This document shows positions 1 to 38,569 of a stretch of 38,569 nucleotides of DNA, piece after piece; position 1 is the first letter of the stretch, and every line of letters starts with the position of its first letter. The notes beneath the pieces are model-generated. The model saw nothing but the letters and a program-made list of their open reading frames with translations, was not told where the DNA came from and did not search any database. The stretch lies in the IMG/VR virus record IMGVR_UViG_3300020182_002609, positions 1 to 38,569 of that record. One strand, 5' to 3'. The translations under genes and the position numbers were made by a program. The stretch is from a virus.

Positions 1-310
1 TTGGAGCTTGGCTATTGTTAGAGGTAGATTCAAGAGTTTCGACGCTCAACACAATCCCTCTCATGATACCATTATTATCTTGGTATTGAGGCTCTTGCTC
101 CGCTTTCGTTTGCTTCTTTAATAAAGAGATGAAAGTTGAACTATTATTTCTCGGATCTGTTAAAACTGCTGGGTCATCGATTAAATAATGTGGATTTAAT
201 ATACCCTTCGGAGTAGCAAAGACGTTTATGTTGGCAGCTTGCTGGTCTACGGTCCTATCGCTGTTGTTGTTTTCAACAGTCTTTTCAGATTTTGCAGTTG
301 GGTTTGCCAT
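1..310 (-). CDS. N-terminal part of an unrecognised, probably structural phage protein (runs off the left edge)
   Basis: An open minus-strand frame begins at the ATG whose complement is 308-310 and stays open to base 1, giving about 103 residues. The protein starts MANPTAKSEKTVENNNSD, a low-complexity Asn/Ser-rich leader. It then contains FATPKGILNPHYLIDDP and, near the edge, NGIMRGIVLSVETLES. The RGIV segment could be the start of an OB-fold-like domain of baseplate or spike proteins, but the fragment is too short to assign. It directly follows the terminase-like gene in transcription order, in keeping with a late virion module. The gene is missing from a simple complete-ORF list because its stop lies outside the window. 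Confidence 0.7.
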   Translation of the reverse strand, partial: MANPTAKSEKTVENNNSDRTVDQQAANINVFATPKGILNPHYLIDDPAVLTDPRNNSSTFISLLKKQTKAEQEPQYQDNNGIMRGIVLSVETLESTSNNSQAP

Positions 311-317
311 TCACTAA

Positions 318-608
318 CTAAGCCTCATTGATGATATCGTAAATCTCTTCTTTATCTTGTGCTGTTAGCCCAGCGGCTGCATCTTGCTTTTTAGCTAGCA
401 AGGTAGTGACCTTTACTAATTGTTCGTTTGATCTTTGCAATACTTCTAGGTATTTTGCGGCGATCTGACCAGAATACTGATGTCTGGCATCATCTTGTTT
501 AAGATGGTTGATTAAGTCTACCAGTAGATTCGAGGCTACTGCTCGATCGTTGCGAATATTATCGATCGCCTCTTCTACATACCCATCTATATCTTTCCTT
601 GATGCCAT
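318..608 (-). CDS. Small helical protein, candidate terminase small subunit (gp16-like)
   Basis: The product has 96 residues and is almost entirely helical and charged. I start it at the ATG giving MASRKDIDGYVEE, because an AAGGA sits about 12 bases upstream. A TTG four codons earlier is also in frame but lies only one base from that AAGGA. The segment from about residue 25 to 75, with ARHQYSG and a following helix EVLQRSNEQLVKVTTLL, resembles the central coiled region of T4 gp16, where a run of aligned His/Met/Glu helices precedes repeated Thr/Asn/Glu/Leu. It is shorter than T4 gp16 (164 residues). It overlaps the end of the late sigma gene by 22 bases. The terminase assignment is inference. 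Confidence 0.5.
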   Translation of the reverse strand: MASRKDIDGYVEEAIDNIRNDRAVASNLLVDLINHLKQDDARHQYSGQIAAKYLEVLQRSNEQLVKVTTLLAKKQDAAAGLTAQDKEEIYDIINEA

Positions 609-1273
609 TCTTTTTTCCAATCCTTATATCTAAGACGCATTTTATTCAGGTTGTTGACAACTTGTTTAGTGTTTAGTCCTGTAATCTCGCGTATGTATAA
701 GTATATAGCTTTTTTATTAAAAATTTCAATGTCTTCGGCGCTATCAAAAAGTATTTTGACGGCTTGCAACACTTTTTTTTCATTATCTTTTAATTTTAGC
801 TTCTCCCACGAATGGACTTCTTTCCAAAGAAAGTACCAAAACTCTGCATTTTCCCTATCATTAACATAAGAAGTTTCAATTGTGAGATATGAATTGATTT
901 GTTCGTAATCGGCTGATGAATTACTAAGATCATCAAGGTGAACCTCTCTCTTCATTGAGCGAGAGTTCTTTTTAACCTTGTGAATAAACCAGTTCTTGGT
1001 GATTACACTAAAGTAAGAGAAAGCTTTTGACCCCTTGTCTGGGTCGAACTTATCTAAGATGGTTGTAAGCCAGCTTTTACACTCTTCTTTCAAACAATCA
1101 ATGTTTGGCAAGTTTGTAAACTTGTAAGTATAGACAATTTTGTCTACCATTTCATCGAAAGCTGGTTCGATCCAATCAATATATAACTTTGTTCTGACCT
1201 TATTGTCTTCCGTAGATGCGTACTTTACAATTGCATTCTCATGATCTTTTGTAAAATATATTTTCTTTTTCAA
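587..1273 (-). CDS. 55: Late-transcription sigma factor, T4 gp55-like
   Basis: The product has 228 residues and resembles the sigma70-family late factors of T4-type phages, which direct host RNA polymerase to late promoters together with a sliding-clamp coactivator. The recognisable part is around residues 70-110: a region-2-like helix pair with FDPDKGSKAFSYFSVITKNW followed by a basic helix IHKVKKNSRSMKRE. This parallels the gp55 pattern of a Phe-Asp-Glu loop, then an aromatic helix and a Lys/Arg-rich helix. The C-terminal half (VLQAVKILF, REITGLNTKQVVNNL) reads like a helix-turn-helix. The start appears to be TTG at 1273, preceded by AGAGGAATAAAT. It is the last regulatory gene before the late-type genes at the left edge. 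Confidence 0.8.
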   Translation of the reverse strand: MKKKIYFTKDHENAIVKYASTEDNKVRTKLYIDWIEPAFDEMVDKIVYTYKFTNLPNIDCLKEECKSWLTTILDKFDPDKGSKAFSYFSVITKNWFIHKVKKNSRSMKREVHLDDLSNSSADYEQINSYLTIETSYVNDRENAEFWYFLWKEVHSWEKLKLKDNEKKVLQAVKILFDSAEDIEIFNKKAIYLYIREITGLNTKQVVNNLNKMRLRYKDWKKEWHQGKI

Positions 1274-1276
1274 AAT

Positions 1277-1642
1277 TTATTCCTCTTGGTCTTCTTCTTC
1301 CTCTAAAAGCGGTTGTCCATCAAGAGAATATTTATGTCTATAAACTTCTAGTTCTGTAACAACATCCTTGGTGTGCTCTACCAAAGAATGGAGTGTTTGA
1401 TCACCGTAGAACATTTCCATTTGGTATACAGAAACTAGGTGTTCTTCTAGCTCAAACGTCTTTAAAAGCATACTGCTTATATCTTCTTCAAGTTCCCTGT
1501 ATTCTCGTAAGGAAGAAAAAACGTACCAGAACAATGCGATATTAACAGTTAAAGACAGGAAAAAAAAGAAAGGGAGTGCGCCAGTTACCGTCATTATTAA
1601 TATTGAATTTAGTACAGCGGATACGCCTAATGCCCATCTCAT
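1277..1642 (-). CDS. Small membrane protein with coiled-coil tail, conserved phage type
   Basis: The product has 121 residues. Two hydrophobic helices at about residues 3-20 and 23-43 (ALPFFFFLSLTVNIALFWYVF) are followed by a cytosolic acidic coiled coil with FELEEHLVSVYQMEMFYGDQTLHSLVEHTKDVV and a Glu-rich end. The YGDxTLxSLVEHTK pattern is one I associate with conserved hypothetical proteins of marine T4-like phages, from memory only. Its ATG overlaps the stop of the zinc-ribbon gene as ATGA, so the two are probably translationally coupled. No function is proposed. Confidence 0.75.
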   Translation of the reverse strand: MRWALGVSAVLNSILIMTVTGALPFFFFLSLTVNIALFWYVFSSLREYRELEEDISSMLLKTFELEEHLVSVYQMEMFYGDQTLHSLVEHTKDVVTELEVYRHKYSLDGQPLLEEEEDQEE

Positions 1643-1902
1643 TTTTTTTCATACTCCTGGTTTTTTAAGTTTTCTTTCTCTTCTTTAAGATCTTCTCGAA
1701 AACTCTCTATACTTGACTTTACTACATCCCCAACCTTTTGTTTATCTTTACTTTTTTCTGTTTTATTGATTGTAAAGTTTGGGGGGACTCTGACTAAACC
1801 CTCTGCTTCACAAGAGGTACATTTAGTTTTAGATTCTTTAATTGAATGCCAAACAGAAATAACACATTCACATCTATAGCAATGATAAGTATAGCGTGGC
1901 AT
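1639..1902 (-). CDS. FmdB-like zinc-ribbon protein
   Basis: The product has 87 residues and begins MPRYTYHCYRCE, the hallmark opening of the FmdB/CxxC-CxxC regulatory zinc-ribbon family. Two CxxC knuckles are visible at residues 8-11 and 28-31, spaced as in that family, and are followed by GLVRVPPNFTI. The C-terminal half is a Lys/Glu-rich helix. Such proteins are frequent in tailed phages, but their target is generally unknown. It sits in a tight run of three small genes between the glycan cassette and the late sigma factor. Confidence 0.8.
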   Translation of the reverse strand: MPRYTYHCYRCECVISVWHSIKESKTKCTSCEAEGLVRVPPNFTINKTEKSKDKQKVGDVVKSSIESFREDLKEEKENLKNQEYEKK

Positions 1903-1903
1903 A

Positions 1904-2125
1904 TTATTCTGTTGTTTCTTCGTATTCTTGAGGGTTTTTAGCCATATCTAGAACAGCCATATCATCATGATTAAACTTTACAATAGGTGGGTTTTTAATC
2001 AGTAACCCATCTTTTGTGTCTTGAAAATCAAAATTCCTTAGAGTTTCTGTAATGTCTGTTTGTTCCATAAGGGACTTTTGTAGTGCCATCATAAGTGTGG
2101 TAAGGGCTTGATTCGAAAGTTTCAT
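1904..2125 (-). CDS. Small conserved phage protein of unknown function
   Basis: The product has 73 residues, with an N-terminal amphipathic helix ([20 protein letters not shown]) followed by a short beta-like stretch [13 protein letters not shown] and an acidic end. No catalytic or metal motif is visible. Its start overlaps the stop of gmd by four bases, so it is expressed from the end of the glycan operon. The pattern resembles a small hypothetical protein common in T4-like marine phages, but I cannot assign a role. Confidence 0.7.
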
Positions 2126-3105
2126 TTTGCTTCTCCTTTGAGCTTTTCGTAATCAGAATTATACATCAATTCTGCAAGTTGTTTAAATTTAGTTTCAGGG
2201 ACCCAGCCAAGCTTTTCTTTTGCCTTGGTTGAGTCTCCCAGTAGATAAGGAACCTCGTGAGGTCTAAAAAGCCTTTCATCTATTTCAACATATTCTTTAG
2301 GATCTAACCCTGCTGCTGCAAACACTTGGTATAAAAATTGTTCTACTGTGTGCGTTTCACCAGTAGATATAACATAATCGTCAGGAGTGTCTTGTTGCAA
2401 CATAAGCCACATCATTTCAACATAATCACCAGCGTATCCCCAGTCCCTATGGGCTGTTAGATTGCCTAAATAAAGTTTATCTTGTAATCCAAGTTTAATA
2501 CGGGCTGCTGCTAATGTTATTTTTCTAGTTACAAAAGTCTCACCTCTTCTAGGAGATTCATGATTAAAAAGAATACCGCTAGATACGTGGAGTCCATATG
2601 ACTCTCTATAATTTCTAATTAAGTTGTGTGCAAAGACTTTGGCACAAGCATAAGGCGATGCAGGCATTAAAGTAGAACTTTCATCAAATGGGTAGTCTGG
2701 ATTGTCTCCAAACATTTCAGAAGAAGAAGCTTGGTAAAGCCTTGCTTCTGGGACAATGTGCCTCATTGCTTCAAGGAGTCGCAAGGTTCCCAACGCCACT
2801 CCATCAACAGTGTTTATAGGCACGTCAAAAGACACACGGACGTGGGACTGTGCGGCGAGATTATAGATTTCATCTGGCTCATATTGCTTCAAGAGCTTCC
2901 ACATAGAAGATGAATCATTTAAATCAAAGTATTCTAAGATGAAATTCTCATCTTCGTATATATGATCAATCCTCTCTGTGCGGATTGTAGAGGTCCTTCG
3001 CTTGCCGCCAATAACCCTATAGCCTTTCTCCAGCAACAATTCAGCAAGGTAAGAGCCGTCTTGCCCAGTAATCCCTGTTATTAATGCTGTTTTCTTTTTT
3101 GTCAT
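2122..3105 (-). CDS. gmd: GDP-mannose 4,6-dehydratase
   Basis: The product has 327 residues, close to the usual length, and converts GDP-D-mannose to GDP-4-keto-6-deoxymannose, the precursor of GDP-fucose, GDP-rhamnose and GDP-perosamine. It is an extended SDR: the Rossmann motif [14 protein letters not shown] is at residues 11-24, the signature [15 protein letters not shown] at about 82-96, the catalytic SSSE at 127-130 and YxxxK at Tyr152/Lys156. The Gmd-specific [18 protein letters not shown] is present. No GDP-fucose synthase or GDP-perosamine synthase can be named with certainty nearby, although two unassigned SDR enzymes are in the cassette. The phosphomannomutase at 33413 could feed the same pathway. 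It is the last glycan gene of the operon. Confidence 0.95.
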
Positions 3106-3786
3106 TTAGCCTCTTATGTGTGACCGAATAATAAGACGGTCTTTCTCATCTTCCAGTACGCCGCCAAGATGGAACAGATCTGTTTCAAAGATTATCAAAG
3201 TTCCAGCCTTTCCAGTAATAGGTACGATGTGATCTTCAGTATATTCAAGCTCTGGGTAATCTACCAGTGGCCAGTTTTTAATCTGATCGTACTCATTCAT
3301 TGCTTTCTCGGTTGCTTGTGTTCTTAAGAAAGAACCATCGACATGAGTTCCTGGGATGACACTGAAAGGTCCACAAGTCTCGTCAACATCAGTCAAATAA
3401 AGCATATATTTAAATGTCCACAATCTATCAAAATGGAGGACTCCATTACGACTTACACCTTGATCGTTTCTATAGTCGTGCTGCACAAAGATCTCATTAA
3501 AGTTAGGAACCCTGTTTGTACATTGATAGAACAAGTTATACATCCACTGTTGACCGAAAAAGTTTGAAATATTGGGGTTCTCTTCCTGATTCATAGCGAC
3601 GCTGCCGATTCTTGCTGCTTTACCAAAAAGATAATCCTTTTCTTCAGTTTCATTAATAATTTTTTCACATTCTTGCTTAATCGCAGAGACATCATCAATA
3701 TAATTATGGCATACTGCCAGTCCATATTGATTGATTATATCCACGATCTCTTCAGATGAATTTTCTTTCGTTATATTAAAGTCCAT
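3106..3786 (-). CDS. PhyH-type Fe(II)/2-oxoglutarate dioxygenase
   Basis: The product has 226 residues and matches the phytanoyl-CoA dioxygenase fold. An iron-binding HxD is visible in GVLHFDRLWTFKYMLYL, followed by the typical CGPFSVIPGTH segment. The distal His is in TDLFHLGG and the 2OG-binding Arg in RLIIRSHIRG at the C-terminus. Enzymes of this family hydroxylate small molecules, and some act on sugars. Lying between rmlB and gmd, it probably modifies a sugar or glycan product, but the substrate is unknown. It overlaps rmlB by 11 bases and abuts gmd. Confidence 0.85.
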   Translation of the reverse strand: MDFNITKENSSEEIVDIINQYGLAVCHNYIDDVSAIKQECEKIINETEEKDYLFGKAARIGSVAMNQEENPNISNFFGQQWMYNLFYQCTNRVPNFNEIFVQHDYRNDQGVSRNGVLHFDRLWTFKYMLYLTDVDETCGPFSVIPGTHVDGSFLRTQATEKAMNEYDQIKNWPLVDYPELEYTEDHIVPITGKAGTLIIFETDLFHLGGVLEDEKDRLIIRSHIRG

Positions 3787-4732
3787 TGCTTTTCTCCATA
3801 AAAAATCTCATTGTTTCTTTTAAGTTTTCTTCAAAGTTATCACTTCCGTTAAGAGTGAACCCAAGATCTTCTAGTTTGTCGGCGTTGACAGAGTATCTAA
3901 AGTCGTGGCCGAGGCGGTCTGGGACAAAAGTGATTGAGTTCTCAAAATCTTTATTCAATACGCTTGTAATCTTTTTAACGATTTCAAGATTCTCTTGTTC
4001 GTTTGAAGACGAGATATTGTATACCTTGTTGAATTCAGAATTAAGAAGTATGTGTTCGATTGCTCGGGGGGTATCCTTAACGTAAGTCCATTCTCGGATA
4101 TTACGACCAGTCCCATAAATAGGGATCTTATTTCCCTTTAGAAGGTTTCTCATAATTGTTGGTATAAATTTCTCTTGATGCTGCCGGGGTCCAAAGTTAT
4201 TGGAGGGTCGGACCATTAGATACTCAACGCCATAAGTGTTAGCATAGGACCTCACCATGTGTTCAGCAGCAGCTTTGGTGGCTGAATATGGGTTCTTTGG
4301 ATTTAAATGATCCCCTTCTTCGAAAGATCCTGCTTTAATATCCCCATAAACTTCATCAGTAGAGATATGGAATATCCTAGCACCTGTCTCTTTGCAAACT
4401 TCCAGCAAAGATTTAGTTCCTTCGATATTAGATTTGATAAATGCGTCACAAGAGCGAATAGAATTATCAACATGGGTCTCCGCAGCAAAATTAATAATCC
4501 AGTTAATGCTGCGTAATTGACAAATCTCTAATATTTTATCGGTATCACAGATGTTAACATTAAAAAGTTTAAAATCTGGGTTTGTGTAATGGTTACGAAG
4601 GTTTGAAGCAGTTCCAGCGTAGGTAAAACAGTCTACTCCATCGACTTTATACCCTTTTTCTAAAAAATAATCGACTGCGTGGCTTCCGATAAAGCCTGCA
4701 CAGCCAGTAATTAAGAGGTTTGGCTTATTCAA
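3776..4732 (-). CDS. rfbB: dTDP-glucose 4,6-dehydratase
   Basis: The product has 318 residues and performs the second step of dTDP-deoxysugar synthesis, making dTDP-4-keto-6-deoxyglucose. It has the NAD-binding GCAGFIGSH at residues 10-18 and the RmlB-typical DCFTYAGTASNLRN. The catalytic triplet Thr125-Asp126-Glu127 is in ISTDEVYG, and Tyr149/Lys153 in NPYSATKAAAEH. The C-terminal RLGHDFRYSVNADKLE also matches the family. The gene lies directly after rmlA with an eight-base overlap. Its product is the common substrate of the FdtA-like isomerase and the RmlC-like epimerase upstream in the same operon. Confidence 0.95.
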   Translation of the reverse strand: MNKPNLLITGCAGFIGSHAVDYFLEKGYKVDGVDCFTYAGTASNLRNHYTNPDFKLFNVNICDTDKILEICQLRSINWIINFAAETHVDNSIRSCDAFIKSNIEGTKSLLEVCKETGARIFHISTDEVYGDIKAGSFEEGDHLNPKNPYSATKAAAEHMVRSYANTYGVEYLMVRPSNNFGPRQHQEKFIPTIMRNLLKGNKIPIYGTGRNIREWTYVKDTPRAIEHILLNSEFNKVYNISSSNEQENLEIVKKITSVLNKDFENSITFVPDRLGHDFRYSVNADKLEDLGFTLNGSDNFEENLKETMRFFMEKSNGL

Positions 4733-5612
4733 TTAGTTCTCCTTTGGCTAATTTAAAAAGGTAATCGCTATATTTTGTCTTACCAAGGTCAACAGCTAGG
4801 TCAACCAGTTGATCTTGGTCAATATAACCCATTCTATATGCAATTTCTTCGACGCAGGCTATCTTAAGTCCTTGTCGATTCTCTACTGTTTGTACAAAAT
4901 GAGACGCATCTAGCAAAGAATCGTGGGACCCAGCATCAAACCAGGCGTATCCTCGACCCATAATTTGCAATTTTAGCCTATTTTGCTTTAGATATTCTTC
5001 ATTAATTGAAGTAATCTCCAGTTCTCCACGCTGTGACGGCTTAATGGTCTTGGCAAGTTGAATAACGTCATTATTATAGTAATAAAGACCAACTGCTGCG
5101 CAGTTAGAGCGAGGATTTGCAGGCTTTTCTTCAACGCTTAATACATTCTTATTACTATCATACTCAACGATACCGTACTTCTCGGGATCTGATACATAAT
5201 AACCGAAGATAACAGCGTTTTTATTTTCGACAGTTTCTTTAACGCCGTCTTGTAGCAAGTCTATAAGCTCATTTCCATAGAAGATGTTATCACCAAGAAT
5301 CAAGCATACGTCGTCATCACCGATGAATTCTTCGCCAATAATGAAACACTCTGCGATTCCATTAGCATGTTCTTGAACTTCGTAAGATACGCTAATCCCA
5401 AGTTTAGAACCATCTCCAAAGAGAGCTTGGAACAGACTTTTATGCTCTGGTCTTGTTATTATCAAGACATCTTTAATACCAGACAACATAAGAGTAGACA
5501 ACGAATAATAAATCATTGGTTTGTCATAAACTGGCAGGAGTTGCTTCGTTGTTATTTTTGTTAATGGGTAAAGTCGTGTTCCTAAACCGCCTGCTAATAT
5601 AATACCTTTCAT
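4725..5612 (-). CDS. rfbA: Glucose-1-phosphate thymidylyltransferase
   Basis: The product has 295 residues and makes dTDP-glucose from dTTP and glucose-1-phosphate. The signature MKGIILAGGLGTRLYPLT opens the protein and is followed by the RmlA-specific KQLLPVYDKPMIYYSLS. The metal and substrate region CLILGDNIFYG and the EEKPANPRSNCAAVGLYYY segment are intact. I start at the ATG whose codon overlaps the stop of the aminotransferase gene (AATGA). An in-frame GTG three codons upstream is less likely. Together with rmlB it supplies the dTDP-sugar branch. Confidence 0.95.
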   Translation of the reverse strand: MKGIILAGGLGTRLYPLTKITTKQLLPVYDKPMIYYSLSTLMLSGIKDVLIITRPEHKSLFQALFGDGSKLGISVSYEVQEHANGIAECFIIGEEFIGDDDVCLILGDNIFYGNELIDLLQDGVKETVENKNAVIFGYYVSDPEKYGIVEYDSNKNVLSVEEKPANPRSNCAAVGLYYYNNDVIQLAKTIKPSQRGELEITSINEEYLKQNRLKLQIMGRGYAWFDAGSHDSLLDASHFVQTVENRQGLKIACVEEIAYRMGYIDQDQLVDLAVDLGKTKYSDYLFKLAKGELIE

Positions 5613-6520
5613 TTTACACACTCAATAATATGTTTAATCTCTTTGTCTGTTAGCTTCTCATTAAAAGGAATACTAAGGGTTGTAGCTGCGACAGCTTCTG
5701 ATAGAGGACAAGCGAACTTAATGTCGCCATTATAAACTGGATTTAGGTGACTGGCTTCATAATGAATTCCAGTAACAATTCCTTTTTTCTTCAACTCTTC
5801 CATTTTTGCTTTGTTGTCTCTTGTGACAATCCGGTATAGATGAGAACTTGTGTTCTCGTATCCAAGAGCCTCATTATAAGTCTCCCTGATCTCTTCTAGT
5901 CTTTTTACTTTCGCGGGGAGTTTCTTAAGGTTTTCGGATACAACTGTCGCTTGGAAAGAATTCAGGTACATTTTCCAGCCAGGGAATTTAATCTTTCTCT
6001 CCCAGTTGTTATTAGCGTAGCTCATTCCGTTTAGAACTGCTTCCTTGAAATAAGCAATCTTATCATAGTCATCAGAAACAATCATTCCGCCATCAATTCC
6101 GCCTACTGGCTTGGTTGGATAAAAACTAAAGAACATAAGATCTTCCGGGCTTGCTTCTTTCTTGAATTGATCTCTGTCAACTTTTTGGGCAGAATCAATA
6201 ACCTTATAATCTTCAAATTGATGGAGTACATAAGAATCACCTATCCAACTCACATCATCGATAAAATTGATTTTATTTCCGCTGTTAAGAATAGAGTTCA
6301 ACACAACTGGAGGGATTACACTTGGGATATCCACAGTTACGTTTTTATTCAACAACATCAAGAAGATAGCGTTAGTTGCACTACAAATAGAACAAGCGTA
6401 TTTTGCGCCTACATATTCAGCAAATTTCTCTTCTAACTCTGTTACGATAGGGTCATGTAGGATATGCTTGAAATCTGCTGTGTTGATGCTGTAATTTTCA
6501 ATGTGAAACAAACCAATCAT
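5609..6520 (-). CDS. DegT/DnrJ/EryC1/StrS-family PLP-dependent sugar aminotransferase
   Basis: The product has 303 residues and is somewhat short for the family (usually 360-400). The PLP-binding lysine is Lys137 in FSFYPTKPVGGIDGG, and the preceding DSAQ at 109-112 stacks on and positions the cofactor. The opening VTELEEKFAEYVGAKYACSICSATNAI is typical. These enzymes transaminate keto-sugar nucleotides. With an FdtA-like 3,4-ketoisomerase in the same operon, a 3-amino-3,6-dideoxyhexose (FdtB/QdtB type) is the likely product, though a 4-aminosugar cannot be excluded. No dedicated N-acetyltransferase was recognised. Confidence 0.85.
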   Translation of the reverse strand: MIGLFHIENYSINTADFKHILHDPIVTELEEKFAEYVGAKYACSICSATNAIFLMLLNKNVTVDIPSVIPPVVLNSILNSGNKINFIDDVSWIGDSYVLHQFEDYKVIDSAQKVDRDQFKKEASPEDLMFFSFYPTKPVGGIDGGMIVSDDYDKIAYFKEAVLNGMSYANNNWERKIKFPGWKMYLNSFQATVVSENLKKLPAKVKRLEEIRETYNEALGYENTSSHLYRIVTRDNKAKMEELKKKGIVTGIHYEASHLNPVYNGDIKFACPLSEAVAATTLSIPFNEKLTDKEIKHIIECVK

Positions 6521-6534
6521 AATTTATATCCGCC

Positions 6535-7605
6535 TTAAACAATACTAGCCAAAAAAGATCTTAATACTTGTTCTTCTTGCTCAACATTAGGATATGAGAA
6601 CTTGACTCCCGGTACGGGTTCGACTTTTTTAATATCATACTCTGCAACTATATCAAACATCTTTTTTATTCTTTCGGCATTATATCCTATTTCGCGGGAC
6701 TTTTCAACCTTTTCTTTTAACTCTTTTTCAAGCCCTTGGACTTTAGTAGGGTATATGTCAGTAAATAATTTCATAGCATCTTCAACTGGGATGTCATCAT
6801 AGGCAGCTATGGCGACGCCCATTAGCTCTGTCATTTTGGCAAATTCCTCCACCCAATACTCTGAATTTATCCACTCTGTTTGCTCTGGAAAGTGCAAAGC
6901 TAGGTCACCGTCTGGCATTTGGATTCTTTGTCCGTTCTGGTGGATGATCCAAGGATATTCCCCTCGATGTCCGTTACCCCAGAGTGTATTTAGATAGCCA
7001 GTAATTTGTTCCGTAAACCTCATATTTTTAGGTTTTATAACGTTTATCATCTTCCAGCAGGCTTTTAGGTGATTACTACGGGTTGTGTTGTGCCAGTTGC
7101 CGTGAAAGTGTTTAGTCTGATCTATCATTCTCTCTGCTGCGCTAGAGCCGATGATCGAATCCTTGTACTTTGAATACATATTCTCTTCAAGGTATAGTTC
7201 GCCGCCCATATCTTCTGACAAGTAAGCTGGATGGACAGCACCTCTTGAGGAGCTATATCCCTCATTGTCTTTTAGAAACTGAATCGTTTCTACGACGCCT
7301 TGTAGGAAAAAGAAATCATCGTTGTCCACTACCGATGCCAATGGTGTTTCTATTTTATCTATTGAGTCAGCCATCTTTTCGTGGAACTCATCAAGAGTAT
7401 CATCATATGGGTATCGTAAGTAATCGTATTTTAAATTTGGGAAGTTAGCGCTATTTTCTAAAATATCTTGGATTACCTTATCTTCGCCGCCATCTGCAAC
7501 TAAGATTTTAAATGGATATCCTAATATGTCCATCCACCTCATCAACCTTAAAGTGTAGTGAGACCTATCTTTTAAAATTAATAAAATCGTATAGTTATCA
7601 TCCAT
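6535..7605 (-). CDS. TIGR00180-type glycosyltransferase
   Basis: I place the start at 7605 because GGAGG lies five bases before that ATG. The longer frame beginning at 7662 has no such site and overlaps the upstream gene by 65 bases. The product has 356 residues and opens MDDNYTILLILKDRSHYTLRLMRW, the pattern of the TIGR00180 glycosyltransferase domain. The GT-A metal-binding acids are in SVVDNDDFFF. HFHGNWHNTTRSNHLKACW is also typical of the group. A second member lies two genes upstream at 8517. The acceptor and donor are unknown. Confidence 0.8.
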   Translation of the reverse strand: MDDNYTILLILKDRSHYTLRLMRWMDILGYPFKILVADGGEDKVIQDILENSANFPNLKYDYLRYPYDDTLDEFHEKMADSIDKIETPLASVVDNDDFFFLQGVVETIQFLKDNEGYSSSRGAVHPAYLSEDMGGELYLEENMYSKYKDSIIGSSAAERMIDQTKHFHGNWHNTTRSNHLKACWKMINVIKPKNMRFTEQITGYLNTLWGNGHRGEYPWIIHQNGQRIQMPDGDLALHFPEQTEWINSEYWVEEFAKMTELMGVAIAAYDDIPVEDAMKLFTDIYPTKVQGLEKELKEKVEKSREIGYNAERIKKMFDIVAEYDIKKVEPVPGVKFSYPNVEQEEQVLRSFLASIV

Positions 7606-8527
7606 CGGTTCCTCCAATGTAGTTAGCGATGGGACCGTGACCAGCCTCATCTTTAATCGCAACAGAATAATCCCTATTTACAACCTCATGTGATTCAGCA
7701 CTAAAACATTGTAAATAAAAACGACCTTCTCGGGATTCGAATAGGTCTTTATTTTCGTCTTGTGTGAATCCTGCTTTTTTAACAACATCCACACCATGAT
7801 ACATTGCAGGATAAGCACAAATTAAATCTCCTTTCTTAGAAAGGTTTTCCAAGAAGTATTTCCTTTTCTTTTCGTCCATCACATAAAAACCATTACTGCC
7901 ACTATCATAATCTTCTCCAATTTGACTAAAGATACCACCGAGAAGCATTTTCTGGCGGCGAGGAGAATCATAATGATGAGTTATTTTTCCGTGATTAACT
8001 GGATAGTGCAATAGGGTTATCCTATCAATGATGCCGTCTGCTGGTTTATTTTTTAAATAAGCCGTGCGAGGTTGTCCAGATAGTATTTTAAAAGCATCCC
8101 AGTACTTATCAAAGTGTTTAAAAAGCTCTAATTCGTCATCCCATCTAAAAAAGATATGTGAGTGAACAACTTCTGTATATCCGCCTTCGGGCTTTCTTTC
8201 GCCTTGGTTTATGAAACGGTAGCTTTGAACTCCGTCTTTCATTTGAAAATATTTATCTTCTTTCGTCTTTCCCCATTCAATAATTTGGTCTTTTAACCTT
8301 TCAACAGTTTCTCCTGAGAAAGCATTTTTTAGAAGGTAAACATCACCAGAATATATTGATTTAACCAGTTCTTGGGCTTGTTTTTGGTTGGCGTTTATCA
8401 CTTTCTCAACAAAGTCCTCTGCCTCTAATACGACGATGTTCCTTAAATAATGAGGATAGGTCTTCACATCTTCTATCTTATCCCATTCTTTTTGAAAAAA
8501 AAGATTACTTTGTATATCATTCTGCAT
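7598..8527 (-). CDS. Probable Fe(II)/2-oxoglutarate-dependent oxygenase, double-stranded beta-helix
   Basis: The product has 309 residues. A facial-triad-like pattern is seen in the second half: HHYDSPRRQKMLLGGIFSQIG (HxD) followed about 70 residues later by AYPAMYHGVDVV, with an Arg in REGRFYLQCFSAES that could bind 2-oxoglutarate. The order HxD, H, R and the flanking beta-strand-like text suggest a cupin-type oxygenase, but it does not look close to the PhyH gene at 3106. It sits between two TIGR00180 glycosyltransferases and overlaps both slightly, so a role in glycan hydroxylation is inferred. Confidence 0.65.
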   Translation of the reverse strand: MQNDIQSNLFFQKEWDKIEDVKTYPHYLRNIVVLEAEDFVEKVINANQKQAQELVKSIYSGDVYLLKNAFSGETVERLKDQIIEWGKTKEDKYFQMKDGVQSYRFINQGERKPEGGYTEVVHSHIFFRWDDELELFKHFDKYWDAFKILSGQPRTAYLKNKPADGIIDRITLLHYPVNHGKITHHYDSPRRQKMLLGGIFSQIGEDYDSGSNGFYVMDEKKRKYFLENLSKKGDLICAYPAMYHGVDVVKKAGFTQDENKDLFESREGRFYLQCFSAESHEVVNRDYSVAIKDEAGHGPIANYIGGTDG

Positions 8528-9719
8528 TGTTTTCTTCTTCTTTCGCTCGCCTTTCTAGTCTTTGATGTGCCTCTAACAGAACTTCTCCTAATTGCTCTCT
8601 GTCTACCAGCGGAAGTTCTTCTATATAAAATATTATCTTTTCTATTTCGTGAAGGTTCACAGGCTCCATAACCGGATATATTTTTTCAGCAGGTGTATGG
8701 GTAAGTTGAAATCGCTCTTGCCATCCGTGGTCTCCTGTAAAATTAGCTCCGGGTCCGAAACGAGGCATTACATTATAATTATTTATTTTTGTCTCATGGG
8801 AATTAATTATTGCCAATTCTTTCAAGATTTTCTTAAAAAAGTCTTCTTTTACCTTGCCACCACACAAGCTTTTATGTGCTTCTTCGATAAAAGATCTATC
8901 AACGCCAGCTAGTTCTTCCAAGCAAGTTGTATCGCATTTTAAAAAATCATCTTTAAACTTTAGCGAGGGACGCCAATCACCGATTGTATCTTCTGCATCG
9001 GTGGCTGTTATAAAAGAGGGGGAACAAAACTCTTGACTACGGGCTAGAAGGAAGGTGGGCAGTGTTTCTAATTTGCCTTTAGCTGCTAAATAATAAACAA
9101 GTGTTTTATCATAAAAGCCCATAGCATTGATATCAGGATTTTGCATATGAAATTCTTGAATATCAATTTGCATTTTTGTAGACATTATGCTGTGAACGTA
9201 ACCTCCGTCAAAATAATCCCAAGCTTGTTTAATCCTCTCTTTGGGGCTGGTGGCATTTATCTCTGGTTTCATAAAATCCACTAGATACTCAATTGTCTCA
9301 TAGCATATAAGTCCGTCTCCGCATACTGTAGTTTCTGGCTCAACAAAAGCAACTTCTTGTCCGCTTACCGCGACGACATCAGGGTTTTCTTCCAGGTATT
9401 GAAGAGAATAAGGGATTCCCGAAAAGCACAAAAAGTCATCATCACACACTATTATAGTGTATTTTGTATCAATTGTTTTTAAACAGTCGTGGAGTTTTTC
9501 AACATAGCTTTTTCCTCGGACGTGTCTGTACTCGTTGGTGCTTCCAATCATCTCGCCAGAGAGGTTTAATGGGTCGCCGGCAGTACTATCAAGAAAGATC
9601 ACTTTAACAGGACTGTGATTACGATAATAATTCATAGCCCTTCCTAAAGTTGCTATTCTATTTCGAATTGTCACAATTACTGTCAAGTAATCTTTAACTT
9701 GTTTTTTCGTTCTTTTCAC
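8517..9719 (-). CDS. TIGR00180-type glycosyltransferase
   Basis: The product has 400 residues and begins with VKDYLTVIVTIRNRIATLGRAMNYY, then the GT-A DxD-like TIIVCDDDFLCFSGIPY near residue 95. Further family features are the HSIMSTKMQ segment and a MGFYDKTLVYYLA block. It resembles the gene at 6535 in overall architecture, so the pair may act successively on the same glycan. The C-terminal 60 residues are a Glu/Arg-rich helix. It overlaps the neighbouring oxygenase by 11 bases and the methyltransferase by 4 bases. Confidence 0.75.
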   Translation of the reverse strand: MKRTKKQVKDYLTVIVTIRNRIATLGRAMNYYRNHSPVKVIFLDSTAGDPLNLSGEMIGSTNEYRHVRGKSYVEKLHDCLKTIDTKYTIIVCDDDFLCFSGIPYSLQYLEENPDVVAVSGQEVAFVEPETTVCGDGLICYETIEYLVDFMKPEINATSPKERIKQAWDYFDGGYVHSIMSTKMQIDIQEFHMQNPDINAMGFYDKTLVYYLAAKGKLETLPTFLLARSQEFCSPSFITATDAEDTIGDWRPSLKFKDDFLKCDTTCLEELAGVDRSFIEEAHKSLCGGKVKEDFFKKILKELAIINSHETKINNYNVMPRFGPGANFTGDHGWQERFQLTHTPAEKIYPVMEPVNLHEIEKIIFYIEELPLVDREQLGEVLLEAHQRLERRAKEEENNAE

Positions 9720-10330
9720 CTTTTGACCGCCGCAACTTGAATCATCCTGTCTCTATCTCCTTTCCAGTTGAAATAAGAAATCTCTGGTCTTTCAAAGTCT
9801 AGGTAAGACATAATGGCTTGAATTTTAGAGGTAGTATAGCAATTCTTATGGAACTGTCCGTCGCTGTTTTGAGGTCCAAAAATACAAGCTGTCAGATATC
9901 CCCATCTATTATCCATTGAGTAAGAATACTGACCAAACCAGTGCTTTTCTTCAATAGCATCGGGGTCGGACCTATAAAAGTCTTTCCAGTTATCCTCGGC
10001 GGCGAGCCATTTCTTTACAGCATCTTCAAAATCTGGAACAGAAAAGCAAAGTGTTCCGCCTGGTTTCATAACCCTTTTGAACTCAAGAAAGATCTTCTTC
10101 TCTTCTTCAAAAGACATGTGTTCTAAAAAAGCGTCGGCTCTGATTTCAGATACTGTATTGTCCTCATAGGGCAGATTGAAGATATCATACTGTTTAACCT
10201 CTACATCGTCAGCAATATCAACATTTGGATATCTCTCTTTGATCTCTTCTAGTGTATCTAAGTCGATGTTCACGTACCCGCTTAACGGTCGTGAGGCGCA
10301 GCCTATGTTTAACTTTATACTATTGCTCAT
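9716..10330 (-). CDS. SAM-dependent class I methyltransferase
   Basis: The product has 204 residues when started at the ATG giving MSNSIKLN; a TTG three codons earlier is possible. Motif I is IKLNIGCASRPLSGYVNIDL, which binds SAM, and motif II/III is around YDIFNLPYEDNTVSEIRADAFLEH. MKPGGTLCFSVPDFED is the motif IV-V strand and turn. This arrangement (NIGCGxxxxxGYxNID) is common in methyltransferases of polysaccharide clusters. The acceptor is unknown; context suggests a sugar hydroxyl or a glycan-bearing acceptor. Confidence 0.85.
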   Translation of the reverse strand: MSNSIKLNIGCASRPLSGYVNIDLDTLEEIKERYPNVDIADDVEVKQYDIFNLPYEDNTVSEIRADAFLEHMSFEEEKKIFLEFKRVMKPGGTLCFSVPDFEDAVKKWLAAEDNWKDFYRSDPDAIEEKHWFGQYSYSMDNRWGYLTACIFGPQNSDGQFHKNCYTTSKIQAIMSYLDFERPEISYFNWKGDRDRMIQVAAVKR

Positions 10331-11087
10331 TTTTTTCAATCTCTCTTAGAATATTCTTCATTTTAGATATATTCATTGTTGTGTTAGGGGCTATTTTTAC
10401 ATCTTTGATGTCAGATGCTTTCATTTTTTGTATATCTGGATCTTCTTTGCTTGCAAATTCGTAGACAGTTTGAGCGTTACCGCCGACATTTATGATACCA
10501 CAGCAATCAATTAATTTTAAGATGTTTTTTGCGGCTTCGTCTTCAAAAATATAGCTTTTTCTAATATCTACGGCTGCTTTTTTGTGAGGAAATGGCTTGT
10601 TTGACATACACAATCTTAAAATCAAAGAGTTATCATAGATCCTAACTGCCGCTTCTCCTCCTAATTTTGACCAACCATACTTTGTTATACCATCATTATT
10701 GCCCAAATAGGGAGATACAGGGTCAGTTTCTTTATAATCGCCCTCTGTACCGGGATATACATAGTCTGTTGATATATATATCATTTTGACTCCATAACGC
10801 ATACATGCTAAAGCTACGTTTGCAGTACCGATGATGTTAGTTTCAATACTAATACCAGGATTGTCTTGATGCTTTCTCATCGGTCTGGTGTAGGCTGCGG
10901 AGTGGATAAAATAATCTGGTTTGAAGTCTTCTACACGACGGACCACTTCATCAAGGTTTGTAATATCCATTAAATCTCTTGAAGGATTATCCACAATATA
11001 TTGAGGGGTTGCAAAATGATTAAGCATTCTTGCCAAGTTTCCTTTGCCACCGGAAATCAATATTTTTTTAGAACTTGTATCCTTCAT
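10320..11087 (-). CDS. RmlD-like NAD(P)-dependent sugar reductase/epimerase
   Basis: The product has 255 residues and has an atypical Rossmann motif, ILISGGKGNLARML, where the usual GxxGxxG appears as GGKGNLA. FIHSAAYTRPMRKHQDNP and MIYISTDYVYPGTEGDYKETD match the RmlD substrate-binding SDR family, and YGWSKLGGEAAVR provides the catalytic YxxxK. It could reduce a 4-keto sugar such as the RmlC or Gmd product. It is shorter than RmlD (about 290). The precise substrate cannot be read from sequence. Its end overlaps the methyltransferase gene. Confidence 0.8.
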   Translation of the reverse strand: MKDTSSKKILISGGKGNLARMLNHFATPQYIVDNPSRDLMDITNLDEVVRRVEDFKPDYFIHSAAYTRPMRKHQDNPGISIETNIIGTANVALACMRYGVKMIYISTDYVYPGTEGDYKETDPVSPYLGNNDGITKYGWSKLGGEAAVRIYDNSLILRLCMSNKPFPHKKAAVDIRKSYIFEDEAAKNILKLIDCCGIINVGGNAQTVYEFASKEDPDIQKMKASDIKDVKIAPNTTMNISKMKNILREIEKNEQ

Positions 11088-11402
11088 TTACCAAGGGATC
11101 CTTCCTGTAAGGATATGATATATCATCAACCAATCTGATAACTTCGCTCGCAATGGGTTTGACCAAGCGGCGGGCTCGTTCTTTTCAAAGAAGAGATGAC
11201 CAGACCAAGCGAATGGATAAATAATAAAAGGTGCTGCGATGATCGCGACCCAGTATTGGCTGTACACAACCCATAAGATGTATAGCAATGTCAATATATT
11301 GCCTAAAAAGTGCAATCGTCGATTAATAGGGTTCTTGTGAAGTGTTAGATATTTGACATAATATTCTTTAAAAGTCATTGTTGGTTCCTTAGCCTTAGTC
11401 AT
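11088..11402 (-). CDS. Mpo1-like (DUF962) small membrane protein
   Basis: The product has 104 residues. The motif YLTLHKNPINRRLHFLGN and the later FAWSGHLFFEKNEPAAWSNP are diagnostic of the DUF962/Mpo1 family, with two hydrophobic helices (about residues 33-65) between them. The yeast member Mpo1 is a non-haem iron dioxygenase acting on 2-hydroxy fatty acids; the His and Glu residues shared by the family are retained here. Start is either 11402, overlapping the upstream stop, or the ATG at 11378, which has AAGGA seven bases upstream. Its presence in a phage glycan operon is odd, and a lipid or hydroxyacyl substrate is only a guess. Confidence 0.85.
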   Translation of the reverse strand: MTKAKEPTMTFKEYYVKYLTLHKNPINRRLHFLGNILTLLYILWVVYSQYWVAIIAAPFIIYPFAWSGHLFFEKNEPAAWSNPLRAKLSDWLMIYHILTGRIPW

Positions 11403-12297
11403 TATGATTAAATAAACCTATTGTAGTCGATATAACCTTCTCTAAGTTATCCTCTGGGGTGTACCCAAGATTCTTGATCTTATCACAATTAACGTAATAA
11501 CTGAATTGATTTAACAGCGGAGTATCAACGTAATTTATATTGATATCCTTACAGCCCTTTATAAGTTCTATAATGTCAGATAGTTTGTAATTATCAGTTA
11601 GGACGTTGTAGGTTTCGTTATAGCAATCAGGGTTTTTTAACACTGTTTCGACGGCAGTTACAGCGTCGTTTAAACCAAGATATGGTCGATGCTGATTATA
11701 ATTCTCCTTCCACACTGTTAGGTCTTTGCCAAAAGCAGCCTGGTAGCAGAACTTATTGATTGCAGTGTGGAAGCGCATTCCGATGCTAGTTCCAAAGATG
11801 GTGCCCAGTCGAAGGATCACATAATTTAGGTTTTCAGTTTTTTTAATGTGGTTTTCAATGCTAATTTTAGATTTAGCATATGGACTTTGAGGGTTCACGT
11901 TATCATCATTCTCATACATTACTTCTCTTGCCTTGCCATAGACACTGGTTGAAGATGGAAAGATAAAAAGTTTTGCGTCAGATAAAGCAACCTTATTGAT
12001 TAACTTCTTTGTCTCAACAATGTTGATATACTCAAGCTCTTCTTTGTTGCGAAAGCTTGCGGCGGCGTTGGTAATAGCCCCCAAGTGGAGGATGGCGTCA
12101 AAGTTGTTTAGAAATTCAGTCTCTAAATCGCCAAAAGAACAGTCAATGAAATTGATCTTTCTTTCCATGTTAAACAATGTGCAGTATCTTTGACTATGCA
12201 AGTTGTCTACAATAGTTAAGTTATAGCTTTTATTAAGGTTTTTGATCATATGTGAACCAATATGACCAAGACCCCCAGTTATTAATATTTCTTTCAA
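11395..12297 (-). CDS. NAD-dependent sugar-nucleotide epimerase/dehydratase (SDR)
   Basis: The product has 300 residues. The N-terminal GGLGHIGSHMIKNL binds NAD. The catalytic region includes IFPSSTSVYG and SPYAKSKISIE (YxxxK). The closest general resemblance is to UDP-glucose 4-epimerase and related NDP-sugar enzymes, but the substrate-specific C-terminal part (NQHRPYLGLNDAVTAVE) does not settle which sugar is used. It lies directly after the FdtA-like isomerase with a four-base overlap, so a dTDP-sugar is possible. GDP-4-keto-6-deoxymannose reductase or epimerase remains open. Confidence 0.85.
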   Translation of the reverse strand: MKEILITGGLGHIGSHMIKNLNKSYNLTIVDNLHSQRYCTLFNMERKINFIDCSFGDLETEFLNNFDAILHLGAITNAAASFRNKEELEYINIVETKKLINKVALSDAKLFIFPSSTSVYGKAREVMYENDDNVNPQSPYAKSKISIENHIKKTENLNYVILRLGTIFGTSIGMRFHTAINKFCYQAAFGKDLTVWKENYNQHRPYLGLNDAVTAVETVLKNPDCYNETYNVLTDNYKLSDIIELIKGCKDININYVDTPLLNQFSYYVNCDKIKNLGYTPEDNLEKVISTTIGLFNHND

Positions 12298-12710
12298 TTA
12301 GACTTAAGCTCCACAAACTTTTGATAGTTTTTTATATAATCGTCAGGATTATATGATGTGCTTGATAATACCAATAAAACAGAGTTTTGTAAAGTGTAAA
12401 CGCACTCATCCCAAATCATCTCTGGTATGTGCAGGGCGCGTTCTGGAGAGTCTAATAGAAAGGACTTCTTTTCCCTTCCGTCATTGCAGATAACTTCAAT
12501 TTGACCACTTAAGCATATCAAGACCTGTTCTGTCTTGAAGTGCGCATGTTGTCCTCTCACGTCGCCCTGTGGAACGTTATGAACATAAAACATACGTTCT
12601 GGATGGAAAGGCAGGTCTTTTGCTAACTCGACAGGTACAAGTGTTCCGCCTCTAGTTGTATCTGCAATCGAGTTTAACCAGAAGAGGTCTACATCCTTTA
12701 CAGTCGTCAT
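12294..12710 (-). CDS. fdtA: FdtA/QdtA-like dTDP-4-keto-6-deoxyglucose 3,4-ketoisomerase
   Basis: The product has 138 residues, the usual size of this cupin family. The diagnostic block is FYVHNVPQGDVRGQHAHFKTEQ, whose RGxHAH carries the catalytic histidines, followed by LICLSGQIEV and LHIPEMIWDE. The family isomerises dTDP-4-keto-6-deoxyglucose (made by RmlB) to the 3-keto isomer, which is then aminated. FdtA and QdtA differ in stereochemistry at C4, and I cannot tell which this is. The matching aminotransferase is the DegT-family gene at 5609. Confidence 0.85.
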   Translation of the reverse strand: MTTVKDVDLFWLNSIADTTRGGTLVPVELAKDLPFHPERMFYVHNVPQGDVRGQHAHFKTEQVLICLSGQIEVICNDGREKKSFLLDSPERALHIPEMIWDECVYTLQNSVLLVLSSTSYNPDDYIKNYQKFVELKSN

Positions 12711-13129
12711 TTGCTTTCTGTTCCCCAGTTCTCACCAAAATGACCAGGCAGGACCTTCTCTTCATCAGGATGATCCAAGTCATATTTCTCATCCAGATAA
12801 TACATCATTATGGAGTTAGGCTCAAGAGCTTTATATCCGTGATAAATACCAGGAGTTATTTTTAAAGTTCTAAGGTTTTTATCTGAAAGGTATTCCCACT
12901 CAACTTGATAAGTACCATCCTGTTGCGGGTAAGCTAGCCCCACCTTAAAAGAGCCCTTTGGGCAAAACCAGTAATCTGTCTGCCTGTTGTGTTTGTGCCA
13001 AGCCACGACGTGTTCTGTGCAATTAACGTAAGAGATGTTAATCTGTCCGGTAGTTTCCTCATAGATATCGAACAGGCGCTGGGCTCTATCATCTTCGTGA
13101 AATCCTACTTTAGTGTAAGATACTTTCAT
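12707..13129 (-). CDS. RmlC-like cupin, dTDP-4-keto-6-deoxysugar 3,5-epimerase-like
   Basis: The product has 140 residues, shorter than canonical RmlC (about 180). The cupin core shows HVVAWHKHNRQTDYWFCPKGSFKVGLAY, corresponding to the RmlC histidine and Lys/Arg strand, then TLKITPGIYHGYKALEPNS, which matches the family GxxHGFxxL loop. The shortened form is seen in RmlC relatives encoded in surface-polysaccharide clusters. Whether both epimerisations are catalysed is unclear. It overlaps fdtA and the methyltransferase by four bases each, so the three are probably translated in series. Confidence 0.8.
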   Translation of the reverse strand: MKVSYTKVGFHEDDRAQRLFDIYEETTGQINISYVNCTEHVVAWHKHNRQTDYWFCPKGSFKVGLAYPQQDGTYQVEWEYLSDKNLRTLKITPGIYHGYKALEPNSIMMYYLDEKYDLDHPDEEKVLPGHFGENWGTESK

Positions 13130-14310
13130 CGTACTTGTCTAACTTGTGGAACATGACTCACAAAGAACCCACCACTTTCAATGAAATTAGATTCTTTGCT
13201 TAAGATTTCATCTTCAAAGTTCCAAGCGCCTAAAAAAGCTACATCAACAGAATCATTGAATCCTGTTTCGGGAGAAACAACTGGAATATGTGTACCAGGA
13301 GATAATTTTCCTTGCTTATGAGGTGTTGTGTCTACGATGTAATCAATCTGATCTGTTGTAATTCCACAGTAATTAAAGACAGTTGTAGATTTTGAAGTTG
13401 CTCCATAACTTACAATCTTCTTTCCTTGCTTCTTTAAGGTGTCAAGTAAATTAACCAGATCGGATTTAGACTGTTTTACTTTTTTAGCAAACTTTACATA
13501 AGTACTATATTTTTTTAGTCCGAGTTCTTGTTCTCTTTGCAGGTTAAGATCGACACTTGTTTGTATAGAAAACTTATTGTTATTCTTATGTTTTACATAC
13601 AACCTGTTCGTTCCACCGTGGACACTAAGGTTATCAACACGGAAGATGTCTAATCCATTATTATTTAAGATATTTTTCAAAGCTGTTACGGAAAAGATAT
13701 GTGCGTGTTCATCATAAATCTGGTCGTAAGAGTTTCTTTCAATCATCTTATCGAGTGCTGGATCTTCGAAAACGAAAACACCGTCGTCAGACAAGAGAGC
13801 TTTGATAGCGGTAAAAGCGTCATCAAGGTCCTGGATGTGGCACATACAGTTAGCAGAAAAGATTAAGTCTTGTTTGCCATGATCTTCAAGAATTTGACTA
13901 GATAAAGCTGTTGTCCAAAACTCTGGGTAAGTGTGATAGCCTTTATCGTTCGTTATCTCGGCAAAGTTGGAGCAAGGCTCGACAGCAATCGTGTCATTAG
14001 AATCAAAGTTTTTAATGAATACGCCGTCGTTACTGCCAATTTCAAGTACTTTAGTCGGACTGAACCCCTCTTTAAGAGAGCTAGCTGTATTTGTGAAGTG
14101 AGTTCTCATTGTTTGAGACATAGAAGAAACATAAACATAAGAATCATTAAACATTAGTTCTGGCTTTACAAATTCAGCCAATGAAACAAGCTTTGTGTCT
14201 TCATCAAATACCACTTTAAGATCGAAAAAGAACTCATCTTTGGGTGGCTCGCCTTCAATAAACCCATTTGCAATGGGCTGTTTACCTAAATCAAGAAATA
14301 GTTTTTTCAT
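13126..14310 (-). CDS. Deoxysugar C-methyltransferase-like protein (NovU/TylC3 type) lacking the N-terminal zinc site
   Basis: The product has 394 residues. It follows the architecture of sugar C-methyltransferases: an N-terminal region beginning LFLDLGKQPIANGF, a SAM domain with VLEIGSNDGVFIKNF, the catalytic-site neighbourhood IYDEHAHIFSVTALKNIL with SVHGGTNRLYV, and a C-terminal Rossmann-like domain KIVSYGATSKSTTVFNYCG. In the family an N-terminal Cys4 zinc site normally precedes the LDLGxQPLAN segment. Here the protein starts at that segment with a good GAGGATATT site before its ATG, so the zinc knuckle is absent. It may be a natural short form. Confidence 0.85.
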   Translation of the reverse strand: MKKLFLDLGKQPIANGFIEGEPPKDEFFFDLKVVFDEDTKLVSLAEFVKPELMFNDSYVYVSSMSQTMRTHFTNTASSLKEGFSPTKVLEIGSNDGVFIKNFDSNDTIAVEPCSNFAEITNDKGYHTYPEFWTTALSSQILEDHGKQDLIFSANCMCHIQDLDDAFTAIKALLSDDGVFVFEDPALDKMIERNSYDQIYDEHAHIFSVTALKNILNNNGLDIFRVDNLSVHGGTNRLYVKHKNNNKFSIQTSVDLNLQREQELGLKKYSTYVKFAKKVKQSKSDLVNLLDTLKKQGKKIVSYGATSKSTTVFNYCGITTDQIDYIVDTTPHKQGKLSPGTHIPVVSPETGFNDSVDVAFLGAWNFEDEILSKESNFIESGGFFVSHVPQVRQVR

Positions 14311-14318
14311 AATATCCT

Positions 14319-15323
14319 CTACTTTCGTTGTTTTTTAAAAATGTAATCACTCATAAACCTGTCGTCTGCACGGTCTGAGCCTTTAATTTGAAATGGGTGT
14401 TCGGCTTTCTTATGCGAGGTATGGATTGCTTCGTAACCACGTTTTGAAAAGAAAGTCTCTAGCTCTTCCCTATTGTAGACCCTGTATGGAGTCATAAAAT
14501 TAACCTGCCATCTTTGTGTAGTTAAGTGTGTTTCTTCGTTCACACTTGTGTGAAACTCTGTAATTACAAGATGTTCAGCATTTAAATTTAAAAGACGATC
14601 TAGTTTGGCTTCCCAATCATTTACAATGTTTTCTCCAAATTCAGTTTCAATATATGGAATCGAAGCCCTTGCATAGACTATATCAAATTCTTGATCAGCG
14701 GGTATCTCTTTTATAAAATTAATATTATGTTTCTCATAACCTTTCCAGGCTTCTGTTGAAAGAATACATTCTTGTGGGCGCTCAACAACCGTATAAGAAA
14801 CATTAATGTTGGAGTTGGTCACCGCAGCGAGGGCTGCATAATGTAACCCAGAGGAGCCTCCTAGATCTAATACCCTCACGTTTTCCTTATCCTTATTAAA
14901 AGTGTAAAACGCTACAATTAAATCTTTTGCTCTTTCTGCTTGAGCAACTATCTGCCTTTCGTCGCCTTTTTTTAAAATATCAGCGACCTTCTCATAATCT
15001 TTCTCTAACTCTTTGATGGACCTGTTATAGCCAAGATTAAAATGGGAAGTCGGTGAAAGAAAAGCTATCTCCGGGCTTTCTTTAATGAACTTCTCTAAGT
15101 TAGCCCTTAAGGTTTCCAAGCCAATATCATATTCTGGTCCTTCTTGCATCAGAAAGTTATAGTGTGAGAAACCTTTATCTTTAATGTAGTCGTCTACTCT
15201 GAACGAAAACTCGGACGTATACATAGGTATGAGGTCCTTCATGTGGATACAAATCTTATCAATTTTTAATGCTGATTTATGTATATCTGTTGGATCTTTA
15301 TACTTTCCACAGAACCCTAACAT
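14319..15323 (-). CDS. Putative sugar methyltransferase, first of two tandem paralogues (TIGR04325-like)
   Basis: The product has 334 residues. The SAM motif is VRVLDLGGSSGLHYAALAAV near residue 165, followed by a VERPQECILST strand and a second-half pattern EFDIVYARASIPYIE. The LDxGGxxGxxY form of motif I and the preceding helical domain resemble the TIGR04325 putative methyltransferases found in polysaccharide clusters. The start codon context, positions 15317-15337, is repeated exactly at the start of the neighbour at 15317-16351. Function is inferred as glycan methylation. Confidence 0.75.
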   Translation of the reverse strand: MLGFCGKYKDPTDIHKSALKIDKICIHMKDLIPMYTSEFSFRVDDYIKDKGFSHYNFLMQEGPEYDIGLETLRANLEKFIKESPEIAFLSPTSHFNLGYNRSIKELEKDYEKVADILKKGDERQIVAQAERAKDLIVAFYTFNKDKENVRVLDLGGSSGLHYAALAAVTNSNINVSYTVVERPQECILSTEAWKGYEKHNINFIKEIPADQEFDIVYARASIPYIETEFGENIVNDWEAKLDRLLNLNAEHLVITEFHTSVNEETHLTTQRWQVNFMTPYRVYNREELETFFSKRGYEAIHTSHKKAEHPFQIKGSDRADDRFMSDYIFKKQRK

Positions 15324-15337
15324 ATAGTCTCCTTTTT
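15317..15337 (-). repeat. Leader repeat, copy 1 (methyltransferase pair)
   Basis: These 21 bases are identical to 16345-16365. On the minus strand they contain AAAAAGGAGACTATATG and TTAG, i.e. the ribosome site and first codons of the downstream methyltransferase, and simultaneously the last codons of the upstream one. Confidence 0.9.
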
Positions 15338-16351
15338 TACAAAAAGCAAATCGTGTAGTGAGTAGTCAATTTCAAGCTCAAGCATATTGTCAAACTTGTG
15401 ACGTGGCGGCACCTTATGGTTAAATAATAGTTGATATCCAAGAGATTCAATAAGACTTATAATATCATCAATATTAAATACCCTATATAACATAGCATAA
15501 GTATTTTCAGAACTCCTTGCATTAACTTGTCTAGTAAAATGCGATGCAAGAACAGAACAAAAATATGTTTTAGATATTAATATGCATTTTGCATTTAAGC
15601 TTGTTAACTCTTTAATTTTCTTTTCCCAATCTTCATCAATAATATACTGTAATGTTGATCCAATATACAAGATATCAGAGTCTCTGTCTTTATCAGTGAA
15701 GTTTTCTACAAAGCTTATTTTATGCTCAGGAAGTGTATTCCAAAAAGCCCCTGATTGCTTTATTACTTGTGGAATTTCTTTTATTGTATATTCTACATTT
15801 GTCAATGGAAAACTCATTTTAAAGGAGGCATAATCAATGCCGCAATAACCTCCATAATCCAATACCCGAATATCTTTTTTATTTTTTAAAACCTTCTGAT
15901 AGGCATAGAATAATTCTATAGAAGCTTGATATCTCTCATATGCAGCCGGGTGATCATTGGATAGGATTTTTGTTATTTCTTTAATATCCCTTCCTGTTTG
16001 CTCCTTCGAAAATGGATAATCCGAGATTTCGGGATCGAGCATCCAATATAACTTCCTTTGCTTTTTCTCCTCATCAAGCTTCGCGCTCTTCATCATATCT
16101 TTAAAAGCTTCTAACGCTTGGGTTTTCGACATATTCTGTTTCTTATATGGATATAATTCGCGCCCTTGTAAATATACGATAGAGGCATTGTCTGGAGTTT
16201 TAGAGTCCTGGGATGCTTGAGGAATAAAATCGCTTATAAGCTCCCCTAAAGCTTTGGCGCTGGATGTCGCACTGTAAGCGTCGGTGGCAGTTTTATAAAT
16301 TCCTGAAAAGGATACCAGTGACGCTGTTTCAAGCTTTAGATCATCTAACAT
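15317..16351 (-). CDS. Putative sugar methyltransferase, second tandem paralogue (TIGR04325-like)
   Basis: The product has 344 residues. It shares the layout of the downstream gene: a helical N-terminal domain, motif I IRVLDYGGYCGIDYASFKM, then VEYTIKEIPQVIKQSGAFW and DILYIGSTLQYI. Both open with MLxxxGKYK/SGIYKxxTDxxxSA-like text, so duplication followed by divergence is likely. The last residues, KKETIC and the stop, are encoded by the same bases that form the ribosome site and start of the next gene. A and T content appears higher than in flanking genes. Confidence 0.75.
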   Translation of the reverse strand: MLDDLKLETASLVSFSGIYKTATDAYSATSSAKALGELISDFIPQASQDSKTPDNASIVYLQGRELYPYKKQNMSKTQALEAFKDMMKSAKLDEEKKQRKLYWMLDPEISDYPFSKEQTGRDIKEITKILSNDHPAAYERYQASIELFYAYQKVLKNKKDIRVLDYGGYCGIDYASFKMSFPLTNVEYTIKEIPQVIKQSGAFWNTLPEHKISFVENFTDKDRDSDILYIGSTLQYIIDEDWEKKIKELTSLNAKCILISKTYFCSVLASHFTRQVNARSSENTYAMLYRVFNIDDIISLIESLGYQLLFNHKVPPRHKFDNMLELEIDYSLHDLLFVKKETIC

Positions 16352-16365
16352 ATAGTCTCCTTTTT
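16345..16365 (-). repeat. Leader repeat, copy 2 (methyltransferase pair)
   Basis: This is the second exact copy of the 21-base leader, forming the ribosome site and start of the gene at 15317-16351. The shared leader supports tandem duplication of the two methyltransferase genes. Confidence 0.9.
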
Positions 16366-16693
16366 AAGCATTATCAGAATACATTTCGATATTAAAATAA
16401 TCGAAGAAATGATTACTATTGATTGCTTTGTCACAAATGAAAATATCGTAATCGGGTTTGCCAAGCTTTACTTTGGTATATTTTGCGCCCCATTCCTTTA
16501 ATTGTTGCACTGTTAATTCAGCCCAATCTATCCCAGTTACTGCACCTCTAGCCGTCCAATAAACAACGTTGTGCCCAAGCTCATGCAATTGGTTTATTCG
16601 CTCAATATTTTCTTTTATAGGTTGAGCTAGAGGGTATTCCCTTTCTTCGGGGTAATGGCATATGGTTTCATCAATATCTACATAAATATTCAT
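16364..16693 (-). CDS. Small HAD-superfamily phosphatase
   Basis: The product has 109 residues and starts MNIYVDIDETICHYPEE, with the HAD motif I DxDxT carrying the nucleophile Asp6 and acid Asp8. Motif II is VVYWTARG (Thr in the WTAR turn), and KLGKPDYDIFICDKAI provides the motif III Lys and motif IV acids. There is no cap domain, as in polysaccharide-cluster or polynucleotide-kinase-type phosphatases. Placed next to neuB and neuA it could remove a phosphate from a nonulosonate-9-phosphate or similar intermediate, as KdsC does for KDO; that is inference. An exact consensus promoter lies directly upstream. Confidence 0.85.
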   Translation of the reverse strand: MNIYVDIDETICHYPEEREYPLAQPIKENIERINQLHELGHNVVYWTARGAVTGIDWAELTVQQLKEWGAKYTKVKLGKPDYDIFICDKAINSNHFFDYFNIEMYSDNA

Positions 16694-16715
16694 ATTATAT
16701 CCTTATTCTTTTCAT

Positions 16716-16744
16716 ATTATATTATTCATAGTAACAACTGTCAA
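16716..16744 (-). promoter_or_regulatory. Consensus sigma70 promoter before the HAD phosphatase gene
   Basis: On the minus strand TTGACA (16744-16739), a 17-base spacer and TATAAT (16721-16716) match the host sigma70 consensus at all twelve positions. Transcription should begin about 16709, giving a short leader with AAGGAT before the ATG at 16693. It lies in one of the few gaps in the cassette (16694-16751). Confidence 0.85.
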
Positions 16745-16751
16745 ATTAAAC

Positions 16752-17708
16752 TTAATAGCATAAAGTTTTACAGTCCTTTGTTATCTCTATCATTGCTTCT
16801 ACGATATTTGAATGATCGGATTCAGGAAGCTTAATCAGAGGCATTCTTTCGTCCCTTTTCATAACGCCGACTGCTTCCATAGCAGACTTAATGCCAAGGT
16901 GCCAACCATACTTATTCTTTACATTATCGAACGGAATCTCGATTTTGTTTATGATTTCTTGACATTTATCTAAGTTTCCGTTGTTATAGTGCTCATAGAA
17001 CTTGATTGCGATTCTTGGATCGAAACTAGCTGTCCCTGTTAGCCAACCATGGCAACCTTTCTTGGCAAATTGTAACCATTGTTTTTTGCCGTTGCCTGAT
17101 GTGATGATGGAGATTCTGTCTTTTAATAGATTAACTACATCATCAGTGTACTGGTCTTCTTTTGCATCTTCTTTAATAGCCACTACAGAAGGAATATTTG
17201 ATATTTTATCTAGCACTTCAAGTGGCCAGTGAACAAGGGGTGGTTTACCAGGAATACCATTGTCTAGTTTCATTTCGTGAATGAGCAAACCAATATCTGA
17301 AGCGGCTGCAACTGCTTGAAAGTGTTGATAAATTTGATCATCAAAATAAACTTTTTCTTTGTAAAGAAGGCTGATAACGTCTGCACCAAATTCCTTACCC
17401 TCTTTTGCAAACTTGATACTCTGATCAGTTGAGCAGTGAATAGGGTCGCCAATGATAACAACGCACCCCTGATCTTTATTCTTGATGTGCTCTGTTGTCA
17501 CCCGATTCAAAGTCATAATCTCTTGATCTGTCAAGACACCAAAGCGGCTATTGTAAGCCATCACATAGAAATTTCGGGCTCCCCCTTCGTATAGATAATC
17601 TAAATAACCCTTGAGAGAGTCAAAATCAAGACCCCCTGTCTTTGTAAACGGAGTTACAATAGGGAATACTGGTCCATGAAGTTTGTTTTTGATTTCTTGA
17701 TAATTCAT
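16752..17708 (-). CDS. DapA/N-acetylneuraminate-lyase-fold protein with altered active site
   Basis: The product has 318 residues and has the class I aldolase fold of the DHDPS/NAL family: it opens GPVFPIVTPFTKTGGLDFDSL, and the Schiff-base lysine is Lys179 in SVVAIKEDAKEDQ. Two family features are missing. The carboxylate-binding GTTGE/GSTGE turn is replaced by YVMAYNSRFG at about residues 48-57, and the catalytic tyrosine of the LYNxP segment is replaced in GLLIHEMKLDNGIP. It is therefore probably not a standard lyase or dihydrodipicolinate synthase. Adjacent neuA and neuB suggest a keto-acid sugar substrate. Confidence 0.8.
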   Translation of the reverse strand: MNYQEIKNKLHGPVFPIVTPFTKTGGLDFDSLKGYLDYLYEGGARNFYVMAYNSRFGVLTDQEIMTLNRVTTEHIKNKDQGCVVIIGDPIHCSTDQSIKFAKEGKEFGADVISLLYKEKVYFDDQIYQHFQAVAAASDIGLLIHEMKLDNGIPGKPPLVHWPLEVLDKISNIPSVVAIKEDAKEDQYTDDVVNLLKDRISIITSGNGKKQWLQFAKKGCHGWLTGTASFDPRIAIKFYEHYNNGNLDKCQEIINKIEIPFDNVKNKYGWHLGIKSAMEAVGVMKRDERMPLIKLPESDHSNIVEAMIEITKDCKTLCY

Positions 17709-18380
17709 TTATAATCCTTTTAAAATTAGTTCAGCATACCTGATGTCCATCAGATCATCAATATCCACAGATCTTTTTTTCGGCATCTCATACCCTTTGA
17801 CATTGCCAACAAAAAAGTTCTTATTTTTAATAAGATTATCCCACCAAGACATATAGAATGCTCCACTTGGTTTGTAATATTTTTGAAGATATCTACTGTT
17901 TGTTAGACCAGCGGTAAGATTATCAAAGATAGGAATCATTTCATCCCCTCTCTTAATCATCGCTAGTTGAATAGGGTCCGCATATGAAACGACGCTAACC
18001 ACTGAACCTGTGCGATGGTCCAGCAAAGATACCCCCTCTTTGATATCTTCTGATGAAACTAGCGGGCAAGTTGGCAGAAAATAGGAAAAAATATCATGCC
18101 TTGGAACGTCATCCATCATCGCAACAAGAGCTTCAAGAACAGTCATTTTATCAGTTGCATATTCAGGAGGTCTGTTATAAACTCGGACGCCATAAGATTC
18201 AGCAATTGATGCAATTTCTTCACTGTCGGTTGATACCAGTACGGTATCAAAGCAATCAGCCCCAAGAACCGCTTCAATTGAATAGGCGATCAGGGGTTTG
18301 CCGTTTAGTGGGTAAAAGTTTTTATTTTTTAATCTTTTTGAACCGCCACGAGCAGGTATCACAGCTAACTTAGTTGTCAT
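17709..18380 (-). CDS. neuA: CMP-nonulosonate (acylneuraminate-type) cytidylyltransferase
   Basis: The product has 223 residues, the length of the catalytic domain alone. It begins KLAVIPARGGSKRLKNKNFYPLNGKPL, the nucleotide-binding signature shared by NeuA, PseF and LegF, and continues with VLVSTDSEEIASIAESYG and FLPTCPLVSSEDIKEG. The C-terminal VDIDDLMDIRYAE is the metal-binding tail of the family. It activates a sialic-acid-like sugar with CTP. The exact nonulosonate (Neu, Leg or Pse type) cannot be decided. It works with neuB upstream and can supply the GT29 enzyme with donor. Confidence 0.9.
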   Translation of the reverse strand: MTTKLAVIPARGGSKRLKNKNFYPLNGKPLIAYSIEAVLGADCFDTVLVSTDSEEIASIAESYGVRVYNRPPEYATDKMTVLEALVAMMDDVPRHDIFSYFLPTCPLVSSEDIKEGVSLLDHRTGSVVSVVSYADPIQLAMIKRGDEMIPIFDNLTAGLTNSRYLQKYYKPSGAFYMSWWDNLIKNKNFFVGNVKGYEMPKKRSVDIDDLMDIRYAELILKGL

Positions 18381-18401
18381 TTACATCTCCATAATATATC
18401 A

Positions 18402-18743
18402 TTAATCACCTTTAATAATGCGATAACTGTCACTATCAAAATGTTCTGTCGAAAATTCGAATAATTCTGAATCTTCTAGGGCAACCATTTGGTGTCTCAA
18501 GCCAGTATATACATGAAAATTATCTCCAGGCATTAATACCTCTTGACTTGCCTCTGCGAGAGAATCTTTATCGGAATAATATACCATCATTTTACCAGAT
18601 TGAAGATAAAACACTTCGTCTTTTATTTTATGGTAATGCCACGAGCAGCGCTTACCTTTATTAAAATAAAGTAGTTTCCCACAATATTCTGGCTTATTGA
18701 CAATCCACCTCTCGTAGCCCCAACCTTTATCAACGTGTTTCAT
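18402..18743 (-). CDS. Single-domain cupin, sugar-isomerase or sialate-pathway type
   Basis: The product has 113 residues and is a compact cupin: motif 1 GKRCSWHYHKIKDEVFYLQSG holds the metal-binding His-x-His and Glu, and motif 2 MPGDNFHVYTGLRHQMVALED supplies a further His. It begins VDKGWGYERWIVNKPEYCGK, as in mannose-6-phosphate-isomerase-type cupins. Single cupins fused or adjacent to NeuB are known in polysaccharide clusters. Its start overlaps the neuB stop by one base, so it is probably a partner in nonulosonate metabolism. The reaction is unknown. Confidence 0.8.
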   Translation of the reverse strand: MKHVDKGWGYERWIVNKPEYCGKLLYFNKGKRCSWHYHKIKDEVFYLQSGKMMVYYSDKDSLAEASQEVLMPGDNFHVYTGLRHQMVALEDSELFEFSTEHFDSDSYRIIKGD

Positions 18744-19615
18744 TAACCGTTGCCACCTTGTTCAATTGTATACCAATGTGGTTTTGAAAGTTTTTCTCTA
18801 GAAGCAGCTTCTTTATCCGTCATGGTTTTTACACCATCTCCCATCGCTGATGAAATAACACGGACATCCCTAGCCATTTTCATAAAGCCAGTAACGCCAA
18901 GAGAAGCAGCTTGATCAGAACCATACATCGTTCTGTCCAGTGTGATGTGTCTCTCAATACTTGTCGCACCAAGGGCAACTGCTGCAATGGTGACTTGGAG
19001 TCCGCGCTCGTGACCGCTGTAGCCAACGTCGCAGTCATATCGATCTTTAAGGGTTTGAATTACATTAAGATTAATTTCGTCATTGTTGGCTGGATACGAC
19101 GAGTTACAATGCATTAGTTCGAATGGACAATTATATTCATTAAAGATTTCAACAGCGCGGTCAATCTCTTCCAAAGTACTCATACCTGTTGAAATGAAAG
19201 TATAGCGACCCTCTTCAGCAATCTTGCGCAGCAAAGGCTCAACCGTAAGCATTGCGGAGGCGACTTTGTTATATTTTAAGTTAAATTGCCTTAAAAATTC
19301 TTGGCTTTTTAAATCCCAAGCGGATGCGAACCATTCAATGTTTTTTTCTTTACAATAAGCATCAATTTGCTTGTATTCTTCAAGTCCAAACTCAAGTCCG
19401 TTCTTTTGTAATCTATTTGTTTCGCCCCATGGGCTCACTCGTGGTCTATCAAGGTCGTCGGGATGATAAACAGCTTCAATCGTTCTTTTTTGAAACTTTA
19501 CAGCATCGCAGCCTGCGAGGGCAGCTACGTCTATTAGTTTTTTAGTGATATTAAGATCACCGTTGTGGTTGATTCCAACCTCTGCAATTATAAATGGCTG
19601 CTTGCTATTACTCAT
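18743..19615 (-). CDS. neuB: N-acetylneuraminate/nonulosonate synthase without SAF domain
   Basis: The product has 290 residues and condenses phosphoenolpyruvate with an N-acyl hexose to give a nine-carbon keto acid. The barrel signature is complete: IIAEVGINHNGDLNITKKLID at the start, AVKFQKRT, WFASAWDLKSQEFL, KVASAMLT, FISTGMSTLEEI, LMHCNSSYPA, VGYSGHERGLQV and IERHITLDRTMYGSDQAAS. Typical NeuB proteins are about 340 residues and end in a SAF (antifreeze-like) domain that closes over the partner active site. Here the protein ends shortly after the barrel. The start has AAGGAGGAACTAAA before the ATG, an excellent site. Confidence 0.93.
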   Translation of the reverse strand: MSNSKQPFIIAEVGINHNGDLNITKKLIDVAALAGCDAVKFQKRTIEAVYHPDDLDRPRVSPWGETNRLQKNGLEFGLEEYKQIDAYCKEKNIEWFASAWDLKSQEFLRQFNLKYNKVASAMLTVEPLLRKIAEEGRYTFISTGMSTLEEIDRAVEIFNEYNCPFELMHCNSSYPANNDEINLNVIQTLKDRYDCDVGYSGHERGLQVTIAAVALGATSIERHITLDRTMYGSDQAASLGVTGFMKMARDVRVISSAMGDGVKTMTDKEAASREKLSKPHWYTIEQGGNG

Positions 19616-19636
19616 TTTAGTTCCTCCTTAAAGGTA

Positions 19637-20263
19637 TCAATGTACTGTTATTATACCAGTGGACTTAAGCTCTGTCAATATCTTTTTTTCCTCTGATACA
19701 CTGTGTGTTTCACTCGCTGGCGGTCTTTTTTCCCAGTAATGATCTCTCGGATCTAAAGAATTTATTGAAAATCCAAAAAGATGAGGTTTTATTCCAGCCA
19801 ACAAACATAAGGTTATGAATCCCATACCTACAGTCAAGTTTCTATCACTTTGGTAGCTGATTACTTTTTTCATACCGGCGTGGGCATCATAGTCGAAGAC
19901 ATAGGAATCAATGCTTGAGTGAATATTCTTATCTTTGTCAAGCCAAGGGGCATAGTCTGGAGCGAAATAAAGAATTCTTGTGTCTCTCAAATTCTTAATA
20001 AAGTGTCTTGGCTGCGATGACCAAATAGCTGGGTCTGAATCATTGTTGTTAAAAACATGATTATTCGTCACACGTAATGTTGTTTTTGATCCAACATCCG
20101 ATTCATAACCCTTAACTGGTGCCCTGTTGAATCTGATCACATCTTCAAATTGATCTATCAGTTCCCCATTAGAGGAATCCCTTAAGTTGCCTGCTGAACC
20201 TATGATAGCTACATTTTCAGATATATTTAGTTGAGGGGCGATGAACGGTAACGTCTTCTTCAT
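19637..20263 (-). CDS. GT29-family sialyltransferase
   Basis: The product has 208 residues. It shows all four sialylmotifs of family GT29. Motif L is about 18-64, including VAIIGSAGNLRDSSNGE and FNRAPVKGYESDVGSKTT. Motif S is about 142-165 (NLTVGMGFITLCLL, LFGFSI). Motif III is HYWE at 175-178, and motif VS is His187 to Glu192. These bind CMP-sialic acid and provide the catalytic His. There is no membrane anchor and no stem, unlike Golgi enzymes, so it is soluble. GT29 is mainly a eukaryotic family. It follows the GT-A gene directly, and its 3' end contains the neuB promoter. Confidence 0.88.
   Translation of the reverse strand: MKKTLPFIAPQLNISENVAIIGSAGNLRDSSNGELIDQFEDVIRFNRAPVKGYESDVGSKTTLRVTNNHVFNNNDSDPAIWSSQPRHFIKNLRDTRILYFAPDYAPWLDKDKNIHSSIDSYVFDYDAHAGMKKVISYQSDRNLTVGMGFITLCLLAGIKPHLFGFSINSLDPRDHYWEKRPPASETHSVSEEKKILTELKSTGIITVH
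19650..19678 (-). promoter_or_regulatory. Consensus sigma70 promoter before neuB, within the GT29 coding end
   Basis: The minus strand reads TTGACA (19678-19673), 17 bases, TATAAT (19655-19650), a perfect match to the host housekeeping consensus. It overlaps the last dozen codons of the sialyltransferase gene. The predicted start near 19643 would give a leader of about 28 bases with AAGGAGG before neuB. Confidence 0.85.
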
Positions 20264-21076
20264 TTATCCTCTCACATAAGAAGGTATTAGTGCCTTGGCG
20301 GGCTGACCTTGGAAGTGTAGGCAATTAAACTTAATCTTCCTATCAAGCCAGATTTTCTTACAATAAGGTGTATTCCCTTTCCAATATACTTTTTTAATGC
20401 CATCTTCTGTTTCATAACCGTCGTCGCCATTAATATTGTGATCGAAGACAGAATCATTGATGATTGCAGAAGTTTCACCATAATCACCAGGGTTTCCAAT
20501 GTTCCTATAAATGCCCCAGATGGTCATATCACATACGCCGCCTGGTCGATCAGAGTTTTGCAAGTTCTTATAATGTAGCTTACACTTATTAAAATTGTAC
20601 ATATCTTCTTTAGAGTAGATCTTGTTACAAAGATCGTGAAACTCGTCTAAAACACTTAAATCATTGATAAAAGTGATACCTGCGCTAATGTTATGAGTCA
20701 TTGTGCATCGGTAGTCTTTAAAGCTCTCCTGTTCTTCTGTAATATCACAATATAGCATTACGTCAGAATCGCAGTAAAAGAACTTATCGATGTTATGTTT
20801 CTTGCAAAATCGATTCATAATGAACCATCGGACAATACAGATCATTTCATACGCGGCGTCATTTGTGCTCAAGTGAACATAGAGTTTTTTGAAGTCCCAC
20901 ACGTCTTCAAAGTAACTGTCGTAAGGGTGAAACTTTACAATATCGCCATATTTTGAGTTAGCTTCGTCGCCAAGAAGGTAGATGTCTGTGTCTGGATTCG
21001 TATTTGCTGCTTGCTTCAAAGTATGTTGCAGGTAATCAGAATCTCCTGCATGAAAGAATATAATTGGAATGCTCAT
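20264..21076 (-). CDS. GT-A-fold glycosyltransferase (GT8/GT24-like)
   Basis: The product has 270 residues. It opens IPIIFFHAGDSDYLQHTLKQA and has the metal-binding DxD as YCDSDVML near residue 125, preceded by a typical helix RWFIMNRFCKKHNIDKFF. Near the end KKIWLDRKIKFNCLHFQG resembles the acceptor-side strand of cytosolic retaining GT-A enzymes. It is adjacent to the sialyltransferase and could make its acceptor. Donor and linkage are unknown. It overlaps the methyltransferase gene by four bases. Confidence 0.75.
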   Translation of the reverse strand: MSIPIIFFHAGDSDYLQHTLKQAANTNPDTDIYLLGDEANSKYGDIVKFHPYDSYFEDVWDFKKLYVHLSTNDAAYEMICIVRWFIMNRFCKKHNIDKFFYCDSDVMLYCDITEEQESFKDYRCTMTHNISAGITFINDLSVLDEFHDLCNKIYSKEDMYNFNKCKLHYKNLQNSDRPGGVCDMTIWGIYRNIGNPGDYGETSAIINDSVFDHNINGDDGYETEDGIKKVYWKGNTPYCKKIWLDRKIKFNCLHFQGQPAKALIPSYVRG

Positions 21077-21744
21077 TTTCGCCTCATTAGTATACTACGT
21101 GTGTAATTTTCTTTTGCAAAAGCACTTGTTTCATATCCAGGTGGGGGTCCATAAGGTAGTTGTAATTCCTTTACTATTTTAAACCCTTTCTCATCCAAAA
21201 GCTTGGAAAACTCATTACGGTTAATAACAGATTGGTAACTGTCTACATTGCCATAAGAGGGGTATTTATACAAGTGCGTCTCTCTTTTATCGCTAAAAGC
21301 TTGCCTATGCAATATAACATATTTAGGGGCTTCTGTTAAGACCTTACTCAAGCACAGAGTGGGCTTCTGAAGAACATCTATAAAGGCATTCATAACGATT
21401 ACATCGTAATCACTAGCAAACCCAGGGTTGTCCTCATAAATGTCAAAAGGAATATAAGAGTTTTGGGGATGCATCTTCATAGACACTTCTTTGATTATAT
21501 TAGGTAAGTCAGCCCCAGTATAATAAAAGTTGGGATATAGTCTCGACAATTCAGCAGCGCCGCAGCCTATGTCCAATAAGGTAAAAGCATCATCTTTTGT
21601 CTCTTTGATTAAGGAATCAAGAACAGGAAAGTGATCGCTCTTTTCGAGGACTGGCCAGAGGACTCCCTTTGCTCCCAAGAGCATTTGTTCTGGTACTTTA
21701 GTTGAGTCATACCAGCAAGTGTCTTTTTTAACATTCAATTTCAT
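21073..21744 (-). CDS. SAM-dependent class I methyltransferase
   Basis: The product has 223 residues. Motif I is FTLLDIGCGAAELSRLYPNF, with the motif II acid in YYTGADLPNII and motif IV in DVIVMNAFIDVLQKP. YVILHRQAFSDKRETHL follows, then a substrate region with RNEFSKLLDEKGF. The short N-terminal extension contains WYDSTKVPEQMLLGAKG. It belongs to the general group of methyltransferases in glycan clusters. Overlap with glycosyltransferase genes on both sides suggests that it methylates the growing glycan. Confidence 0.8.
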   Translation of the reverse strand: MKLNVKKDTCWYDSTKVPEQMLLGAKGVLWPVLEKSDHFPVLDSLIKETKDDAFTLLDIGCGAAELSRLYPNFYYTGADLPNIIKEVSMKMHPQNSYIPFDIYEDNPGFASDYDVIVMNAFIDVLQKPTLCLSKVLTEAPKYVILHRQAFSDKRETHLYKYPSYGNVDSYQSVINRNEFSKLLDEKGFKIVKELQLPYGPPPGYETSAFAKENYTRSILMRRK

Positions 21745-22624
21745 ACTGACTTACCTCTTTATCGAAACGTTCTTTTAAGGCTTGAAAGTTATCTTCAATT
21801 GATTTAGGATGTGTTCCCGTAAATGGTTCTGTTTTGGCAGAAGGGCGATACTCTGGTTTAAATTCGTGGACGCCATTCCAGAAAGATTCTACAAATACCC
21901 TATTTTCTTCATTACCTTGCACCCAGTTAAGATACACTAAATCAAAGTAGTTGTCAATACATTTTGACAAACTTACTTTTGCACGATAGTAATATATCTT
22001 ATTACGCACTTGTTCAGGGAAAACATAAGAATAGTGATACATTTGTACACCATATTCATTATAAAGAGTGTCACCATCGAGATGTTTAGAAGGTAACGTA
22101 GCCTTGCCCTTGAGGTGTCCCATAGTTGGAGGTCGGTGTGTGAGCCATCGTGAGCCAGGATAAACTTTAAAAATACGGTGGAAATTACCTTTTTGTCTTT
22201 CGAAGCCGCCAATATATCGATCGAAGCCGCCGTAAAACGAGCAGCTTTTCACATCTACTGATGTGTATTTTTCTTTCTCTAGAACTTTTATAATCTTCTT
22301 AACATCTTCAGCTTTCCATAGCTCATCAGAATCAATTTGCCAGAAGTAATCGATATCATCGTTCAAAAATTGCATATACGCATTACATTGCTCATCCTTT
22401 TCAGAAAACTGACCATGAACAATTTTAATCTTTCCATCGGGATCTGGGAAATTTCGGAGTATCTCGTTAGTATTATCTTCGGAGGTTGTTTTACCTTCAT
22501 CTTGCCAAAACTGAACGGGACCTTCAGCAATTAAGATTTGTTCTGCAAAAGGATAGACACACTCTAAACATTCTTTAAGAACGTAGTCCCCTTCAAAAAC
22601 AATCATTCCAAATGCAATTTTCAT
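21728..22624 (-). CDS. GT2-like glycosyltransferase
   Basis: The product has 298 residues with an unusual GT-A start, MKIAFGMIVFEGDYVLKECLECVYPFAEQILIAEG. It has the DxD-type motif YFWQIDSDELW near residue 98 and a later RIFKVYPGSRWLTHRPP, common in GT2-type enzymes that sit in phage and cyanobacterial glycan clusters. No membrane segment is present, so it acts in the cytoplasm. It overlaps the upstream glycosyltransferase by four bases and the methyltransferase by 17. Donor is unknown. Confidence 0.78.
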   Translation of the reverse strand: MKIAFGMIVFEGDYVLKECLECVYPFAEQILIAEGPVQFWQDEGKTTSEDNTNEILRNFPDPDGKIKIVHGQFSEKDEQCNAYMQFLNDDIDYFWQIDSDELWKAEDVKKIIKVLEKEKYTSVDVKSCSFYGGFDRYIGGFERQKGNFHRIFKVYPGSRWLTHRPPTMGHLKGKATLPSKHLDGDTLYNEYGVQMYHYSYVFPEQVRNKIYYYRAKVSLSKCIDNYFDLVYLNWVQGNEENRVFVESFWNGVHEFKPEYRPSAKTEPFTGTHPKSIEDNFQALKERFDKEVSQYEIEC

Positions 22625-23535
22625 TTTATCATCTCCTTTGTTCGCTTGAGTGCCTGAAAATACTCATCACATAGATTCTGCACCAGCTTTGGCATTTGCG
22701 GTGTAGTATCCTTTGTAAAGCCGTGTCTTGGTCCAATTTCGTAGTAATCATTGTCAAAATTTACTTTAAAGTCAGAAAAATGGTAGTAGACTACAGGTTG
22801 GACTTGTTGGTTCCAAATAATACTATTATCTGTGTATCTATGGTAGGCTAGATTCCAAGGTGCGAGGTGACCAACCTTGGTATCAATTACACATACATTG
22901 TCTTCTCCTGATAATGGAGCGAACAACTCTAAATATTTTTGATCGCCACACATACCATGCGTATCATAATATTTGTTTTCAACATCGAGTAGGCAGTCTT
23001 TCCAGAACGTTGAACAAGAATATCCTGATAAGTCTTTATTGAAATAAACAATACCAACGTTGTATTCACCAACTGCTGCGGAATACGGTATTCGGTGACG
23101 AACTACTCCAATGCTTTTATTTTCAATCTCATCATACACAAGTTGCCAATCGTGATAAAAGTATATGTCTGGATCGATGTATAAAACGTCATCAGTGTCC
23201 TCTTGGTCTAGGACATACCAAGTAAAGTAAGAACTTAAGCACCAAAAGAATTGAACCCTCTTAGGGTCACAGTTTGTTTTGTTACCAACGTTTACTGCTT
23301 CATAAGATGGCTTGTTGTCTTTAGAATTTTTTAAGTCTTGATCTTTTTCAAAAAGCTCTTCTAAAGATACTGCAACGATTCTTTCGAGATTTAACTCTTT
23401 TAGCTTCTGATATGATTCCTCATCAGAGCAAAGATAGTAAAGTTCGAAGTCTTTGTTATATTTGTTTAGAGACTCATAAAGAGCCAAGCCGCGATGAAGA
23501 AAATTTATATCAGAGGTAGTACAAAACCTCTTCAT
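22621..23535 (-). CDS. GT-A-type glycosyltransferase (nucleotide-diphosphosugar transferase fold)
   Basis: The product has 304 residues. It starts MKRFCTTSDINFLHRGLALYESLNKYN, the opening of cytosolic GT8-like enzymes that track acceptor hexoses. The metal-binding motif is VLYIDPDIYFYHDW near residue 120. HGMCGDQKYLELFAPL follows, and a C-terminal PVVYYHFSDFKVNFDNDYYE contains the HxSG-like His. No signal or membrane helix is present. It is joined by four-base overlaps on both sides into the glycosyltransferase run. Confidence 0.8.
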   Translation of the reverse strand: MKRFCTTSDINFLHRGLALYESLNKYNKDFELYYLCSDEESYQKLKELNLERIVAVSLEELFEKDQDLKNSKDNKPSYEAVNVGNKTNCDPKRVQFFWCLSSYFTWYVLDQEDTDDVLYIDPDIYFYHDWQLVYDEIENKSIGVVRHRIPYSAAVGEYNVGIVYFNKDLSGYSCSTFWKDCLLDVENKYYDTHGMCGDQKYLELFAPLSGEDNVCVIDTKVGHLAPWNLAYHRYTDNSIIWNQQVQPVVYYHFSDFKVNFDNDYYEIGPRHGFTKDTTPQMPKLVQNLCDEYFQALKRTKEMIK

Positions 23536-25517
23536 TTTTTCTTGCTCATAAGGATCTTCTGATATTTCTTGAAGATCTCAATTTCTTCTTTGCGTTTCCA
23601 GCTTTCATTTTCGGGATCTGTAGACATTCCTTTCGGATTAAAATAATACAAACCAACGATATCATTAAACTTTTTGAATACACTACCTTGTGAGGAAGCT
23701 CTCAACCACATATCCCAATCACTAGCAGATCTATATTTTTCTTCAAAATATCCGTGCTTATCGTGAATTGTCTTTCTCCACATTGGTGAAGCGTGGGGCA
23801 TATTGTGCCTCAACATATTCTCAAAAGAGAAATCAGGGAAATTATATCTCTCCCCATTGGAAGAGTTGTTCTCAAGTGTTTCATTTGGCTGGTGTGTGAT
23901 AAGCATATTAGAATATACCAAATCAACATCAGGATTGATGTACAACTCAATAGCATGACGCTCAAGGGCGTTGGCTGACTTTCTATCGTCCAAATTGGCA
24001 TTTGTAAGATATTCGCCAGTTGCCATTTTTGCAGCCATATTCCATACAGCATAGATACCAGGGTCTTCTTCGAGCTTCTTGTAGACAATGTTATCAGGGT
24101 ATTTCTCTAGATACTCATTGATTACTTCTTCTTCATTCCCTGGTGAGTTTGCATTGATCAAGATTAACTCACACTTCTCTTTAAAGATAGTTTGACGTGT
24201 AATATCTTCTAAAAACGGACGAATAAATTCGTCGCCATTATAAACAGAAGTTAAGATAGAGATCTTTGGTAAGTCTTCGTTTTTAATGGTTAAATTGGCA
24301 AGTTCTGCTTCACCAACGACAGCTTTAACAAACTTATCGTATTGCCCTTGTTCTTCAAAGTTCTCAAGAACGTATTTTTTGAGCTTTTTAGCTTTACCAA
24401 CATACCGCGAGTAATCATTATAAACCTCATGAAGCTTTCTTTTATAAGAATTTTTGTCTGCATAAGCCCATTTCGATTCCTTTTGGATAACACCGTCCCA
24501 TACGACGCTTGGGTGGACATTGCTAATACTATATTCTACCGAGGCGAACATCGGCTTAACTTTTGTTTTGCCTTTTTTGTCTTTCACTGGCATACAAAGG
24601 AAATCCAAGTGACCACTCCACTCTGGTGCGATAACTGGTAGTCCAGAATACGCTGCCTCAAAAAGAGGAAGTCCGAATCCTTCACCGTGAGTCAAGGAGA
24701 CAATCGCTTTTACTTTTGGATGAGTATAAAGAGAATGAATTTCTTCAGCCTTCATATTGCCATGGATAAGATAAACCTTGCACTTTCTATCAGGCACATT
24801 GTCTAACAACTGTTTGATGTGCGCTTTAAGGCTGATTCTATCCTGATAACTGTTATTGACGCCAAAACTCTTTAATACAAGCCCTACGTCTTCATTGTCT
24901 TTAAATTCTTCTAAAAACCAGACTACAGTCTCTTCAAGGGCTTTGCGAGGTGCCCATTGGGCAATAGCAAGGAAGTTGAAGTCTGTTTCAAAATCGATGT
25001 TTAAATCTTCTGATTCAACATTACGAACTGGATAATGGACAATTTCAATCGGAGTGTTGCATTTGGCGACAAACTTTTCTCCTGTTGAATTATTGGTTGC
25101 GTCGTATGTTGTGTTTTCATATACAGTTTTTGAATGCTGTGAGATTGTAATGATTTTATCCATATCCCACGCTTTTTGGAGCCAAATGGGTGCAACCATT
25201 GTAGTTTCAATACCGGCAGTGACACCTACATTGATATCTGCAAGCTTTTCCCATTCATTTGGAATTGTTACCTGAAGGGATAAATCAAACTTTCCTTCTT
25301 TTGCAGCATATTCTTGAGTCTTTTTAAAGATATTGTCAAGCCATTGCCTTTCTTCATCATCTTCTATTTCCCAACCAGTATGTCCCCAGTTAGTACTGTG
25401 TGCATAAATGTCGAATAACCTACCCTCATATTTTCGAAGGGAGCGCATCAAAAAACGTGCGTGTTCTCCGTATCCAGATCTAGATAAGATCGGACCTCTT
25501 ACAAAGACTTTTTTCAT
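23532..25517 (-). CDS. Two-domain glycosyltransferase: GT4 fused to GT2
   Basis: The product has 661 residues. The N-terminal part (about 1-400) is a GT-B enzyme: it opens VRGPILSRSGYGEHARFLMRSL, has FLAIAQWAPRKALEETV at the donor-domain start and the GT4 signature HGEGFGLPLFEAAYSGLPVIAP with the E-x7-E. From about residue 415 a GT-A domain begins, PKISILTSVYNGDEFIRPFLED. It contains DPGIYAVWNMAAKMATGEYL and, at the metal site, ANLDDRKS, then ASDWDMWLRAS, the GT2 acceptor base region. A bifunctional enzyme adding two sugars in sequence is likely. The frame runs unbroken through the junction. Confidence 0.88.
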   Translation of the reverse strand: MKKVFVRGPILSRSGYGEHARFLMRSLRKYEGRLFDIYAHSTNWGHTGWEIEDDEERQWLDNIFKKTQEYAAKEGKFDLSLQVTIPNEWEKLADINVGVTAGIETTMVAPIWLQKAWDMDKIITISQHSKTVYENTTYDATNNSTGEKFVAKCNTPIEIVHYPVRNVESEDLNIDFETDFNFLAIAQWAPRKALEETVVWFLEEFKDNEDVGLVLKSFGVNNSYQDRISLKAHIKQLLDNVPDRKCKVYLIHGNMKAEEIHSLYTHPKVKAIVSLTHGEGFGLPLFEAAYSGLPVIAPEWSGHLDFLCMPVKDKKGKTKVKPMFASVEYSISNVHPSVVWDGVIQKESKWAYADKNSYKRKLHEVYNDYSRYVGKAKKLKKYVLENFEEQGQYDKFVKAVVGEAELANLTIKNEDLPKISILTSVYNGDEFIRPFLEDITRQTIFKEKCELILINANSPGNEEEVINEYLEKYPDNIVYKKLEEDPGIYAVWNMAAKMATGEYLTNANLDDRKSANALERHAIELYINPDVDLVYSNMLITHQPNETLENNSSNGERYNFPDFSFENMLRHNMPHASPMWRKTIHDKHGYFEEKYRSASDWDMWLRASSQGSVFKKFNDIVGLYYFNPKGMSTDPENESWKRKEEIEIFKKYQKILMSKKK

Positions 25518-26788
25518 ACTATTTCACTCATCTCCCATCTGCTGTATTGTTTACGAGTATCCCAAGAGCCACGGTTTTCATAAACATCGAGTAACAAGTC
25601 TAGCCATCGTTTATGGTAATCTTCAAAGTTATAATTCTTTGTTACGTGGGCGCGACCTTTTTTGCCTAGCTCCTCTCTCTGTTCTTTAGACAAGTTGTAA
25701 AACTCCATTAATGCATTAACAAAGTCGTCCTTACAAACCCTATCTTCGTATATATAAGGAACATCCTGTGAGCCAATTATAGCTTTGGAAGCTGGTTCGA
25801 TTCCAATGCCAAACCATTCTTCTCCATCAGTTACTTGTTCTTGCAACCCTCCTGTCATATTGACAATGATTGGTGTTTCACAAGAGAGTGATTCCAGAGT
25901 TGCCAATCCAAAACCTTCTGCATCAGAAATATTGATAGTGCAATCAGCCATATTATATAGCATAGAAAGATGTTGTGGGGGGATTTTCTCTTTTGAGATC
26001 AATACCTGTCCATCGTCGAGTTTTAATTCTTTAATAAGGTATTCTAGATCTTGACCATGAACATCTTTTGGATCTGTATGCATCAACAATGTTGCTTTGT
26101 CATGACCGACTTTATCAAGAAAGTCTTTAAACCAGAATATAAGACTGCCGCTCATTTTGCGGCGGGCGTTCCTATTATTCCAGAAAAAGATAAGGCGGTC
26201 AGGATTTTTATCGTGCTGGTTCATATGTGTATCTCTAAAGGATTTAATCTCTTCAGGGTCCAGCTTTTTAAAAATCTCTGAATCGACAGCGTGTGGAATG
26301 TAATGAGATTCTACTTCTGGTGCCACGTTTTGTACAATGTCATAAGTTACTTTTGAGATACAAGCAATAACATCATTTGAATTGTAATAGCCTTTATTAA
26401 ACATTGGGAATGGATAATTGTCCCAAACGTGATAGTAGACCATTGGACATAGGGCTCGGACTTCATCTTCAATATCCCACAACCAAGTGAAAAAACGAGG
26501 ATCAGTCATAAACCAAACTATATCAGGGCGCTGTTGCCTTAACATCCCTCTTACTGATTCTGCTGAACCGTATCCATCCGTAGGGAAGATAACGAAGTCT
26601 TGTCCCCACTTATCAGTCACTTGGGGCTTGTAGTCCTCGTGCTTAATAGCACCACCGAAACAGACAAATTTAAACTTGCCTGTCTCTAAAAGACCCTCAA
26701 TCATATTCCTTGTTTGGATTCCAACACCGGAGGGGCTTAACGGGTGGTCGCTCATTACAAGAACTTTAATCTTATTATCCAAAATCAT
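25514..26788 (-). CDS. GT4-family glycosyltransferase
   Basis: The product has 424 residues and is a single GT-B enzyme. The acceptor domain opens IKVLVMSDHPLSPSGVGIQTRNM with the glycine-rich loop. The donor domain has LIFFWNNRNARRKMSG, and the family EX7E motif is in SDAEGFGLATLESLSCETPIIV. A phosphate-binding Arg/Lys pair (RNARRK) is present. GAGGA precedes the ATG. It is the first gene of the glycan cassette in transcription order and overlaps the GT4-GT2 fusion by four bases; its N-terminal domain resembles the fusion's GT4 half in length and layout. Confidence 0.88.
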   Translation of the reverse strand: MILDNKIKVLVMSDHPLSPSGVGIQTRNMIEGLLETGKFKFVCFGGAIKHEDYKPQVTDKWGQDFVIFPTDGYGSAESVRGMLRQQRPDIVWFMTDPRFFTWLWDIEDEVRALCPMVYYHVWDNYPFPMFNKGYYNSNDVIACISKVTYDIVQNVAPEVESHYIPHAVDSEIFKKLDPEEIKSFRDTHMNQHDKNPDRLIFFWNNRNARRKMSGSLIFWFKDFLDKVGHDKATLLMHTDPKDVHGQDLEYLIKELKLDDGQVLISKEKIPPQHLSMLYNMADCTINISDAEGFGLATLESLSCETPIIVNMTGGLQEQVTDGEEWFGIGIEPASKAIIGSQDVPYIYEDRVCKDDFVNALMEFYNLSKEQREELGKKGRAHVTKNYNFEDYHKRWLDLLLDVYENRGSWDTRKQYSRWEMSEIV

Positions 26789-26791
26789 TCC

Positions 26792-27580
26792 TCACTTACA
26801 ATGTTCAGTATTTAAAAACTCACATCGAGAACAAGATAACCTGTTCTTAACAAAAAGCTTTGAATCAATATTATAGAGTGCTTTTTGTAATAAGTTAAGG
26901 GCATTTTTAGTTTTTTTAGGACCGCTGGTTACCCTGAATAATTCAACAAAGTCTTTTTTGGCTGTTCTTTTAACAAGTGCGAAGTGCGTTTCTATGTTTT
27001 TAGGGTCTATGTTATGTTTTTGAGCATAATACTTCTTATAGAAGGTTAGCTGGTAAGTGATCATAGGATCTGATCGTTTTCTTGCATCCCAGCCCCAGCT
27101 ACAAGTCTTCCAATCAATGACATGATACTTGCCATCGGGAGTCTTCAACACTAAATCAATGAAGCCTTTAAATTGATATTGATTATCTTCATATTCTATA
27201 ATGTCTTCGAATATCGATTCTTCTGCTTTGATAATCTCAAATTCACCAAAATAGTCTTTTAGTGCTGGTATCGCTAAATTTGCTAAAGATTGCCCTTGAT
27301 TCTTTAAATCACCAATAAGCTTCTTGTTAAGTTCTTGACCATCAGCTTTAAGGGTGAGTAGCTCGTTTAAGAAGCACTCTTTGAACCTATCAATTAAGTC
27401 ACCAGGATCAGTACCTTCATTAAGACAATTGACATTGTGTTCGTAAACTTCGTGAATGGCTTTGCCAAAAGCAGTATACTCATTGCCTTTAAATAACCTT
27501 ACTTTGTCAAGATAAGTTAGTTTGTGATAATGGGCGCACTGGTCCCAAGCCTTTAGTTCAGAAAATGAGATATGGGGCAT
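26792..27580 (-). CDS. Cas4/RecB-like PD-(D/E)XK nuclease with predicted iron-sulfur cluster
   Basis: The product has 262 residues. The opening ISFSELKAWDQCAHYHK and FGKAIHEVYEHN (motif I His43) are typical of the RecB/Cas4 family. Catalytic acids are Asp142 in FKGFIDLVLKTPDGK and Asp156 with Lys158 in HVIDWKTCSWGW, and the QxxxY motif is at Gln177 to Tyr181. Cys15 plus C-terminal Cys250, Cys253 and Cys261 (SCSRCEFL, HCK) could hold a 4Fe-4S cluster, as in Cas4 and AddB. A role in phage recombination or DNA-end processing is likely. No cas1, cas2 or repeats are nearby. Confidence 0.9.
   Translation of the reverse strand: MPHISFSELKAWDQCAHYHKLTYLDKVRLFKGNEYTAFGKAIHEVYEHNVNCLNEGTDPGDLIDRFKECFLNELLTLKADGQELNKKLIGDLKNQGQSLANLAIPALKDYFGEFEIIKAEESIFEDIIEYEDNQYQFKGFIDLVLKTPDGKYHVIDWKTCSWGWDARKRSDPMITYQLTFYKKYYAQKHNIDPKNIETHFALVKRTAKKDFVELFRVTSGPKKTKNALNLLQKALYNIDSKLFVKNRLSCSRCEFLNTEHCK
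26870..26898 (-). promoter_or_regulatory. Candidate sigma70 promoter for the glycan operon
   Basis: TTAACT (26898-26893, four of six consensus bases), a 17-base spacer and a perfect TATAAT (26875-26870) lie on the minus strand within the last codons of the nuclease gene, some 80 bases before the first glycosyltransferase start at 26788. It is placed where a cassette promoter would be expected. Confidence 0.5.
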
Positions 27581-27581
27581 T

Positions 27582-28037
27582 TTAACTCTCTGTTCGTCGT
27601 TTCATAGTTCTAGGAGTATTTTTAGATGGAAGAGGGGTTGGTTGTTTTACAACCTTTTCTTCTTCTTTCTTAACCTCTTGGATCTCTTTTTCTACAACTT
27701 TTTCCTTGATCTCTTCTGGCTTTTTAATCACTTCTTTAAATTCTTTTTTGACGATTTTGACGTGAGCTATTGGTTCGTCTGGCGAGCGGGGGGCGGCTTT
27801 AGGGGGAGCGACTTTCTTAAATACATAAGTACCAGATTCATCCCCGTATCTGTTTCTCAACATTGGACCCTCACCTTCCTCTAGGGAATACCCGAGGGAT
27901 TCTAAATTCTTTTGTACATATTGAACGGTGACCCTGCAATCTACAGGGGGCTGACCTGTGGAGCCTCCATAGCGTGGTAATGTAACATCAGCGATTACCT
28001 TATCGCCTTCGTCGCGTACTTTGATTTCAACAGTCAT
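27582..28037 (-). CDS. Unrecognised protein with beta N-terminus and Lys/Glu-rich tail
   Basis: The product has 151 residues. The N-terminal half (about 1-75) is beta-like, with VDCRVTVQYVQKNLESLGYSLEEGEGPM and NRYGDESGTYVFKKV. From about residue 80 it turns into low-complexity charged sequence, with repeated EIKEKVVEKEI-like and Pro/Lys/Thr text, ending in PRTMKRRTES, a basic tip. It looks like a small folded domain joined by a flexible linker, of the kind used for protein or DNA tethering. No family is recognised. It abuts the nuclease gene. Confidence 0.7.
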   Translation of the reverse strand: MTVEIKVRDEGDKVIADVTLPRYGGSTGQPPVDCRVTVQYVQKNLESLGYSLEEGEGPMLRNRYGDESGTYVFKKVAPPKAAPRSPDEPIAHVKIVKKEFKEVIKKPEEIKEKVVEKEIQEVKKEEEKVVKQPTPLPSKNTPRTMKRRTES

Positions 28038-28042
28038 TTAAT

Positions 28043-28729
28043 TTACTCCAAGTCGTTTAAATTGTTTATTGCTCGATATAAAACAGGATTCATATTTTTA
28101 ATGAATTCTCCATTATTTAAATAGTAATCTTCGAATCCAGTTGCAAAGTATTCTCTCAAAGAAGTTGCAGCATAAGCGTCTACGAAGAGCCCATTAACTA
28201 GTGGGTCCACTATATCATAGCCGATGTCTTTATGCAAGAAGAAATCTAATCTTTTATCATATTCTGTTTTTTCGAAATCATATAGGTGAGTGTCAAATTG
28301 CATATATCTCAAGAGTCTTTCAAGTTTTTTTCTTTTGCCAAGAAATTCTTGCTCAATCGTTCCATCTTGATAGATGTCTTGACCGTAAGCCTCTTCTAGG
28401 GCGTGAGCAAGCTCATGAATGATGTCATCAGCCATATCTTCGCCGCTGTCTTGTTCATTTGTTACATATATTGCCCCATCCGAATATTTAGCATTGATAT
28501 TTCGATCTTCTAAATCTCGGAAGAACCCAACGTATACAACATCGATTAGATTGATAATAAATGGTGGAATTCTATCATTAATAAAAGAAAAAACCGAATT
28601 AAGATCAATGTTCTCAGGTAAGGGGTCGCTTACGAAAACTTCAATACTAAAAAGGTTATGATATTTAGTATTTTTTGTTCTATACTTATGCGATTCTTCA
28701 ATCAGTTGTTGTATCTTGTTGTTCGTCAT
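28043..28729 (-). CDS. HExxH-type zinc metallopeptidase-like protein
   Basis: The product has 228 residues. The zinc-binding HELAH is at residues 105-109 in ADDIIHELAHALEEAYG, and EYFATGFEDYYL near the C-terminus could supply a third ligand. Before it, SDGAIYVTNEQDSGEDM resembles the strand and edge found in anthrax-lethal-factor-like and phage metallopeptidases. No signal peptide is present, so the target should be cytoplasmic, either host or phage. Its start lies 32 bases inside the upstream gene. Confidence 0.75.
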   Translation of the reverse strand: MTNNKIQQLIEESHKYRTKNTKYHNLFSIEVFVSDPLPENIDLNSVFSFINDRIPPFIINLIDVVYVGFFRDLEDRNINAKYSDGAIYVTNEQDSGEDMADDIIHELAHALEEAYGQDIYQDGTIEQEFLGKRKKLERLLRYMQFDTHLYDFEKTEYDKRLDFFLHKDIGYDIVDPLVNGLFVDAYAATSLREYFATGFEDYYLNNGEFIKNMNPVLYRAINNLNDLE

Positions 28730-29009
28730 TTTCTTTAGATTCCTGTTCAGATAAATATTCGTTATAAGCTTTTTGACCAGTTTCTACATCAGTTAAAGCT
28801 TGTCGATAACCACGAACCCAGTTTTCTTCTGCTACAACAGTAAGGAATTCTGGAAACTCTTCTGCTACTGTATTGACGATCATTTGAACTGTTACCTCGT
28901 CATCTGTTGGGCTTGTTTTATCTCCAACGTAGGTAAGTAGCATGTCCTTTAAAGGCGTTTCTGCTTCAACAGTTTGGTCTAATAACGGGTTTTCATTTTC
29001 TAATGACAT
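28698..29009 (-). CDS. Small acidic protein of unknown function
   Basis: The product has 103 residues and is strongly acidic. It has helical segments LLDQTVEAETPLKDMLLTYVG, VTVQMIVNTVAEEFPEFLTVV and ENWVRGYRQALTDVETGQKAYNEYL, ending in Gln/Asp/Thr repeats. No motif is recognised. It has AAGGAGAAGCGATT before the ATG and is the first gene after the PhoH gene in transcription order. It could be a small structural or regulatory phage protein. Confidence 0.7.
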   Translation of the reverse strand: MSLENENPLLDQTVEAETPLKDMLLTYVGDKTSPTDDEVTVQMIVNTVAEEFPEFLTVVAEENWVRGYRQALTDVETGQKAYNEYLSEQESKENDEQQDTTTD

Positions 29010-29033
29010 AATCGCTTCTCCTTAAAAAACAAG

Positions 29034-29062
29034 ATCTTATCTTAAATTTGATACAATGTTAA
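29034..29062 (-). promoter_or_regulatory. Possible sigma70-like promoter after phoH
   Basis: In the 56-base gap after the PhoH gene the minus strand has TTAACA (29062-29057), 17 bases and TAAGAT (29039-29034), then AAGGAG before the start at 29009. The -10 matches only four of six consensus bases, so this is tentative. Confidence 0.3.
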
Positions 29063-29065
29063 GTT

Positions 29066-30376
29066 TTATAAAACCTTCGCTGCTAAAGTAGCGACTTTAG
29101 ATCTCTCTCCCTTAGTGAGAGAAATATGTCCAGCTAAATCAAAATCTTTAAACTTTTCAATAGCATAGCTCAATCCATTAGATGTTGAATCTAAATAAAC
29201 ATTATCGATTTGTTCCACGTCGCCAGTTAAAATTATCTTTGTGTTTTCACCGACGCGGGTGACAATAGTTTTTAATTCGTGCGGACTTAAGTTTTGCACC
29301 TCATCGATAATCACATATGCATTTGAGATAGAACGTCCACGAATATAACTCAAAGCTTCAATTTCAATGGTTCCATCTTCATATAGGTGTTCAATATTCT
29401 TGGCTTCGCCATTCATTAAGAAATCTAAATTATCTTGAATTGGCATTAACCAGGGGCGCATTTTTTCTTCAAGAGTTCCTGGAAGAAAGCCGATATCTTG
29501 AGAACCCATCGCCTGAACTGGTTTCGATACAATGAGTTTTTTATATATTCCTTTTTCCAGCACTTGCTCTAAGCCTGAAGCTAGAGCAAGGAGTGTTTTA
29601 CCTGTGCCTGCTTTTCCTGTGATTGTTACAATAGGAAGGTCTGGATCAGATAACAAATCTAAAGCGAATTTTTGTTCTTTGTTGCGGGGATGGACGCCCC
29701 AAGCTTCATTCTTATAATCGTTAATGTTAACAAGAGGGTTATTATAATTTATAAATTTTGCTAAAGCTGTTTTCTTTTCGTTTTGGCTTGAGACCAGCAT
29801 AATACATTGATTAGGATGAAAGCTGCCTTCTTCTGGGTCTAGTGATACTCTTTCTTTCCCAGCGTAAAACTGATCTATGAATTGATCATCTACTAGGTGT
29901 TTTGTAAAGCCAGAGAATAACTCTTCGTGGGTATTGATGATTTTATTGGTTTTATAATCTTCGCTTGGGAACCCCAAGGAGTCGCATTTAACTCTCATAT
30001 TGATATCTTGGGTTACAAGAATGATCTTTTTTCTTTTATATTTTGATTTTTCTTTTAAAGCAGTTGCAATAATTTGATTATCTGGATCATCATCTTCAAG
30101 CCCTGCTGGCATAAAAATAGGATCATATCCTCTTACTGCTAACTTGCCGCCTTCTGGGATCTGTACTCCATTATGAAGGTTGCCATGAGCACGAAGGTCA
30201 TCGAGGATACGAATGAAGTGCCGTGCGTTTGCCCCGACTCCATCTTGACGTTTTTTATGCTTGTCAATTTCTTCTAAAACTTTTATAGGAATTATAATAT
30301 CGTGCTCTTCGTACTTGAACACGGCGGAGGAATCGGCTAGATGAACATTCGTATCTAGAACATATGTTTTTTTCAT
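29066..30376 (-). CDS. phoH: PIN-PhoH domain RNA helicase/nuclease-like protein
   Basis: The product has 436 residues. An N-terminal PIN nuclease domain (about 1-150) shows YVLDTNVHL, IIPIKVLEEIDKHK, DNQIIATAL and LVTQDINMR, the acidic set of that family. The C-terminal PhoH ATPase has Walker A GKAGTGKT at 254-261, preceded by VTIT, and Walker B VIIDEVQN at about 355-362, with RGRSISNA between. This two-domain form is known from PhoH2 proteins, which unwind and cleave RNA. PhoH is common in marine phages. AAGGA precedes the ATG. It is divergent from the plus-strand lipoprotein gene. Confidence 0.93.
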   Translation of the reverse strand: MKKTYVLDTNVHLADSSAVFKYEEHDIIIPIKVLEEIDKHKKRQDGVGANARHFIRILDDLRAHGNLHNGVQIPEGGKLAVRGYDPIFMPAGLEDDDPDNQIIATALKEKSKYKRKKIILVTQDINMRVKCDSLGFPSEDYKTNKIINTHEELFSGFTKHLVDDQFIDQFYAGKERVSLDPEEGSFHPNQCIMLVSSQNEKKTALAKFINYNNPLVNINDYKNEAWGVHPRNKEQKFALDLLSDPDLPIVTITGKAGTGKTLLALASGLEQVLEKGIYKKLIVSKPVQAMGSQDIGFLPGTLEEKMRPWLMPIQDNLDFLMNGEAKNIEHLYEDGTIEIEALSYIRGRSISNAYVIIDEVQNLSPHELKTIVTRVGENTKIILTGDVEQIDNVYLDSTSNGLSYAIEKFKDFDLAGHISLTKGERSKVATLAAKVL

Positions 30377-30437
30377 TAAGGGTCCTTAAAAAATTAAATG
30401 AGCTAAAAAGTTATTCTTAATATATATTTACTTTAAG

Positions 30438-31175
30438 ATGAGAACTACGTTAATCATATTTTGTCTCTCTATAGTATTTAGCTCCTGTACCAAGATTAAG
30501 GAGAAGAAATTTATAGATGCAAGAAGTTCCTTTGTCCGAGTTGTTATCGAAGAACAAGTAAAAATATGTGACGACGGAAGTTGTTTACAAAAAACTTTTA
30601 ACGCATCGAGTAGTGGCGCTGTTATCGAATTTGAAGGTGAAAAAGTAGTCCTTACGGCTGCTCATTCTTGTACTCCAAACGACTCTTCAGAGCTAAAGAA
30701 ACTTGTAAATGGAGAAATTGAAGTCGAAGTTAAATTATATGGGTATGATATACATAATATGAAACATGTCTTAAAAATAAAAAAACTAGATAAGGGAGAA
30801 GACATTTGCATTTTAGAGGCTGACACACTGTGGCAGGACCCAGTTCCTATCGCTGACTCGATTCCAGAGTACGATGAACAAGTCTATAATTTTGCTGCTC
30901 CTCAAGGCATCTTTGCAAACCATATGGTCCCATTGTTAACTGGATATTATGTAGGTGAAAAAAATGGTATGGCAGCGTATACTATTCCGGCGGCGGCTGG
31001 ATCATCAGGGTCAATAATCGTAAATAAAAGAGGAGAGTTAGTTGGGATGATTCATTCAGTACATGTCGAATTCAATCACTTCACTCTCTCCCCCACACTA
31101 GGAGCCTTTAAATATTTTTTGGATTTGGATGATAAGTCCGATCAGGGCGCAGATCCACCAAATATGTTCCTATGA
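30438..31175 (+). CDS. Trypsin-like serine protease, predicted lipoprotein (copy 1)
   Basis: The product has 245 residues. The start MRTTLIIFCLSIVFSSC is a lipoprotein signal peptide with the acceptor Cys17. The chymotrypsin-fold triad is visible: His76 in VVLTAAHSC, Asp122 in KGEDICILEAD, and Ser190 in AAAGSSGSIIVNKRGELVG. Cys44-Cys49 and Cys78/Cys124 could form disulfides in an exported environment. It is one of only two genes on the plus strand. A related gene lies at 31704. Likely exported to the host envelope. No clear promoter was found in its 60-base upstream gap. Confidence 0.88.
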   Translation: MRTTLIIFCLSIVFSSCTKIKEKKFIDARSSFVRVVIEEQVKICDDGSCLQKTFNASSSGAVIEFEGEKVVLTAAHSCTPNDSSELKKLVNGEIEVEVKLYGYDIHNMKHVLKIKKLDKGEDICILEADTLWQDPVPIADSIPEYDEQVYNFAAPQGIFANHMVPLLTGYYVGEKNGMAAYTIPAAAGSSGSIIVNKRGELVGMIHSVHVEFNHFTLSPTLGAFKYFLDLDDKSDQGADPPNMFL

Positions 31176-31197
31176 TTACAGGTTCCAAGTTTGACAC

Positions 31198-31644
31198 CTA
31201 GTGTTCATTGTTGGCTTCAGCGCTTCCTATAGCTATTTCTAAAATTTCAGAAGCTGTTGGGCGGAAGTTTTTCCCTAAGAAGAATAACATTCCAATACCA
31301 AGTTCTTTACATACATCTACTTCTGGTGTGTTATCCACGGTGCGTTGTCCACCATTACCAAAGAAATCAGGATTAAGGTGTCTCAATGTAGCACACACGG
31401 TCCCGTCATTATCTTTCGATTTTACAACGTTTATAACCCCAGGGATCTCTAATAAGATGCTTTTTCTTTTTTTAAAAGGAAGAAAATTCTTACCATCCCA
31501 CCTTCTTGTGGCGCACCATTCGTCACTATTAAGAATTATAATAACGTCTCCTAATTCAGCAGCTTCTTGGATCATTGCCACCTGACCTCTGGTCGGTGGG
31601 TCAAAGCCCCCACTTAAAGCAATTATTTTCTTGTTAGAATCCAT
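31198..31644 (-). CDS. Cytidylyltransferase-fold nucleotidyltransferase with degenerate HxGH motif
   Basis: The product has 148 residues and has the fold of TagD/RfaE-C-terminal-type nucleotidyltransferases: IIALSGGFDPPTRGQVAMIQEA at the start, VIIILNSDEWCATRR, then the KKRKSILLEIPGV helix, VCATLRHLNPDFFGNGG and a C-terminal FFLGKNFRPTASEIL. The catalytic HxGH is changed to Thr18-Arg-Gly-Gln21, while the rest looks well conserved, including the terminal S/T-SxIL helix. Either chemistry differs or it is a binding protein. It has TAGGAG before the ATG and sits between two opposing protease genes. Confidence 0.8.
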   Translation of the reverse strand: MDSNKKIIALSGGFDPPTRGQVAMIQEAAELGDVIIILNSDEWCATRRWDGKNFLPFKKRKSILLEIPGVINVVKSKDNDGTVCATLRHLNPDFFGNGGQRTVDNTPEVDVCKELGIGMLFFLGKNFRPTASEILEIAIGSAEANNEH

Positions 31645-31703
31645 TTTAGTATATAACTCCTAGTTACATATAGCTTGCTATTTGCAAAAGGATATCATAA
31701 GCC

Positions 31704-32597
31704 ATGTTAAAGTTTAAAATGTATTTACTGTCCCTACTCTCTCTTTTAGTGCTAGTATCTTGTAGCTCTTGCAGTCATATCCCTATTAAATCACAATACA
31801 AGTTAGGTGAATTAATCAACATTGACTCAATGGTGAAAGTTGAATCACTTTATGTTATCGAGCACTGTACAGGAGATATCTGTAATACATTTAAAATGTC
31901 CTCTTCCTCTTCTGGTTCTGCTATCGCTGATTCAGTTGGTGGGAAATACGTTTTAACAACTGGGCATACTTGCAATCCGGCGATGGGTGTTCCTTTCGGA
32001 CTTAAAAATGTAAAAGTTACACAACATACATTCCTTGTTGATTCTGAAGGCAATAGGCATGCTACAGTTACTGTAGACTTTAACGAAACACAAGATGTTT
32101 GCATTCTTCACTCCAAATCATTAAGGATTCCCAACCTTCCTATCAATTGGGATGATGCACCCGATGTTGGCGATAAGGTGTACAACTTTGCTGCTTCTTT
32201 GGGAGTATTCGGTGAAAAGACTATTCCAGTATTGGAAGGTCGATATTCTGGTAAATACTGGGGTATGGCTTTGTATACGATTCCCACCATCGGAGGAAGT
32301 TCAGGTTCACCAATTTTCAACGTGCAAGGCGAACTTATTGGTATGATTCACTCTGTACACAGTAGGTATCATCATCTGTCTTTTGGTCCGCATCATAAAG
32401 ACTTGATGGCTTATATCAAGGAATACACACCACATAATGTACCCAGAGGTATTAGAACCGAGTGGACAGATATTCCAGAAAAGAAATCAAAAAAGATTTA
32501 CTTAGATGATGTAAGTCTCAAAAAGTATCTTGATACTATCGATGGAAATAACTGTGATTGTGTTGGTCGTGAATGTTTGACTAAATGTATTAATTAA
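31704..32597 (+). CDS. Trypsin-like serine protease, predicted lipoprotein (copy 2)
   Basis: The product has 297 residues. The signal MLKFKMYLLSLLSLLVLVSC ends in a lipobox with Cys20. The triad is His88 in YVLTTGHTC, Asp131 in TQDVCILHSK, and Ser200 in TIGGSSGSPIFNVQGELIG. It shares YNFAA, the YTIP segment before the serine and GMIHSVH with copy 1, so the two are paralogues. A C-terminal extension of about 70 residues, ending with CDCVGRECLTKC (four cysteines), is absent from copy 1. Its stop overlaps the end of the converging clpP gene by four bases. Confidence 0.88.
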   Translation: MLKFKMYLLSLLSLLVLVSCSSCSHIPIKSQYKLGELINIDSMVKVESLYVIEHCTGDICNTFKMSSSSSGSAIADSVGGKYVLTTGHTCNPAMGVPFGLKNVKVTQHTFLVDSEGNRHATVTVDFNETQDVCILHSKSLRIPNLPINWDDAPDVGDKVYNFAASLGVFGEKTIPVLEGRYSGKYWGMALYTIPTIGGSSGSPIFNVQGELIGMIHSVHSRYHHLSFGPHHKDLMAYIKEYTPHNVPRGIRTEWTDIPEKKSKKIYLDDVSLKKYLDTIDGNNCDCVGRECLTKCIN

Positions 32598-33226
32598 ACG
32601 ATAATCTCGTCGATTAAACCATACTTCAAACAGGTCTTTGCGGTCCACCACAGGTCATGCTTGAGCATTTTTGCAAGCTCTTTTGCAGGTATCTTTGTGT
32701 GTTGGATATAAATATCTCGGATGGTTTTCATCAAGAGATCGTTATTAGCCATATCGTCTTTAAGCTCTTCATACTTACCCCAGCTTCCAGCAGAGAGTTG
32801 ATGAATAAGCATAAAAGAGTGTTCGTGCATCATTCGATGTTCTCCTACCACGCTCATTATTGTAGCAGCAGAGGCGGCACAACCATCGATCACAGTGGTC
32901 ACAGGCACTTCAGACGTCTTAATATAATCTACAGCAGAAAAGCCAGCGAAAACGCTTCCACCATATGAATTGATGTGGAGATGGATATCTCCAATAGCAG
33001 TTGTTTGGAGAGCGCAGGCTTTGTTCGTCATATTGATTTCTAAATTCTTAATAGACTTATTCAAAGCAAGGATCTTGGGACGAGTAACTTCCGAATAGAA
33101 ATAAATTCTATTGTTAGCCGATGTTACTTGATCTTTTTCAGAACTGCTACCGGCTTCGTCTCCTCCACGGGTAGCGTTTGGTTGTTCATCCGAATCCACT
33201 TCGGAAATCCATTTAGTTGAAATCAT
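32594..33226 (-). CDS. clpP: ClpP-like serine protease, phage type
   Basis: The product has 210 residues. The catalytic triad is Ser119 in DGCAASAATIM, His142 in FMLIHQLSAG and probably Asp191 in KHDLWWTA. The oxyanion-loop strand HLHINSYGGSVFAG and the fold-typical SVVGEHRMMHEHS are present. The N-terminal 35 residues are a polar linker (SDEQPNATRGGDEAGSSSE), not the usual axial loop sequence, so docking to a Clp ATPase may differ. Phage ClpP homologues are common in T4-like marine viruses, and some act in head maturation. Start shown has weak ribosome-site similarity (AAGGAT). Confidence 0.9.
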   Translation of the reverse strand: MISTKWISEVDSDEQPNATRGGDEAGSSSEKDQVTSANNRIYFYSEVTRPKILALNKSIKNLEINMTNKACALQTTAIGDIHLHINSYGGSVFAGFSAVDYIKTSEVPVTTVIDGCAASAATIMSVVGEHRMMHEHSFMLIHQLSAGSWGKYEELKDDMANNDLLMKTIRDIYIQHTKIPAKELAKMLKHDLWWTAKTCLKYGLIDEIIV

Positions 33227-33228
33227 TT

Positions 33229-33396
33229 TTATCCTTTATTAGTTTTTATTTCTGTAATGACTCGTTTCATATCTTGTTCGATCCTATTAACAACAGTTGC
33301 TAACTCATTCTGCAAAACTGCCATATCATCACGAAGGTCGCTCAAGCGCGATGTGATATTGTTTACTTTTGTTTCCAATTCTTTGGTGGTTGCCAT
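33229..33396 (-). CDS. Short coiled-coil protein
   Basis: The product has 55 residues starting MATTKELETKVNN, chosen because AAGGAG precedes this ATG by seven bases; a longer frame to 33471 would run through the end of the phosphomannomutase gene. The whole chain reads as a heptad coiled coil (ITSRLSDLRDDMAVLQNELATVV and then NRIEQDMKRVITEI). It is likely a small oligomeric protein. No function is proposed. It abuts clpP with a two-base gap. Confidence 0.75.
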   Translation of the reverse strand: MATTKELETKVNNITSRLSDLRDDMAVLQNELATVVNRIEQDMKRVITEIKTNKG

Positions 33397-33412
33397 TTTA
33401 AAACTCCTTAAA

Positions 33413-34174
33413 TTATATTTTTTTAGCTTGTAGAAAAAGAATTTTTTTCCAAGTTTCTTTCCAACTTTCAACCCTTACAACGTTATTCTCATATTGTGAA
33501 TTTTCAATCGCTGATGCCAGGGCAAAATCATTTCCGCCAAACTCTGTTCTATCACCATAAAAATTAATTACAGTGTTTTGTGAGATCATAGCATTGTTTT
33601 CAAGATATGTTAAGACCTGTGATTTATCTTTTCCAGGATTAAAGATGTCGATGCTTATCTCGCCGCCGACCACAGCAGTGACCTTATTTTTATATTTGTT
33701 ATTTAACACTGACGCAAACAAAGTTCGTTCGTTAACCTCTTTGTCAAAAGAAGAGTACTCCTCGCGAGCCTCTTGATCTGCATTGCGTCCGACAACAGAA
33801 AAATTGATCATTCCGACTCTATCTTCGATATGGTTGCCAAATCTTTTAGGGTACTTGGAAGAAAGCACTTTGTCCTTTAAATCTTCACGGAGCCCAGGAA
33901 CTTCGATAAAATCATTTTGATATATCTTCTTTCCATATTGATGGAAACAATTTCCCATGCAGGTGAACACACCGTGAACAGTTTTCAAAATGCTTTCAGG
34001 CAATTGAGATTCGATTTTCTCTAAATCACTTCCAGAAGCAAGGTAAACTTGGCTTTTTAAAGCAAATTCTGTAAAGAATGAAGCAAAATTTGTATTTATA
34101 GTTTGTCTAGGAGGGGTAAGGGTCCCGTCAACATCAAAAATATAAATTTCTTTTGTTTTATCGATTGAATTCAT
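33413..34174 (-). CDS. Eukaryote-type (HAD) phosphomannomutase-like enzyme
   Basis: The product has 253 residues, the length of PMM2/Sec53 enzymes. It begins IYIFDVDGTLTPPRQTI, the PMM form of HAD motif I with nucleophile Asp14 and acid Asp16. RVGMINFSVVGRN at about 119-131 is the sugar-phosphate binding signature, VVGGEISIDIFNPGKDKSQ at 168-186 and INFYGDRTEFGGNDFALA at 203-220 are the metal loop. These motifs are characteristic of alpha-PMM from eukaryotes, distinct from bacterial ManB. It would make mannose-1-phosphate, which with a host guanylyltransferase gives the Gmd substrate. It is 31 kb from gmd. Confidence 0.85.
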   Translation of the reverse strand: MNSIDKTKEIYIFDVDGTLTPPRQTINTNFASFFTEFALKSQVYLASGSDLEKIESQLPESILKTVHGVFTCMGNCFHQYGKKIYQNDFIEVPGLREDLKDKVLSSKYPKRFGNHIEDRVGMINFSVVGRNADQEAREEYSSFDKEVNERTLFASVLNNKYKNKVTAVVGGEISIDIFNPGKDKSQVLTYLENNAMISQNTVINFYGDRTEFGGNDFALASAIENSQYENNVVRVESWKETWKKILFLQAKKI

Positions 34175-34358
34175 TTAATAACACCAAATTCTGTTTACAC
34201 CAATCAAAGCTTTTAATCTCTACGTTTTCTGTTTGTTTATAAAACAAGGTAGCTGTCTTTTTGTGGTAGTTCACATTCATCAAAACAACAAGATCTTTCG
34301 GGGTTTCTTTGTGATAATACTCCCGAAGTGGTTTTAAATCTTCATCTATCATTTTCAT
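34158..34358 (-). CDS. Small unrecognised protein
   Basis: The product has 66 residues with a basic-aromatic pattern (KPLREYYHKETPKDLVVLMNVNYHKKTATLFYKQ, here given in outline). It looks like a small alpha-beta fold: a helix followed by two strands, LVVLMNVNY and TATLFYKQ. Its ATG overlaps the stop of the 59-residue gene at 34355, and its own end overlaps the phosphomannomutase start. No family is recognised. Confidence 0.6.
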   Translation of the reverse strand: MKMIDEDLKPLREYYHKETPKDLVVLMNVNYHKKTATLFYKQTENVEIKSFDWCKQNLVLLNEFNR

Positions 34359-34534
34359 CCCAACAAAAGCTTAAGTTGCTTTTCATTTATGGAGCGTCCT
34401 TCGACCTTTCCTTGTTCTTGCAAGACTTCTTCATGTTGAAGTTCTGCCAAGAATGGGTATTTTTCAAATACCTGCGTCAGCGTTAAATTTTGGGCTGCTT
34501 GTAGTTCTTTTATTTTTTCGGTTACGATTCCCAT
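34355..34534 (-). CDS. Small helical protein of 59 residues
   Basis: The frame reads MGIVTEKIKELQAAQNLTL through LNEKQLKLLLG-like text to a TGA overlapping the next start (GGATGAAAATG). AAAAGGAGACTAAAG lies before the ATG, a strong ribosome site. Content is amphipathic helix (QVFEKYPFLAELQ, EEVLQEQGKVEGRSINEKQ). It overlaps the end of the gene at 34464 by 71 bases in another frame. It is too short for a routine ORF list but is well supported by its site and coupling. Confidence 0.65.
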   Translation of the reverse strand: MGIVTEKIKELQAAQNLTLTQVFEKYPFLAELQHEEVLQEQGKVEGRSINEKQLKLLLG

Positions 34535-34751
34535 CTTTAGTCTCCTTTTCGTTTAGTACTGGTTCTTTTCTGTATTTTACCTGAAAACGTCCATCTGCCC
34601 TTCTACGGACCTTTGTCTGCATATTGGGGGCTTTTTTGTTGGACCATTCAACTTTTAATTTTTCAATTCTTTCCAATGCCTCAAGGTGCAAAGAAAAGAG
34701 GCGGTCGTTTGTCCACTTAGGACCTTCTTTAATTTTCTCTGTGTCTGTCAT
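34464..34751 (-). CDS. Small basic protein of unknown function
   Basis: The product has 95 residues when started at the ATG giving MTDTEKIKEGPKW, which has GGAGG five bases upstream; the longer frame to 34781 would overlap the previous gene. A central segment KVRRRADGRFQVKYRKEP is a beta hairpin-like basic patch, and the tail is Lys/Arg/Asn rich (NRNRKNKRTTSS). It may bind nucleic acid. The last 71 bases are shared with the start of the 59-residue gene in another frame, so the tail could be poorly constrained. Confidence 0.6.
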   Translation of the reverse strand: MTDTEKIKEGPKWTNDRLFSLHLEALERIEKLKVEWSNKKAPNMQTKVRRRADGRFQVKYRKEPVLNEKETKDGNRNRKNKRTTSSPKFNADAGI

Positions 34752-34764
34752 ATTATCCTCCAAT

Positions 34765-35028
34765 TTATAAAATGAACTCATTAAAGTTTAGCTTTTTTCT
34801 CAATGCAAGATCGACAAGATCTTTCTGGCTTATGTCTTTAGCAAACTTGATTTTTCTTTTTTTAAGTTCTCGTTTTAAACAAGATCTCTCCTCAAAACTA
34901 GAGAACAAGCCCTTTTTAACCAAGAAAGTAATGAGATCTCGGCGTTTTACATATTTGTTTTTTAGCAACTTATTGCTGGGTCCAAGGAAATATTTAGATT
35001 CTTCTAGAATTTGATCTTTAGTAAGCAT
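34765..35028 (-). CDS. Small basic protein of unknown function
   Basis: The product has 87 residues, rich in Lys and Arg, with helices KDQILEESKYFLGP, KRRDLITFLVKKGLF, ERSCLKRELKKRK and KDLVDLALRKKLNFNEF. The repeated KRRDLI/KELxKRK spacing suggests a small helical nucleic-acid-binding fold, but no family is recognised. GAGGT precedes the ATG. It directly follows tRNA-Thr in the transcription direction. Confidence 0.65.
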   Translation of the reverse strand: MLTKDQILEESKYFLGPSNKLLKNKYVKRRDLITFLVKKGLFSSFEERSCLKRELKKRKIKFAKDISQKDLVDLALRKKLNFNEFIL

Positions 35029-35053
35029 TTTACCTCTTTTTGTTGTGACCGAA

Positions 35054-35126
35054 GGCTCCTCACGGATTCGAACCGTGGACCTGCTGATTACAAATCAGCC
35101 GCTCTAGCCAACTGAGCTAAGGAGCC
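35054..35126 (-). tRNA. tRNA-Thr (anticodon TGT)
   Basis: A 73-base cloverleaf on the minus strand starts GGCTCCTTAGCTCAG and ends GAGGAGCC without encoded CCA. The anticodon stem CTGAT/ATCAG encloses the loop TTTGTAA with anticodon TGT. D and T arms (GGTTCGAATCC) are canonical. Confidence 0.95.
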
Positions 35127-35145
35127 AAATTAAATTTTTAAAGAA

Positions 35146-35218
35146 TGGAGATGACAGGAGTCGAACCTGCGACATCTGCCTTGCAAAGGCAGCGCTCTAC
35201 CAACTGAGCTACATCCCC
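35146..35218 (-). tRNA. tRNA-Ala (anticodon TGC)
   Basis: This 73-base gene starts GGGGATGTAGCTCAG. The anticodon loop TTTGCAA gives TGC. The acceptor stem pairs GGGGATG with CATCTCC and shows the G3-U70 pair that marks alanine tRNAs. T arm GGTTCGACTCC is normal. No CCA is encoded. Confidence 0.95.
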
Positions 35219-35226
35219 ATTGCGGA

Positions 35227-35299
35227 CTGCGGGGGTAGGACTCGAACCTACATATCTCAAGTTAACAGCTTGATTCATTACCAATTATGATACCCCGCA
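35227..35299 (-). tRNA. tRNA-Asn (anticodon GTT)
   Basis: This 73-base cloverleaf starts TGCGGGGTATC, with acceptor pairing TGCGGGG/CCCCGCA and discriminator G. The anticodon loop CTGTTAA gives GTT, enclosed by TCAAG/CTTGA. Its 5' end abuts the stop codon of the small membrane protein gene (35300). Confidence 0.95.
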
Positions 35300-35488
35300 T
35301 TATCGACAATCGTTAATACAGGGGCATTCTTGCTCAACAGCACTCTTGCTGCTTTGCTCGCCATACCAATTCTTTTTAACAACGTCTCTTTGGCATTCAT
35401 GAAAAGAAAGTCCTATTCCAACGATCATCATAATGATAGCACATACAAACCCCGTTTTTAATAATTTATCTTTTGTTTCCCATTTCAT
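35300..35488 (-). CDS. Small single-pass membrane protein
   Basis: The product has 62 residues. A basic start MKWETKDKLLK is followed by a hydrophobic helix (GFVCAIIMMIVGIGLSF, about 13-29), then a polar tail with four cysteines (HECQRD, QECPCINDCR). The cysteines could form disulfides if the tail is exported. AGGAG is nine bases before the ATG. It has a strong promoter directly upstream and heads the tRNA transcription unit. Function unknown. Confidence 0.75.
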   Translation of the reverse strand: MKWETKDKLLKTGFVCAIIMMIVGIGLSFHECQRDVVKKNWYGEQSSKSAVEQECPCINDCR

Positions 35489-35506
35489 AAAGCGAAACTC
35501 CTATTG

Positions 35507-35534
35507 ATTATAGCAATAAATAGATAAAAGTCAA
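35507..35534 (-). promoter_or_regulatory. Strong sigma70-type promoter for the membrane protein and tRNA cluster
   Basis: TTGACT (35534-35529), a 16-base spacer and a perfect TATAAT (35512-35507) lie on the minus strand, in the gap before the gene starting at 35488. Only one base differs from consensus. It would drive the small membrane protein, the three tRNAs and probably genes downstream. Confidence 0.8.
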
Positions 35535-35535
35535 G

Positions 35536-36006
35536 TTATTTTGAATGTTTATCAGCTATAGAGCTTGCGGCGAAAGCCTCTGGTTTTACTTTACAAGTGA
35601 ACCCAACACCTTTAGCATAACCGATTAACATATCTGCATAAGAGCTTGTTTTTTCTTTCTTATCTGCTGATGATATATCTAAATGAATTTCAATATTTGA
35701 ATCAGGAAACTGCTCGTAAATACTCAAAGATAATTTGACTGACTTCTCAACTTCTAAAGTAATTCTTTCCAATATTGTTGGAAACTTCAAAGCCTCAAAC
35801 TTTGTTTTTTTAAAAAAGTACCTGCCACCTGTTTGTCCGTCTGCGCCATGGAAACATATTGCTGTGGAGAAAATGCACTGCTGTCGTTCAACGTGACTGT
35901 CGGTTCCAATAAAGATCGTTCCATTGTTTCGAGTGTGCTCTTTGATTAAATCAAGGATATCTTCGTAGAGTATTTCTGCACCAGATCCACAATGCCAACC
36001 AGACAC
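35536..36006 (-). CDS. YkuK-type RNase H-like protein (DUF458)
   Basis: The product has 156 residues. The opening NNGTIFIGTDSHVERQQCIFSTAICFH is the RNase H-like strand pair of the YkuK/DUF458 family, with the catalytic acid Asp in GTDS. A second acidic strand is EIHLDISSADKKEKTS, and YADMLIGYAKGVGFTCKVKPEAFAASSIADKHSK forms the C-terminal helix and Asp/His end. It is a likely metal-dependent nuclease, with unknown substrate. It overlaps the upstream gene by one base (TAATG arrangement). Confidence 0.85.
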   Translation of the reverse strand: MSGWHCGSGAEILYEDILDLIKEHTRNNGTIFIGTDSHVERQQCIFSTAICFHGADGQTGGRYFFKKTKFEALKFPTILERITLEVEKSVKLSLSIYEQFPDSNIEIHLDISSADKKEKTSSYADMLIGYAKGVGFTCKVKPEAFAASSIADKHSK

Positions 36007-36362
36007 TATTTTCCTCCTGAGATTACTTCTAAATTATCACAAAACTCACACCTAGTAAACGTCTTCTTTCCATAGTTCCACTGGACGTCTACAACATGTC
36101 GGATATTATCGCCGCCACTTAGCAAGCCGTATGTGGTTATCACTCTTCTGGGCTCATTCAAAACAATTCCATGATATTTCTGGATTGTGAATTTATGCTT
36201 AAGATGAACCAAGTCTCCAGTCTTTATCACAGACTGGTGGATTTCAGTCCACAAATAAGGTACAACATACTGATTTAACAGAGAATCTAAATAAAAATAA
36301 ACTTCGTAATATGACTCACGGAGTTTCTTTCTCATCTTCTTAATCGGTTGGCTTAAATTCAT
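36006..36362 (-). CDS. Unrecognised protein with basic N-terminus and beta core
   Basis: The product has 118 residues. The N-terminal IKKMRKKLRESYYEVYFYLDSL is a basic-aromatic helix. The middle, KTGDLVHLKHKFTIQKYHGIVL, reads like an SH3/Tudor-like barrel, and VVDVQWNYGKKTFTRCEFCDNLEVI ends it with a CxxC. A small beta-barrel with one metal knuckle is possible. No family is recognised. A second in-frame Met at codon 10 may be the start if the nearby promoter is used. Confidence 0.65.
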   Translation of the reverse strand: MNLSQPIKKMRKKLRESYYEVYFYLDSLLNQYVVPYLWTEIHQSVIKTGDLVHLKHKFTIQKYHGIVLNEPRRVITTYGLLSGGDNIRHVVDVQWNYGKKTFTRCEFCDNLEVISGGK

Positions 36363-36528
36363 TAGACACTATAACTAGTGAAACTGAATAAGACAATAGG
36401 TAAATATTTTTTTTACTGGTTAAGATATTATAATTACTGAAGAATAAACTTGACTTAAAATATAAGATTTACTTACTGGTAATTACGTGATATGCTATTA
36501 TGTATAATAAGATAAATACTTAATTTAA
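36363..36528. other. AT-rich non-coding interval with repeated TTACTGG words
   Basis: This 166-base gap is the longest gene-free stretch in the window. It is dominated by A and T. The word TTACTGGT occurs at 36413-36420 and again at 36473-36480, with a related AATTACTGA at about 36432-36440 between them. TTAATTAATTAA-like tracts close to the stop codon at 36529 add to the low-melting character. No GC-rich stem-loop or terminator is visible. It could be a control region or replication-related site. Confidence 0.5.
36368..36396 (-). promoter_or_regulatory. Possible sigma70-like promoter close to the 36362 start
   Basis: TTGTCT (36396-36391), 17 bases and TATAGT (36373-36368) resemble the sigma70 consensus. 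The -10 lies only five bases from the ATG at 36362, so transcripts would begin at or after that codon. The promoter is therefore real only if the gene is leaderless or starts at codon 10. Confidence 0.3.
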
Positions 36529-36894
36529 TTAATCTTTTTTAAAGTATTCTTTAGTATTAAACCTTTTAATTAATTGAATAAATTCAATAGTAGATAAACC
36601 TAAGAAACTAGCTCCTTCTCCATTAGTTCTAGAAGCAGAGTAAGTATATTTTAATATTGCATCTTTAATTATATTAGGTAAATCATACCATATCTTAAGT
36701 CCATATAAGTTATTCTTAACTGACTTAGCAGCTAATTCTAATCTTAAACCAACTATTTCTTCAAGAGTTAGGTTAGAAAGCATGATTTCAAACTGATCAT
36801 TAGTTTTCTCTTGACTTTTCAGTTTATTTGAAATAGAATAGTATTGTCCTTCTTTAATTTTAGGATTATATCTACGTCTTTTCTTATACCACAT
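36529..36894 (-). CDS. Small conserved phage protein with HTH-like C-terminus
   Basis: The product has 121 residues. It opens MWYKKRRRYNPKIKEGQYYSI, a basic-aromatic segment, then LTLEEIVGLRLELAAKSVKN. The C-terminal AILKYTYSASRTNGEGASFLGLSTIEFIQLIKRF has the spacing of a Fis-type helix-turn-helix, so DNA binding is possible. The nucleotide sequence is much more AT-rich than in the glycan genes. Its stop faces the non-coding gap, and its ATG overlaps the stop of the acidic protein gene by one base. Confidence 0.7.
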   Translation of the reverse strand: MWYKKRRRYNPKIKEGQYYSISNKLKSQEKTNDQFEIMLSNLTLEEIVGLRLELAAKSVKNNLYGLKIWYDLPNIIKDAILKYTYSASRTNGEGASFLGLSTIEFIQLIKRFNTKEYFKKD

Positions 36895-37718
36895 TAAGCA
36901 CCTAGTGCAGAAGTAAGAGTCTCATCATCTAATTCAATCTCATCATCTAATTCAAGACCACCAGTATCAGCACTAGCTTCAGGATCGTTTAATTCAACCT
37001 CACTATCATCTAATACTTCAGGAGTATCAGGAGTTGCTTCCAGATCAGTTTCAAATTTATCAAAGTATAGATCGATATTCTTGATTAAGTAATCATAAAA
37101 TAAACCTTTATCTTCTTCATCAGAAAGAACATCATATGCATCAACAATTTGGTTCTCAACTTTTTTGAAAGCTTCAAAAGCAACATTACGACCAGTTAGA
37201 TTTTGTCCTTCTACACCGAAGGTTTCTCTTTCATCAGGTTCTTCTTCTTCAATTTCCGGCTCTTCTTCTCCAGGATCAATATCAATGAAAGCAGGATCTA
37301 CATTATCATCTTCAGCATCAACCTCAATATCAATCTGCTCTTCCAGTTCTTCTGAAGAATCCTTGTTTAGTTCAACGGGACGCAGTGTCCTATCAGCCGC
37401 AGCAAGGATGTGTGCTCGAAAGCTTTCTCTTTGTTCGATATTCGTGGTGAGTTTTTTGTAATCATCTTCAAGGGTTGGGATAATTTTTTTCAAAAGATCT
37501 TCAAGGACATTAATACCAGTAGATCTTTCAGGAGAAACTTCAACATCAGGAGTCCCTACCTCAGTGATTAATTTTCTAATGTGTTTGCGGAGCATCTTCT
37601 CTTCGTTTAAAGATTGTGCAACTGCCTTCTTTTCTTCGGTGAGGATATCTTTGATTCCTTCACGAATTACTTTTCTTAATTTAAGTTCTTCATAGAACTC
37701 ATGACGATCCATCTGCAT
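36894..37718 (-). CDS. Acidic scaffold-like protein, probably virion-associated
   Basis: The product has 274 residues and is divided into a charged helical N-terminus (1-110: REGIKDILTEEKKAVAQSL, KHIRKLITEVG) and a highly acidic central linker (about 125-165, Glu/Asp-Pro runs). A short helical domain follows (FEAFKKVENQIVDAYDVLS, IDLYFDKFET), then a tail LELDDEIELDDETLTSALGA. The composition suggests a head core, scaffold or internal structural protein, as in other T4-type phages, but no homologue is named. An 18-bp tandem repeat encodes the tail. AAGGAG precedes the ATG. Confidence 0.65.
   Translation of the reverse strand: MQMDRHEFYEELKLRKVIREGIKDILTEEKKAVAQSLNEEKMLRKHIRKLITEVGTPDVEVSPERSTGINVLEDLLKKIIPTLEDDYKKLTTNIEQRESFRAHILAAADRTLRPVELNKDSSEELEEQIDIEVDAEDDNVDPAFIDIDPGEEEPEIEEEEPDERETFGVEGQNLTGRNVAFEAFKKVENQIVDAYDVLSDEEDKGLFYDYLIKNIDLYFDKFETDLEATPDTPEVLDDSEVELNDPEASADTGGLELDDEIELDDETLTSALGA
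36920..36955 (-). repeat. Two exact tandem copies of an 18-bp unit in the acidic tail
   Basis: Bases 36920-36937 and 36938-36955 are identical (tctcatcatctaattcaa on the plus strand). They encode the acidic LELDDE/IELDDE tail of the gene at 36894. The repeat is in frame and could vary in copy number by slippage. Confidence 0.9.
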
Positions 37719-37997
37719 TTATTTGTTCTCCTTTTGTAAAAGCATATTCATAATTTTTTCAACAAGGTCTTCTTCTCTAATTAGAGATTCTTCATCATTG
37801 TTATTACCTGCGGTGCCCTGGACAGAACCAGTGCTTACAGCAGAAATTTCTTCTAGTTCCTCTTCCTCTTCTATTCTTTCGGGAAGATCTTTGCACTTGG
37901 CTTCAAATGCCCTTTCATCTAGCATCTCTTGATAAAGATCTTGTTGAATCTTATGATACTCTTCTTTTATAATATTTTTCATTTGTTCAGTAGTCAT
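37719..37997 (-). CDS. Small acidic helical protein
   Basis: The product has 92 residues. Helices EQMKNIIKEEYHKIQQDLYQEMLDERAFE are followed by the strongly acidic ERIEEEEELEEIS, then a Gly/Asn linker and an amphipathic end EEDLVEKIMNMLLQKENK. The N-terminus resembles that of the next gene in style (REGIKDIL, KLITE), so the two may be related scaffold-type components. Its stop is followed immediately by the next ATG. No family is recognised. Confidence 0.65.
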   Translation of the reverse strand: MTTEQMKNIIKEEYHKIQQDLYQEMLDERAFEAKCKDLPERIEEEEELEEISAVSTGSVQGTAGNNNDEESLIREEDLVEKIMNMLLQKENK

Positions 37998-38031
37998 TAT
38001 AACATAACCCTCTAACTATTAAATAGTTCTT

Positions 38032-38569
38032 TTAGCTTCTAGTCACTTGATATATATCGTTTCTTAACCTCATCGAGGCTGGTCCCTTTAACGCAGTTCC
38101 AAACGGAAGCTGCGCGACCCTTCGATTCCTTTGGTTCACTGAAACATCATTAGCTTTGATAACGAAGTCAGTATCAACTTGAAACTCTGTCCCTTCACTA
38201 TCGATAAACCAAGGCTTTTTAAGAACCAAGACAGGACCATTTGCATGTCCCGCAGGTCTCAATTGTGTATAAGTAGTCCCTGCTGCCTGTACTCCTGTAG
38301 GAGCCGAGTTAGCATAATCGTGAGTAGCGTTTACTAATGAAACAATAAATTTTCCTTGTGTAAGGCAGTAAAAGGTTGCAAGCTGATTAAGTTGTATTAC
38401 GTTGTATGCATCTTTAGTTAAGATTCCGCTTGCGGCTGATAACAAAGCCCCTGCTCCTAACTGTGTGTTCGTGAATAAGGTTTTACCTAAAATCGAACTG
38501 TCGGTGCCGCCAATAGGGTCTTTAGGAGTCACTGCATTACTTGTAGCAAGGATGGAAGCTGTATAGTGA
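38032..38569 (-). CDS. C-terminal part of a probable structural protein (5' end outside the window)
   Basis: The frame is open to the right edge, with residues HYTASILATSNA before the GTG at 38532, so the gene is truncated by the window rather than starting there. About 178 residues are visible: a hydrophobic run LGKTLFTNTQLGAGALLSAASG, beta-like text with LATFYCLTQGKFIVSLVNATHDYANSAP and AGHANGPVLVLKKPWFIDSEGTEFQ, and a basic end. The Ala/Gly/Thr/Asn composition is that of a virion protein. No specific family is recognised. A short AACTATTTAATAGTT palindrome lies beyond its stop. Confidence 0.65.
   Translation of the reverse strand, partial: HYTASILATSNAVTPKDPIGGTDSSILGKTLFTNTQLGAGALLSAASGILTKDAYNVIQLNQLATFYCLTQGKFIVSLVNATHDYANSAPTGVQAAGTTYTQLRPAGHANGPVLVLKKPWFIDSEGTEFQVDTDFVIKANDVSVNQRNRRVAQLPFGTALKGPASMRLRNDIYQVTRS

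Follow-up and report, generated by a model that had tools for sequence, protein, structure and literature searches.

Divergently encoded trypsin-like lipoproteins of uncultured T4-type phages: candidate late proteases of the host envelope

Why would a phage that keeps its genes on one strand place two protease genes on the other, and what would these proteases do for it? The question is raised by a 38,569-bp stretch of DNA, a complete IMG/VR virus record referred to here as the window, in which two protease genes (copy 1 and copy 2) are the sole plus-strand genes of at least 90 aa, the 48 others all being on the minus strand. An earlier note, made from the letters of the sequence, had described them as paralogous secreted serine proteases with lipoboxes and intact His-Asp-Ser triads and as the only genes on their strand, and had proposed that they were morons. 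The description is confirmed, as far as the strand is concerned for genes of at least 90 aa. Both open reading frames occupy the positions given in Table 1, their products share 39% identity over 160 residues, and they score 42.9 and 44.1 bits against the Pfam Trypsin_2 profile (cut-off 27.6). The extra cysteine-rich tail which had been pointed out on copy 2 is also real: its four cysteines are invariant in 6/6 copy-2 orthologues, and sequence comparison did not find the tail in single-copy relatives. A chance open reading frame would not be expected to show such conservation together with the purifying selection described below.

Table 1. Features of the protease locus in the window (strand: +, plus; -, minus;., intergenic)
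Feature	Position	Strand	Remarks
PIN-PhoH gene, syntenic anchor of the locus	29066..30376	-	head-to-head with copy 1
phoH/copy 1 divergent intergenic region, 61 bp	30377..30437	.	without CTA[TGA]TTA
Copy 1, exported trypsin-like lipoprotein (predicted)	30438..31175	+	245 aa; AlphaFold2 model pLDDT 88.9
Copy 1 lipobox Cys17 codon	30486-30488	+	lipobox FSSC
Copy 1 triad codons	His76 30663-30665, Asp122 30801-30803, Ser190 31005-31007	+	
Copy 1 Cys pairs	C44/C49 and C78/C124		
Cytidylyltransferase-like gene (GGFDPPTRGQ motif)	31198..31644	-	between the proteases; conserved in the two-copy subclade
CTAGTTA upstream of copy 2, a candidate late promoter of the phage	31660..31666	+	44 nt 5′ of ATG
Copy 2, exported trypsin-like lipoprotein (predicted)	31704..32597	+	297 aa; AlphaFold2 model pLDDT 84.3
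Copy 2 lipobox Cys20 codon	31761-31763	+	lipobox LVSC
Copy 2 triad codons	His88 31965-31967, Asp131 32094-32096, Ser200 32301-32303	+	
Copy 2 Cys pairs	C55/C60 and C90/C133		
Copy 2 lineage-conserved strand GMIHSVH	residues 213-219		
Copy 2 C-terminal Cys-rich tail (C284, C286, C291, C295)	32553..32588	+	two-copy subclade only
ClpP-like gene, other boundary of the locus	32594..33226	-	convergent overlap with the last bases of copy 2

The two genes had been called paired, a term which holds for their paralogy but not for their position. They are not adjacent because the minus-strand cytidylyltransferase-like gene separates them, and each protease gene is therefore head-to-head with a minus-strand gene (59 bp separate copy 2 from the cytidylyltransferase-like gene). 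In some relatives a further small minus-strand gene (cluster c36), missing from the window, separates copy 1 from the cytidylyltransferase gene (L005:9174-9512, L007:508-804 and L008:5044-5388). Beyond the locus, positions 33413-34174 encode a HAD protein which matches the eukaryotic-type phosphomannomutase family PF03332 and adjoins the locus in many relatives, while positions 28043-28729 encode a conserved protein near phoH (cluster c3, 35 loci) whose matches to metallopeptidase families are all sub-threshold. Positions 2122-28037 form a long minus-strand run in which glycosyltransferases occur with methyltransferases and a GDP-mannose dehydratase/sugar epimerase, making it a large region of the phage for glycan modification.

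Pattern-based scans of viral contigs, seeded with the protease, provided a first set of 45 loci and 48 proteins of at least 180 aa. The lipobox Cys, four further Cys, the His and the Asp are present in all 48, and the nucleophile Ser in 47, the exception being cut off by a contig end. Because these scans had been seeded with the protease itself, a second search was seeded with phoH alone and the best 80 phoH loci were taken; one has no upstream sequence, leaving 79 informative loci. A family member lies near phoH in 71 of these 79 phoH-selected loci, a count which, like the others for this entirely metagenomic family, includes related sequences rather than independent trials. In every one of these 71 loci the family members, 73 in all, face the opposite way to phoH. 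Pairwise core identity among the 73 proteins, of which 67 are distinct, has a median of 34%, and the His, Asp, Ser and lipobox Cys are each found in 73/73. The common single-copy gene order is phoH, protease, in some cases the HAD gene, and clpP; the window's subclade has a second protease and the cytidylyltransferase gene as additions between phoH and clpP. The gene keeps its place even between phages whose proteases share as little as about 20% identity. Omega is approximately 0.03-0.12 where synonymous sites are unsaturated (elsewhere they are saturated), indicating strong purifying selection.

Since 71 of the 79 phoH loci carry a member, at a median identity of about 34%, the sequences identify the protease gene as long established and nearly core in uncultured T4-type phages. 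Its orientation, fixed across divergent phoH loci, has by the same comparison been maintained in the lineage since long ago and is not the mark of a recent acquisition; low omega values together with saturation at synonymous sites fit this. This bears directly on the proposal of a moron, that is, a self-expressed accessory gene of recent bacterial origin that benefits the host. The proteases do stand alone on their strand, each with its own upstream region, as a moron might; but position and strand are fixed across the lineage, the G+C content of the two genes (0.381 and 0.376) is that of their neighbours (mean of the other genes 0.376, window 0.373), a single pattern scan of GTDB genomes found no bacterial relative and, to our knowledge, T4-type phages are not known as lysogens. 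We therefore consider a true moron highly improbable, and the reversed orientation does not signal independent acquisition of the locus, as had been thought; a separate acquisition might apply to copy 1 only. What remains of that proposal is expression apart from the surrounding genes: both copies are divergent and copy 2 has a motif of its own upstream, which copy 1 does not, so that each may form its own transcription unit.

As to homologues in other phages and in prophages, many were found in uncultured viral contigs, but none among 50,697 deposited phages (tblastn with three members as queries, at the sensitivity used), and none was found encoded in GTDB bacterial genomes in the pattern scan. 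When the outlying members L044-L046 were used as queries, viral contigs yielded the same three and nothing else. Literature searches, largely outside subscription journals, provided nothing on point concerning a phage lipoprotein protease.

How the window came to have two copies was addressed with a tree in which copy 2 groups with the single-copy relatives L009-L018 and the copy 1 group falls outside (support 99/97, with long-branch warnings). Among related phages copy 1 is 59-66% identical compared to 77-84% for copy 2, and the DNA upstream of copy 1 differs from that of copy 2; the four copy-1 genes have in common a ATATTTAC-like stretch immediately 5′ of the ATG. From these sequences copy 2 looks like the resident gene of the lineage and copy 1 like a faster-evolving out-paralogue. 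We considered that copy 1 might be a recent tandem copy of copy 2; the tree places it outside the group formed by copy 2 and the single-copy genes but, in view of the long-branch warnings, copy 1 may still have arisen in this way. An early duplication and a transfer from another phage of the lineage would both fit.

Both proteins are active-looking PA-clan serine proteases of the trypsin fold, judging from sequence and models. The AlphaFold2 models (pLDDT in Table 1) support a double beta-barrel, and both copies share with PF13365 Trypsin_2 and the PA clan the fold, the His-Asp-Ser order and a GxSGS nucleophile motif; both would be expected to be proteolytic. They differ from PF13365 by conserved cysteine pairs, one of which would join the residues two past the His and the Asp, by the lipobox found in all phage members examined and, in the window's lineage, by the GMIHSVH strand. 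The best Foldseek and profile matches are members of the HtrA family (DegS, DegQ, DegP, HtrA1), which are also periplasmic trypsin-fold enzymes; for copy 2, Foldseek returned the protease domains of DegS, DegQ and HtrA1 with E values of about 1e-11 to 2e-11. The phage proteases are, however, 15-19% identical to these and would be held by a lipid anchor, where HtrA proteins have a membrane helix or are soluble. With Pfam the protease domain alone was recognised in each copy, and no PDZ domain, the hallmark of HtrA/DegP proteins. Around the nucleophile, the best single-sequence PDB matches are V8-type glutamyl endopeptidases, with marginal E values (0.003 and worse); in that alignment the S1 histidine is one position out of register, and a specificity for Glu is therefore not established. 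The PHROG family phrog_9683, annotated no further than "protease", is matched by 36/43 family members at E≤0.001, the window proteins matching it weakly (0.0038 and 1.8e-6).

The GMIHSVH strand lies C-terminal to the nucleophile and, by homology, would line the substrate cleft. It is kept in 44 of the 47 members of the first set with data, and is relaxed to G-hydrophobic-hydrophobic-H-S in the wider phoH-selected set. Its conservation points to a selective enzyme and, since the strand would face the substrate, suggests a specific cut rather than general destruction of the envelope.

That the proteins would be secreted and lipid-anchored in the host envelope, as had been supposed, agrees well with the wider family. 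The lipobox features comprise a charged n-region, a hydrophobic h-region and a Cys invariant in 48/48 and 73/73 proteins. Position -1 is S, T, G or A in 73/73, and position +2 is A, G, S, T, V, N, R, I or F but never Asp among the 73 proteins. Asp at +2 is the Lol-avoidance signal, a rule from E. coli; lipidation with sorting to the outer membrane is the predicted fate of these proteases. The cysteines point the same way. In copy-2 numbering, C55/C60 are lost jointly in 2/2 exceptions among the 73 proteins and C90/C133 in 4/4 (two of the four look identical); loss of a single Cys from either pair was not found among the 73. Loss exclusively in pairs implies disulphides and a periplasmic protein; disulphides and lipobox would each indicate an exported domain. 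C90 lies two residues past the catalytic His and C133 two past the catalytic Asp, and a C90-C133 disulphide would staple together the two segments of the charge relay.

The timing of expression was approached through sequences upstream of genes. CTATTTA is the most enriched 7-mer in this position in two relatives of about 186 kb, and CTA[TGA]TTA occurs upstream of 26/199, 30/183 and 26/220 genes in three relatives, compared to 4, 5 and 11 for its reverse complement. Genes preceded by this motif include those for the tail sheath, tail tube, a virion structural protein and the head-tail adaptor and, in a 68-kb contig of the two-copy subclade, a baseplate-wedge-like gene (named by its N-terminal sequence only). 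The motif is found in the sense direction upstream of 39/48 proteases, including copy 2, and was not found upstream of copy-1 genes; in the wider phoH-selected set it precedes 31/66. Late expression is therefore probable for most single-copy members and for copy 2, which share this motif with genes of the tail sheath, tail tube and baseplate. The window alone shows no sense bias of the motif (4 vs 3); with this and the 31/66 of the wider set, late timing is proposed at the level of the lineage. A weak match to a gp55-like late sigma factor (587-1273) is consistent with a late motif. The T4 TATAAATA was also tried as a late promoter and was rejected, with few copies upstream of genes (11/78). 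CTA[TGA]TTA thus probably represents a lineage-specific late promoter element, unlike T4 TATAAATA (L082-L101 and L198-L207; relatives G003, G007 and G005); there it also precedes phoH.

A gp23-type major capsid gene is present in 11/14 related contigs, including all those of at least 106 kb (106-237 kb); the window, a fragment, has no gp23. The nearest deposited matches to the gp23 of one relative are a 484-kb uncultured phage, Flavobacterium phage immuto and Microcystis phage Mel-JY01, with Rhodothermus phage RM378 further down the same list. Unlike the uncultured relatives, RM378, immuto and Mel-JY01 were without the protease in searches with the family profile and Trypsin_2, which did not find it in S-SSM7 either, among the cultured phages of nearest capsid that were checked. 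By this capsid comparison the lineage is placed on the Far-T4 side of the T4 superfamily, a group treated in PMC4360716 and PMC7198788. A conserved phoH is reported for that group, as at the window locus, and marine Far-T4 phages have been linked to Bacteroidetes/Flavobacteriales (PMC4360716, PMC7198788 and PMC13037479). Term searches of these three papers returned no mention of the protease. In the lineage studied here, however, upstream regions of genes are enriched in Shine-Dalgarno-like AGGAG words, which would be unusual for phages of Flavobacteriia. A weak trypsin-like match occurs in a 595-kb uncultured phage (LR756511, L108:1375-2136); it is exported with an ordinary signal peptide rather than a lipobox, and its gene is also alone on the strand opposite its neighbours.

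Several relatives have small exported proteins encoded between phoH and the protease. They include proteins of about 150 aa on the protease strand (L149, L150, L151, L154 and L155), lipoproteins of 76-78 aa on the phoH strand (L137-L139, L157, L160 and L162) and those of L172 and L174. Partners, inhibitors or substrates of the protease are possible roles for them. In relative G003 a second lipoprotein gene with the late motif (L089:8354-8797) encodes a thioredoxin domain (phrog_22), possibly a phage-encoded periplasmic disulphide enzyme.

The reading we prefer, with a probability of roughly 0.4, is that of a late, membrane-anchored periplasmic protease which targets proteins of the host envelope as infection ends and aids virion release. 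It starts from what the sequences provide: the fold call, triad, lipobox, covariation of cysteines, synteny, orientation and purifying selection. The proteases would be made late, together with the virion genes, exported, lipidated at the N-terminal Cys and stabilised by two disulphides, and the catalytic domain would for these reasons act in the periplasm, tethered in a diderm host to the inner face of the outer membrane. Controlled late proteolysis of host envelope proteins could then assist the rupture of the envelope and the release of virions. This release role is the least certain element: in the neighbourhoods read the protease gene is not beside recognised lysis genes, and the lack of CTA[TGA]TTA before copy 1 also counts against it. 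A narrower version, in which the protease is a late, outer-membrane-anchored and near-universal release factor of this uncultured T4-like lineage that cuts envelope-anchoring proteins, so weakening the envelope, and aids or replaces spanins, seems to us doubtful. The o-spanins (Rz1), T5 Llp and phi80 Cor are likewise phage lipoproteins of the host envelope (for spanins, PMC6139136); these are small and non-enzymatic, in contrast to the phage proteases of 230-300 aa.

The same envelope location would suit superinfection exclusion or receptor destruction, in which outer-membrane receptors or incoming tail proteins are cut, shielding the cell or freeing progeny from debris. Colicin-like toxins and the proteins of competing phages, proposed earlier as targets, would be further candidates. 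T5 Llp and phi80 Cor are precedents, being phage lipoproteins which block receptors, and a late-expressed form of this activity would also fit the promoter motif. An early shield, however, should be expressed early, whereas the motif marks structural genes, and a late-type promoter appears to fit release better. Lol-type sorting would moreover leave the domain at the inner leaflet, far from surface loops, and an arms race over receptors predicts a patchy trait where the protease is nearly universal; exclusion is on these grounds somewhat unlikely. The conserved GMIHSVH strand, with its hint of narrow specificity, would suit an enzyme which processes or controls the quality of the phage's own exported proteins rather than attacking the host, and candidate substrates are at hand in the small exported protein or lipoprotein genes next to phoH in several sublineages (cluster c26) and in the late thioredoxin-type lipoprotein of one relative. 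Such partners occur in some members only, however, and the window has none; we regard this explanation as unlikely. Control of envelope stress or defence, where a DegS/HtrA-like cleavage of a periplasmic regulator or defence protein would keep the envelope working until lysis, draws on the nearest solved folds, the protease domains of DegS, DegQ and HtrA1; it is distinctly unlikely for proteins that have about 15-19% identity to these and do not carry the PDZ domain by which the HtrA family is defined.

With its catalytic residues, anchor and disulphides sufficiently defined, the proposed late, envelope-anchored protease is open to expression tests, and the conserved late motif provides a prediction of its timing. 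What is known of how phages take over and lyse the Gram-negative envelope comes chiefly from holins, endolysins and spanins. A near-core protease anchored in the envelope would add a proteolytic envelope step outside this textbook picture drawn from cultured model phages.
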